64,000 nucleotides of DNA from contig JANBPK010000807.1 of assembly GCA_027579435.1 (NCBI GenBank), positions 366,800 to 430,799 of the forward strand, in the 5' to 3' direction. The position numbers and the translations under genes were made by a program. The stretch comes from Candolleomyces eurysporus. Taxonomy: Eukaryota; Basidiomycota; Agaricomycetes; Agaricales; Psathyrellaceae. The notes beneath the pieces are model-generated. The model did not search any database. It had not been told where the DNA came from and saw nothing but the letters and a program-made list of their open reading frames with translations. Positions 1-64,000 of the stretch are shown here, piece after piece (the stretch's first letter is position 1; each line of letters starts with the position of its first letter).

Positions 1-3000
1 AGATCCCAGCTCCGCCGCTTCCAGCCAGGAAGACTGCTGTCCTTGGGCTGTGACCAGAACCTTCGTCGCGAAATGAGGGATGCAGAGACTGATAACCTTG
101 CGGTAGTGGTCGGCCGCCAGATCGTTGGTGTTGACTTTGATCCCTTCTTTTAAGGACACGACCAGAGCTGCATTTCCGGCTTTCCATGTCACGTCCACGG
201 ATCGGACAGACACCTTATAGAAGGTGACTGTGAATGTGTGAGTATCACCACGCTACGAGATTCAACGTTTGGCTCACTATCTGGGTCCAGCGGGGGCATA
301 AACTCGTCAGCTGGTGCATTGACATGATCCACGAAATGTAATCGGAAAGAATTCCCTACAGCTGCTAACACCCTAGCTTCGGAAGCTGACAGTGTCCCGC
401 TGAGGGCGCCGACATTAATCTCCCAGATACAGAGGTAGGTAGCGGTCCTCGGCAGGGGTCCAAAGAGGCGATTCGCGACGATATCGATGCCACCGATAAG
501 GAGGGCAGGCTTCCTGCGAGGCGGTTTGACATAAGCAACTTTCTCTGGCAAGTGGTTCTCTATGTATGCCTTGACAGGATCAATATTGAGGGACATTTCT
601 GAGAATCGGCGGTGGTTAATGGTCGTCAAGCCATAAAAAGGCTGCAGCGTACCCATGAAGAAATCATGCAGGCGGATATGGCCTTGCAATTGAGGAAAAT
701 ATTGCAACAGAGAGGCTCCAGTTTGCTCCTCTTCTTCAGCGTCCACGATCGATCTTGCGGAGGAGCTGGACGTTTGATACCCCAAGAAACCTGCAGGCAG
801 CGCTAACATGCCCTGTTCGATATTGAGGAACATTTCGACTTGAAGCATATTATGCTGGAACCCAATTGAATTGATTTGAATAAATCGTAAATAGTGCATC
901 AGACGAACCTTTCCTTCCCGATACTTCAGTACGATGGGATCACCAAGAGGCACTTTCCTCCTCTTCTTATCCAAGAACTCGTACAGCGTGGAGAAATGCG
1001 TAAAGGAACCAATATAGTTGTCCTTCAGCACCATGAAGTAGCGTATAGACCAACCAACGGCTTTCAGCGCGACGCTTGAGGCCTACAAAACAGATGTAAG
1101 AGAAGATCAGAACATGGTAGAAAAGAAAGACCAACCTTCAGGTCAAGTCTAAGCTGGTCAACCCAATCTTCCCTTGTTTCAGAATGATATCGGTACGAGC
1201 CCGATAGATTGAGAGTCTCGGCGTTCAATATGCTGTGACCTTGCTTTGGTGCGTGCAGCGCGTAAGAGTTCCATCGCGGAAGCGAGATATTAACCGAAAG
1301 ACCAGGTGCATCGACGACGAATGGTACAGAAGTCGCTGTGGGTCGAAATTTGTTGGAAGGGATGGTGACCTCGGTTTTCAAGCTTCTCCCTCGCGCAGTC
1401 AACAGAGCTACAACACCGTTAAGGACTACTAGACGTGGGAGCCTAGGGTGGACTCACTATTGTCTTCACGCCGGAGCGGCTTGTCGATGATGTTGTGATC
1501 ATTCAAGTAGAGATTCATTTCATAGTGATGCATTTCAGTCTTCGCTCGGTAGATCATAGGAACGTATTTCTGCCAGTCGGTCGGTGGCCCAGATGCCCAA
1601 TCCTTTCCGAGGTCAGTCAACATGTTGATATGATCTCGAAGCAAGTATAGAATGGGTTGGCGAAGGGTGACCGCAATGGTCCAAGTACGTTCCCCGTTCC
1701 ATTGCAGTGGGGAGGGTAATTCGCACCGCACCTGTAGATTCCGTCAGGACGGTCAAACCATGGATCGAAGCAAGATGCTTACTCGGCATGACTCAGAAGC
1801 CACCAGGGTGATGTCGTTCAGGCTTGAGGCCACTTTGAAAGTGTCAAGGTGAATCTCGACTGTAGCCTCGTACCCTGCAGGGCCTGTAACCATCGGCAGG
1901 ATATAGTTGATTGAAGACCGGTCGCCGACTTCCATGTTGATTGAAGCATTCTCCCTGCGCTTAGGTCTCCCGGGAATCTCAGACTTGCCGTCCCATTGCC
2001 AGTCCTGAATCGCTTATCAGCAAATGGACACCGGTACTGAACACTATTCATATACTCACCTTCGACGGCTCTCTGAACGGGATCTCCAAAGTGGTCTCGT
2101 CTCTGAGTTCGATGAACATATTGAGAGCAGTCCACACCCGTTTGTCGCCTGGTTTCAACTTGGGGGTTATGTCAAAATCCTGATACGTCGAAGGAAAGAA
2201 TATGCGCTGCAACTCCGCTCTCTGCCTGTCTGCCCAAGGTCCATACTTGAGTGCACCACCGTTGATGATAATCTCGAAACCCCACTCCGGAGCAGTGTCT
2301 CCATTGCCAATGTCAATGACGTCGCCTCTGGAGAAAGGGTCGGTATGCGGGAAGGGCGGGACCTCTCCTACAACATCGACATAGTATGTCAGATCCAGGC
2401 TGGGCGTTTCCAAGATGTTCCTTTCTATGGCATATTCGTGCGTAGAGAAGTCAATGCCAATGGGGGTTTCTTGCTCTTCTAGCTTCTTTCTCTTCCCACC
2501 TCGTTTGCTTGAACCGACCTGGCGTTCCAGATGGTGATGCTCCTTTCTTTCGGACAAGTACTCTACCACAAGGTCAAACAACTGGACTTGCTTCCACAGA
2601 CGAACAAAACTTTTGTATGGGCCATATGAAACGGGATTCTTCGTGGGGTTGAAGCTGTTGGTACGTCAAGGTACTGTAGGATCCGAGAAAAGTGATCTTC
2701 GTACCGCTCAATTCTATCGTGCAGCAGCCCGCCAACCGTGGACATAGCATCTGCAAAGTCTTCATTATCCATGAGTCGCACCAAGGCGTTGCGGAACTTC
2801 AGGTTGAGGACCTGTTTGTAAAGGTCGAACTTGGACCGAGACTTCAGGAAAGAATTCTAAGTATTTCGAACACTGCGCGAGAACGCTTTTGGAGACTTAC
2901 ACCAACAACTCCAAAGGTACCCGTGGCTGTATGAAATTCGGCCACAAGCAAGCTCGGGGTCGACGGATTTCCAAGAACAATGGCACCAGTCTTCACCTCA

Positions 3001-3796
3001 ATACCTAGAGGAAGGAGATTCTTGGGGTCGAGATTTGGCAGTTGCTGCCTCAGCCACCCGAACGCGTTCTGAACAGTTATAGGGATGCGTAATGACCGCT
3101 TAGCGGTTGAGGGAGGATAGGTGGAAGCAACGTCTTTAACCCAATTTCAGATACCGTAGAGAAACCAATTGATAATTAACGACGCACCTTGACGGCTTCT
3201 AGGCCTCTGTCTCTCGCTCATCCTCGACGATTCGCGCTTCAAAGGTTCCATTTGAGCCATTATGTTGTCGTATGCTGCAGTCCGATTATACATGTACCAC
3301 TCAAAACCGTCCAGGGAGAGGTGAATACGGCAGGACATCCATGTTGCATCTAATTTACCTAGAAATACCAGGTTTAATTTCTACAGAGCGTAGGTTGTGG
3401 TGGGTCACTCACCATCCTCGCCCAGTGTGTTAGCATGAATGTCTTCCTCACCCGCAGGCTTGCGGATCCAATACCGCCATTGGATTTGTCCCTTCACAGC
3501 CTTGATTGTTTGGTTACTCGAATGGTAGGCAAAGTCTTTGAAGATGATGCGGCCTGCGAGCAGCGAGAAATGGATGGAGCCTGTTGGAGAAACAGAAGGT
3601 CAGGCCAAACAGCGGAGGAAGGAGACTTCGACTACGCACCAATCTCAACCCATATCCCCGAAGCTTCCTGGTTCCAATATAGTATCCGGATAAGCTGCCC
3701 AACGATAAAAGCAATAAAACGGTTCCAGTAGAAGAAGTAGAGAATAAGGGCGATGACAATGCAGATGCATGCGACTAGTAGCCAGTGCGTAAACAT
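1..3796 (-). CDS. CSF1: Csf1/BLTP1-family bridge-like lipid transfer protein, N-terminal part (cut by window edge)
   Basis: The ATG at 3796-3794 opens a protein with a short N-terminus, one transmembrane helix (about residues 5-20, ending LYFFYWNRF) and then a second hydrophobic stretch. After a short intron follows the family hallmark: a block reading GRIIFKDFAYHS, then QIQWRYW and, further on, CRIHLSLDGFEWYMYNRT. This order (membrane anchor, GRI-FKD, WRYW, EW-YNRT) is that of fungal Csf1, the homologue of Tweek/KIAA1109 (BLTP1), very large proteins with a lipid-conducting beta groove at ER contact sites. Coding exons separated by short introns continue to base 1, so the larger part of the gene lies outside the window to the left. 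Each internal exon was not resolved. Family assignment is from remembered motifs; the function is known for the family, not shown here. Confidence 0.88.
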
Positions 3797-4072
3797 AGTC
3801 GCCTAGTAGCGGCCGTTCGGCTCTGACGATTGCGGTCCGGATTCTCTGACAGCGTTGAGCTTGTTGCGTGTCGTTTATGTCGCTGCTGAAGGGATGCTCA
3901 TTCCTCTTCGTTCTGAGCGTGTTTGTGGTAGTCCAAGAAGGTAGTTGAAGGTTGGAGAGATGATGACAGCTCCGGCTAACAAACTCGGCGAGCGAGATCG
4001 CGTCGGCCAAACTGAAACTACGCTTAGACAGTGACCTCACGCATCCTTCCGACGAGCTCGACATTCCTGGAG
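3797..4072. promoter_or_regulatory. Divergent intergenic region between CSF1 (-) and NDUFAF8-like gene (+)
   Basis: The two start codons face away from each other across 276 bp, so this stretch must hold both promoters. No clear TATA box or operator was recognised. Confidence 0.5.
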
Positions 4073-4342
4073 ATGAACAACGTCGCCAACACGACTTCCA
4101 AACCCTTGAGGCCAATCAAGCGGTTAGCATACAACTCCACAGTGACTTGCGCTGCCCAAGCTTCAGTCTATGGGAAATGCATCACCACCAACTACCTCGA
4201 CGTCCACAAGGATATGTGCGCAGAAGAGTTCTCAAAATTCAAGGCATGTCTTCGGGAAGCTGTACGTTTTCATCGCCGTTCTGTCTGTCTGTACTTCGTT
4301 GTTGACTCGAAGCTCGACTTGCTCCAGATGAAACGCCGTTGA
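4073..4342 (+). CDS. NDUFAF8: Twin CX9C mitochondrial protein, NDUFAF8-like complex I assembly factor
   Basis: Two exons (4073-4261 and 4328-4342; intron gtacgt...ccag) give a 68-residue protein, the usual size of this family. The middle of the protein carries two CX9C motifs, CAAQASVYGKC and CAEEFSKFKAC, the signature of small intermembrane-space proteins oxidised by the Mia40 relay. The particular pattern (Y-G before the second Cys, then an F-x-x-F/L-x-x-C helix) matches human NDUFAF8, which works with NDUFAF5 in complex I assembly. The start at 4073 is preferred to an in-frame ATG at 4031 because the shorter protein fits the family. The last exon encodes only five residues, ending KRR. It is divergent from CSF1 and convergent with the next gene, 133 bp away. 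Confidence 0.82.
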   Translation: MNNVANTTSKPLRPIKRLAYNSTVTCAAQASVYGKCITTNYLDVHKDMCAEEFSKFKACLREAVRFHRRSVCLYFVVDSKLDLLQMKRR

Positions 4343-4475
4343 TTACACAGTCAAAACCACCTCGCAACGCTACGCACTATCGAAAAATAATGATATTACA
4401 GGCTGTCTATCGAAGCTCGCAACCAAACCAACCGCCTGTTACGGAGAACAAAGTACTAATAATTATTCCAAACGC

Positions 4476-5571
4476 CTACCCCGAGGCATCCTCCATATCA
4501 ATCGCCCCCGGAATCCTATTCTCCCGTCTCCCGCCTCCTCCTGCCGCACCTTCAGGCCTCGCACCTCCTCTCGTTCCTCTCGTAATAGAAGTAGAGACAA
4601 TAGTACCAGTGTTAGTCCGTCGTGGTAGCTCCCCGCCACCCATAACCTCCGCCGTGCTCCTCCTCGCCAACGCCGCCTGGGACCGCATCAACATCCGGAG
4701 GCTCGCAGGTATCCGTACAGACGTCGTATTCGGGAGAGGTAGACCACCACCGCCTGAGGACGAGGAGTCTGAATCGGAGCGTGTCATAATAGGTGGAGGT
4801 GGGTGTCGGAGACGGGTGATGAGAGGGTGGAATCGTATGTCGATGATATTATCGTCTGAGGGTCCATTTAGTGTTGTCGTTCCGTTTTTACTGGTTGAAT
4901 ATGTAGTGCTTGCTGCGTTGCTGAAGAATCTTCGTCTTCTTGACGAGCTGGGCGTTGGTAGAGGTGAGGTGATGGGGGTTGGTAGGCCTGAGGGGAGTGG
5001 TGTAGAGGGTTCTTCGACAGGGAGCAATATGTCCTCCGCCTGCGAAGAGCTGGTCGCCACCGCTGTTTCGTATGATATTGTGAGAACGGTCCACTGCATG
5101 AATAGAATGGCGAAATCCAGTGTAATGAGTTGTAGCCTCGACGCCGTGTGCGCTACACAACCCTCGGTTAGCAAGACTCCCACTAACATGAGCAATGGAC
5201 TGTGGTGACATACCCATCCCAACGAAGTCAAGGATGATTGCCCTTCCCTCCATCGCACCATAGACGATGTGCGTGTAGAAATTGGGTATGTTGAGGACGA
5301 AGACGACGATCCAATGAAACCGCAGCGAACAGGAAAGGTCAATGTCTTTCGGCTTCGAGCATTGAAACTGGGATATGATCCTGAACACGAATCCCAATAT
5401 CGATGGCGAGAGGAAGAATGATAGTGTATGGAGCTGGTATAGCAGGCTGTCGACCTAGTAGATAAATCATGGCAGCTAGACTGAGTATGGGGCAATATCG
5501 CCGATGAAGCTGCACACGATGCTCACCGCACTGACAAGATGCTTCCGTTGAGCATACTGGCGCTTGTGCAT
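4476..5571 (-). CDS. DUF1746 multi-pass membrane protein, probable Dsc E3-ligase subunit
   Basis: Three exons (5527-5571, 5214-5454, 4476-5152) join in frame to a 320-residue protein. The N-terminal 130 residues hold the conserved part: LLYQLHTLSFFLSPSIL, then a membrane stretch WIVVFVLNIPNFYTHI, EGRAIILDFVGM and LQLITLDFAILFMQWTVLTISYE. This arrangement (L-Y-Q-H, LDF-G, LLDF) is what I know as fungal DUF1746. From memory, the fission-yeast member is a subunit of the Golgi Dsc E3 ligase involved in SREBP activation; treat that link as inference. The C-terminal half is low complexity, rich in Ser, Gly, Pro and Arg (poly-S at about residue 240, GGGG), and probably disordered. The final G-S-rich exon is uninterrupted to TAG at 4478-4476. 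Confidence 0.72.
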
Positions 5572-5959
5572 GTCATCTATCGAAAGTGACCNTGACGAGC
5601 TATTTATTATCTCCGCCGTCGCCGATGTAAGCGAGGATAAAGAAAGAGGGCAGGCAGAACGAGGAGTCGGTGAAGTGAAGTGTCAGGAAGCCATGGTGGC
5701 ACTGCTCACCAAGCAATTGATTGTCGTGGGTCTTATGATCGCTCGGCGAAGCTTCAGCCTGAAAACAGTTGAAACAAGTCCCTTTAAATGCGTAGATCTA
5801 AGTGGTCCGTTCAAAACAGGAAAACCTTAAGTGGGTTGCATAAAGTACAAGGGCCAAAAAGCGCTAATGATTAATGATTGTCCGTCCGGGTATGAATGTA
5901 TTGAATAGAGCAAAGTAGATCTAAGAAGCGAAAATCATGGGTGCTATGCTGGGCGTCAT
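5572..5959. other. Intergenic, upstream of the DUF1746 gene
   Basis: 388 bp between two minus-strand genes; presumed promoter of the DUF1746 gene and 3' end of the next gene upstream. An N at 5592 lies here. No other structure seen. Confidence 0.4.
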
Positions 5960-7195
5960 TCATCGTAGAAGCGATTCTGGCTGGCCTGGTGGGGTATGCT
6001 GAGGCTCCGGGAATGTTGCGACATATTGCGGGAGCGACTCCGATTCCGTATCCTCCTCCGCAGATGGTGGGCCATAGGGCGACTTGATTTCGGAACGTCT
6101 TCGCTCTTTTTCGGCCTCAGTCAAATCCGCAAGACTGACAGTGGTGGAGTCTCGCTCTGCGAGTTCAATCCGAGACTTCTCTTCTTCTGAGATATCTCGG
6201 TGTGTCCATGAGCCTCCACCATAACCTACTTCGATAGGAGGTGGTGGTCTCAAGTCGTCATCGTTGACGAGCGTTCGATCGGTGGCGAATCGCGAATGCT
6301 GACTCGGAGCGGATCTGGGGACTTCAGCGTAAGGATCGAACTCTTCGTCTCGTTGGCCCAAAGGCAAATAGACTGATGATGTTGCCCTGGAGTCATCGTA
6401 GAAGCTGCGATTTAACGGTCGCAAGCTAAACGCGCTGTCGGTTGCTCTCTTCGACTCCCTGAGCATTCGCTTCTCGCGCTTATCGCGCTGTACATAGTTC
6501 AACCATCTCGTTACAATGATGGCGCCGTCTAGAGAGTTCATAGATCAGTCGTCTCCTCTAGGGGAACATAGATTCTGATACGCACACAACTCCGCCAGCA
6601 AGACTATGGCTGCAATGACGATATAGACCGTAGCGGTGATGCGTAGCAACCCCCGGCAGTCATTTTGGGCCTCGTCGTCGATAATGGTCTCATCGCAGCC
6701 AACTCTGGTAGCATTTCTTTGGAAATCTATGACTACGTATCCAAGGTATGCTGCAGCTCCAATGTTCAGGAAGAAGTGCCCATACAGGATGTAGGCATAC
6801 GTTTGGATGAAGGATTGCTTTTGAACGATGGATCCGACGAATCTGAGCATGATTTTGGACTGAGATAATTCTAGGATGAATGTGTCGGCAGAGAAACATA
6901 CCCGAGGATTGAGGCGAGGAATAGTATGGTCTCGACGAGCCCTGCAACTACAAATGCAGCGCGCTCTCCCGTGGTCATACTGGCAGCCGGTGCTACGATA
7001 GATCTGTGAGCACAGAATCCCGACCGAGTATTGAAGCAGTTTCTACTTACCAGAAACCTGGAACCACAACACAATAGAAAGCAGCCCCGCAACCAATATC
7101 CCAATCGCCGACATGGCGATGACCCCAAATCGTACTGGCAAGCAGCAACAGAAGGTCTTTCCGCCGAGTATCCATTCCCGATAACTGAAAGGCAT
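5960..7195 (-). CDS. Four-helix membrane protein with acidic cytosolic tail, function unknown
   Basis: Four exons (7051-7195, 6902-6992, 6586-6842, 5960-6528) join without frame break to 353 residues. Four hydrophobic segments are visible: near residues 20-45 (AIGILVAGLLSIVLWF), 55-80 (VAGLVETILFLASILGFVGS), 90-120 (YILYGHFFLNIGAAAYLGYVV) and 145-170 (TVYIVIAAIVLLAELYGAII). The last 180 residues are hydrophilic, with many Glu/Asp/Arg, a PPPPIE stretch and a Pro/Gln-rich end. The splice sites were chosen because nearer acceptors gave stops. It resembles uncharacterised fungal four-helix membrane proteins; no enzyme motif is seen, so no function is proposed. Confidence 0.7.
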
Positions 7196-7920
7196 GGTTT
7201 CAGTGGGGGAGGTGGTGGTGGTGGTTGTAAATGGTGAGCGTCGAAGAGGCGTCAATGGACCGCTTTGTCTACGGAAAGCTATGCAATGCTTCCATGACTG
7301 CGTGTTTCGTGATATCAGCGCTCCGCTATGCAAATGCCCAGCCTTCCGTTTCGCCCGGTGGCCATCGAAACCGAGCCCACATGCACAATACGGGCCACGT
7401 CCACTCAGACACTGGCATCGACGACGAGAACGTTAGCTAGTCTCTCAGGTTGCAAATCTCAGTGGAGGCCGGCATGGGCCCGGCTCGATGCCGGATGCAT
7501 TCATTTTATTCAATCAGGGCCGGGGCTTTAGCCTAGTATGTGTGGGAGCCAGTGGTGACGAGCAACCTCTCCGCATGAGCCTCTTCTTCTTTCGCCACCG
7601 TTAGCCTTGAAAGCTTCACGCCAGCACGACGACTCCTGCGTTCGACGGCCCAGCCCACGACCGTTTCGCCGTCAGTGCTAGCGAGTGCTAGCTGCCTGGA
7701 TTGATGCCCACACCGCACTCAACTCCCCTCCTCCGAGCCCTCAATTCTGCTTCGGGTACGCCTGATCTCTTCTTGCGAAAATGCACCGAGGAAGTGCTCT
7801 GACATCGTAATCTTTGAAGGAGCTGCGACTTTCACTCTCTTCTGGTGCGAAGCAGTGGCTATGACATTCGTCTGATGCTGATGAGGGTTCTTTGTTTCAA
7901 TGTTTGCGTCCTGAAGGGAG
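7196..7920. other. Intergenic between divergent membrane-protein genes; 5' exon of DUF6533 gene probably inside
   Basis: 725 bp with only short overlapping ORFs on both strands. The first coding exon of the DUF6533 gene should lie here, but no ATG-initiated exon could be joined to the exon at 7921 without guessing. Confidence 0.35.
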
Positions 7921-9268
7921 TGGTTCATTACATTGGACGATGAGGTCGAGTTGATTTGGTCGTGAGTGGTGATAATGACCGTTATCTTTCGCTCAAATCA
8001 ATGACGGTGCAACCGCTAGAAGACCCCGATCAGCTTGGGTGAAGTGGCTGTACCTTTTCGCAAGATACTATCCTCTCGGGGCGTCACTGTACGTTCTTCC
8101 TTTGCTTAGGGTCAATGCTAGCAGCTAACGCAAGATTTCAGCGCAGCTCGGTCCGTCGAGGCAGCCGTGATCTTCCGGTATCCTTTGAAACTTAGTTGTT
8201 TGAAAGTATGGTACTCTTGTCAAGTCGTTGTAGCGCTGCACGCAATGGTTGCGCTTGAGATTGTTCTCATGACCCGAGGTAAGGAAATGCCCTGCTGAGT
8301 TCATGGTTCTCGCTGAAACCCTGCTTTAGTTTACGCTCTTTACAACCGACCACGATGGATGCGACTTTTCTTTACGGCCCTTGTCGTTATAGAGAACGTT
8401 ATCGTCATGGTTGGCTTGTTTGTCCACTACCCATGGCCAGGCAGGTATTTTCTTGCGATATATGTGGCTACGAAGCTTCCCCCATCATTTTCCTACTTTG
8501 GGTAGGTTTCAATCCCACATAGCATGGATGCACCTAGCTGAATTTCGTCTATGCAGATTTTGCACTATCGTCATTCAAGTTGTCATTCTCTACTTTACAC
8601 TCTTGAAGTACCTGACAGGGAACTGGAAAACCGTTCCCATAGTCAAACTCATGTTTCGGGATGGCACACTTTCCTTCACTATTCTCACAAGTACGCCACC
8701 CCAACATACACTTTTGACAGCTTGTGTAACCTCCACTTTAGTCTTCAGTTTGTCGATGTCGGTGTTGACCGTCAAAGATAATCCGTATGCTGTTCCTGGA
8801 TACTCGTGAGTACCTCTTGCCAACTCGCACCTACACTTGTTCACATTATGAATCATTGCCTTTAGTTGGCTTCTAGCATCCATTTCATCCGTTGTAAGTC
8901 TTTGACACGTGTCCTGCTTGCCGTTGCTCACTGGAATTCCATAGACATGTCGTCTCATCATCAACTTGCAGCAATTAGGGCCTCGGGAAAACCCCGATGG
9001 TTCGACTGGTATCCAATTTACGACATTCCTTGCCGAAGACTACCCATCGACATCGACGAGGGTCCTGTCTCCAGAGAGCTCGTGCTCTTACCATCCGACG
9101 TCCACCTCTCATAACTCACAACCATCGACATCGAAGAGGGTCCTGTCCCCAGAGAGCTTGAGCTCTTACCATCCGACGTCCACCTCTCATATATCACAGC
9201 TCACTTTCGACCCCGCGAATGCGAACACGCCGGAAAAACGTCGTTCGTCCAGCAACCCAATGCCTTGA
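7921..9268 (+). CDS. DUF6533 multi-pass membrane protein (5' end unresolved)
   Basis: The exon at 7921-7961 reads WFITLDDEVELIW, the signature that opens the DUF6533 domain of Agaricomycete membrane proteins. It is followed by exons at 8020-8088 (VKWLYLFARYYPLGAS), 8142-8278, 8330-8501 (VYALYNRPRW), 8557-8690, 8742-8805, 8866-8893 and 8945-9268. They join in frame to about 330 residues with several hydrophobic helices and the conserved late motif CRLIINL. The tail contains a perfect-phase duplication of 26 residues (see the 78-bp repeat). The family is abundant and of unknown function in mushrooms. The first exon is not assigned: the frame upstream of 7921 has stops, so either an intron or decay lies there. 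Confidence 0.7.
9044..9199 (+). repeat. 78-bp tandem duplication inside the DUF6533 gene
   Basis: Two direct units of 78 bp (9044-9121 and 9122-9199) differ at only a few positions. The length is a multiple of three, so the frame is kept and 26 residues, rich in Ser/Thr/Pro, are doubled in the cytosolic tail. Confidence 0.9.
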
Positions 9269-9968
9269 ATGCTCGTGTATGATAGTTTTTCACTGCGTGG
9301 AATTGAATCCTAAGCTCCTCTACGTTAATTTGTATTTAAAAGCTGAATTGAACTCACAGCCGGCTCCCTGAGCGAATTTTTAACGCGCTCACACTGCAAG
9401 AGGCGGAGCTTTCACATACCGTGACAGAGGTCTGGCATTGTGGCAGACAGATTGACTTTTGTGCTCCTACGGTGGCTTTGTCTTTGCCAGAGGCACAATG
9501 AAGTCATCGGCCCATGTTTCCTCTGAGTGCTCATCATATTCCATCAAAAACACCAGCTAAACAGAGGATATACACACATTATCATGGCGGCATAATTTAT
9601 GTATCTTGGAAATTAGCTTATCAAACACCTCGCAAAGAAGGAGACAAAGAGAAGAAACAAAAACCCATTTAACAGGGCTGTGCCAGCCGGTCACAGTATG
9701 GAATAAACACTGCAAAGGTCAATTGGTCTGTCACATTGCCGCGCTATGTCACGATTCAAGTTTGCAGAACCACCTTCTTTCTTGCAATGCCAAGTTTAAG
9801 CGTATTTACGTGTTATTTATCTCTGTTATTTACGAAAGCCAAAGTCCCTCGAGGCAGAAATCCTTTTGGATTCAAGCTTGATCTCGTCCACCAGCCGCTC
9901 ACCTCTCCTTCCAGTGACTTCGCTCTTTGCTCTGCTATCTCAACCATCTGCTGGCCAGAACAGTAGCT
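9269..9968. other. HDAC upstream region, mostly occupied by a TIR element
   Basis: 700 bp between two plus-strand genes. Positions 9392-9789 are the TIR-bounded element. The remaining roughly 180 bp before the HDAC start codon are the closest promoter sequence and include pyrimidine-rich stretches. Confidence 0.5.
9392..9789 (-). mobile_element. Non-coding TIR-bounded element, copy A (MITE-like)
   Basis: On the reverse complement this 398-bp stretch aligns along its whole length with 38171-38562; long blocks are identical or nearly so, for example CATACTGTGACCGGCTG and AGTCAATCTGTCTG. Both copies end in inverted repeats of the form CACTGCAAGAAAGG / CCTTTCTTGCAGTG (here more diverged). There is no open reading frame of note, so it would be non-autonomous. 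Clear target-site duplications were not found. It ends about 180 bp before the HDAC start codon. Confidence 0.75.
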
Positions 9969-12900
9969 ATGGAGCGGGAAAATGTAAACGATGATGCTAT
10001 GGACATCGACAACCCCACGCGCACGAGTGCAGCAGCTACAGGCGACCAGACTGACCCCGGAAACCAAGCCCCCGCTCCAGCACTGCCGGACTCGTCCTTG
10101 TCCGATTTACAGTTACCTTTACTAGCGGCACCAGCTCAACAGGCTGTGCTTCCCGCAGCGGGCTCTGTACCTAACGGACTTCCAGGCTACTACTCTGTGG
10201 GCTATGTATTCGCGGTGGACATGCTGATCCATTTCAAGAAGGGTGAAGGACACCCAGAGCAACCACAGAGAATACTGCAGATACTGGATATGCTCACTCT
10301 AAATGGCCTCACCCCAAAAATGAAGCAGTTACCGATTAGGCAGGTTAAGAAGCACGAAGCCATGTTAGTCCATAGCGAAGATCATTGGGACAAGGTTATT
10401 CAAATACAATGTGAGCGTTTGTCTGTCTGTCTGTCTCGAGAGTGTCTTTTTCTTTTTTCGTCCCTTTTTCTCGTCACTATTGTATGAATAAGTGAATTGA
10501 TGATATTACCTTTTCCCCCTCTTCTGTCCGTTAGATATGACCGAACAGCAATTCGTGGACTCGGAGGAGTACTATGAGCAATTATCACTCTACGTCAACG
10601 AGGGAACGACAACCGCCGCTATGTTGAGCTGTGGAGGCGTGATTGAGGCTGCACTAGCGGTCGCGCGAGGTGAAATGCACAAGAGTTTCGCAATCGTACG
10701 ACCTCCTGGGCATCACGCTGAGCCAGACGAGCATATGGGTTTTTGTTTCTTCAACAATGCCGCTGTCGCTGCGCGTGTCGTTCAGCAACAAACGTCTATT
10801 AAGCGTATTCTCATTTTGGATTGGTATGTGGTGTTCCCCTTTTTGCACTGACAATGTCGTAACAAGCTTTTGGTATTCTGTAGGGATGTACACCATGGTT
10901 AGCAGCGCTCTAGCCTCGCTCGGAGAAGCTAATATTGACACTAACGGGCGCCACTCCCGCGGCTTGCAGGGAATGGAACGCAACGTGCCTTCAACGACGA
11001 TCCATCCGTGCTTTACGTTTCCCTCCATCGATACGAAGAGGGAACCTTCTATCCTTGTGGCCCCTTTGGCTCATTAGAATCGTGTGGAGAGGGACCAGGA
11101 CTCGGATAGTGAGCTGTTTATGCGACCCATTTTCTGTTCAGCCTATGTATTGACCTCACCCCTTTCGCCCTGAAGCTCTGTCAACATCCCATGGCCCTGT
11201 CCAGAGATGGGCGATGCAGATTATATCCACGCGTTTCAACGAATTATAATGCCCATCGCAATGGAGTTTGCACCAGAACTAGTTATCAGTACGCCATTCA
11301 GTCCCTTATCGTCCAATAGCGTGAGTTCACCCTAGATGATGTCAATTTATAGTTTCGGCCGGTTTCGATGCTGCTGAAGGCGATGAGCTAGGCGAATGTT
11401 TGGTGACGCCTGCTGGCTACGCACACATGACGCATATGCTCTCTGGATTGGCAGGGGGGAAAGTGGTGGTCGCTCTTGAGGTGAGCATAAACCCCTCCCT
11501 CCTGCATCATCGTACTTATTGTATTGCTTTTCTTTTCAAGGGAGGCTACAATCTCGACTCGATATCCAAATCGGCGCTTGCGGTGACTCGTGTTCTTCTC
11601 GGCCAGGCTCCAGATGAATTGCCGCCCTTGACCGCGTCGGAAGAAGCGACTGAGACTGTTTGGCTTGTGGCAAAGGAGCAGAGCAAATATTGGAAGAGTG
11701 TCGATCCTAAGGCTTGCGAGCCTCAGGAAAGTAAGAGACCCCTTGCCTTGCGCGTATTCTTTTGCTCATGCCTTCTGCTAGCCTTCGAAGACATTTCTTT
11801 CTCAATCACAGAAATTCTCAAAGGACATCGGCAATACTATTTGTATACAAAACACAACATGATGGAGATACCTTTAATGAACGAGAATTTAGCAAATCGG
11901 TTCTCTGGTCAAGTTATGTGCACGTAAGTGGCGTACTACCCTTATAGTCAATGGTGAATTTTGAACGTTGGGACAGGTCAGATCTCCTTGACAACGAAAC
12001 TATGATTTTGTTCGTACACGAGTTGCAAGTATCGCTCTACCAGGCACTTGGTACAACTAGCTGACGTTCCCCCAGTGGAAACCTTCGAGTGGAATTAGAG
12101 TCCTCCTCTACTTGCGACGTGCACATGCATAAATCATACTTGGTATGCTGTCCATTTTCTGCGTAGTCTAGATTCCGTGTCTCACCCGATTTATTCATCA
12201 GATTGATTTTTCCAAGCAGTTAGTGGGGTGGGCCCGGAAAGAAGGTTATTCATTACTCGACGTAAATATATTGCCCAAGCCTGTGGAAAAGCACAATGTT
12301 ACGGTAAGCTCCGTGCCGTTCTCGTGTCCGTTTCAATATGTTAATATCGACGCTGTAGCGGGGTAGACAGCATATGGACGAAAGTTCAAAGGATGTTTTA
12401 ATCTACCTGTGGGACAATTTCATCCAGTAAGCATTCCACGTCTCTCCCAGCTCCCNTTTTTTGCTGACGTTTTTGCGCGCAAGGATATCGAATGCTTCTC
12501 GTGTCATTGTTTTGGGACATGGGCCTGGATGCCGTGCAGTGGTCGATTTACTCAACAGACGAGGTGTTACACTTTATCGCTGAAGCTCTTTCTATTCCAC
12601 TGACAACATCGACAGCTGTTGGCATGATGAAGGTTGTGAAAGGGTTTATTCAGGTTGTCGGCCTTCAAGATCAACCACATGCACCATCAGGCGGTTTAGA
12701 CGATCTTCGGCCCTGGTTTAAGAAAGTGAGCGATCCCATCTGGTAGAGAGGAGACTGCTTCGTTTCTGACCTACGGGGACATCGTCCAGCATTCAGTCGT
12801 AGTTACACCTAGTGCACACCCAATGCTTCCGCGACTGGACAAAGCAAATGAACTCCGGAAGCATGGATCTATTCTCCCAATAGGCACGCCGTCTTGATTT

Positions 12901-13041
12901 GCTCGCTGCTCGAGTGAAAGTGCTTATAATTATTTTCTAGATGAAGCTCAACCCATTAGGCTCATCAGGACAGCAATGCCTGCTATCCAAGATTATGTCA
13001 AACAATCACTAATCGCTCTCAATGCTGAAGTGGCTCCCTAG
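9969..13041 (+). CDS. HDA1: Class II histone deacetylase, Hda1/Clr3 type, with C-terminal Arb2 domain
   Basis: Sixteen exons join exactly in frame to 698 residues. Residues about 1-70 are disordered and acidic. The deacetylase domain follows, with HPEQPQRI, the active-site pair in [19 protein letters not shown], the metal-binding DWDVHHGNGTQ, and later [10 protein letters not shown] and LEGGYN. The last 230 residues match the Arb2-like domain of Hda1/Clr3: [12 protein letters not shown], then GNLRVELE and [18 protein letters not shown]. Such enzymes remove acetyl groups from histone H3 and silence chromatin in an Hda1/SHREC-type complex. The DVHHG motif is carried on a 14-nt exon (10884-10897). 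Two introns seem to use GC donors (after 12024 and after 12883). The N at 12456 is intronic. The stop at 13039-13041 depends on the last GC-AG intron; without it the protein would end near 12897. Confidence 0.93.
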
Positions 13042-13257
13042 TCAGTCTTGTTATGACCTTAATCCTCCTTTTCCTAGTAATATTTAATCCCCTCATACCC
13101 ACTTTGCTTTGCACCCTCTGTATACATGCGTACCTATTTTCGATTGTGTTGTACCTTAACCGCACTCATAATCGATCTATCCACATCCGCTGGGGTTGAA
13201 CGTTACCTTGTTGGTCGATTGTCATATTTATAATCCATATAGACAGCGCGAATAGCA

Positions 13258-16200
13258 TTATAGTATAAGTTTAACGCCTCCTTCTCTCGGTGAGATGACG
13301 CCCACGACTTTACCAGTAAAGTCGTACAACGACGTTCGCTTGACGGCGACGAGGTCTGTGTTGGGAGTCTTGAGACCGAGAAGCTTCTCAACATTTGCTG
13401 TCGCGAGGGCGATGGCTTGAGTCTTGGAGATTCTTCCGTGTGCTTCGATCGCGGTCTGGTATTCGGGTATCATTGAACGTCATTAGTATACCGAAGTCTG
13501 AGAGGAGGAATGTGAAAATAAACGCACCCAGCCAACGTCGAATCGCAGATTCCTAGATTGCCATTGTTCCACAATTCCCAGTGCAACGGTCACGTTGTGG
13601 CTCAGGAGGACAGCAGCCGCGTTGTTCTCAGAGAGTGGTGGGCCTGGCAAACTGAACGAGGCATTAGGTACTTCACTATAGATAGACAGGGGGTGATAGC
13701 ATACATTCTTCGAGACCTCCAAGATCCAGGGAACGGTCGAGAAGGTGTCAGTATAACACCAATCCCGGCTTCCCCAATTTCCTTGGCGAGGAGGTGAGCT
13801 TCGTTCGCTCCGACGAGGGTAACCTTGAGTGGTGTGCTACTGTGACTTTCGACTTCCGCCTTGAGCTGGATGAGTGAAGCGATGACATCGGCACTTTGGA
13901 CTTGAATGACTAGAGGAAGCTCGCCCTAGGTCACAGCAAATGCATTGAACGTTTGCCCAGTGGTTGGAGAAGCTAGCTCTTACCTCGACGACTTGTCGGA
14001 AGACACGCTTGAGTTCGCCTTCGCCCTGATCGAAGAGCAAGTTTCGGAGGGCCGCGATTTGCGTACTGATGCTTGGGTCGGAGGAATCGATAGAGATGTG
14101 GAAACCGGTGATATCTTGAAGAACAGCACCCCTGGCAAGCTTATGAGGTGCTCCGGTGCTGAATGCAGTGCTAAGACCAGAGATGAAACCGTTGCTGTCA
14201 GGTGCTGTGATTCCAACTGTTGCTCCAGATCGGTAAGAAAGTCTGAAAAACGAAATTTCAGGTGTTAGTGCTTGTTGAGCGAAGCGTAGGGATGCAGATA
14301 CTGACAGAGCATCGCGAGTAGCAAACTCCAGTCCATCCACTGCGTGAATGATGGTGCCTTCTCCGAGGATAGACGGATTCTCTGCCTTGAGCAAATTGAT
14401 GACCCTGCCATCGTTGGTTGNTTTTTTCCTGGTCAATCTCGTGGATACCGAGTAGGCTACCAAAGCTGACGAGAGCAGGCCTGTATATCAGAGCGTAAGT
14501 CCAAATGACCATCAAATGTCAGGTATCAAGGCCACGTACGAGATAGACCCTCCTTCCAAATCAATCCTTTGAACAGAAGGCAAGGACAAGGCCGAAAGGC
14601 AGTCGGTACCTTCAGCAGAAGTGCACTGAATCTCGCCATGCTTGACAACGACGGACTGGGAAGAGGCCTCGCTGGTCCCAACGTCGAACACTTCCTTAAT
14701 TCCAGATCCAACCCTGATATACAAACTTGAGACGTTGTGGAAGATGACCACATCTCCAGTTGCTGGGACGGGCTCCAAAGGCGGAAGGCCGTCGTACTCG
14801 ATAGCGGACCTGAGCTCCCTGTCGTAATCAGGCGTCTCAGGAGCCTTCTGGAAGTACTCTGGCTTGTTGCTGTAGAAGGGCTTGACAAGTTGAGGGATAC
14901 CGTCGATGAAGACCTGTTTGGGTGTGGCGCCAATTTGGAGGGGATGGCTGTCCCAGATGACGACATCTATCCATACCCGTTTCGTGACTCCTTCAAGAAC
15001 GAGGATGTAAGAAGTACTCACCTGCATCGTAGCCAGGTTTCAGGAACCCAATTCGGTGATCATAACCCAGAATCGTAGCAGGAGTGGTGGTAACGGATGC
15101 GAGAGCCAAATTCTCTTCAAGACCGTAGTGGTGAGCTTGTTGAGCCTCATTCAACAGGAAACGTGAGTTGAGGACCGGGTGATCGCTCTAGGCGCTTCGG
15201 TCAGCACAAGCTGCGTATGCTCAGAGGAAGGGGAAAATGTACCTTCATGCCAACCTTCAGGCCATTATCGCTCAAGATACGAGGAGCGAATTCTGACCCT
15301 CGGTATGCCTCCCGCTTGTACCGGGCGTTTGTCGCAAATAGTGCGATGGCAGGTGTGGTGCCTGTTTGACTCGTCAGATATAGAAAACGTAAGGAATCTG
15401 TTTAATATCAGTACCGTAGGCTTTCTTGACGAGGTCAGGAACAAGGTATGTCTCGTGGGCATGGTGGAAAGCCGCGATACTGAATTTGAACTCGTTCGTG
15501 AGCTAATAAAGTCACTGGGTAAGCACCACATTATGGGAGATTTGGGCAATAGACACTTACTCTAACCATGTTGTCCAAATCGACAGCTTCATAGCAATGA
15601 TTGTGGACTTTCACGCGACCTCGCAGAACGTCGACGAGAGCTTCCCACTGCAAATCCTCGGGGAAGGTCCCCAGGTTGTTCCATTTGCCAGAAAGAGCAT
15701 TTGCGCAGTATTGATCCTGCTTCTCTTTGATTTGACGAGCTGTATTGTACCTAGAGTCTTGTGAACAGACGTGCGAATGAGAAAGATTAAGATATTTACG
15801 CTTTTCTGAAGGCCCACTGCGTGTCCATTCGCGTCCCAGAGAACACACGCACTGAAATCAACTTAGCCTTGGGAGTCTGATCTCTTAACTTTGGAATACA
15901 TACTGGGGTTTTCACCTTATGCAGTCCGGTTAACATTCAGCATCGTTTATAAGAATTTGCGACTTACCACAAGCGTGCCTGGAGAGGGAATTATTAGGTC
16001 CACATCGTTCTCGTAGAATGTAGAGTAGCTTACTTCATTTGCCTCCACCGAGGCCGATCCGAGAGGTGATAATCAGTTCCGTTGAGCGAGAAGGGAGGCT
16101 CGAGCAAAAGAGAGGATGTGCTGCGTTCTTTGGTTGATCGTAGTTTGATGGTGAAGGCCTGACCACCTATCGCATCCGCTGAACCAGGTAGGACATTCGA

Positions 16201-16882
16201 TGTGGTAACTCCTCCAGAGACTGACAGACGGTATGCTTCATCGTGTGTATTGAGCCCATCCAAGCTTCTGAGCCATGGCTGAGCAATGCCCTGGAAGGAA
16301 TTGGTATCGTCGCTTCCACGTAGTTCTGGTGCGCTGTCCACGCCAAGGTGCGAATGCATATCTACAATGCTGAGGAAACAGGAGTTTGAGTCCAAGATAA
16401 GTAAATAATAGAGTTCATACCCACCCGGGAGTTACCCAAGCGCCCCGTGCGTCAATCACGGTAACATCGCTGTATTTCTTGAGGAGAGCGTCGTCCACGT
16501 CTCCAACAGCTTTGATCAGTCCATCAGCCAGGAAGACGCTTCCTTTAACGACCTCCAGTCCGTCAGCGCGACCAGTCCATATGGTAGCGTTCTTCACGAG
16601 CACTGGCTTCGTCCCGGATTCGAATCGGTCGGACGTGGTTCGTTCGTGGAAGTCAGAAGGCGGTCCCGGAAGCAAATGAAGGGCTCGGCATTTGTTGACG
16701 ATTTGCGCTGCATTTATTGGCAAAACCTGGGCTGTTGACCTGCCTCCAAAGTCAATAGTGACCGCTGTTAGATACGCGAGGGGTCCGATAGCCAGCAATA
16801 TTGCGGCCAGCAGCCCCTTGAAAGCCCTGGGTCGCGCCTTTTGACGGTGCTGCGTGGCATAGTGGGACGGCAGCTTGTCCAT
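13258..16882 (-). CDS. Membrane-anchored amidohydrolase-superfamily protein
   Basis: The start chosen is the ATG at 16882-16880, giving a short basic N-terminus, then one helix (GLLAAILLAIGPLAYLTAV), so a type II anchor. The hydrolase opens with VLVKNATIWTGR and continues TPG-IVDMHSHLG, the metal-binding HxH of the amidohydrolase superfamily. Later metal or active-site candidates are HNHCYE, AAFHHAHETYLVP and MKSDHPVLNSRF, and the composite domain closes with GFLKPGYDADVVIWDSHP. A second, imidazolonepropionase-like beta domain covers the C-terminal 350 residues and ends near 13258. Some 15 introns are visible, including two successive micro-exons of 11 and 12 nt. The frame shifts at the N at 14421 in a run of A. 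Substrate is unknown. It is head-to-head with ERCC1 (112 bp). Confidence 0.82.
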
Positions 16883-16994
16883 GGTGGTTTGAGGAGGGGG
16901 AGAGAGTAGACCGGGCACAACAGCGTTCTTGGTGGTGCCAGCTTCGAACAGTTTGACGCGACCCGAATCCGGAACAGAGCGGCCCGCGATCCAT
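16883..16994. promoter_or_regulatory. Very short divergent promoter between amidohydrolase (-) and ERCC1 (+)
   Basis: Only 112 bp separate the two proposed start codons. Upstream in-frame ORF extends beyond each start into the other gene's side, so transcription start sites probably overlap. No TATA box seen. Confidence 0.5.
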
Positions 16995-18316
16995 ATGCGT
17001 TGCGCTATTTTTGGAACAGCCTTTATGACTTCAACTCCATCCACCAGCAATGCGCCGCCACCGGTTGTCGTCCCTGGTTCAGGGAAGAATATCGTCATAA
17101 ATTCTCTTCAGGTTAGCTTGATTTAATTTAGCGGGCCTCCACGCTCAACAGACAGACAGAGGGGAAACCCAGTCCTGGAATGCATTCGCAATGTGGGCAA
17201 GGAATTCGGCGACATCATTGCTGACTATCAGGTTGGAAGGACGACGGGCGTGCTCTACCTGAGGTGAAATTCTAAGACCGCCCCATATTCTCACTCTCAT
17301 CTCTTCTGCCGTATTTCAGTCTCAGGTACCACCGTCTGCACCCGGAATATATTCACAACCGAATAGAAAAACTTGGACATTCGTACAATCTACGGATTCT
17401 GCTTATCCTTTGTGATGTGGTGCGTCTGATTCTAGTGACTTTCGGCGCAGAAGTCATCCCATGCTGATGCTGCCCAAAGACAGAGCATAAGGACGTGATT
17501 CGCGAACTGACCAAATCATGTCTGATTAACAATATCACCATCATCGTCGCGTTCTCGTGAGCATGCGCTTCCTCTGTTCAGCTATCTGTTAATTGCTATC
17601 ATGCACACAGGACGGACGAGGCAGGCCACTACCTCTCTACGTTCAAGCAATTCGAACATAGGCCACCTGACCTCATCAAAGAGCGCACAGAGAAAGACTA
17701 CAACTCTGTCCTCCGCAACACTCTAACATCCATAAGCAAGGTCAACAAAACGGATGTAGAGACTCTTCGTTCTTCTTTCGGTGTACGTCCAGCAACTCCG
17801 CGAACTTACTTGGTGTATTGGAATTAGAGTGTTTATCTGACATGGCGCGATCACATCCAGAGCTTCGCCAACATATCCCGTGCAACCTCTGACCAACTCC
17901 AAAACCTCCCCGGGTTCGGACAAGTCAAAGTCAAAAACCTCAGAAACGCGTTCGACAAGCCCTTCAGAAATAACGCCACTACAACCCTTCTCTCAGCTTC
18001 TCAAATACAATCCAGCCAAGCAGCCGCTAGTACGAGCACAGCACAACCCTCAGCGCCGACGGCTGGAGGCAGATTGAACTCAAACGAAGACGATGAGGCT
18101 GAAGCAGTAGCAGGCCCGTCAAAACCAAGACCAAGGCCCCCAAGAGAACCCAGCCCCGACTGGGATATCGAGCTCGGTTTCGAGCCTCTCGACAACGACG
18201 ACATTGACATCCCTCCCCGACCACCTTCACCTCGTAGACCTTTACCTACCGATCCGGAGCGGGAGAGGTCTCTCGCTGCTCAACCAGAGTTTGATATTGA
18301 TCTCGATCTGAACTAA
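16995..18316 (+). CDS. ERCC1: ERCC1/Rad10/Swi10 subunit of the XPF-ERCC1 nuclease
   Basis: Six exons (16995-17111, 17160-17263, 17320-17419, 17480-17556, 17611-17782, 17861-18316) total 1026 nt, 341 residues, with no frame break. The central domain is unmistakable: [69 protein letters not shown] and STFKQFE. A helix-hairpin-helix region follows ([28 protein letters not shown]). The C-terminal 140 residues are acidic and proline-rich, probably disordered. With XPF/Rad16 it cuts 5' of lesions in nucleotide excision repair and at crosslinks; this subunit lacks catalytic residues in the known family. The start could also be ATG at 17025. Its 5' exon overlaps the antisense upstream ORF of the amidohydrolase. 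Confidence 0.95.
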
Positions 18317-18909
18317 CGTCTCATACATACGCACTGTGGTAGCCTCTTGGGACTCCCTGATTGTGTATATACTGCGACGGGAGGGAGATTGGAACGATTC
18401 AGACAGTCAGCGGAAATAATCGAACGTATAATAAGACTATGTGCATGTACATCAAAAACTATCCGACTCTACATAGTGAATTGGAAGAAACGTAGTCTAG
18501 GAGGAACGGGATCGATGGTCGATAAGGCTCAAGAAGCAGGATGTCATACAAGAAATAGAAACCAAGAAGAGGACAATCCTGGTATGATGAATCGAAGGGA
18601 GCAAAAATAAGAATAAGCATATCGATTATTGCAACTCGGTCGAATTGCAACATGAATCAAATGAAGGATGAAGAATGGGCGGTACGGAGCCCGCAGCGAA
18701 TATCAGTGCGGCGTCGGTGGCCGCACCCTACAAATCAAGTCAAAGAAACAATACGAAGAATGTTCTAGGATGAAGTCCTCATCAGGTATCAAAAATGTAC
18801 ACTATCAATAGAATAGTCTGGCCAATGAACAATAACGATAAGTTATGAAAACGAACCGACAAGAAATGCTGCAGCAACGGCGCATTCAATGATCTGTTAG
18901 GGGGAAACC
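18317..18909. other. Convergent 3' intergenic region
   Basis: 593 bp between the ends of ERCC1 (+) and the CANIN-like gene (-). AT-rich patches consistent with two 3' UTRs; no ORF or repeat worth naming. Confidence 0.45.
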
Positions 18910-21900
18910 TCAAGGGCCAACCTTCAACGGTTTCCTCTTGATCCAATCATTCAGGTTCGCCTTGGGCAAATTCTGGTCCTTCCATGCCCTCTCAAGGGCA
19001 CGGCGTTGGTAATAAATACGCATTTGCAGTTGCTTCACCGCGGCTTTGACCCTCGAACGATCCAAATGCGCAGCACGAAGGTCATCTAGTAAGACAAAAT
19101 AATCAGTTCCAGTCATAATGAGCGTTGGTTGGATGAGGGGCCTTACTGATGCTAGCATGAAGTTCTTCCATAAGGTCATGCAAAAGTTGCAAATCCGTCT
19201 CCGGCTTCTTCTCTTTCGAGGACCTCGAAGGGCGTCCACCAGCTCTCACTGCGTCCCTCTCCTTGTTTCGCTCATCCCAGACGTACGACTTGATATCGCT
19301 GAGAGCAATCCCGAAGATATAGACAAAGAACTTCATGACGGTATAGTCGGTGTTGGTGTTGATGATGAAAGGAGAGATCTGCGAATGATCCATGGCCGCT
19401 TTGTTGTTGGCTGGTTCGATGAGAAGACTCAACAAACGAGGTAGAGGAGGAGAGTCGCAATACGTCTTCTACCCCAGCAGTGAGTTCAAAGGTACGTATG
19501 ATCCATGACAAACCCACTTACCGACGTGACGGACTGCGACGTAGCGCCAGTGACCATGCAATAAGCAACGAAGCGTGCGATGCGCATCGTTGCCCCAACC
19601 CCAGATGCGAAAATAGACACCAAAAATGCCTTGTTGACAGGTTGAAAGCTTTCTGCAAGGCCGACAAGTCGTGAAGCGAGGGTGCTCTCCTAGGATCCAA
19701 ATTAGTATACGAATGTTGACATTGACGAGACAAAACTCACTAGTTCCCTATTTGAGCCGTTCACAGAAGACCCGGGAAGGAATTCGAAAACGTTATTGAT
19801 AGCCGACACAAGCTCTTGTTGAAGCTGAACAGGATTCGAAGTGTCCATCGTCATCAGAACCAAGGAAATGACAAGGTCAGGAATTTCTTGAGCGGGAATT
19901 CTCCTGGCACTAATATTCGATCAAACCCACTTCGATAAGCAAATCGTTCAGGGATTAGAAAAACGAGGACTTACATTGCGGCCTGCGAGATCAACGCAAC
20001 AACTCGATAGAGAGCATCCGCTCGCTTCGCCAGATCGACGGGCACGTGGGGTACATGGTCATACTTCACTTTAACGCTCTCCAGGCGTTCAGCTGGGGCT
20101 CCCAACTCCAACATCGCACGAATGACGAACGAAGACGACACCTGGGCCTTTCCTCCAATGGTATTTTCCAGCAAGTCAATGGCGATCCGGAAAGCTACCT
20201 CGGAGATGGGCAATTCAAATAACTTTGCCGACGTAGCTATGCATAACAGTTAGATAGGTGAAAGCCTCAAACTGCAGAGAGAACCTACCGAGAATGCATA
20301 ACGCATTTAAGACGTCGGAATCGTCTGCTGCCGCCAAGCTGGACAAAGTGCATGATTTGAGCAACCAAGCTGCTCTCGTAAAGTCTAAAGGGACGGTCAG
20401 GGAGGCACAACCAATATATTGCGAAAAGGTCCTCACCTCTTTGTTGCAAAGCCTGGTCAATCATTCGAAGAGTGGCACTATTGGTCCCTGGAGCAAGAGC
20501 CGGGATCGAGAGCTGCTGCTCATCAACCATCATGCAGTCCTCACCACCGCCAGTAGCCCACAAAGGTACTCCTTCCGCCCTCTTCTTCGCCTCCTCCGCC
20601 TCCGCCTTCCGTGCCCTAGCCTCACTTCTAAGAATCCCATTGATATCTCCCCCTTCCTCCTCTCCGAACAAAGTCTTCCTATCCTCCTCGTTCAACGCGA
20701 GATCATCTGAAGGCTGATACGAGCCCAACGAGAAGGACGGAAGGTGGTCCAGGTTCTTGAGATTGTCATAATCCAGGTCGTCGTCCTCCAAATCCTCTAG
20801 GCTCATCTCTTCTAGCATTAGGCCTTTGCCCATCAGACTCAACTCTGCCGTCAAGAACGCATCAGAACCCTTGCCACCTTTCTCTGCATTTCGTTTTTCC
20901 TTGAGCAACGCCTCAATTGGATTAGGACGCGCCCGCGGTTTAGGTCGAGGTTGAGGGAGCCCATCATCTAAAGCACCTTCGGGAGATAATCGACTGCAGA
21001 GAGAGGCGGGAGAACCGTCTGAAGTGCCGGACAACGAGGTGCGCTGACGGGAAGAGCGCCGTAAACTTGGGCCGGCGGAAGCGGAAGGGGCGCTAAAATG
21101 CGAATAGGTCAACATGCCGACAAGAAGCCCAGAAAGAAGAGAACGTACGGATTGGGACGCGAGGTGCCCAAATTGAGAGGCTGAAGCAGAGGGTCGTCTT
21201 CGTCGTCACTCTCACTAAGCTCAGGCATCTCTATTGTGCTGTACTCGGGACTAGACTGCACAGCAGCCAAGGCCCTGGCCTTGATCTGCTGTATAATCTG
21301 AGCAGACTTCTCTTCGGCGGTCAAAGCGACTGGGGTGGGTGGCAATGGAGGAAGGACATCGGAGGACCCATCGGTATAGGGAGGAGTGAGGGTTTGAGTG
21401 GGCTCAGAACCCGAGGTCCCCGGTGACTCATTGAGTTGGGCGCTAATCTCTTGCTCAGAAGTCGCTGGAGTCGCAGGTTCCGAAGAGTAAGAAGGCTCAT
21501 CGACATCCATTTCGACGGAGAACGAACTGGAGCTTGCGCTGCTGACCACCGGATCAGGGGTGAGAGGGAGAGTTTTCTTCCTCCGTCGTTTTACATTCTC
21601 CTTGGCCGTAGACTTGCTCGGCGTATTAGTACGAGGAGTCGGCAGCTCCTCTTCGTCGGACTGACTGCTCGGAACGAGGCTGGAGGTCGGCGAGGCGGAC
21701 AGGCGGGCCTTCTTCCGTGGACTACTCTTATTCGGCTGCAGTGAATGGATGAGTAATGGTATCCGCGTCCAGGGAGGAGATAAGGAATGCGACTTGAGTG
21801 AGACGTGAGATGGCTAACACTCGGCAAATACTCACCTGGGACGACTGAGCCGCCTTCTTATCTGCCTGATTGTTCGCAGAGCTCAAAGCCTTCGGAGCTT

Positions 21901-22240
21901 CAGGCGACCTTGGTCGCTTCAGAGACGCGGTCCGGAGCTGGGGAGCTTTTAGACGCTGAGACTCCATCGGTTTTCGGGGCGAGATGGTGGTAGGACGGTG
22001 TGGAGAAGGTTCAGCGCGAGAATTTGATGCACTGCTGCTTTTTAACGCCTGAGCCTCGCTGTGCTTGAAGGGGGATCCGGACTGTGCGCTGTGCTTTGAC
22101 GCTGCCTCGCCTTTTGGACGAGGTTGGTTTGGCGCGCCGTCTGACACGCTCGGAACCTGCGACGAGCTCGGGATGCGCTGGAAGAAGTCGGTAATGGGTT
22201 TCACCACCCTTGGTTGCGCGTTCTTCGTCGATTTGGCCAT
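18910..22240 (-). CDS. Candidate CANIN/SLF2-like protein (SMC5/6-associated)
   Basis: The ATG at 22240 starts a long protein in many exons that ends at TGA 18912-18910. The first 500 residues are disordered, rich in Ser/Pro/Lys, with acidic patches (SESDDEDDPLL, EDLEDDDLDYD). A conserved-looking region begins RPNPIEALLKEKRNAEKGG and runs through RMIDQALQQREVRTFSQYIG, helices around LNALCILGRFSLQFEAF and QVSSSFVIRAMLELGAPAERL, to KQLQMRIYYQRRALERAW at the end. This resembles what I know in basidiomycetes as the CANIN (SMC6/NSE5-interacting, FAM178/SLF2) domain; I could not test it. The N-terminus carries KPITDFFQR, similar to a PCNA-binding box but without the usual Gln. Exon boundaries were only partly resolved. 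Confidence 0.6.
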
Positions 22241-22473
22241 CGCAGACGGCGGTGGCGACGATATCGAGCAAAAGGGAGGGAAAGAAACAAAGATAAACGA
22301 GTCTCAGGGAATGGCGTTCCTATTGACGCGTTGCGGACATTAAATCAATGCTCAGAAACGGTCACGTGACCCTAATTAACGGGCGAGCATGTCCCCTCCT
22401 AGCTTTTTCTTCAATCCCTTCCACCCCGTATATTGCCCCTCCAAGGATAGTCTACATGTCATCTATATACGCT

Positions 22474-23502
22474 CTAAGTCCCATTGGGTAGCTCTATGCG
22501 CAAGCCAGCATGATCAGGAATCGCAATCTCCGCCTTCTTCTGTGCCGCTAGCTGACGACGGCGAATGATTTGTTCAGCTTGGGTCCAGAAGTCCGTTCCA
22601 ACAGGTCTTCCAGCCCAATCCGTTACAAGATCGTCGACAGATCGGACGATCATATCGTCTGCTGGGGGGTAACCCTCGTCGCCCTCCTCGTCCCCAGTCG
22701 CGAAGACAACACGGGTGTCAAGATCTTTCGGCGGAGGCCCGGGAAGTGTGCCGTCGGTCCCTGAAAAGAAGACGACGAAAACACGCAAATTCGGTGGGCA
22801 AGACGAGCCCAGGATCTCCCTAGTAAGCTTCAGAAGCCGGCGACTGATGTTCCAAGGGATGTCGAGTGAGAGGTGGGTGAGGTGTTTCAGGTCTGCGAGG
22901 GAAGCCCAGCTCCACTCAGCTCCGTTGACGGATACGATTTCCAGGTGAGTGAGGTTTCGAAAGATGGTGAAGGAGAAATCGCGTACACCGTCGGGAAGGG
23001 GATCCAGACGGATTGAGAACTGGGTGAGGAGTCCAGGTAGGGATTTCATCGTATCCCATACCAGGGTACTGGCCGCTGGCGTTGTCAGCCAGCAAGCGAG
23101 TGTCTTAATGCCTGTGCACTTTGAAAGAAAGGCGACGATATGTTCGGGTTTGGTGTTGAAGTTGACCACAAGGACCTTAACACGCCTGGTGAAGAAATGC
23201 GGAGGCTTGGTTGATGTCGGCGCATCGATTGTGCGGTAAAAGCACTCCGAAGTCTGAGGGAAGAGCAATGTGATGCTTCGGTATATTACTGGTTCCACCC
23301 TATGAGACTGTCAGATTCTTGAATCTTCGAAGAGGATCAATCTACACGCGAACCATGACTGCACTTTCTTGCATACAAGGGCGCATGCCAGACCGTCGCG
23401 GGTTGAGTCTTGCGCCAAAAGTTCGAAAACAATCCTCCCTACGTCTTCAGGAAGGTTTGCAAAACTAGCAGTGCTGACGACAGGGCTGGGGCCGGAGTCC
23501 AT
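22474..23502 (-). CDS. F-box-like protein with leucine-rich-type C-terminal region
   Basis: Two exons (23354-23502 and 22474-23299) join through a 54-nt intron to 324 residues. The N-terminus reads FANLPEDVGRIVFELLAQDS followed by GLACALVCKKVQSWVEPVIY, the F-box pattern common in Agaricomycetes (LP-ED---I-F---, LVCK-V---V-P--Y). The rest has spaced leucines and LTHLEIV / LTHLSLDIPW segments as in degenerate LRR ends. Such proteins select substrates for SCF ubiquitin ligases, but the family is large and the target here is unknown. It is head-to-head with SSL1. Confidence 0.75.
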
Positions 23503-23642
23503 AACTTGAGGTTTGACAAAACACGAGTCATGGTGGTGGTTGAGGTTGAGACTGTGTTTGTCATCATTTGCACCTGGCCTGCGGTCACTTAGGTCACTCG
23601 CGCGGAGGCGCCTTGACCGTTACCAGCGACTAGCAACACAAT
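23503..23642. promoter_or_regulatory. Short divergent promoter between F-box gene (-) and SSL1 (+)
   Basis: 140 bp between facing-away start codons must serve both genes. No known element recognised. Confidence 0.45.
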
Positions 23643-25342
23643 ATGCCGCCTAGAAAAGATGCCTCGTTTATGGAGGTTGACTCCGATTCTGACATTTCCA
23701 TTCCTGATGACATCGAGGCTCCCCGGCGAGCTAAAGCAAAGGGTAAAGCAAAGGCTGGGGACAAGCGCAAGGCCGAGCACAAAGCCAAAAACAAAGATGT
23801 ATGTCAAGAGCGTCTCTCAATGATTCTCTTTCTAACAGTATGCGGCAGCAAGCGTATGCTTGGGAGGCTACATACACTCGTTCCTGGGAGACCGTGAGGG
23901 AAGATGCACAAGGCAGTCTGCAATCGTCCGTTGAAGAGATTCTCGCTCGGGGGAGGAGGCGTAGGTGAGCACTCGCCCAGACCTCCCCAGTATATTTGCT
24001 CGGAATGTTAATGGATGCAACGCCCAAAGGCTCTTGACATCTGGAGCTCCCATTCGCAGAACCATAATCCGGCATCTCGTTCTAATTATTGATCTCTCCG
24101 CCTCAATGACGGACAGGGACATGCGACCGACAAGGTTCGACTTAACACTGCAATATGCGCGCGAATTCATTGCGGAATGGTTTGATCAAAATCCTCTAGG
24201 GCAGATTGGGATTGTTGGGATGAGAGGGGGGCTCGGTGAACGGATAGGCGAGATGTCAGGTGCGCATTGCAGTGTCCCCGCTTGCCTGCTTGGTGCTGGG
24301 TATTGACACGTTTGCCAGGAAACCCGCAGGAGGTGGTGAGGTCAATCGCTGACCGACACGCGTTGGAGCCTAATGGCGAGCCTAGTCTTCAAAACGCCAT
24401 CGAAATGGCTCGGAGTAGCATGAGGTATTCACTTTCCCAATTGAATGTGCACGGACGAGACTCAGATCTTTAACAGTCACCTTCCGACACACTCTTCAAG
24501 AGAAATTGTGATTCTCTTTGGATCATTAACGACATGCGATCCTGGAAACATCCACGAAACTTTGGACGCATGCGTCAAAAACAAAATTCGGATATCCGTA
24601 GTCGCTCTAGCCGCAGAAATGAAGATCTGCCGCGAAATGTGCGACAAGACGGGAGGTGGGTACCTAGTCAATCCAGCAACCCCGCTATGCACTTAACAAT
24701 CTTTTGCAAGGAAGGCCAATTTGGTGTTGCAATGAACGAAGGACACTACAGAGATCTCATCTTCGAACTCATCCCCCCTCCCGCTCAAAAAGCCTTGAAT
24801 CAATTGGCTGGTGCTACGGGCGCTCCAAGCTCTGCCAATCCTGCTGCCGACCTCATGATGATGGGCTTCCCGACTCGCCTTCCTGAATCGTCCCAACCGA
24901 CCCTCTGCGTGTGTCACTCAGAGCTGAAAAGCCAAGGTTTCCTATGCCCTCGGTGCCAGGCCAAACTATGTGACGTACCCACAGATTGCGATATCTGCGG
25001 GTTAATGGTAGTCAGCTCTCCTCATTTGGCGCGAAGTTATCACCACCTGTTCCCCGTGAAACCATACGATGCAGTGTGCGTACGCTTATTTACCTACCCT
25101 ACCTGTCGCTGACCTTCAGACAAACGCGTAGAGCCAGTCTTGCTGACACCGAAAATCCGTCACTGGCTTGCCAAGGATGCGCAAAGCCTTTCACAAGAAC
25201 TGTAACGACAAACGTGAATGTCAGTGAAGGCATCAGCCCCATTGGTCGCTATCGGTGTCCAGATTGCCATCACAGTTTCTGCTCCGAATGTGATATCTTT
25301 GTTCACGACGTCGTGCATACATGTCCCGGCTGCGCCAAATAA
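23643..25342 (+). CDS. SSL1: TFIIH core subunit Ssl1/p44 (GTF2H2)
   Basis: Exon 1 (23643-23798) encodes 52 mostly charged residues. The next exons give QAYAWEATYTRSWETVRED, then the von Willebrand-like domain with IIRHLVLIIDLSASMTDRDM, TLQYAREFIAEWFDQNPLGQ and later SSREIVILFGSLTTCDPG and ISVVALAAEMKICREMC. After the FGVAMNEGHYRDLIFELIPP and MGFPTRLPE segments comes the C-terminal zinc region: CVCHSELKSQGFLCPRCQAKLC, CDICGLMVV and a C4C4 RING-like end (CQGCAKPF, YRCPDCHHSFCSECDIFVHD, HTCPGCAK). This is the complete Ssl1 layout. Within TFIIH, p44 binds and stimulates the XPD helicase in transcription initiation and nucleotide excision repair. Nothing seems missing. Confidence 0.95.
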
Positions 25343-25470
25343 ATACAATAAAAACCCGTGCCCAGTCATTAGCAAGTGCATATAGCATTAGGTGGAAGAA
25401 AGTGTCCTGGCTATATGATAGTGGAATTTGTATGGTTGGTCTATACAATTTGCGGTTTATCGAATCGTCA

Positions 25471-27606
25471 TCACCGATTTTTGCCCTTGGACAGTCCGAA
25501 AACCTCTAATTCGCTGGACTCCGCCCCGTCCTCGTCGCGAAATGGATCCATGGACCTCCTTCTGCTGCTAGGTTTTGCTTTTGCTTTGCCTTTGCCTTTA
25601 GGATCCGTCGAGTCGCTGTCACTGTTCTCTGCGTCCGCATCAGCGTCTTCACTATCGTCTCTCGCAGCCATCAAGCCCGTAATCTCCGACTCTCCTCTTC
25701 CATGCCCAACGCTACTTCCAGCTCTCGACCTCCGTCCCACAGAGGCGTTGCTGTTCCTTCGTTGGAGCTTTGCGCTGGGGGATGACCGATAGTTGGGATT
25801 TAGATGGTGATCAGCGTCGTCGTCCTGTCCTTCATCGCCATCATCATCACTGGCATCACCGATAGCCCATAGGGCATCAGCTTCACCATGAATCCGTCCT
25901 TCATCGCCAGAAAGGTCGTTCTGGTTTTCCTCGTCACCAGCTCCGCGAGCTCTCGTCTTGTCTTTTCGGCGTCGTCTGCGTTCTTCCATCGCGACTGCAC
26001 TTCGGGGCGTTGCGGCTCCTCGTGTTTTGTTGGTGACAGGTTCGGGCTTCTTGTGTGTCAAAAGTACGACGCCGGATATCAGGACGAAGATTGAGAGGAA
26101 GATGAGGAACAGTGTCCATGATTTGTATGCCTCGACTTCGTTGTTGAAGATGAGAGAGTCCAGGAAGCTATCACATCAGAACAGAAATGTGAGTTCGTAC
26201 GAAGAGTACGGTGCTGAGATATTACATACCCAGCGGCAGTGTATACACCGTAGAACACGGGTACGACGAGAGTTGATTCGTACACCTTCAAACCACGATT
26301 GAGACAAATGATTTGCAAAACCGCAGTAATAACAAGAAATATGATGGTGAAGATTGGTGCAACATGGCCGAATTGATTTCCTGGATTCGTATGCGAGAGG
26401 GAACCGGATAGCAATTTGACACTGTTGGAAGCTGGTTAGCGACATCCCACTGTAGAAAAGGCGATCACAACGCACGTTGCTTTTGCAAAGACCAGGGTAC
26501 CTCCAGCCAATCCACCTCCACAACACGCCCAACCGATACCTAGCGTCCAAGCAATCTGTTTGTCGTCCTTCGGCTGTGCCCAAATCTCCAACATATCCGT
26601 GACCCAAGTCATAGTCCAGGTCCATGCAGCCCCAATAGCGCGAAATACGCCAAATATTTTCCCGAAGAACCCTCTACTCCCAAGACCTGCGGTGGAAGCG
26701 CTGACGGTGTTTCTAAGGCCTGTCCTGTTGGTTGGGATGGCTTGCAGGTCGGCGCGAGCGGCAAGAACTGCATCAAGCCGCGAAGTGAAAATGAGTACGA
26801 AGAAGAGCGCTCCACCCATTGCGAAGAAATATCCCAGCCAGCCTNCCCCGTCGCCATAGTTCTGCCAAATGCGCCGCATCGGTTTCTTGGGAAAGTCCAC
26901 TGTTGATGGAGCCGAAGGCGACTATACCGATGACTCCCAACACGACGATGATCGTACCCTAATTTAATCGTTAGTGAGGGATAAATGAAGGACGAAAGGT
27001 TCGGAATATCCATACGTAGATGTCGTTGCTGGTCACCGGCGTTCCAACTAGAAATCGAGCGAAGAGGAAGTTGAAGACAAGCGAGGAAGATCCCAGAGGT
27101 GCGACGTATTCTGGACAGAAAGTGTCGGTTAATAGAGCCAGTTTTGGAGGGGGTTACGAATGTTCTTACCCGCTCTCATGTACTCTAAAGCTAGTGTACT
27201 TCCGATCAGTTGCGAAAGTCTGTGAACGCGCATATCAGAATAGTAGGCTTCTGGAAAAAAGGTAACCACACACATATACAGTAGCATGCCCAGCAACCAC
27301 AGAGGCCTCATCCAGTCTCGTCTGCGCTCAGAAGGGGGTACACTACTCATTCTGACCTAAAATTGAGGTGTTGGAGCACTGCGGACACGGAGAACATAAG
27401 AGCGCACATACATGGTCCAACTTGGTGAGATTGAGCCCGGCCGCGTTCATAATTGAGGCCAACAGAATGATAGAAAGTCCAATCATGAATGCAACGACCG
27501 GGTTGGCATGGTGCACTGGGGCATGTTCGCTCGGTGGAGGGACATTCGTTGGGGAAGAAACCATCGAGGAAATGGTGGAAGAAGCCACGGCCGCGGAAGT
27601 TTCCAT
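25471..27606 (-). CDS. NIPA-like magnesium transporter
   Basis: The ATG at 27606-27604 opens a protein whose first helix ends SIMNAAGLNLTKLDHVR. The following exons give RPLWLLGMLLYI, LSQLIGSTLALEYMRA, EYVAPLGSSSLVFNFLFARF, GTIIVVLGVIGIVAFGSINS and, later, QIAWTLGIGWACCGGGLAGG and IFLVITAVLQIICLNRGL. These are the characteristic segments of the NIPA (DUF803) family of eight- or nine-helix magnesium transporters, related to EamA permeases. The last 180 residues are cytosolic, highly charged and serine-rich (DASDDDGDEGQDDDAD, PKGKGKAKAK), a fungal extension. An N at 26845 falls in codon GNA without shifting the frame. Loop regions contain short introns. Confidence 0.85.
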
Positions 27607-28043
27607 GCGACCTAATGTATTGAAGATCGTTTCTAGTCGTAATTTGGGGGCCTCAGAGAGGAGTATCTCTCTAGATATAGGCCTTGTGGACGTCGACCAG
27701 CGGTGGCCAAGGCAGAAAAGATGGTGGTAGAAGCCAGCGTTTGCTGGCGGAGGCAACGGCCTCTCTGCACAGACTCAATATGTCGCTGCGTAAATGGAAT
27801 CTTACGTCATCTCCCATCAAAGGCCCGAGGCTCGCAGGCCGTCTCGAAGGCTTATTTCTGGAATATACCTCCTCCTCCTCCGTGGCCAGATAAAAAGCCA
27901 GTTGTCCAGGATGTGGGCAGTCAGGACTCCATCTACACCTGATGCCACCGCCAAAAGCCGTCGTCGTCTCATATCCTTTGAATGACCCGGCTACCTCTTG
28001 TCGTGGTCTGTAAGGCTTCCAACTGCGCCGCAATGACATACAG

Positions 28044-28430
28044 ATGCTTACCCGCGCCTGCAGTAAAAATTGCTTAGCCTACCGAGGGGGCCTTTGGCTC
28101 AGCCCAACAGCACTTTGGGTCCTGCTTGCTGTCTTCAGTACGTGTGCATTTATTTCAGCTCTCTGGAATTAACTCAAGTCCTCAGTCGCCCTGGTGCTCG
28201 TGGCGATCATTGCCACCTTCATCCACTTTTACCGTCGGCGGAGAAGAGCGCAAAATTACCAAATGTCGCTTAAAGCACAATACATGACTCAGCTAGATCG
28301 TTCAGGGACCCCTACGGAGGCTGCGCCACCGTATGGAAATACCTCCACGAGTGTTAGCTGCCCATGTCCGGAATCGACCACCCCGGCGGTCACAGTGCAA
28401 TCACCCCCGCCTTCATACAATCAGGGCTAA
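28044..28430 (+). CDS. Small single-pass membrane protein with PPxY motif (RCR-like)
   Basis: Two exons (28044-28137 and 28186-28430) give 112 residues; the intron splits the single membrane helix (TALWVLLAVF, then IALVLVAIIATFIHFY). The helix is followed at once by five arginines (YRRRRRAQ). The cytosolic tail ends with PPPSYNQG, a PPxY box, and has a second proline-rich APPYG. No signal peptide is obvious. The plan - short lumenal part, one helix, basic juxtamembrane, PPxY tail - is that of yeast Rcr1/Rcr2 and similar Rsp5-ligase adaptors. That relation is inference; homology was not tested. The ORF is short but the precise splice that rebuilds a helix supports it. Confidence 0.6.
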
Positions 28431-29129
28431 CTCCTCCCCTTCACACGAACCCCCGCATCTCGGGTTCACCCCAGTGACTTCGGGCCTCCGGTTAGGCTTC
28501 ATGTCGCGATTTCGTAATTTGGCTCAATAATGGACCGATCCCGGCACGACTTGTACAGTATACTTCCATTCCTTTTTGTATGGTAGATTTCACGACAGGG
28601 CCAGTATTCTGGTTTTATTTAATCTCTGGAGTGCGATGATGAGCATAATCTACTCGATATACGGACTATGGGTCGACCCGATTGTTGAACGAAATGCCGT
28701 TAGTCTGCAAGGCAGAATGATTTCACTACATGTTGCTCGTCACTTAAGTACTTGAGTCCGCGTGAGTCCAACTGAAACTGAGCCTACTGCGATGAGCTCC
28801 TGGCTTTCAGATACCCAAACCTCTGTCACAACGGACCCGTTCGCGCTTCCAAAACTTCTACAACAAACGGACAAGAGAGGTTTGACATCGGCATTAGCCT
28901 CGAATCCGTCAAGACTCTCTCCTTCTCTACCAGAAAGTCGTGCCATCGAGCGGTCCAATACAAACATCGCCTTCATCCACGACTTCCGTCACACTCTGGC
29001 ATGCGGGAGTGCTCTAGTATTATACATGTGAGTGTCCCATTTAACATTCTGAAAGTCACGAACGAGTCTAGTCTAACTACAGCCCGGGGATACTATCTCG
29101 TATCTAGTGCCGCCTGATGTGGATAACTA
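28431..29129. other. Intergenic between RCR-like gene and NLR
   Basis: About 700 bp. Only short ORFs on both strands (for example 28762-29031, 89 codons, Ser/Thr-rich, unrecognised). I do not support a gene. Confidence 0.35.
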
Positions 29130-31732
29130 TCAAGCCGCAGGGGTTGACAATTGTCTTGCTTCTTCCTCCAACCTCGTTAAATCGGTGAGATCGTCTTCGT
29201 GCCCTGTTGCATCAAAATGCATCTGGAGTAGAATGATCAAGCGACCCAACCATCCGACTCTATTCGCGTGTCCAACAGGATAGTGGGAATCAAGCAGCTT
29301 CCGGCACGCTTCTATTGCTCCAAGAAGGTGAGGGAGTGCACGACTCTCTTCGTACATAGCTCGGAGGGATATGACCAAGTTGCTGAGCGGCGCCGGGCTT
29401 GAGCGATGATGCAATGGCTGGAATCCAAGCGCATTGTGAAAGAGGGAAATGGCCTCTTCAAGGTCAGCGAGGGTCCTTGTGCTCCTATAGCGATCCAGGA
29501 GTGCGTTGCCAAGATTGTTGAGTGAGTCTGAGCATTCTGGATGCGTTAATAATCGAAGAGTCAGCGCTTGACGATGCAGGGAAATGGCTTCCTCAAGGTC
29601 AGCCATGGTTCCTGTGCATCGATAGCGATTCAAAAGGGCATTGCCGAGATTATTGAGTGACAATGGGGTGTCTGGATGATGTGGTGGTCGAAGAGCGAGT
29701 GCTTCACGATGCAAGAAAATGGCCTCCTCAAGGTCGGTCACGATTCCTTTGCGCTGATAATGTTCCAGGAGGGCATTACCGAAATTGAAGAGGGATGCTA
29801 AGCGACCTGGATGAGGGAATGGTCGAAGCATGAGCGCTTGACGATACAGGACAATGGCTTCCTCAAGGTCAGCCATGGTTCCTATGCGCCAATAACGATC
29901 CAGGAGTCCGTTGGCAAGGTATGCGAGTGACGACGGGCGATCTGGATTGTGCAGTTGTCGAAGTTCGAGCGCCTCGCGATACAGGCCAATGGCTTCATCT
30001 AGGTCCGCGAGAGACCCGGTGTGTCTAGCGCGATTATAGACTATATTGGCCAACGCGTGGATTGAATATGGGGTGCCTGGGCTAAGTTCAGCAGCCTCAC
30101 GACACAACTGGATGGCAAAGTTTGACTCCGATAGCTTGAAAAAGCCCTGCCCTGAGATCAAATGGCTCAGTGAATACCTAAGAGCATAGGCAACAGCGGG
30201 TCGAAATTCACTGGGGTGCTTCAATGAGCCCCACTGATTTTGGAGACGAACTCCGACTTGACACTGGAGACAGCGAAGGAAGAGGCGGACATGATGGGAC
30301 TGTTGTGCGCAGAGTTGACCCGATCGACTTGGAGTCGTCAGGAAGTCTCGAAGGGAGGTGTGGCAGAGTGTGACAGGCAAATCGTCCGTCCCGGGAACCT
30401 GAATGATTGCTTGCATGTGAACAAGGACGTTGACGACCTCGTACGTCTTGATTCCAAGGAGCTCCGCGATCCCTGCTGTTGGAAGTGGTGTCTCGAGAAG
30501 AGCAATGGTCGAGATAATGTCGGGGAAATGGGGGAGATGTTCGGAACGCGCTAACGTTTGCGCATAGAGCCCGTCCAGACCCGGGTTCATTTCGAGGGCC
30601 AAGGGAAGGCGATCCATGGGCGTCGTTGGGTGATTGCTGTCGGTGTTCAAACCCATGATAAATTTGAATACTGCCCACGCAAAAATGAACGAGCCGCTGA
30701 TATGCGCGACCAGTTTCAGTCTGTCGCTCTGGGCAGGCCATTCTCCATGCTGTTGAACATATGCTTGGACGACCGAGTCCCGACCGCATCCATCCTTGAA
30801 CAGAGTCTGCAGGAATGTATCGATGTCGTCATCGGTACAATGATCTACAAGGTTATCCAGCTGTACCCCAGGGACATTTAGGTGGGATTGGATATGCTGT
30901 TCCACTCGGCTCGTGATGAAAACGCGAAGGGGTATAAAGGGATTTTCTTTAAAGAACAAGAGCATATCGTCGATAAGCTCTTGAACTTCATCTTTATTGT
31001 CGCATTCGTCCAACCCATCTAGTACGATCAGAAGTGGGCCCCGCACCAACGCCCCGACCTTTGTTCCTCCTTGGACGACCGTGACAGCTTTGAATGGACC
31101 GTATATCAAACGTCGCATTCGAGCCCCTACGGAAATGTCTGCCTCGTCTGGACTCAGCAAGGTCGGGTTGGCTTTCACAGTTGCACGTATGAAGGGCTCC
31201 GTCTCGGGGATCACGGCCGCCATTTGACAAGCCAGAGTTGTGGCGAGCCTCCAAATCTTGCTTCTATGGCCCGCATTCCGGAAGAAGAAGAAACTCACGA
31301 CAGGTCTTTCCTGTCGGTCGGAGGTATCGCACACTTCCTGGGATATGGCGGACTTGCCGCTTCCGACGTATCCGTGCATCCATCGAATGTTTGGTTCACC
31401 AGGAACTATTACTTTGTTGCTTGCCCAGGTGTAAACCTTCCCGACTACTCCTAGCCTCGTCCCTTGCATACAGGCAGAGTTTGGAGGCGATCTCTTCCGA
31501 TCTCGGGTATGGGACGCGTCCAGAATGGGTTTAAGGAGTTCTGGCAAACCTGTGATGTGATTAGCCTAGCTCAGTTGGTAGAAACGCTTGAGAACCGAGA
31601 TGCCTACTTTTGGTATCCTCGGCGGTGGCCTGGGTAGCGTGAAGGTGAAAAGCTCCATGGACTTGGTATGCGGTTAGCTGCTCGACACGGGCATTCTGCG
31701 ACTCTCTGAGGATGTCCATCATAGATCTAAAG
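29130..31732 (-). CDS. NACHT-TPR NLR (STAND ATPase) without an evident N-terminal effector domain
   Basis: Two exons (31609-31732 and 29130-31549) join in frame to 847 residues. After some 80 residues lies the NACHT domain: IRWMHGYVGSGKSAISQEVC (Walker A), RGPLLIVLDGLDECDNKDE (Walker B), PLRVFITSRVEQHI (sensor 1) and a winged-helix-like part around TIALLETPLPTAGIAELLGI. The C-terminal 330 residues are tetratricopeptide repeats with a 45-residue period, each with ADLEEAI-L---AL--R and SLNNLGNALL--Y. Fungal NLRs of this plan act in self/non-self recognition and cell death; the ligand is unknown. Most carry an N-terminal effector (HeLo, lipase, nucleosidase); here that part is only about 75 residues and not recognised, so either it is minimal or an upstream exon was missed. 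Upstream of the ATG the frame meets a stop, which supports this start. Confidence 0.88.
29300..30080 (-). repeat. TPR-encoding repeats, 135-bp period
   Basis: At least five consecutive units within the NLR gene, each 45 codons long. The middle units are very alike at DNA level, as if recently copied or homogenised. Confidence 0.8.
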
Positions 31733-34024
31733 GAACAATCAGTCAGCTTGAGGCCTTGTGGATCCAGTCGAGAAGCATTACTTCTCTGTATGTTAGCTAC
31801 AACGGTTTAGTGCGGACAACTCTCCTAGACGTGTTTCGACCGAGTTCTTTCAAAGTGTTCCCTTCTATCCAGGATATGGAAGACCACTTATATGGATAAT
31901 CCAGGACGATGGCCAGTGGCGGGATGGTGAGGGGAAGGGGGCAAGGGTACGACGCACCACACCAGGTGAATTTCATCCTCGTATATATACCCGCTAATTC
32001 TGGTCAAGTCCAAATTCAATGCGCCTCATGGTGGACACGTTCCTGTGAAAGCCTGGGACTCGGAACGCCTTCCCGGTAGTAAACTTTACTTGAGCTTCAG
32101 CCACATCCAAGTTGAGCACCGCTGTGAGCGCTTAATGTGCGGAGTTCGGGACGAGTTCCTTGGGTAATGTGTTTTGCAGCTGACCGTCTGTCAATTCGAG
32201 GTTCGTCTTCAACCATGTAACTTGAAAAGGAATGGCCCATCCGGGCATATCTGGACATCGGACCTGAGTTGTATTTCTCGGTGACAGTCACTGGGGACCC
32301 CAGCTCAGTAGAAGGAGGTAACGATATCATGGCATTCTATCTGGGGCACTTTTGATTTAGCTCTCTTCGACTGCACCTGTGGTAGTACTCTTGGCAACTT
32401 CAGATTCTCTGTCAAATGCAAGCAGGCACCGCATTTTTGCTGACGTTGCGTAGTGGACAGCCCCCAAACAGCGTCCAAGTAAACACCAAAATCAAGTGCA
32501 GCGAGCCTATGGCACGAACACAGCCCCCACATATTAGCTCCGTGTACCCATTGCTGTGATTCAATATTCAATCCACAAGGACAGCTCTGCGACCGATCCT
32601 GATCCCGAGTCAGAAGCCTTCCAGCCTCTATCTTCTGAATCTAACATCGCTGCTGGCAAGAGGCCCGAATCCCTCTCTAAACGGTCTCTTCCCGCCGAGT
32701 CAGCAGAGGTGCAACAGCCTGCAAAGAAGCCAAGGAGCACTGCCAACCGACGCTGATCATCCCCGCCACCACCCCTTCGTTCGTTAGGAAGCTTAGGAAG
32801 GTCTACCTTATTTTCATTATCTTTATCACAAGGACATTTACATTTAACACTACATACATGCTGTACACTACCCCACATTCGTTGTATGAATAGATGCCTG
32901 TTTATGAGTCAGCAACTGCCCCCCAGATGCCAAGCACGGGTAGCCCTCTCGCCAATTATATTCTGGAGAGCGATGTTGAGATTGCCAACTCGAGAGCTCA
33001 GGCTGTTTCCTTCAGACTAATAGGCTGCATTCAATTTCGATGTTCGAGGAACAAATCAACTTCTGCACTCAACTCTCACCCAAATGGTTGCGATTGCGAT
33101 TGCCTCGGTTCCTATTTCTGCGTCTTGATAGGCCNAAAAAACCCCTGACCTGAGCGACGTGATGAATCTAAGCGGGGCAATGCTAATCAGCACCCAGCTC
33201 ACCACGGGCGAGCACCTCAACAAAAATATGGGCCAACAATATCTGAGCATTTTCGGATTATTCGAGTATACCATTGGCAGTGACGTCAGCCCTGGCCCTG
33301 GCCAAACCCAAAAAGCGTCGGGTTAATTGGCCCCGGAGATCTAGAGCTAATGCCACAGCTAAGATTTTTTGTTTGACATTCCCTGGAGACGTGCGCCAGT
33401 AAAAAGGCTCTAAGTCAACGATAACCGGAGTTAGCCCTCGACAATTTCGTAGCGGCCAGTCGAACATGATCCACACACCCGGTGACAGATGGGAGATAAC
33501 GGGCGTTCTTGCTTGACTTTTCTCAATGTACATCCCAAACAAGTGTACCCAAACTCTGATTTCGAAGGTTTGTGTATCAAAATTCAGCAAATTATTTCCG
33601 ATTGCCGTCCATTTCGTCTGACCAGTGCTCCTTGTTCTATGCATTGGAAGGAACCAATGAAGAATGCGTCGGCGTACTGTCATGCGGAGCAGTGGCCCGC
33701 TGCTCACAGGTTCTTGCAGCCAGTGGGCCTCCACTCGGGCCGTGGTACGCTCGAGGTTGTTGACCTGAACCTGTATATAACCTGCCTCGATTGATTTGTA
33801 TGTCATTGTTCGAAAAAAGATTGGTGAAGTCGCATTGCTGAGCCTCCATGGGAGCGGATGAGCGCCCTGGGTGAAAGGCCAGAGGTTGACCAGTGAAAGT
33901 CGTCATTTAATGCCGCGTGGCGAAATACAACACCAGATTGAACGTATAAGTAAGAGACTTAGCTTCGATCCTACGTACAATGTGCTACTCAGTCGAACCC
34001 ATTACATAGCGTTCGTTAATAATG
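31733..34024. other. Gene-poor region with unrecognised ORFs
   Basis: Nearly 2.3 kb. The longest open frame is 33258-33806 (-), 182 codons without an intron, with RVWVHLFGMYIEKSQ and LEPFYWRTSPGNV; it matches nothing I know and has a tryptophan-rich, possibly membrane-prone composition. A 66-codon ORF at 32556-32756 (+) ends in a basic stretch (KKPRSTANRR) and could be a gene remnant. An N lies at 33135. Confidence 0.3.
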
Positions 34025-35851
34025 CTAAACGGACGGTAAATAGTCAGCAATCCAAGTCTTGACATTTCTCCAGTCACCAGTCCGTATTCCTGGATAGTGG
34101 TACACGAGTGAGCGACCTGAAGCTGTACAGAGCCCCCTCACTTTAAATTCCCCGTCTTGAACCTCGTTATATAGCCTAGTCATCCTGAAGTCAGACGGAA
34201 GATCTCCATCATTCTCACTTCCTTGACGAAGGGAGGTGCTAGCTGCGTCTGGAGGGGGGATTGAATATAAGGAAATATTGTACCAATGTTCTCGTGACAA
34301 ATTGAACTCTGTCACTTCGAGAGAATTCGTCGAAGTGTCGCCCCACTCAAAGTTGGCGGCAGGGTCCATCCATTGGATCGCGTATCTCGCGCGAGGGTTT
34401 GGCAAGGTAAACATTGAGAGTGGTGTGACCTTGATATCCGGCTCACCAAAATCACGACGGCACACTTCAAGTCTGTAACGACAGAGGGTGGTCGGGTATT
34501 TCGTAGTTGGTGTCCAGTCATCGAGTCCGCCTACGAAAGCGTCCATGATAAATGGACCTGAGGAGGTCGTATACCATGCTGAAGGACACCAATTCCGGCA
34601 TATCTGATGTCGAAAGTTAGGCCTAGGAAGAGGGATGAACGAAAAGAGGGAGATCTCCCGATAAAGAGCGGGATGGGAGACATGAAATGCATCTGCTGGA
34701 GCCTCGGTTGGGGGTGCTTTGTCCCAAAGCGGTATACTGCAAATTGCAAGAGTGCCGTGGGTGTCGAAGCCTATCAAGACATCGGGTTCGGCAATAAGTT
34801 GCTGTTGAAAGAGGTATTCAGAATCAAATCAGCTTAGATCTTCATAAACAGAGGGGATACGTACAAGGTGTATGATTTCACTCTCCATCTGGAGCAAGCT
34901 ATACACTCCCCGTACATAGTCCCAGATTAGGTATCGGCTGTCGCCCATAGGGGAGAGCAAATAATTTGCGACAAGTCTGATCTCGAACATGACAAAGAAA
35001 GGGGGTACAAAAGGCGTATGGAGTCCAGCAATCTCCGAGAAAGTAGGCTCTTCGGAACCAGGACAGATTTCGTACACCTTTGCCCTGAAGTAAAAAAAAA
35101 AGTATTACTGTGGCATCCTTCGACGTCTTTGTATGAACGAACCTCCATGTCCAAGGGTGATCGCATGTTGCAAGAGCGATTCTCAGCGTATCCTCCCCGC
35201 TTGTGCAGACATACATCCACCAATCGCTATCATCGTTAGCCAGAAGGTCTTCCCCTTCTGGGGGTCCAGCTCCGGAATACTTAAAGGCAACCCTGGAGAT
35301 TAGTACTGGAGGAGAAAGCGGACCTTTTGACACAACACCGAGGTCCCATAATGAAAGGAACTTCTGGTCGCAAGTGACTGCAAATCGACCACCAGGCACG
35401 AGAAACTGGCGATACCGATCCAGCCATACCGGGTCCGTGGAAGTGTCGGACTTGCAGAAGGGTTCCAATGGCACGGTGGGTACGATTTCGAGAGGACTAG
35501 GATTTCTCTTGTGGTGATTCTCCATCATCTTTGTCCACCGATACGGACCCAAAGCTGCACATTGGATCTCGACGAGCGTCATTTCATCAACAGGATAAGA
35601 CGGTCGGAATAGCTTGTGCTTGCGACAAATCGAGTCGAGAACTGGGATCCAAACGGACTTGCAAGACAGCATCTGGCGTAGATTTCGGCAAGTCTAGCAT
35701 AAAAGCATTCTCAGTGGTGGACGACGGAGGATTGAGCGAATACACCTACTTGGCTGAAGAGAAGCACATCCTCGGGTTCAAGGTCGTTCGAAATCCGGAT
35801 CCAGAGCTCAACTGGAAGCTTTTCATGTAGTTCTTGAGGCGGTTTCGCCAT
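34025..35851 (-). CDS. F-box protein, Agaricomycete type
   Basis: The ATG at 35851-35849 begins with KLPVELWIRISNDLEPEDVL, LFSQ, an intron, then TCRNLRQMLSCKSVWIPVLD, a clear F-box (LPVELW-RI---L-PEDVL--S-TCR-LR). The following 480 residues in three further exons contain spaced WxxR and beta-strand-like segments (FLSLWDLGVVSKGPL, RYLIWDYVRGVY, HGTLAICSIPLWDK), suggesting a degenerate propeller-like C-terminal fold. Introns sit before AKVYEICPG and before QLIAEPDVLIGFD. The stop is TAG at 34027-34025. The substrate of the presumed SCF complex is unknown. It lies 2.3 kb from the NLR. Confidence 0.75.
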
Positions 35852-36046
35852 GGTCGACTGCGAAGACTGTAATGGCTGCAAGTCGAGCAACTGACCTCTG
35901 ATAATGGCAATGAATCGGCGTCATTGCGTTTTCCGGAGTTTGAGCAGCACCGACTTCCCCACGGCTCACAGGACACCGGGGTTCGCTTAACACCGAGACG
36001 GAAGTAAGAACGAAAGTACCTCAAAAATTCCGTCCCCCTTTCATGG

Positions 36047-37133
36047 TTTATCGCGCTTTGTGACCCTTTCTTTTTATCATTTTAATTGCTGTCATCATAC
36101 TCCCTTTTGTTCGCATGCCAGCTCATTCTCATACTCCCAATTTCAGGGCTCGAGTTTCGTTGTGCATCTTCAATCGACCCACTTCGCCATTGTATGCAAC
36201 TCTTTGAGGTGAGGTCATGTAGAATATCAGAATAGATAGACAAATCGGTGGTAGGATGTAGTACGTAGCCCTAATTCTAACAAATCGAAGGCCAAAAACG
36301 CTTGAATAGTAGGAACAGAAATGTCACAAGTCGCTGAACAAAATTAACGGGTGGAAGTGGACCACCCTCGCCACCAGGAGCCTGCAGTTGGCTCGTGTCG
36401 ATAGAAGTAGTATATGAAGGAGAGGGTAGAAACACAGCGTCTTGCAAACCTTCAACGTGAAGAANGGGGGGCGGTGGCAGTGGGTCCTTCGGGCGCTAAA
36501 GCATGGGTTGTGGTGCTGTGCACTGAGAAGACATTGGCATTGGCAGGCCAGGATACTGCAGGTTGATATTGGGGACCTTCAAAGGGAGGATTCACACCTT
36601 TGCAACAAGAGGCATTAGCGGCACTTCCTTGCTCAATCGATTATTCGCGACATACGAGAATCGGGAGGCCCTGACCTGCTGGAGTCCAGAGCCGATTGGG
36701 GCTGTACACCTTGAAAACTACATGAACCGTGCCTCTGATTGAATGAATGGTCGTTATTTGAGTTCACATGATTTGTGTGGACTTGAGATTTGTGGTAGTT
36801 GACGATGTACTGGACGCTCGGCGGTGGAGGGCCGACAAGAACACGAAGTGAAAGATTGTTGAGGTCGGATTGGATTTGGTCGATCCGCGCAGACAGAGCA
36901 TGAAGTATCTCCTGACAGGGTTGAGAACAAGTATACGGTGACGACGGTGGCACATACGTGGACGTCTGTTGAAGTCTGAGCCACATGAATTACGGGATCA
37001 GCGCCTTGACTCGTGAGAGCTAGAGACGTCTGCATTTCGGGGTCGAAACGTGTGGCCTAACTCTGGGAAGGGAGTTGTTATTCAGCCAGGGCATTTGTTA
37101 ACCACAAGCGATATTTATATGTGGAGCGAAGGA
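36047..37133 (-). repeat. Duplicated segment, copy 1
   Basis: About 1.09 kb that aligns in the same orientation with 39073-40213. Similarity includes coding exons, both introns, about 230 bp downstream of the stop and about 100 bp upstream of the start (ending near GATATTTATATGTGGAGCG in copy 1). Confidence 0.85.
36277..37035 (-). CDS. Unrecognised small protein, duplicated family copy 1 (frame interrupted at an N)
   Basis: Three exons (36958-37035, 36656-36911, 36277-36597) mirror those of the gene at 39304-40089 in length and splice phase. The protein starts MQTSLALTSQGADPV, has a probable short coiled coil (LHALSARIDQIQSDLNNLSL), then VQYIVNYHKSQVHTNHVN, a Pro/Ser/Thr-rich middle with HALAPEGPTA and LHVEGLQDAVFLPS, and a hydrophobic C-terminal end (NFVQRLVTFLFLLFKRF). 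The last segment could be a tail anchor or amphipathic helix. In exon 3 the N at 36465 replaces three bases seen in the other copy, which restores the frame. I know no family for it, and function is not proposed. Confidence 0.6.
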
Positions 37134-37789
37134 AATTGCGGGACGGCCAATGACTCGACGCCAAAGGTGCACCTCCGATGGGGCCAGCGGTGTGACGCCA
37201 AGGTAAGAAGTGTACCTCTGATGACGCGAGTCCACTCCTGGAGTTGGAAGACTGTGGCGTGTACCAGATCCTAGGCATGGATTGAACGTTTACTCTAGCT
37301 GGAAAGCTGAACCCACAATTCACCCATGGGCTTGAAGTCACGGTGAACGTGATCTCGCCAGTACCCAGGGCAGGAAAAGCATACCGGGTCTCTAACAGCT
37401 GGGTAGGCATCCCACGACTGAGACTCCGAGTCTGAAAGACGGAGAGGGTGGAGTTAACAGCTTTTCGATTGGCCTCCACGGTTGGGGCCGACCAACTCTG
37501 TTGAAGTCAACATTACGCGATTCCGTTCGAACTGCTCAATTCTGATGGCCCATCCCTCCAACTCAGCACGAGCAAGAATACTTCTGAGCTGAGTAGGTGA
37601 GGCCCAGCGACAAAGACCACAGTACGGCAGCTGGGCCATGGCCCATGGTAGTAAGGGCGAACAGAGCCAAGTGTTCAAAGCGTTCCAGATGATCATGATG
37701 GGTCGCAGAAAAGGGGGTCGTCGTTGCTTCAAAGAGGAGCCTCGACGTGCATTTACAATACTCGACGAGATGACGTTTTTATGATGCAA
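37078..37789 (-). CDS. Possible gene of unknown function between the duplicated copies
   Basis: Two open frames on the minus strand (37454-37789 and 37078-37479) overlap and could be joined by splicing. They read around LRSILARAELEGWAIRIEQF and then RYAFPALGTGEITFTVTSSP, the second looking beta-rich. No start, splice pair or family was established, and the first frame has a Cys/Leu-rich hydrophobic part. It may be a remnant. Confidence 0.25.
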
Positions 37790-39072
37790 GTTGTGGGGTA
37801 GTCGTGGGGCTGAGTGGGGTGAAAGTTGAAATAGCTGGCTACAAAAGAAAGATAAGAAAACGGTCTACCATACTGTTCGAGATTCCCACGATTGGATCCT
37901 TGATGCAGAAAAAAAAATGTCGGAAAAACCCGAAAATTCAATGGCCGGCCCCTTAAGTCTGTTGTTTAGGAGATTTATGGCACTCAAACCAAAAATAGCT
38001 ACTCACAATTCATATGAATACTCAAAAAAGGGTCAGACGAGGGCCAGGGGCTTGTCTACGAAGGATTTTACGATTTGTTCATCATATCGAATCATATTGA
38101 AACGCATTACAAGTGCAATTCAAGCGCCGTTCCAATAATTCGAAGGTTGATCAAAATGGCCTTTCACAATCACTGCAAGAAAGGAAGTGGTTCCGCGAAT
38201 CGTGGCATAGTGCGGCAATGTGACAGACATACTGACTTTCACAGTGCTTATTCCATACTGTGACCGGCTGGGACAGCCCTGTTAAATGGGTCTTTGCTTC
38301 TTTCCTTTGTCTCCTTTTCAAGGTGCTTCATAAGCTATATCCCGAGATACATAAATTATGCCACCGTGATAATCTGTGTATATCCTTTGTTTAGCCAATA
38401 TTTTTGATGAACATATGATGAATACTTCAAGGAAACATGGGCAGATGGCTTCATCATGCCTCTGGCCAAGATAAAGGTGCCGTAGGACCACAAAAGTCAA
38501 TCTGTCTGTTATAATGCCGGACCTCTGTCACAAGCTGCAAAAGCCCCTCCTTTCTTACAGTGTTTTCGGCATGGTTCATTCAAATGAGTTTGAATTGATT
38601 TGATTGCCGAATCGGAATTTGCGACAATTTTTTATCTTTTCTTTTACTTTCTTTGAACCTTTCAGTCACCACACTGCATGGGATGTCCACCGAGAGACAC
38701 GAGGAGCGGCTGCATATCCGATTCGACAATTTCCGTGTACTCCAGGCCCTGTCAGAGGAACACCTCTGGCGCCAGATATCAGAGGTCTCCGACTGCACTG
38801 AGTGGAAAGAGGATGCTGTTACTGAAAACCGTTCGCGTGTACGAGCGGTATGCTCACTTCAATTGGTTGAATGGCTCATAAGGTGACTAATTTATAGTGC
38901 CTGACACTGCTGCAACAACGGAGAGGAAGTGCCTATTTCAAGGAGGAATGCTTGGCCTTTTTCAACCCATCGGCAAAATGCCTCGGTAATCCGCTCGGCG
39001 GAGCCGCCAGGCATAATTCCCTGAAAAATTTGAATCCTTTCAGCTTTCCCGTTATCCCGGCTTCCCGTTGCT
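37790..39072. other. Intergenic stretch around TIR element copy B
   Basis: Apart from the element at 38171-38562 only short frames are seen, including 38653-38886 (+), whose ALSEEHLWRQISEVSDCTEW might be a worn F-box-like fragment. Not supported as a gene. Confidence 0.3.
38171..38562 (+). mobile_element. Non-coding TIR-bounded element, copy B (MITE-like)
   Basis: 392 bp that match the reverse complement of 9392-9789 from end to end. The terminal inverted repeats are CACTGCAAGAAAGGAAG on the left and the complement of CACTGTAAGAAAGGAGG on the right, 15 of 17 identical. No coding capacity. No target-site duplication was recognised in the flanks. It sits between the two copies of the duplicated gene. 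Confidence 0.8.
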
Positions 39073-40213
39073 TATCGCGCTCTGTGACGCTTTCTTTTTA
39101 CGGGTTGGGTTGCTGTCGTTATCCTCCGNTTTTTTTTTTTTTTGCACGCAGAGCCATTCTCATGGCTTCCAATTCAAGGATTCGAGTTTTGTTGTAAATC
39201 CTTCGAGCGACACACCTCGCCATGGTGTTGCAATTCTTCGAGGTGAGGTCATGTAGAATATCAGACAAATCGGGTTAGAATGTAGCCCTAGCTCTAACTA
39301 GCTCTAACGGATGGAAGGCCGAAAACGCTTGAATAACCAAAAAAGAAACGCCACAAGTCGCTGAAAAAAAGTGGTAGGCGGAAGCGGATCACCCTCGCCA
39401 CCACGAGCCTGTTGCTGTACTCCCAATATGTTCGTATCGATAGACGTAGTATATGAAGAAGAGGGTAAAAACACAGAGTCCTGCAAACCTTCAACGTGAA
39501 GAATTTGGGGGACGGTGGCAGTGGGTCCTTCGGGCGCTGTAGCATGGGCTGTGGTGCTGCGCACTGAGGCGATCGGGGGATCATTGGGCCCATTGCCAGA
39601 CCAGGGCACTGGTTTCCGAAATTGGGGACCGTCGGAGGGAGGGTTCATATCTTCGCAACAAGAGACGTTAGGGACACTTCTTCGCTCAATTGACGGCTCA
39701 TAACGTACAAATATCGTGAGGACCTGACTCCCTGGAGTGCAGAGCTGATTGGGGCCATACACCCTGAAAATTACACGAACCGTGCCTCTGATTGAATGAA
39801 TGGTCGTTGTTTGAGTTCACATGATTTGTGTGGACTTGGGATTTGTGGTAATTGACGATGTACTGGACGTTCGGGGGTGGGGCGCCGACGCGAACATGAA
39901 GTGCAAGATGGTTGAGCTCGGATTGGAGCAGGTCTATCCGCGTAGATAGAGCATGAAGTGCCGCCTAACAGGACTTCAGAACAAGTATACCGCGACGATG
40001 GTGGCACATACGTGAACGTCTGTCGAAGTCTGAACAACATGAGTTGCAGGTTCAGCAGCTTGACTCGTAAGAGCTAGAGAAGTTTGCATTTTGGTTAGCA
40101 CCCAGAGTCGAAATGGGTGCTCCTTTACCTAGGAAGAGAGCGGGTAATCAGCCAGGGTGTCTGATACTTGATACTCACAATATCCATAGCAATATTTATA
40201 TGTGGAGCGAAGG
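39073..40213 (-). repeat. Duplicated segment, copy 2
   Basis: Same-orientation partner of 36047-37133. It differs by many substitutions and small indels and has an N with a long T run at 39129, downstream of the gene. Confidence 0.85.
39304..40089 (-). CDS. Unrecognised small protein, duplicated family copy 2 (intact)
   Basis: Exons 40012-40089, 39709-39964 and 39304-39650 total 681 nt and give an uninterrupted 226-residue protein. It begins MQTSLALTSQAAEPATH, followed by a short coiled coil (LHALSTRIDLLQSELNHLAL), the conserved VQYIVNYHKSQVHTNHVN and FNQRHGSCNFQG, a proline-rich part, HATAPEGPTATVPQILHVEG and a hydrophobic C-terminus FFQRLVAFLFWLFKRF. Exon lengths 78 and 256 are identical to those of copy 1, and the divergence is mostly substitution, so both copies look maintained as genes. 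Family and function unknown. Confidence 0.65.
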
Positions 40214-40237
40214 ACTACGGCATGGTCAAGTTTGGCG

Positions 40238-40470
40238 ATCACCGAAGGAGAGAGAAATCACTGGAAGGAGAGAAAGAGAGATCACCGAAAGGAGAGAGAG
40301 AGTTCACCGGAAGGAGAGAGAGGATCACCGAAAGGAGAGCGAGATCACGGAAGGAGAGAGACCACAGCAAAGAAGATCCCTGAAAGGAGAGCGAGATCAC
40401 GGAAGTAGAGAGACCACAGTAAAGAAGATGACCAAAGGAGAGAGATCACAGCAAAGGAGATCAAAGGAGG
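40238..40470 (+). repeat. Degenerate purine-rich tandem repeat, about 20-bp unit
   Basis: Many imperfect copies of a unit like GAAAGGAGAGCGAGATCACG in a row. The plus strand is more than 85 percent purine. The same vocabulary (GGAGATCA, CCAAAGG) continues weakly to about 40640. The open frame 40113-40565 through it is a by-product of composition. Confidence 0.85.
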
Positions 40471-40570
40471 GTGTCACAATCATGATCGCAACATGGCAAA
40501 TAATGGCGCCAAGGCGCATTTCCAAGTTTGGCGAGGGAGGTTACAAGGAGACCACCAAAGGGTAGAGACA

Positions 40571-41146
40571 ACAGCAAGGAGATCATCGAAGGAGCACTCC
40601 AAAGTGAAGGAGACCAAGAGAGTGTCATAGCCAAGATCACAGCATGACAAATGATGACGCATTCCAAGTTCCAAGTTTGGAGATTACAAGGTGCAACTCG
40701 GGTCTGGTGCGCAACTATGACATTACTCCTCGTCAAAAATTCTGCAGTGTCAAGGCTAGCGCTTTGATTCTGCCAAGCTGGAACATGATCGCACTTGACC
40801 TCCATCAATGCTTCTGGCGGCCAGAGCATCTATTTTTCTACATGCGCACGACAAGAATAGGCTGACCTACTTTCGAGCCTCCTTCCTTTCGAGCTCAAAG
40901 TCGACCTTGTTTTGTGCAGAGCCTCAAAGGCTGATCCCGAAACGTGCGTATTTTCATCCATTGCTCCGCAACGGTCCTCGAGTGCCAACCAAATCTATTA
41001 CTATCAAGCCAAGTCTAAGATGGTCGACAGAACAATCCGTAGGCCTGAAGAGACTAACTGTCTAACCCTACTCTTCAGATTAGCACGCCGTGTATCATAC
41101 CATAACTTGGGATGCGGTCGTCATATCATCTCCCATATTGCAATCT
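40571..41146. other. Intergenic, downstream of MDM31
   Basis: Short ORFs only; no supported feature. Confidence 0.35.
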
Positions 41147-43691
41147 CTAAACGTCCGGGACGATGTAAAGGTCATTAAACAACTCAGGCATAGACTGACT
41201 GGCAGAATATACCTCCTTCAAGTGCACCGACACTGGGTCCACAACATTTTTCAGCGCGGACATGATGGCGTTGGCTGTCACTTGAAGACTCCACCAGCTG
41301 ACTGTCTTCATCCGCTGTCGGTTCATGGCTGCTTGGGAAACGTGGTGCGCCAGAGCTTCGTAGACCTCCAAAGAGATCTCGTCTATCAAGCCAGCTGCGA
41401 AAAAATGAGGCATGTCAGTAGGTGAAGCGGGACGAGCGACAGAGATGTGATTCTCACTTTCCCACATCTAAACAGTTCGAATCAGCACTACTGCGATGAA
41501 TGAAGAGATATTAGACTTACAGTCCATGAGCCATCGAAGTCGCTGAGGTCCTTGACAATTCGGCAGTGAATTGGCACAAGTGTTCGGTGAGCACTACGAG
41601 AACCGCAATATTAGCCTCCACCAAAACAGATTCAAAGCATAAGGCTACTCACTTCATAAATGCCACTATCGGCCGAATCAACGCATTGTTCACATACGAC
41701 AGATCCGAGGTAAAGATAGGAACAGCCGCCTTCAAATCCCGGAACCTCAAATCAATATCGACAACCACTTTCCGCTTCTCGTCTTCAGAACGGGGTCCGA
41801 GACCAGGAGCAGATAGAGGAGGCTTAGCCAGTTCCCTGTTCGCCGGAATCCTCTTCCTGTCGTTATCAGTCAAGGTGGTCGTAATGGCGTCGGCGATTTC
41901 CTCCAAAACGGCGGTCAAAGCGAGACCATCCGAGTCGTCGCGGGGGAACTTGATATCAAGCACAGCGTCCACTTTGCCTGACGTTATCCAAGAGATAGGG
42001 CCTTCCATTGTCGAGGAATTTTGGAGGTGGTCGATGTTGACACCGTCGATGCGAATGCGAGTCTGTCAACAATTAGTAAATATCATAATGAGTCGATTGG
42101 GTCGACACCTACCATGATACCCCAGTCACCATCCTTCAGATCCTTCTCAGTTGTCCTTCCGATACTCTGCGGCCTGTGCAAGCTGAACAGGCAATTATCA
42201 AACTGGCCAACCACGTTTTCAGCTCGTAGGAAGTCATAGAAGAGCCATCGTTTTCTGAAGGTATTGATATCCGCCCGGAAGATAGAAGCAGTGTAAGGTC
42301 GGAAGTCACCAGGTTGGTAGACCGTAACGAGGACGTCTTCGAGTTGCAATTTCTCCAATTCAAAGTCGCCAGGCTGATATTGGTGGCGGAACATGGCAGG
42401 ATCGAATGGGTTGTCCGGGTCCCAGAACACATTTCGGCGATCTGAAGAAGTGGTCAGGCTTACAAGCGGTAGGTGACGCGCGAGAAACCAACATACCGAC
42501 GACACCTCGTACACCCTTGACTACTGCGTCTTCCACCAAACCCTTTCCATCAAACCACCGAGTCAGCGACAGAGTCACATCCACCGAATCGATTGTCAGG
42601 TCGAACATGGTGTAATTCGAATCCGCTTCTGTTATCGGCAGCTGAGGCGTGTCCTCGTCTTCTTCGCCGACACGGTGATACGCTGGATGGTTGCTAACGT
42701 CATAACCGACTCCAGCCAGATGTTCTTGACGGGGCTGAGGGTAGCTGGCCTTGTCTTTAGGGCGAAGGGAGACGTAGACGTTCTTGAAAGATAACCGCGA
42801 GTCCTTCCACTTGGGCACGATGGCCGACTCGAAGATGATGGTTACCCCAGTCTCGGAGGTTAGGTAGTCACTGATTGCTCGGGCAATATAGTCTGTATCC
42901 ATGTCAGCACATGCGCGTCACGGTCCAGAAGCGGTGGAGCACTGACGTTGAAGCCGTAGGCTGTTTGCAGTGGCAAAAACGACAGAAAAGAATGTGGTAC
43001 TGTGATAGCCTTTGAGTGGGTCAACAATGACAGAATCAAGAGCAATGACTTACGTTCCAACAAAGATCCATAACGTCTGGCTCATCAGAAACCATGTCAC
43101 GAACGCCGAGATGTCATCCGCGTTGAATTTTCGAAATGACTTGATTGTAAACCATTTGAAACGTATTCGAAGCCGTTCCCAGAAGCCGGTGGCCACGTTC
43201 AGAAAGTCGTCTCGTGTCGGTCGATGGGGATGAGGTAACGACAAGGCGAGTCGTCGGAAGAAGCGCGAATAGTTGTCCAGGTTATGAGGTGGTGGTGCTG
43301 GCGGTGGTTCTGCCGTCTTGGACTCGCTTGGTCCTCCTGGCTTTTTACCTCCTGTCGAGGGTTCCCCGCTCTTCTTCGTAGCTTCGTGGAGGTGGTGTTC
43401 CCCGGGTGCACCAGAAGTTTGCCTCCCACAGCTGCACATGAAGGTCCTGCTAGCACTCCAAAGCCTCGGCCTCGTCTCTATCCTCCATTGCGTAACGCGT
43501 ACCGCTCGTCCCTGCCAACGGTGCGCCCGCAAACCCGAATTTGTCGCTGTCGAAGCTGTCGAGGTATGCTGCTGCCTGAAAAAATCTCTGATAACGCTGT
43601 ACCGGTCGAAAGCGTCCACCTTGGAACCAGATGCCCGACTACGCAGAGACCACAGGCGTCCAGCTTTCGACCCAAAGGCCAAGCTGGCCAT
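41147..43691 (-). CDS. MDM31: Mdm31/Mdm32-family mitochondrial inner-membrane protein
   Basis: The start proposed is ATG 43691-43689 (MASLAFGSKAGRLWSLRSR), a basic amphipathic N-terminus fit for mitochondrial import. A low-complexity linker with PPPAPPPH follows, then the conserved body: YSRFFRRLALSLPHPHRPTR, FLNVATGFWERLRIRFKWF, TIKSFRKFNADDISAFVTWF, a membrane helix after SQTLWIFVGT, YLTSETGVTIIFESAIVPKW, YQPGDFELEKLQLEDVLV and YDFLRAENVVGQFDNCLFSL. The C-terminal part runs to PELFNDLYIVPDV. This is the Mdm31/32 family, needed for mitochondrial shape, nucleoid organisation and cardiolipin homeostasis in yeast. Short introns interrupt the body near 43060, 42910, 42450 and 42110, and toward the 3' end. 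Whether a short intron lies in the linker is unclear. Confidence 0.9.
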
Positions 43692-46612
43692 TCGTGCGGG
43701 AGGGATGTAAATGAGGGAGAGAGGAGAGGGCAGCGAGCCCACTCTGACGGCGCCTACTCCAGTTTGCTTTTCGTTTCGTGTGCCGTGAATTGCGCACGCC
43801 AACAGGCAGCAAGGCTTCGTGCCAAATCCAGGTGATCGGATCGTGGGAACCTTACCTCAAATGCGTCCGCTTGCGTCATCTCCGTTAGACACCAAATCCG
43901 TGCAAAGCACGGGAAACAAGGATTGAGGGCAAGCAAAAAGCAAGGCATACAGAGGAGTAGGCTACAGCAATGGCACAATACTCTACAAATAATATAGAAT
44001 AAAATATTGAGGTTGAAGGCGACCATTTGACCACACTGGCACTATTTGGTCGTTTCAATGCACGAAAGCCCGGAGAATGGCAAGAAAAGGATTGGCAGCA
44101 GGAGGATGGAGGAAGGGTGCAAGGGTGCAGCTACATGCTATGCCGACCTCGCACACGACGGTGGAAGTGCTTGGATGTCCCATTTTTCACTTTGCAAGGT
44201 AATTGCATTGCAAAAACTGGATCCAACGGAAGAAATTTAACCACTCGGAAGAAGGAAAAAAAAATCGGTGGCATACCTCTGGGTTAACTTCAGGAAGCGG
44301 CAGAGAGAGCATTCTGAGCCGCCTGGACGCGACGTGCAATCGCATGCATCCGTTGCTTGTTGTGGCGCGGGCGAGGCTGGAGTAGGTAATTCTTGAGATG
44401 GCAATTGCTTTGGCAGGACTGGTGCACATTTAGGCAAGGTTTTACGTTTTTCAATGCGACCCTCGAGAATGGTAGGCTTTCGTTTCTGCGTGCTAGCTTT
44501 GCTAGCTTCCGCAATCGCAGTGACAGTACCACTTCTAACGCGAGGCATCTTGACGGACTCGGTGGGCGATAATGTGCTTGTACCGACGGTTATTGGGGTT
44601 TCTTCTTCTGCTGCTGAAAGAGAAAAGCAGGCGAGCGTCTTTGATTCGAGTTTTTGCTTGAGGGTGTTACCGGTACGAATGATGATTTTCCCCCTTGTAC
44701 TGTTCACCCGCTCTTAAATAAGCCGGTCCAACCGAGTTGAAAAAAAGAATCATCTACACATACCTTGGATCCAAATTTATTGAGGTCTCAACCCTTGTGC
44801 CAGACAAGGAGAAAAGCTCTTCATTCGTTGCTAGCAGCGCGTCGTGGGGTCTCATATTTATCTGCAATCTGCAATGATAAAAAAAGGGACCAATAACGAT
44901 ATGAGATATGCCAAGAGAATTCCGCTGAGCGTCCAGAAATGGAAAGACAAGGGAACCACTCACCAGAATCGGAGGGGAAGGTAGGAACGATATTGGAGGA
45001 GGGCATTGGAGCAGGGCCACTTTATAGTCAAAACGCTGGCCCAAGCAGGAGAACTAAGAAGAAGACCCGAATTGGACCCTGCAGGGCGTGACAGGCGGCT
45101 TCCATTGTCACAGGCTCACATCCTTTCCTCTAAGCTTTGCCTCGAGGCCCTCCCGTTGATTATCGATGTAATAGATGGCTCACGATATTCTGAAAGCGTC
45201 TACATGTCCTATTTCTGGTGTCTTCCTATCTTGTATGCACCACGCTCAAACCATGTTTTGGAGTCTCTTTCATTGACTAACCTTTTTTGATGATGGAACG
45301 AGCTAATTTGACACTTTGATAAAGAATCCCCACCCCATATGTTTGATGGACCTGAATGTACACAGTTATAACGGTTGACCCTGCACATAACTAGACATAA
45401 CTCCAGCTTGGGTATCTAAAAGTCAGCCGGATACAGGCCCCGAATCATATTGGAAAGTCCGCAGGAAACATGGGCGGAGCTGTAGAAAAGGATGTGCCAC
45501 ATCTCCTTCGATCTCCCTCCGTTGAGCACTCTTCCATTCCCTTCTCTCGGAGGAACCGGGGCAACAGAAGGTAGTCCAGAGATTCACTGCAGCTCGTGGC
45601 GTGCGGATCGGAAAGTGTGATATATCTTCCAATGTTTGTGTGCCACTGATCATGACATGCTTTGAATCATCTCGACACACTTGCAACGCAGCCCTTTTGC
45701 CAAGGTCTTTCAGATTCAGTCCTATCTGTGTGTCGGTCAGATGATACAGACATGGTTAGTCGAAGGTTCCCAAGCTAATGCGGAGTTCAGGTCTGGAAGC
45801 AAAAGAAACGTTGGGACCGCGAGGCCAGCACCATGTGTTTGGGGTGCATATCTCTTTTTATTCTTATCTTCTTGAGCTCTGCAGCGACCCCCAAGCACAT
45901 CTAACACCATTAGGATTTGACAGATGAGTGTCCCCAGGGCCACCATGTCCTGTAGCTGGTCAGGTCTACATGACCCACATCTGTCATCGAACTTCCCCAC
46001 ATCGCGACCACCGTCGGCAGCCCCTCGGCTCGAATTCATCGACGTCATTCCAAGCCTCCAGGATCTTCGAACCGCACCCCACTTGGGACTACGATTCATA
46101 ATCTAGCTGATTGCCTGTGCAATCTAATGAAAGGGACCAGGANGGGGGGACGAGCATTCCCATATTGGCTCGTGGATTACGGTACAGAACACTACGCGCT
46201 GCTAACCAGAGTCACTCGATCGACTTCTTCGCCAAGGGTCTCCCATCAACAGTGATTCGAATTTACGTACTACGATGGTATTTGGAGACCTCCTTTAACT
46301 TATCGACACCGGGGTAACGAGTGGGTGGTCAGATGCCACTGACCGTTGACAACTGTGTGTGGCTGACCAGCTGACTGTCCTAGAACGAGACTGGACTGGA
46401 CACCAGCGGTGAAACATCCGACCTCAGACAGTTGTGCTGCTATATAATTAGTTGTCAGCTGTCAGCGCAACCTTCCTCTGATCGTTTCGACTTTTCTTCG
46501 CTGAACCCAACCTCACGAACGCGCATAGAGCCCGCTTAAAACCTGTTTCTTACTTGCGAGCTTCAAAGCATCATACCGAGTCGAGAGAACATCGTACTAG
46601 GTTCACCCAGCG
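43692..46612. other. Region without a well-supported gene
   Basis: About 2.9 kb. The best candidate is a minus-strand frame at 44237-44707 with a basic N-terminal part (RKPTILEGRIEKRKTLPK) and a Cys-rich end (CDCTSRPGGSECSLCRFL), but the alternative frame has an equally plausible alanine-rich end. Minus-strand frames at 45423-45686 and 45737-46099 are unrecognised. The N at 46143 precedes a G run. Confidence 0.3.
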
Positions 46613-46995
46613 ATGGTCAACAAATGTAAGCTCACACCCTCCCCTATTCTAGATCGCCTTACTGTCCCCCCTCGTTAACGTTGGAACCAACGCGTACTAA
46701 CCGACCCCCAGCAGAATGGGAAGGCCTCGAGCCAGTCGAAGTACCCGTCCGAGCCTCCGGAAAACGCTCCTCAGCTCGTAACCGCTACACGATCTGCCCA
46801 GGGTGCAGCGAGTTCCTCGAGCTCGACCCGTCGTCAAAGCGTACAAGCACCATCAGTAACAGTAGTAACAGCAGCACGGGCAGCAACAACCCCGACGAAT
46901 CGGACTACGATGCGACGTATAAAGACCATTGGCACGAAGAATGTTATAGGGAACGTTACGAGCACGATGAGTCCGAGGAGGGGAGTGAAAATTAA
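46613..46995 (+). CDS. Small Cys/His protein with LIM-like zinc half-site, unknown function
   Basis: A 13-nt first exon (46613-46625, MVNK plus one base) and exon 2 (46712-46995) give 98 residues. The centre reads YTICPGCSEFLELDP, and about 45 residues later KDHWHEECYRERY. CxxC followed by HWHxxC resembles one zinc site of a LIM domain (C-x2-C ... H-x2-C). Between them lies a Ser/Asn run (SNSSNSSTGSNN), and the tail is acidic (DESEEGSEN). No second site is visible, so either it is a single-knuckle protein or the Zn ligand set is incomplete. It may act as an adaptor; no partner is evident. Confidence 0.6.
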
Positions 46996-47196
46996 AATCA
47001 TGAGAGTCGTGGTGCTGAACATGAATGTGGGACGGTGACTACAGACCCCCATTCGCTGTTCGCTGGAGGGAGAAGGTGTTGTAACTAGGGTTACAGTATG
47101 CAGCCGTATCGGTTGATTGGGTATAAAATATAAAGTTCCGCGTTATGTGTCCGAACACACCTCCATATCCATATAAATTACAGCAGTTATCATAAC

Positions 47197-48287
47197 TTAG
47201 AAGATCTTGATCCTGGAAGTGACGGTGAGGAGTTTGATGAGGCCGTCTTGGGCGATCCCTGGCTTGGTGTCAATCTCGCTGTCGAATTGGAAGTTAAAAA
47301 AAAGGGAGCCCACCATGGTTGACTCCAACGGATCCAGCTTCGAGTAAGCCTGTAACGTCTTGGACAGTCGTCGTGTACTCCCAGATCAAGAACCTCTTTT
47401 TTCCGACAGCTTCTGCTGCGAATTTGTCTCTGCCGAGGTTGTATCCGTTGGGAACGATTTGGTGCTTGTCGGCCAAGTCCTGCGGTCATGGTCATGACGT
47501 CAAGGGAAAGTCCTACGAAAAACCGAAGAAGACACAGTACCTTCTCCACAGATACACTGAAGCAAGAGTTAGCGAGGAATGCAAGTGAGAGTTCGAAGGG
47601 ATGACGTACGCCAGGAATAGAGCGCCGCTGTTGGCATTGGGTCCATCTTGGCGATAAGTTCTATCGGATATATACTTCATCAGATACGAAAGAGTCCAAA
47701 CACCGTCATGCTCAGACTGACCGTAGGTGGTTACCGCCAATCAAGCTTTGGATGCAAGTTCCAAGTCCCGGGATGCCGAAGTGCTCACGCAGCACCTCCT
47801 ACGAAAAGGATCAGCCTCGTGTTGCGGCGTGAAGGACACCGGCTTACCCTCTCGCCTTTCCACCCGTTGCCATCACCGAGATTGGCAGGCTGGGGATCGC
47901 CTTGGTGCTGGCCGAAACACTCAATTGAGCTGGAGAAGAAATTAGTGATATTGATAAGAATTGGTGGGTAAGTCTAGGCACGTACTATCCGACAGCACGG
48001 ACATAGTTTGCGAATCCGTTCTTAGTGAGGACATCTGGAGAGCTCTTCCCAGAAATAATGACCTGAGACAGTACACGTCAGATTCCACATCGAGCAAAGG
48101 AGGATGGCGCCTTGGAACGGACATTCAAGGGTTCACCGAGCCCTCCCGACCTGTTGAGCAGAGAACCTCCGGCGGCACGAGGGTCATAGTAGTCAACGCC
48201 ATCCCTAGGCTTCAGCCAGGTAGGAAGAGCAAGCACGTAGGTCAGAGAAAGAAAAAGGGTAATCGTTTGAAGGAACGTGGAGTGCAT
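47197..48287 (-). CDS. Secreted protein of unknown function, conserved Agaricomycete type
   Basis: The ATG at 48287 opens a clear signal peptide (MHSTFLQTITLFLSLTYVLA, cleavage near LALP). The mature chain, in about seven exons, reads GEPLNVIISGKSSPDVLTKN, FANYVRAVGYSIECFGQHQG, PQPANLGDGNGW, LGTCIQSLIGGNHLRTYRQD, GPNANSGALFLAVSVEK, QIVPNGYNLGRDKFAAEAVG and ends LIKLLTVTSRIKIF. I recall mushroom proteins with the same order of blocks (LNVIISG-SSP-VLT, CLE-LIGGNHFR, NSGALFLA), none with a known role. Two conserved cysteines (ECFG, GTCI) could pair. Splice sites were chosen to keep these blocks in frame; the last intron, near a run of eight T, is uncertain. Confidence 0.65.
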
Positions 48288-49171
48288 GCTGGTGTGGGGA
48301 GGCGCTCGTCCGAGGGATGGAGGGGAAGAAGAGAANGGGGGGAAGATCCTTGGATACCACTACCCTTGGGAGCGTCTAGTATGCTTATATAGGAAGCCAG
48401 GCCACAGGAAGCAGGAACTGGTGTGAGAGAGCACGAATAATATTCGGCCGTCCAGGTCACTATATAGTAGCAACGGGCATTGCGGATAGATAAAACAATG
48501 TGATGCACGAGTCAAGCAGGCGATGCTGGTCCCTGTGATCCCAGCTCACGATAGACGCCACCATTTTTGGAGAGCATGCAACGCGTTTTTTCGAAACATA
48601 TAGCGACCAGGTACAAAACCTCATGGCAGCGGTGGGACAATTGGAGCTCCGGAAGATAGAAGTCCAGAAGAAGACCAAGCACCACATTGGCAGGGTTTTC
48701 AAGTGACAGTTGGGACGTTTAGCCTAGAGATTTGGGATCGCCGTTGGTCGGTGAGCTTGCTCGCTGTGGAGGAGGACGAGGAAGAGACAAGGAGGAGAAT
48801 CAATTGGGATGACGCGCCTGGATGGATGATCAGGAAACTCATAAACGTGACGGCCAAGATCTGCTCGAGACACTTCTCTCTTAACAAAGCGCCCTTCGCC
48901 TTTTCTTCCTCTTTTCTACCTGCATCCTCGCTCGCATGTCTGGCCTTCAAGCCTTTCTTCTTTGACCTTGTCGTTGTTGGCCAGGACTCTTGTACATCGT
49001 CGCAGACGGCGACCACAGCACATTACAGCCGAACAGCCCCTAAATTACGGCATCACCATAAAAGCGGATTGCAGTGCGTACCGGGCGGCTACCATCTTGT
49101 TCTCGACCACATCGTATGCTGATATCTGACATTTTTTCTCTTTTAACCCACAGGATACTATCAAAGGTTGA
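48288..49171. other. Divergent intergenic region
   Basis: 884 bp between the secreted-protein gene (-) and the RS/RGG gene (+). It contains an N at 48336 next to a G run and overlapping open frames on both strands at 48699-49122 that I do not support as genes. Confidence 0.35.
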
Positions 49172-52100
49172 ATGGTCGAACGTTTTTTGAATCACCAGAC
49201 TCCACCGCTTTCTAGTGCACTCGGTGGCGCCCAAGCCTCCAACACGCTCCCACCCATGCCCCAAGCCCCCTCTTTCACCGATTTCTCCTGGAGCGAGATT
49301 GGCAGCCAGCCCGCGTTTCTCAAACGTCTCAATGACGCTGCTCCCAACGCTGGGGATGCAGGTCGTCATTACTCGCCGTCACCCTCCCCAGACCTCGAGG
49401 AGGCGCTTATCCCTTCTGGATCATCCCCCAACGACGATGCCGACCAGTTTCATCCTCAATCCAAGCGCAACCGTCTGCTCGATTTCTTCGCGCCCGAGGC
49501 TGACGTCGATATGGACGACATGTATGCTGAAGATGATGTCAATATGCCCGCCGGGGCCAATTTGGGGCCCAAAGAAAAAGAAGCACAGGCACAGTCTGGT
49601 GCATCTTTGCGGCCTCAATTGAGGAAGGCTTCTAATGGGCAATCCAACACCATGAACAAGCTTTTCGCGTTGTCTCAACCTCGCTCGAATTCTGGATCGA
49701 CCGCTGCGAAAATTTCCTCTGCCTCTCAGGAGAAACCCGGATCTACCCTCACCCCTNATATCCCCCCCGTAATCACACTGTTCCCCCTACCCCTCCTCCG
49801 GAGAATGATCAACCCGGCCAGCCTTCGGGTCAAGCCCAAGCCGCGCCCAACCACTACGATTCGCTGCGAGCAGCCCGCCAGCATCTGCAGTCCCTGCTCG
49901 ACGACATCTCCAAACCGGAAGTCTTCACCCCTGTTCGCGACCTCATTCAGGCTGCTAAAGTGGAATCCCATTCGCTTGCGATTGGGTCTCAGAAGGCCGT
50001 AAATCTTTCGCAAAAGGCTCTCGCCTTTGCTCAGGAATCCCTGCAAGCGTCGCAAGAGGCCGCCGAACGGTCACGGAACGCCAAACAGCAATGGGAAGCC
50101 GCCCTTAGAGGGTGCGAGCAACGTATTGCCGACGAGTCTGCCAAGCAAAAGCGACAACAAGAAGCTTTCCAAAAGGAACTGGCAGCTCTCGGGGAGAGCA
50201 TCAAGCTGCTCGAGGCTGAAGATAGACGACGAACTCAGCAGGCCAAGCAAGAGGCCCCTGAACGACAGCGAGCTCAAGAGATCGCCGCCAACGCTCTTCA
50301 TGGTGCAACCGCCACAGTGGGCGCTTCTCTCCCCACCCCTCCGACTGCAGCGTCGCCTCTCAATTCCAGCTCAACATCCGGCGTACAAAATGCACCTGCC
50401 ACGGAGAAACAGAACGACCCGGCTGTGTCCGCGGATATGGTTGCCTTGATCGAACAAATGAAAGCGCAAAACGCCGAAATAAAGCACCTCAGGAATGAAG
50501 TCACGGAGCTCCAGAAGAACGTCGGAAATTCAGGTTCCCCTCAAACGACTCCGGAGACTCAAGCGCAGCTTGCTCGGCATGCAAGGGAGCCTCCACCTGC
50601 CAGTGAATCTCAGCCATTGCCAAAGCAAACGATGAACTCGAAGTTGAAAGAGGAGGTGTTACGAAACAAGCTCAAGTCGCACAAGAAGCTCACCCAGAGT
50701 GCACCATCCACTGCGCCTAGTCATTTACCGAGCGACGATCTCTCTGCACCGACTCAGGTTCAGCAGCCCTCTATATCTCCAGTCCAGCCCAAACTCGAGC
50801 CTCTTCCGATGACGATTCCAGAGGCTAAAGTCAAGATTGAGTCTCAAGACGCTGCCCTAACCGCACCCTTCCCTACCGTGCTTCTGCCTTCCCGCAAACT
50901 AGTCCCTTCAGATCGCCAAGAATCTATGCAACTCGAATACCCGCCAATGCCGCACACCTTCACCGAAACCAAGGGAGTTGTTGAATCCACTCGTCCCTTA
51001 GGATCGAGTTCCACTCAACTTGGTCTCGTATCCCCGGGTGGAAACACAACTCGTCCCCCGCTCAAACCCTTGTCCGCCGTGCCTCCTGCCTCGGATACTA
51101 GTGACGATTCGCCGATTCATATGGATCGTCAGGGTTCTGATCCTGGAAATCTTCCATTATTCCTTTCCGAAGACAACTCGCTCTCCAACGCTCCTATTTC
51201 GTCGACCGCCCAATCCACTGAACGCTGCTTACCCTTGGTGTCTACCGCGGAATTTAAGAAGGAGAGTCTCGTTCCTGTTCGGGGACAGGCACAGCACACG
51301 ACCCAAGACCCTGTTCTCCCTGCGATTGCGACTCTTTCAGAGCATTCGCCTACTGAGAGTAGCAGCAGCTCGTCCTTCTCTACCCCGGCGCCAGTCCCTA
51401 CAGCTCAACCTTTGTCCCCTTCAAAGAAGGACAAAGGCAAGGGACGAGCTCAGGCTCGACCTCCCCTTCCAATGGCCTCGAAACCACCTGCATCCGCTCA
51501 GCTTCCGCCGAAGCCTATCCAAGCCAAGCCTCCTAGTACATCTTCCCAGAACACCGCTGGAAGTATTTCGAGACCGAGGACACCCAGTTTGAATTCCAGC
51601 TCTATGGACCTTGCTCAGGCGATCTCGCAGGCCAATCGCGCCCCTGCTCCCGCCCCTGCTGCTCCCGCTCCTTCTCTTGCTTCTCGTGGAGGAAATGTGT
51701 CTATTAGGAGGCCAAGTGGACCTATTCGACCTTTGACGGATACCGACCGCAGCTACCGACCAGGTCGTCATCAGAGTCGTTCGCGATCCCCTGTCAGGGG
51801 CCGTCGGGACTTGGTCCACCGGGACTATGACCATTATTCCCCGCCTCATCCCTCGCGCAGCCGAGATAACTCTGTGGGACGAAGGCGATCGCCTGTTCGA
51901 GGGAGACTCTCGCCGCCGCCTTCCCTTCGCAGCAGAGTGATGACGGTTCAAGGTCGGCGTAGTCCTGTTCCTGTTGATACTAGTCGCCCAGCTCCTGGAC
52001 CAGCGGTGGGCACTAAGAGGCCTTTTGAAGATTTGGATGTGCGCGGCCCGGCTACTCGACGCAGGATTGACGAGTGGAATAACAAGGGTGCTTCTTACTC

Positions 52101-52728
52101 TCTTCCTGCTTCGTCTTCCGCGAGCTACGATGAAGAGTGGAGTAGGACGGCGGACTATCATGGGTCCCCGGTTTCTCAGAGTCCTTCTCGAGGTGCTGCA
52201 GGCGCGTCTCTGTTGCAATCGATGGACGAAGCTCGCGATCGCGGTAGACATGGAAATGAAAATCCCGACCTTGCTTCTCGTATCACCGAGTCAAGGTATC
52301 CGACGAATGGGCTGGCGACTACTATTTCGTCTGACTCGCTGCAGCAGGATGAGGATGACGGTATGAACAACGGGTACGATTACGGTTATGGTGATGGTGG
52401 TGGTGGCAGCAGGGCTCTTTCTCCAGCTTTCGAGTCGTCGTCTGCCAAGCCTAGCCTCCTTGACCGGTTCTCGAGTGCTCCTGCTCCTCGTAACAACCAT
52501 CAGCTTCCGAATCGGGACACTGCTCGGCCTGCTCGTGGTCGCGGAGGACGTGGAGGTGGTAGAGGTGGTGGTGCGAGTGGGATATATCGTCAACCGCTCA
52601 ATGAAAGGATTACGTCGTCCTCGTCTGGAGATGTGAACAATTCTCTTTTGTCACGTATCGGCAAAGGTGAGGGTTTGCAAGTTTCTTTCTTTTGCTTACG
52701 CGTCTAACCCTGCTGCGCTGTAGATTAA
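49172..52728 (+). CDS. Large disordered nuclear-type protein with coiled coil, RS and RGG regions
   Basis: A protein of about 1170 residues. The start is ATG 49172. The frame shifts at the N at 49757, between the acidic N-terminal part (SKRNRLLDFFAPEADVDMDD) and PPTPPPENDQPGQ, after which the frame stays open to 52666; a last exon at 52724-52728 supplies D and stop. Residues about 250-420 form a coiled coil (KALAFAQESLQASQEAAERS, ESIKLLEAEDRRRTQQAK, IEQMKAQNAEIKHLRNEV). A long Ser/Pro/Thr region follows, then RS repeats (HQSRSRSPVRGRRD, GRRRSPVRGRLSPPP) and an RGG patch (RPARGRGGRGGGRGGG). RS and RGG segments are typical of RNA-binding or condensate-forming proteins, but no folded RNA-binding domain is present. 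No family recognised. Confidence 0.7.
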
Positions 52729-52957
52729 TTCAACAGAAGAACAGTAAGCGTCCCTCGAACTTTTCAAGCTCTTTTTCTTTTCATTTCCGCCTTCGTGTTC
52801 CACTCTCGATCGAATGAACGAACGCACGGACNAAAAATCGTAGAAAAATAATCAAAGAAGTCGGGATAATAAAATAGAGGAAACCTGGTCCTTATAATGC
52901 GTATCCTACAGCTAAATTACTCCCTACTCGTACCATCATGCGTTCCGTGTAAATGCT

Positions 52958-54205
52958 CTAGTTTCCTCCACAAATTGAAAGTTCCCTCATTTCAGCCAAC
53001 ACACCTTCGACCTGAGCATCCAGTTGTCCGGCAGCGTAGTCGTCTCGAACGGTCTCGCCAAAGTACCTAAGCGTCGCGGTGGTTAACGATATTCGTCCAA
53101 CAACATAGACAATATGGTAAAAGCTGCGTACCTCTGGACTCCACTAAGCTTCTCGTAGCCTTCCTCTGCGAATTTGGATTGCATGCGGATCATAGCTTCG
53201 AAGCTGGGGTCGAAGTAAGGTACGCGAAGGTCGAGGAGTTGAGGGAGTTCTCCGATGAGTTGGTTGTTGAGCATGTCGAAGACTTCTTTGGCTTCGTCGT
53301 GTTCTTGCTGAGCCTATTAAAAATCAGTGGATAGACGAAGTGAGCACTTTGAGGAAAAACAAGATCGGAGCGAGTGATACGTGCCCTTGGAAGCTTCGTT
53401 GGGTCTTCGCTCGGCTTGTCGATGAGTTTCTTGAGTTTGCTGCGTGCGGAGTCGTAGTCGAGGAGCTGCGGGAATAGACGGCGTGTTAGCACAAGGCTGA
53501 GCCTCTTACATGCATGAGACATGCCTTCTTGTTGCGTTTGCTGATGTGTTCATTGACGACTGGGAAGTAGGCACACATCTTGCCGATGGGTTCTGCAACT
53601 GTCGTCCGGTATGGGACGTCCTGCAAGAGTAATATTATATTGAGTCCAAGCGGCCAAGTGGTAAAGGGTGGAATGACAGCATACCAGCTCCCTGGTAAGC
53701 CCAGAGTCCAAATCGTCCACGGATCGCTTGTAAGCGTGTCCGGCCATTGCGCCCTCTGACCCTCGATCCGCAGTGCCGTAGAATACCTCGATGGTTTCGG
53801 CGATCCTGGCTTGTGCAGCGGTCATAGCTGAAAGGGCAGCGACGTCAGATACAGCTCTAGGGACTCTCGATGTGGTTCAGTGGCGAACCTTTCATGGCGT
53901 CCCAGTACGCCTTGCTATCTTTCTGAAGTGCCTGACATTCTTTCTCGAATCTACAAACACACTCGGTAAGCTGAGGGACCATACTATTCTGTGGCAACGT
54001 ACATCCTGTACTTTTCCTCCTCTTCAGCGAATTCACGGTCTACTGTTCTTTCTATCTGGCCGGTCTTTTGAAGGAGCTGTAGGAAAGGAGCGTCAAAACT
54101 CGGTAATGAAATAATGAATGGTGTTTGGGGGCTACTGACTGTTGTTCCTGCTCTGCTCACTGACTTTTTGAAGCTTTGGTTGTCGTCAAAGGGGTTTTCA
54201 CTCAA
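52958..54205 (-). CDS. RVS161: BAR-domain protein Rvs161/Hob3 (amphiphysin family)
   Basis: The chain begins near ATG 54205 (ENPFDDNQSFKKSVSRAGTT) and continues LLQKTGQIERTVDREFAEEE, KYRIFEKECQALQKDSKAYW, MTAAQARIAETIEVFYG, AYKRSVDDLDSGLTREL, TTVAEPIGKMCAYFPVVNEH, LLDYDSARSKLKKLIDKPSE, LNNQLIGELPQLLDLRVPYF and MQSKFAEEGYEKLSGVQRYF, ending at TAG 52960-52958. These are the three helices of a BAR domain with the conserved LLDYD and ELPQLLDLRVPY motifs. There is no SH3 domain, so it is the Rvs161/Hob3 partner and not Rvs167. The pair bends membranes at endocytic sites and links to actin. About seven exons. The N-terminal NPFDDN differs from the yeast start and would fit an EH-domain ligand (NPF). 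Confidence 0.92.
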
Positions 54206-54818
54206 AATAATATAGAATACTCACCCTGTCCAGCTCATGTCTGGTTATTGTGTATCGCAGGTGGTGGTGGAGAAGAGAGCTCAGGCTGTGGAGAGATATT
54301 AGTCAGCGGTCTGGATAGGGGTTCCATCAAACTCCTCCGCAAAGCCGTATCATCCGCCTGGATTGCTTGGACTCACATCTGGATGAGCTGCCAGTGGGAT
54401 GCTACCAAACATTTAATACTTTAACAGGTCGCTATGTGGTGCCCAGAACCAAATAGACCTGTTCAAGGAATTTTCGGTCAGAGCCAGCTGAGTGCACCTT
54501 GCGCAATTACTCGCCTAACTCTAGTTCTAGAGCCAAGGATGGCCTATAAACTGAGATTTTCCACTAGTTCATCATTCCCGGTGCGCCCTTGTATTCGTGT
54601 TCATGTTGTTTTCAGTCTTAGAAAATGAAAATGTTCGTTGCCAGGTGTTATTGCAGGCTGCCATTGCGCCAAACCAAATCGGGTCCCCGCCTCGATGACG
54701 GCGATCGCGGGGACCGATGATGTTTCTCGATCGAGGTTTGACCGGTGGGGCCACTCCAATGAGTACAAAAGCCCGTGCATAATCTTGGAAGGCTCTCCCT
54801 TTCATCTTCCATTCTTTT
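54206..54818. promoter_or_regulatory. Divergent intergenic region, RVS161 (-) / UvdE (+)
   Basis: 613 bp. A TATA-like CCTATAAAC occurs at about 54543, and a compact inverted-repeat region lies at 54682-54735 close to the UvdE start. Confidence 0.4.
54682..54735. promoter_or_regulatory. Inverted repeat and GATCG palindromes upstream of UvdE
   Basis: GGTCCCCGC (54682-54690) and its exact complement GCGGGGACC (54707-54715) form a 9-bp inverted repeat. The palindromes GCGATCGC (54701-54708) and CTCGATCGAG (54726-54735) lie in or beside it. The second contains GATCGA on both strands, which I recall as the White-collar complex core site. Function is inference. Confidence 0.35.
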
Positions 54819-56908
54819 ATGCTTCGTGTTGCTCTGTCAAGGATGACTCGCAGTATAGTCCCAGTTCAAGCAGGTGCCGCAGTTGCTCTCCGTCGCAGCA
54901 CTCGCGTGAGGTCGATGAGCACATCGGTTGCAACGACGGCAGTTACTCAGGAAACACAAGGAGTTCTTATTAGTGATGTTCAGACTATCGTTTCCACAGA
55001 AACTCAGATCGAGGTGCAAGAAACTTCTCGGCCGAAACGGAGACGAAAGTCGAGCCCGAGCAAGACCAAACCTGAAGTTACGACGGGAGAAACTGAAGAA
55101 GCCACCGTTGGTGACGATGAAGGTACGACGAAACCAAAGAAGAGACGAAGGGTTAAGGAAGAGCCTGTGTATATTATACCCGACGTCGAGAAAAAGGAGA
55201 CGACATTCAAGGGTAGATTGGGTGGGTTAGAATCCTTTCCAATGCATCCGACAAGCTGCTGATACTCATTGGGAGGCTAGGTTACGCTTGCTTGAACACC
55301 GTTTTAAGGAATAAAAAGCCCGCTTCAGATTCGATATTCTGCTCCAGAACATGCAGGTATGAAAAATATATTTATAGCGTCTTCTGAGACTCACGATGGT
55401 CTCGGCCAGAATTGACTCTATAAAGAAAAACGGTATCGATTGGGTGAAAGCACTTGGGACGCGCAACGTCCAGGATCTTTTCCATATGATCCAATGGAAC
55501 GAGGACAATGTTCGTTTTCCCTCTTTCATCCACCTCTCCCCAGTTACTTACCAACTTACCTTCTAGAACATCAAGTTCATGCGCTTATCCTCCGAAATGT
55601 TTCCCTTTGCGTCTCACGACAAATATGGTTACTCTCTCGACTATTGTGCGGACCTGCTTGCCCAAGCAGGAGCTCTGGCCAACAAGTATGGTCACAGGTT
55701 AACTGTGCACCCGGGCCAGTATACACAGCTTGGTAGCAACAAGCCTGCGGTCATCGAGTCCGCCATTCGCGAGTTGGAATACCATTGCCAAATGCTCGAC
55801 TTGATGGGCATCGGGCCTGACGGGGTTATGATTATACATGTAGGTTCAAGTTCTTCCTGTTTGTGCCTCCAGTTCGCTGAGCTTTGGGTAGGGTGGTGGG
55901 GTGTATGACGATAAAGCCGCGACTATCAAACGGATTAAGCAGACGATTTCGAATAAGCTTCCACAGAATGTCAGGGATCGTCTGGTACTGGAAAACGACG
56001 AAGTGAGTTCTTACACTGATGTTGGAGCGAATAAGGTTCTCACACCAAATCTAGTTGTGCTACAACGCAGAAGATTTACTCGCTATCTGCGAAGAGCTCG
56101 ACGTCCCTCTCGTTTTCGGTACGTATCTATATGATTGAGCCTCGGCATAGCACGCACGAAATTAATCCTTACTTCGTGCCTTGCCATTTTTCAGACTATC
56201 ACCATGATATGCTAAACCCATCTTCAATCCCGCCCTCCGCTATCATCGCTCGAGCAAACGCAATATTCGCTAAGCGAGGTATTCGTCCCAAGCAACATCT
56301 GAGTGAGCCCCGGCCTGGGGCAGTCACCTTGATGGAGAGACGAGCGCATGCGGATCGTTGCGAGAACTTGCCCGCTGACTTGCCGGATGATATGGGTATG
56401 TTTCTGCCACCTCGAAGAAACTCTCGTGAGCTGGAGTTAACAATTATCTCTTTTCCTGTTCATTCAGATTTGATGATCGAAGCAAAAGACAAGGAACAAG
56501 CAGTACTTCACCTTTACCGGATGTACGGCTTGGCAGAAGTCAAACATGGTATGCATGTTTCCCCACTCAACAGGTAGTTCAGCTCGCTCATCTCATCGGA
56601 CAGAATCACTACGCCCTCCGGCTGCCGAGCAGACCAAGGAAACCAAGGGGAGAAAGTCGAACAAACGAGCTGCAGCGAAGAATGGGGACGGGAAGAAGAA
56701 GAAGAAAGGAAAAGGGAAAGGGAAACAGGACGACGAGTCCGAAGATGGAGAAGAAGCGGAAGAGGAAGAAGATCTGGACGAGGCGTTGGATAACATGGAG
56801 GACGAACCCACTTACGTCGCGGACGCAGAACCACAAATACTGTCACCAGCAACCCCGTCGTCTCGTTCTACTAGACGAAGAGGTGCTCGCAGTATCCCAG
56901 TCGCTTGA
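54819..56908 (+). CDS. UVE1: UV-damage endonuclease UvdE/Uve1
   Basis: The catalytic TIM-barrel is complete over about eight exons: RLGYACLNTVLRNKKP, FCSRTCR, NGIDWVKALGTRNVQDLFHM, KFMRLSSEMFPFASH, HRLTVHPGQYTQLGS, VMIIHGGGVYDDKAATIKR, RLVLENDE, DLLAICEELDVPLVF and DYHHDML. The histidines and acids in HPGQY, IIHGGG, LENDE and DYHHD bind the three metals. It nicks DNA 5' of pyrimidine dimers and other distortions, an excision path independent of NER. The first 40 residues (MLRVALSRMTRSIVPVQAGA and on, Arg-rich, no acids) look like a mitochondrial presequence, followed by basic clusters (RPKRRRKSS, KPKKRRRVK) that look nuclear. The C-terminal 120 residues are Lys/Glu-rich. The start at 54819 is preferred; 54843 is the alternative. 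Confidence 0.94.
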
Positions 56909-57410
56909 ACCACTCTTTCTTAATTCTTGATTCTTGGTAGATGAACATACATATATTGGAAATATGTATAAGTATAATGGAAATCAGGCAAATGCATTTG
57001 ACCTGTGAGGTCGTCACGAAATGTGTCATCACTACAGAAGATGGGACAAATATGAGCGAAGGTGGGCATGTCATAGATACAGCACAACGTAAAACGAACT
57101 CAGATAGTTAAGGTAGGACGTAGATAGAGATACAGGTAGGAGGTCATGATCATGAACGCGAATAATTCAATGCAGAGATCCAACCAATGCCAACACAAGA
57201 AAATGAGAGAGCTGAGGGGTAAGTGGTGAACGAAAGACATAGTCGGAACGGAGAGAGGGAGAGACAGAGTAGCTAGTCACATATTTTAGATATGGATTGT
57301 AGTATACGATAAGATATATATCAATCTACGCAAAAGAGGGAAATGGGGGGAGAGAGGGAGAGAGACGCACACAAACAGAGAGAGAGAGAGGAACGCACAC
57401 AACAAAGCGA
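56909..57410. other. Convergent 3' intergenic region with (GA)n
   Basis: About 500 bp between the ends of UvdE (+) and the next gene (-). From 57338 to 57400 there is a GA-rich simple repeat (GAGAGAGAGAGAGG-like). Confidence 0.5.
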
Positions 57411-60400
57411 TCACGGCATAGACCCAAAGCTAGTCAAAGCCATAGCACCCAACCACGCCATCTCAACAACCGCACGGCCAATAGGCGTCAAAACCAACAT
57501 CGTATCCAGAGTGTCATCCGGCTCCTCGACACCCGTGATGCTGAACCGCTTTGCCGAATCCTTGTCAACAATCGTCGCCGTTGGATCTGGCACACGACGT
57601 GCCAGCCCGAGCTTCTCCAATCCTTCAGGAACGAACTCGATACCCCTCTCGCGCGACGTGCAGAGTCCGATAACTTGGAAGGTGTCAACGTAAGACTTGG
57701 TGGGCATCGTTTCGCAGGCTTCTGAGAGCGGGCCTAGGACCGACAAGCCGACGTCAGGGCTACGAATCCCCGAGCCCTGGATGTCGGTGTACGTAACGAT
57801 GCGAGCGCAGAAGTGGAACTTGTCCAAGAGGATGGGCTTGTTCTCTAGCCTTTGGGATGAGTCGCGGGAAGATGAAGGGGAGTTACGTGAGCGCTTCTTG
57901 TCTCGTTGGTTCTTTGACTTGTCGCTATCGTCGATTGTCGGGTCAGAATCGGGTTTGTAGAAGACCAAGAGGTATTGACGAGATTCGACGGGAATACTGG
58001 GAGCGGGATGAGGGTGCTTCTGCGCCGAGTGCGGGTCTGTTTCGCCAGGCCACAGAGGGAGGAGCATGTAAAGGTAATCGGATGAGAAGCTGTGGAAGAC
58101 GTTTGGCTGTTCCTCTCTGCTCTTGCTCTGCTGCTTCGCATCACCAGGTTGACGCTTGCGCTTATGGGCCAGATTGGAATTCTTCACTTCGTCCACTGCC
58201 GGCAGTAAACCAACATCTTGGAATGACGAGTTGAGATCTTCGACGATGCCTTTCTTATCCGGATTATAGCGTGCTTGAGCGATGGGCCATGGCGGATTGA
58301 ACGACTCAAGCAGGTGCCGGTGTAAAAGCGTGTTATTTTTCGACTTGCTCCAGCCGAAGATGCTGTAGCTTGTAGGTTCTGGTTTGCCGAGCTGTTCCAA
58401 GGCTTCAGCAGGCAGGGTTGAGAAGACTTCGCCGTGGGGTGTCCGATGAGGGGGTCGACGTTTAATCCCAAGCAAAACGTCGTCATCGTCATCCGGGTCG
58501 ATTTCGTAGGAGTCTTCGTAAGACAGACGCCGCGGACCGGACCAGACTACGGTTTGACTAGAGGACCCCGTCCTCAGGCTGACCATCGAGTGATCAATGG
58601 AACCACGAGTAGAATGTGACGGGCCTGCTGGGGCGTTGATCGAAGGGGGGCGCATATCGTTCATCACACTGCCGGTACTGCTCTCGGAACTGCTCGGGCC
58701 ATGATCAGATCTCCCACTCCTCGATTTGCCCTTGTCTTTTCCTTTAGCCTCAGCCTTCTTCATTTCCTTTTGCCTCTGTCTCTCCTTCTCCTCTTCCTTC
58801 CGTTTCCTCTCCTTCCTCTCCCGTTCCGACCTCTCCAGATCTCTTGGACTCTGTCTCCCACTCTCACTAAGCAACCCGTGTGACTGTAGCATACGTGTGG
58901 TGGTTGTACTTGTAAACGCCTCTTGGACTCGACGAGGAGCCAACAGTATCATATTCGACCGTTTCTTCTCAGCGCCGACTGTGGGAGCCACAGTAACCCG
59001 GGACGATATCGAGGCACGGCCACTCGGGTTTCCGAGCGAGGGCTGTTGTGGTGGCCGTGTTCTGTAGTGCCTACTGATAGAGAATCCGATCGCTTTCGAG
59101 TGCTTGTGAATGGTTACGCTAGGACCATCGCTCAAGTCGCGCTTCATTGAGTATGGCGTTCGATGGTGGGATACGTTCAGTCGTTGCTGCGGTGGCTTGC
59201 CGGCTTCAGCATCTGTTAAGGAGCGTTAGAATATGACAATGAAGCAAAAGGGAGGAACCTACTCCGTTGGCTCTTTCGAGTGACACGGTATCTACCATTA
59301 GAATACGAAGACCACCACTCCTCCGCTTCGATAGCCATCCCCCTCCACGGTTGCGCTTCCTTTGGCTTCGAATAGTCCTTGACAAGGATCTTCGACTCTC
59401 TGAGCCCGCTGTGCTCATGGAAACCGCCGCTTGATGAGGCCAGGAAGGTCGACGACTGACTATAGTTATTCGGCTTATGGCTGAAAAGGTTAGAAATGCT
59501 ATTCCGCTCGCGCTCCAAAGCCGCCCTTTGTTGTTCCAGCCGATCGGCCTTCTCCCGAACAAACGTCCACTTCATCTTTTCGTCCTGGTATCGTTGGCCA
59601 AGCCAAGAGTTGAGCCCTTTGAAAAACGGATCGCTGTTGGTGGAGGTGGTGCTTAGTCGTCGGCCCGAATCAGTTGTGCTGGAGCTATTACGACGGATTG
59701 TTCGATCGGCACTGCGAGGACCTTGGTAGTTACCGACGATATCCGTCATCTCGGAATTATCAAAATCGACGATGCCAGCGAGTGTATTTGTTCCCCATGA
59801 AGCGTCAAAGCCTTCAAGCGCGGGGTTGTAAATAGCGGTGGAAGAGGAGGCCGATGGGTCTTGATGGGTTATAACCGCGGGAGGGGGAGATGCAGTAAGG
59901 GTTACGGAAGGCACAGTTCGATTGGTAAGTTCGCGTTCCTTTTCCTTCTGGACTGAACGGCGTCGCACTTCACGCCAGTCGCCTTCGCTTCCAGGCAGAG
60001 ATATTGGCGTCGGAGATAGCGAATTTCTCAAAGGATCGCCGTAGTTGGAGGTAATCGAAGGACTGCCCGCCCGACTGTCGGACCTGAGGTTTTCCAGGCT
60101 TCTACTCGGTCGCCGAATGGTTGCGATGCTTTCCTCTCGGTCCCGTCCCATTGACGAATTTGGCGAAGGAATGGGAACTGCTAGACTGCCTTTTCGCGGG
60201 GGATACGGCGAATAGCTATTCTGCCGACTCGGAGTCTGGAAATCGAAAAGCGACCCCTGCTCGCCTTCGTCATGGATCACCGAGCTAATTTCGATATCAG
60301 GCTCGAAATCTTCACGATCCAGGTCCGAGTCGTCGTCAAACTCGTCGTAGTCAGAGGCATAAAGCGACAAGGTGTCGTTCTGATTGAGGAGGGGGGAAGG

Positions 60401-60945
60401 CGGAATAGGATGCCTGTGTTCTTCATCATCGTCGGAGGTAAGTTCGTTGGCCGAGGTTTGAGGTGTTGTTGTGGAGCCGCCACGCTGAGACCCTGTCAAA
60501 GATCCCATGGCTGCGCTGGACAACGACGATGCTGAAGCCGAGGCCGAGGATGTACCAAAAGTGTGGGTGGATGTGTTGGAAGTCCTCCGCTTGCGCTCTG
60601 CAGAATGTCGGGGTCGTGGAGGAGGGGGAAGGGAAGTGGGGAATGAGAAGTCGGACATCTGAGGTAGTTGCGAGGAATGACTGCGTGGCGATGGGTTTGC
60701 AACAAGCGACGGGCGAGGAGTTGTGTCTGCTTTATACGGATAGTCGTCGGAGTCGTCGTCACGACCTGTCGATAGGGGATCTATGGAGTTTGCCTGGAAA
60801 GGCGTGCTTGATGCAGCACCGAAGGAAAAGGAATTTAGTGCATGGCGAGTGTATAGATCTGGGTGGTGCGTATATGTCGATCTCTGTGACGACGCCAGAG
60901 CCCTGGCAGGGACGGCCGACGAATTTCCATCAAATGCACTGCCCA
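57411..60945 (-). CDS. Large disordered protein of unknown function (5' exon unresolved)
   Basis: Two long open stretches (59265-60945 and 57411-59215) join through a 50-nt intron (donor GTAGGT, acceptor AACAG) into more than 1150 codons ending at the TGA near 57411. Much is Ser/Thr/Pro/Arg-rich with acidic runs (YEIDPDDDDDVLLG, DYDEFDDDSDLDRED) and a Lys/Glu/Arg coil (EEEKERQRQKEMKKAE). More structured pieces are LNSWLGQRYQDEKMKWTF, YSIFGWSKSKNNTLLHRHLL, YLYMLLPLWPGETDP, SRQYLLVFYKPDSD and a final hydrophobic helix near AVVEMAWLGAMALTSFG. The C-terminal 300 residues may be a folded domain. An upstream exon probably lies at about 61010-61200 (Ser/Gln/Pro-rich frame, splice phase 1 fits), and the start may be ATG 61313. 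I do not recognise the family. Confidence 0.65.
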
Positions 60946-61645
60946 CTGTGTTGGATCTCTCAGCACGGGTCGTCTTGGGCCTATATACGGGAGGACTGGG
61001 TCAGAAAAAGCGGTACAGGAAACCGGATTCTTTGACGCACTGCGTTGCCTTTGAGACGTCGCTGTCTTCACCGCTATTCCTCCCGAGCTTGGGCGAGGTA
61101 TTCTGACTGGAAGATCCATTGGAAGGCGTCTGAGACACTAGCGATGACTGAGATGATTTGAGGGCCAAATTTGTCACCGACGGTTGCCTGGGGGTAGTTG
61201 AGATAACTGGTGAAGGCGGTACCGCTGGAGCCGGATGCTGTTTGGGCTGATCTCTTTGAGCTCGTCGTCCCGCCGTTGCGTGAGTAGCGTCGCACAGAGT
61301 CGAAGAAGTGCATTGGGTGGCGAGGGGGGGATGGGGAGGAGGGGGACGGGGAGGAGAAGAAAAAGACTGACGAGTATTAGAGAACAACGGCCAGATCCTG
61401 CGAAGCCCTGTCACCCCGCGGCCGTGACAATGCCGTGACTCGTGACATCCTTCATGAGCCAATTGGGGAACAAGGTGTCTTCGATCCCGATCAGGCAGGC
61501 GCAACACGTGGGAGTTCACACGTTCTTTCCCACGTGGCAACGGAACTCCTCCAACTTTTCCCCAGCCCTCGGTCCGATGCTTCATTTTCGTGCTCTGCAA
61601 GCGGTCTGGTCCGCCCATGTTCCAGGGAGACAGCTTCCTGAGCAT

Positions 61646-64000
61646 CGCTGTCCTTTGGCCCTCTTTTTCCGCAATCCTGCCTTGAAGGATCAGGATTGGC
61701 TTCTATGATGATCGCCACAATTGACAGACATAGATCATGTATGTCTTGCCACGCGAGTTGTCGCGTGGTAGTTATTTGTGTTGGGACATGAAACGAGTCC
61801 GAATCTAATGGGCAAACCGACTTGACGGATGCTTGCAGACGCCGGAAGTTTTCCACAACGAGCCCTTACCCCGTCCACGGAAGATGTAGATATTGCGTCG
61901 CGTCGATATATCACAGGGACACTTTACCGTCTCGGTAGCCCATTATCATCTCCAAGTCCGGACATTCCAAACATTATCGGCATTGGGAATGCTGGGCAAT
62001 CCGCAAACGGCTTTGATCATCACACCGCTGCTTTCCAGCCCACCCAGCAAGTGTCAAGGATCCACCAATGCTTAATCCTATATCAGAGCTGTCGATCAAA
62101 TCGCTGTCGGTGTCCAAAGTCTGGTCAAATGTTTCTAGTTAGATCTTCTCTTCAAGACCCTCTTCTAGAAATATTCGCACCATCATAACACGAGGAGGGT
62201 TCTCAACGCCACCAACTCATATCGTGGTGACACGAGTGAGATTTGGGGTGTTCTATAGCATGCATGTAGCCTTCAGTGATGAGTATCTCCTATTTTTCAT
62301 ACAATTCGTATGAAATATGTTAGCAAAAACCAATAGCCTCGTCGCGATGGCAATTCTTGGCGATCGTCTCATGTACAAATAGTCCAATGGAAGAAAAAAC
62401 CCCGACTGAAGGTTCTGTGAAACCGATTATGCGATATAACTCAGGGAGAGATGGATTAAAGACCCAAAGAGGGTGTATACAAAAATACATGCACCCTACC
62501 ACGTTACAGGATGATCTACTGGTGTTGCGCATGTCAAGCAGTGAGCATGCAGGGAGCATGCGTCCAAGCGAACCACCTCGAGTTCGGGTGCTTTAACACT
62601 GTCCGTTCTCACCTGATCAACTTCGTCATCCTAGTATGCCTCCGCGCATTACGATAAGCCCTTCGGGAAGGGCCCAGCCACGTCCATGCTCGCGTGGCCT
62701 ATTTCCACCGCCATATGTCAATAGGGACTGCGGATATTGAACACAAATCCACGTAGTGGCGTCAAGGGCTAGAGCTCGTTCAGTGCCGGCTACGCTCCCG
62801 TCTCGCCATTTGATCTCGTATGTGTCTCATGATTATCGACCAGGAGCAGGCACCAATGAAGAATTGTGTTTACGGGAAGATAACTTACAGCCCACAAAAT
62901 TTTATCGAAAAAGACGAAAATTTAACAATTATCCCGACCGGTGCATCTTCTCCCATCCAAGCCACCCTTGGCCCGCCTTGCAACCCTCGAAGTCACGAAA
63001 ATTCTTGAATATCTGGGAAAATCTGATGAATCCGAGTGTCCAATCATCGGATACCGGAGGCTCAGATAACCCATCTCAATTCTGACTTCGAATTCCTTCC
63101 AAATACGGTTTAGGCAACCTGAAGCACCTCTCCGAGCCTTCTAGCTGTATCCACTCGCGTATTTTCCCTCAATCAGGAATTCTATTTCAACTCGAACCTC
63201 GATCGACAGCGGTCCNTTTTTTTCAATGTACCATGGATCCACGTTGGGTCTGCACATCCCTCATGTGAGCACTCTTCGCTTCCGCCAAGTAGCCGAGCAC
63301 TTGGAACCTTGAAACGCGACATTGGTGCGTTTGTGTGCGTTTTCGCTTTTTAATGTTACCGACCGTAATCAAGCCCGGGAGACACGAAATTGAAACAAAC
63401 CCCGCGAAGACTTCAAAAGTCGTGCTTCTTCAACGTTGGTATGACGGTGTTGAATGTATTGACTATTCAAAACCAAGGTGAAGGAACCCGAATCGTGACC
63501 TTCTCAGACAATACCGGCGTCTACAAATGAATACAGATACCATCCGTCTTGGTGTCTATCCGTCCTCTCTGGCCAGGTGATCTTCCACGGGAAATTGTAT
63601 GCACTCGGCGCTTATGTTAAAATTGTGGAGCTCGAAAACCATCCTGCNAAAAAACTGCGCCCGCACGAACTCTTTGAGGGTCACTATGAGAGAACGAATG
63701 CCGTTTGTGGAAATCCGAGAACCGGATGTTGTGACGGTGACCTTCCCTGCAGGTTGGCGCTCGATATTATCTCGTTAGATGTATGACCGGAGCCTTTTTC
63801 TCCTTACATGACGGACGTAATGTATGTCAACAAAGGCCATCGCCGACACAGGGACGCAAATTATCTTGTGATACACATCCGGCCTCCGAGGGTCCAGCTA
63901 GTGGGTTGCAAGGGCTCGTCCTCGTCCTCGTCAGATGGTGTGGTTCATCGACCCTGTGGACCCACAGATTATTTGTCATGAAACCTGAAGTGGCTTTCAA
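61646..64000. other. Terminal region without a supported gene
   Basis: Only short frames are seen, such as 62756-63085 (+) and 63577-63786 (+). The latter, with VCGNPRTGCCDGDLPCRL, carries an N at 63648 beside an A run and runs on beyond recognisable homology. N also at 63216. A 16-bp perfect palindrome GCCCTTCCCGAAGGGC-like hairpin is near 62660. Could include 5' parts of a gene to the right. Confidence 0.3.

What the first reader, a model, noticed from the sequence alone, without database searches (positions are those of the whole stretch)
9392..9789. New TIR-bounded non-coding element, two inverted copies, one in the HDAC promoter
9392-9789 read in reverse matches 38171-38562 over its whole length. 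Both ends are inverted repeats around CACTGCAAGAAAGG (15 of 17 identical between the ends of copy B). No ORF. Such a unit is best explained as a MITE-like non-autonomous DNA transposon. Copy A ends about 180 bp before the start codon of a histone deacetylase and could carry or disturb regulatory sites.
Basis: seen in the sequence. Interest (0 to 1): 0.75.

Follow-up and report, generated by a model that had tools for sequence, protein, structure and literature searches.

The report
Small jumping-DNA family in a mushroom
The two matching stretches are old copies of a small, gene-free jumping-DNA element that most likely spread through this fungal genome using another element's enzyme; it is an ordinary kind of element, and one copy happens to sit just in front of a histone deacetylase gene.

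Summary
Window 9392-9789 (copy A, reversed) and 38171-38562 (copy B) align end to end (329 of 388 aligned positions identical), and similarity stops at both termini. At least 27 places in the 65.85 Mb genome match; 10 are copies of this family with both termini. Typical ends are CACTGYAAGAAAGGAGG...CAGTG inside roughly 70 bp imperfect terminal inverted repeats. A 99% identical unoccupied relative of one site shows a clean insertion with a 3 bp target duplication, CTA; two unoccupied relatives support a second site. Exact 3 bp duplications flank 5 of 12 complete copies examined. A separate 502 bp foldback element shares 69 terminal bases. CAC..GTG ends plus 3 bp duplications fit EnSpm/CACTA better than hAT, Zisupton, Plavaka or Harbinger. 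No autonomous partner was found, although the genome holds 50 Transposase_21 matches and not every end could be followed. Any effect on the deacetylase gene is untested; copy A is among the more decayed copies. Ordinary kind; this family was not met in the papers searched.

The parts
9392..9789 (-). Copy A of the MITE (398 bp), reversed relative to copy B; flanks TCA/CCA (2 of 3 match)
38171..38562 (+). Copy B of the MITE (392 bp); flanks AAT/TTT, no target duplication recognisable
38171..38240 (+). Copy B left terminal inverted repeat (about 70 bp, imperfect; inner limit approximate), begins CACTGCAAGAAAGG
   Evidence: 52 of 74 aligned positions identical with the other end over 75 bp
38493..38562 (-). 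Copy B right terminal inverted repeat (inner limit approximate), begins CACTGTAAGAAAGGAGG on the minus strand
   Evidence: these terminal bases also match the end of a separate 502 bp foldback family (79%)
9720..9789 (-). Copy A terminal repeat next to the deacetylase gene (degraded: CATTGCAAGAAAGAAGG; inner limit approximate)
9392..9459 (+). Copy A other terminal repeat (degraded: CACTGCAAGAGGCGGAG; inner limit approximate)
9969..10487 (+). Open frame holding the probable first exon of the histone deacetylase gene (ATG at 9969; exon end not determined)
   Evidence: Pfam PF00850 on the following frame 10537-10851; exon structure inferred

Best explanation
The two stretches are copies of a non-autonomous DNA transposon (MITE, about 395 bp) of the EnSpm/CACTA (CMC) type. 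It carries no gene. A transposase encoded elsewhere recognised its ends (roughly 70 bp, beginning CACTG) and inserted it at staggered cuts that leave 3 bp target duplications. Multiplication, the termini and the 3 bp duplications are shown; the identity of the transposase and the cut-and-paste chemistry are inferred. The copies in the window look like fossils: copy A is 15-18% diverged from the other main copies and has degraded ends, copy B 6-10% from those other than A. Copy A landed in the promoter-proximal region of a histone deacetylase gene and is most likely a neutral passenger.
For: At least 27 distinct matching places. An alignment of 10 copies (one of them, C272, partial) shows shared sequence bounded by the same termini with unrelated flanks, except that the three 342 bp copies share flanks. 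Clean unoccupied relative of the C661 site: 287 of 291 flank positions identical, one CTA where the filled site has CTA on both sides. Unoccupied relatives of the C568 site (C254, C1230) carry one TGA where the filled site has CGA/TGA. Exact 3 bp duplications in 4 of the first 11 complete copies examined (CTA, TTA, TGA, TGG; chance 1.8e-5 for 4 of 11, 7e-6 for 4 of 9 with the three duplicated copies as one, at 1/64 each), plus AGA/AGA at C73. A separate 502 bp foldback family shares its terminal 69 bp at 79-83% and makes TGG and AGA duplications, as expected if one transposase reads these ends. CAC..GTG termini with 3 bp duplications are given as consistent with EnSpm in PMC12730594 (passages). 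The genome holds 50 matching stretches of Transposase_21 (PF02992), 46 over the family's cut-off; that this Pfam family stands for EnSpm/CACTA is recalled. Copy B folds into a long hairpin (z -6.05 against 100 shuffles), as its inverted ends predict.
Against: No larger element with these ends was found. Copy B and the three 342 bp copies have no recognisable target duplication; copy A, C568 and C230 match in 2 of 3 bases only. CAC..GTG holds in 8 of 10 complete copies, exact CACTG..CAGTG in 6 of 10. The relative of the C656 site lacks 10 further bases at the junction, so it is not a clean empty site, and for six of nine sites no relative spanning the junction was listed (40 of 93 candidates scored). 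Termini are CACTG, not the classical CACTA (recalled).
Confidence: 0.87

Rival explanations
1. A MITE of the PIF/Harbinger (Tourist-like) type, mobilised by a Harbinger transposase, which also makes 3 bp target duplications.
For: 3 bp duplications; TTA, one of the five exact ones, fits the TWA that such elements prefer and CTA comes close (preference recalled). 19 DDE_Tnp_4 matching stretches exist in the genome, and one lies 4.3 kb from a terminus of the foldback family on C555.
Against: The other exact duplications are TGA, TGG and AGA, so no TWA rule. Ends are CACTG..CAGTG, whereas Harbinger ends usually begin with G (recalled). The C555 terminus opens away from the DDE_Tnp_4 match.
Confidence: 0.07
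2. A MITE of another CMC-related lineage (Plavaka, Mirage, Chapaev, ESTA or an unnamed one), not EnSpm in the narrow sense.
For: Plavaka transposases are common in this genome (111 matching stretches); lineages of this group mostly share CA..TG termini and make 2 to 5 bp duplications (PMC12730594, passages).
Against: By the same passages PlavakaA ends in TGT..ACA, PlavakaB in CATCA..TGATG, and ESTA makes TA duplications. Mirage and Chapaev ends were not compared.
Confidence: 0.05
3. A segmental duplication of host non-coding DNA, without transposition.
For: Some copies share flanks (C62, C464 and C65; C846 and C1006; C1228 and C79), so larger duplications did copy some of them.
Against: Flanks of the other complete copies are unrelated; a precise unoccupied relative and target duplications exist.
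Confidence: 0.01

Closest known systems
EnSpm/CACTA (CMC) DNA transposons of fungi and their non-autonomous derivatives
   Same: CAC..GTG termini and 3 bp target duplications (PMC12730594, passages); Transposase_21 matches in the genome
   Different: No coding capacity; CACTG rather than CACTA; inverted similarity about 70 bp long; no partner identified
MITEs reported in Laccaria bicolor (PMC3411680, passages)
   Same: Short non-autonomous elements in a mushroom genome, low copy (4 families, 249 copies there), mostly in gene-rich regions
   Different: The passages seen give no sequences, termini or superfamily, so identity with this family cannot be judged
Non-autonomous hAT elements of Marasmius oreades (MarorhAT-4, -11, -12; PMC9674265, passages)
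   Same: Several non-autonomous families with closely matching terminal repeats, thought by the authors to use one transposase
   Different: hAT type (8 bp duplications, recalled), with new insertions observed and an autonomous partner known; here 3 bp duplications, no partner, no activity data
Plavaka transposons
   Same: CMC-related, many matches in this genome
   Different: Different termini according to PMC12730594 (passages)

Membership tests
MITE (non-autonomous TIR transposon) | Short, without a transposase gene | tested here: met
   392 and 398 bp in the window; no internal ORF of 60 aa or more in copy A; copy B listed only for 170 aa or more
MITE (non-autonomous TIR transposon) | Terminal inverted repeats | tested here: met
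   15 of 17 terminal bases in copy B; 60 of 73 aligned positions over 75 bp in the C661 copy
MITE (non-autonomous TIR transposon) | Multiple dispersed copies with conserved termini | tested here: met
   27 matching places, 10 of them copies of this family with both termini
MITE (non-autonomous TIR transposon) | Target site duplication and unoccupied site | tested here: met
   C661 site against C1110 (CTA); C568 site against C254 and C1230 (TGA); C656 not clean; six further sites without a relative
MITE (non-autonomous TIR transposon) | Partner transposon with matching ends (usual, not required) | tested here: inconclusive
   None found with the patterns and four Pfam families used, but not every single end was followed and the assembly has 1296 contigs
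EnSpm/CACTA superfamily | CAC..GTG termini | tested here: met
   8 of 10 complete copies; criterion from PMC12730594 passages
EnSpm/CACTA superfamily | 3 bp target site duplication | tested here: met
   5 of 12 complete copies exact, 3 more match in 2 of 3 bases, 4 without; unoccupied sites confirm
EnSpm/CACTA superfamily | Mobilised by a CMC-type transposase | not testable with these tools
   Transposase_21 matches exist but none could be linked to these ends
PIF/Harbinger (Tourist) | TWA-like 3 bp target preference | tested here: not met
   CTA, TTA, TGA, TGG, AGA; the preference itself is recalled, and five sites are few
hAT / Zisupton | 8 bp target site duplication | tested here: not met
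   3 bp at the sites with unoccupied relatives; 8 bp for Zisupton from PMC12730594, for hAT recalled

The most novel reading that the evidence does not exclude
Copy A has been kept as a working part of the histone deacetylase promoter (or a hairpin transcript of it directs silencing there), so that a transposon fossil tunes a chromatin enzyme that may in turn control transposons.
Probability: 0.04. Interest if true: 0.55.

Novelty: new member of a known kind. Interest (0 to 1): 0.2.

Why it matters
It gives one MITE family in a fungal genome with defined ends, target duplications, sub-types and an unoccupied site, and shows two non-autonomous families with shared ends but different interiors, a good handle for finding the responsible transposase. 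If copy A affected the deacetylase gene it would be a case of a transposon touching a chromatin regulator, but nothing here shows that.

Tried and rejected
Segmental duplication: rejected for the family (unoccupied sites, unrelated flanks), though some copies were spread that way. Autonomous partner: terminal patterns, four transposase families, and single ends followed inward: C223 5.9 kb, C480 4.5 kb, C1064 2.8 kb, C555 0.6 kb, C1276 and C1266 1.5 kb. No transposase was recognised; of these pieces only three frames were given to Pfam (from C1266, C1276 and C223: no family), the rest was judged by eye, and C1064 looks copia-like by eye. The C1266 and C804 ends lie inside a duplicated stretch of at least 3 kb (91%). 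Rfam over 9000-10200: no match. Bacterial promoter scan: not meaningful for a fungus. A scan of viral contigs with a deacetylase frame was irrelevant to the question. RIP-like mutation: transitions exceed transversions and some C-to-T changes are at CpG, compatible with decay of methylated cytosine, but too few sites to claim more. Literature: the two terminal 14-mers are in 0 papers of the held library; topic searches listed no paper that by title or start of abstract describes this family; passages of three papers were read.

Full report
What was claimed and what is there. This is exact. The copies align with 329 of 388 positions identical; the local score of 432 compares with a maximum of 27 over 200 shuffles of copy B, and the 200 bp flanks show no similarity beyond shuffles.

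Copy number. A search of the window's own genome (65.85 Mb, 1296 contigs) with copy B gave 30 matches, and with the C661 copy 51 matches at E up to 0.01. Counting matches that overlap, or are parts of one copy, once, one search covers 27 distinct places; by the tool's own statement this is a lower bound. Seven copies of the main type have both termini (C661, C656, C568, C230, C1145, and copies A and B on C1092; the C1145 copy is split by about 243 bp). Three copies of a 342 bp sub-type (C62, C464, C65) have both termini but share flanks, so they are probably one insertion spread by a larger duplication. C272 is nearly complete with degraded ends and was left out of the counts of complete copies. 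C394 belongs to another family (below). The rest are truncated or single ends. C661 and C656 are 98% identical to each other; copy B is 90-94% identical to C661, C656, C568 and C1145, copy A 82-85% to these and B; C230 is 75-78% identical to all six.

Termini and insertion sites. A typical copy, such as C661 or C656, begins CACTGCAAGAAAGGAGGTGG and ends CCCCTCCTTTCTTACAGTG; 6 of 10 complete copies have exact CACTG..CAGTG and 8 of 10 have CAC..GTG. Inverted similarity extends about 70 bp inward (60 of 73 aligned positions in the C661 copy). Flanking triplets are CTA/CTA (C661), TTA/TTA (C656), TGA/TGA (C1145), CGA/TGA (C568), TTA/CTA (C230), TCA/CCA (copy A), AAT/TTT (copy B), AGA/AAC (C62), GTT/TCT (C65) and GGA/AAC (C464). 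Nine predicted unoccupied sites were searched as one string; 40 of 93 candidates were scored. For C661 the relative at C1110:63015-63272 has 287 of 291 flank positions identical and reads straight through with one CTA; a more distant one at C1110:56542 (246 of 281) agrees. For C568, relatives at C254 and C1230 read through with one TGA, so the CGA of the filled site is a later change or a variant. For C656 the relative at C1232 lacks 10 further bases at the junction and is not a clean case. For the other six sites, copies A and B among them, no relative spanning the junction was listed.

A second family with the same ends. The match at C394 is a different element: 502 bp, nearly palindromic except in its middle, flanked by TGG/TGG. 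It has a 93% identical relative at C73 flanked by AGA/AGA and partial relatives at C1064:36745 and C555:19948. With the window's family it shares its terminal 69 bp at 79-83% identity. With both families, exact 3 bp duplications flank 5 of 12 complete copies examined, 3 more match in 2 of 3 bases, and 4 do not (copy B and the three 342 bp copies).

Classification. CAC..GTG termini with 3 bp duplications are described as consistent with EnSpm (CACTA) in PMC12730594 (passages). The same passages give TGT..ACA or CATCA..TGATG for Plavaka, TA duplications for ESTA, 8 bp for Zisupton, and 3 bp for canonical Harbinger. Against Harbinger, the triplets (CTA, TTA, TGA, TGG, AGA) follow no TWA rule and the ends do not look like Harbinger ends (both recalled). 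I file the family as a MITE, and as EnSpm/CACTA-type by termini and duplications; the transposase test is open.

The missing partner. Matching stretches (not genes; several can belong to one gene): Transposase_21 50, of which 46 over the cut-off; Plavaka 111; KDZ 121; DDE_Tnp_4 19. Terminal patterns gave 35 sites with up to 2 mismatches (control 5) and 21 exact sites for the shorter form (control 1). Compared by eye, no transposase match lies between two such ends on one contig within 15 kb. Near neighbours are: on C15 a KDZ match at 15352-16006 about 0.5 kb from a two-mismatch pattern site at 16537, which opens away from it and has no further similarity to the element, so it is probably chance; on C555 a DDE_Tnp_4 match 4.3 kb outside a terminus of the foldback family that opens away from it; on C230 a Transposase_21 match 5.6 kb from a complete MITE copy; on C661 a KDZ match 10.4 kb from a complete copy. 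The partner may be lost, too diverged, unassembled, or behind one of the ends not read (C238, C1003, C1050, C1104, C1236).

The deacetylase gene. The probable ATG is at 9969, 179 bases beyond copy A, and the frame at 10537-10851 matches Hist_deacetyl. Copy A is among the more decayed copies of the main type (only C230 is more diverged). Nothing here shows an effect on expression; a passenger is the most economical reading.

Organism. Many KDZ and Plavaka matches fit a mushroom-forming basidiomycete (association from PMC12730594 passages). No name was available and none was sought, and no relatives of this genome could be searched here (one search says none are held).

Verdict. In the light of the papers searched it is an undescribed family of a familiar kind; interest is modest.

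Noticed in passing
36271-37040 and 39298-40094: Direct repeats about 3.03-3.05 kb apart, pieces 79-92% identical; MITE copy B lies between them, so it sits in a locally duplicated region.
   Followed up: no
9044-9198: Tandem repeat of 78 bp, 2 copies, 92% matching, just upstream of copy A.
   Followed up: no
29130-31547 (-): 805 aa frame that by eye resembles a NACHT-type NTPase followed by TPR-like repeats, overlapping a 135 bp tandem repeat at 29443-30005; no domain search done.
   Followed up: no
G000:C394:5421-5922 and C73:2460-2962: A separate 502 bp foldback element with 3 bp duplications TGG and AGA, sharing its terminal 69 bp with the MITE.
   Followed up: partly
G000:C1145, about 117952-118194: The stretch that splits the C1145 MITE copy carries inverted CCGAGGCATTTTG motifs and may be, or contain, another small transposon.
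   Followed up: no
L068 (IMG/VR contig), 5001-5099: A contig of the viral collection encodes a 33-residue stretch 58% identical to the deacetylase frame; may be host DNA or a viral homologue.
   Followed up: no
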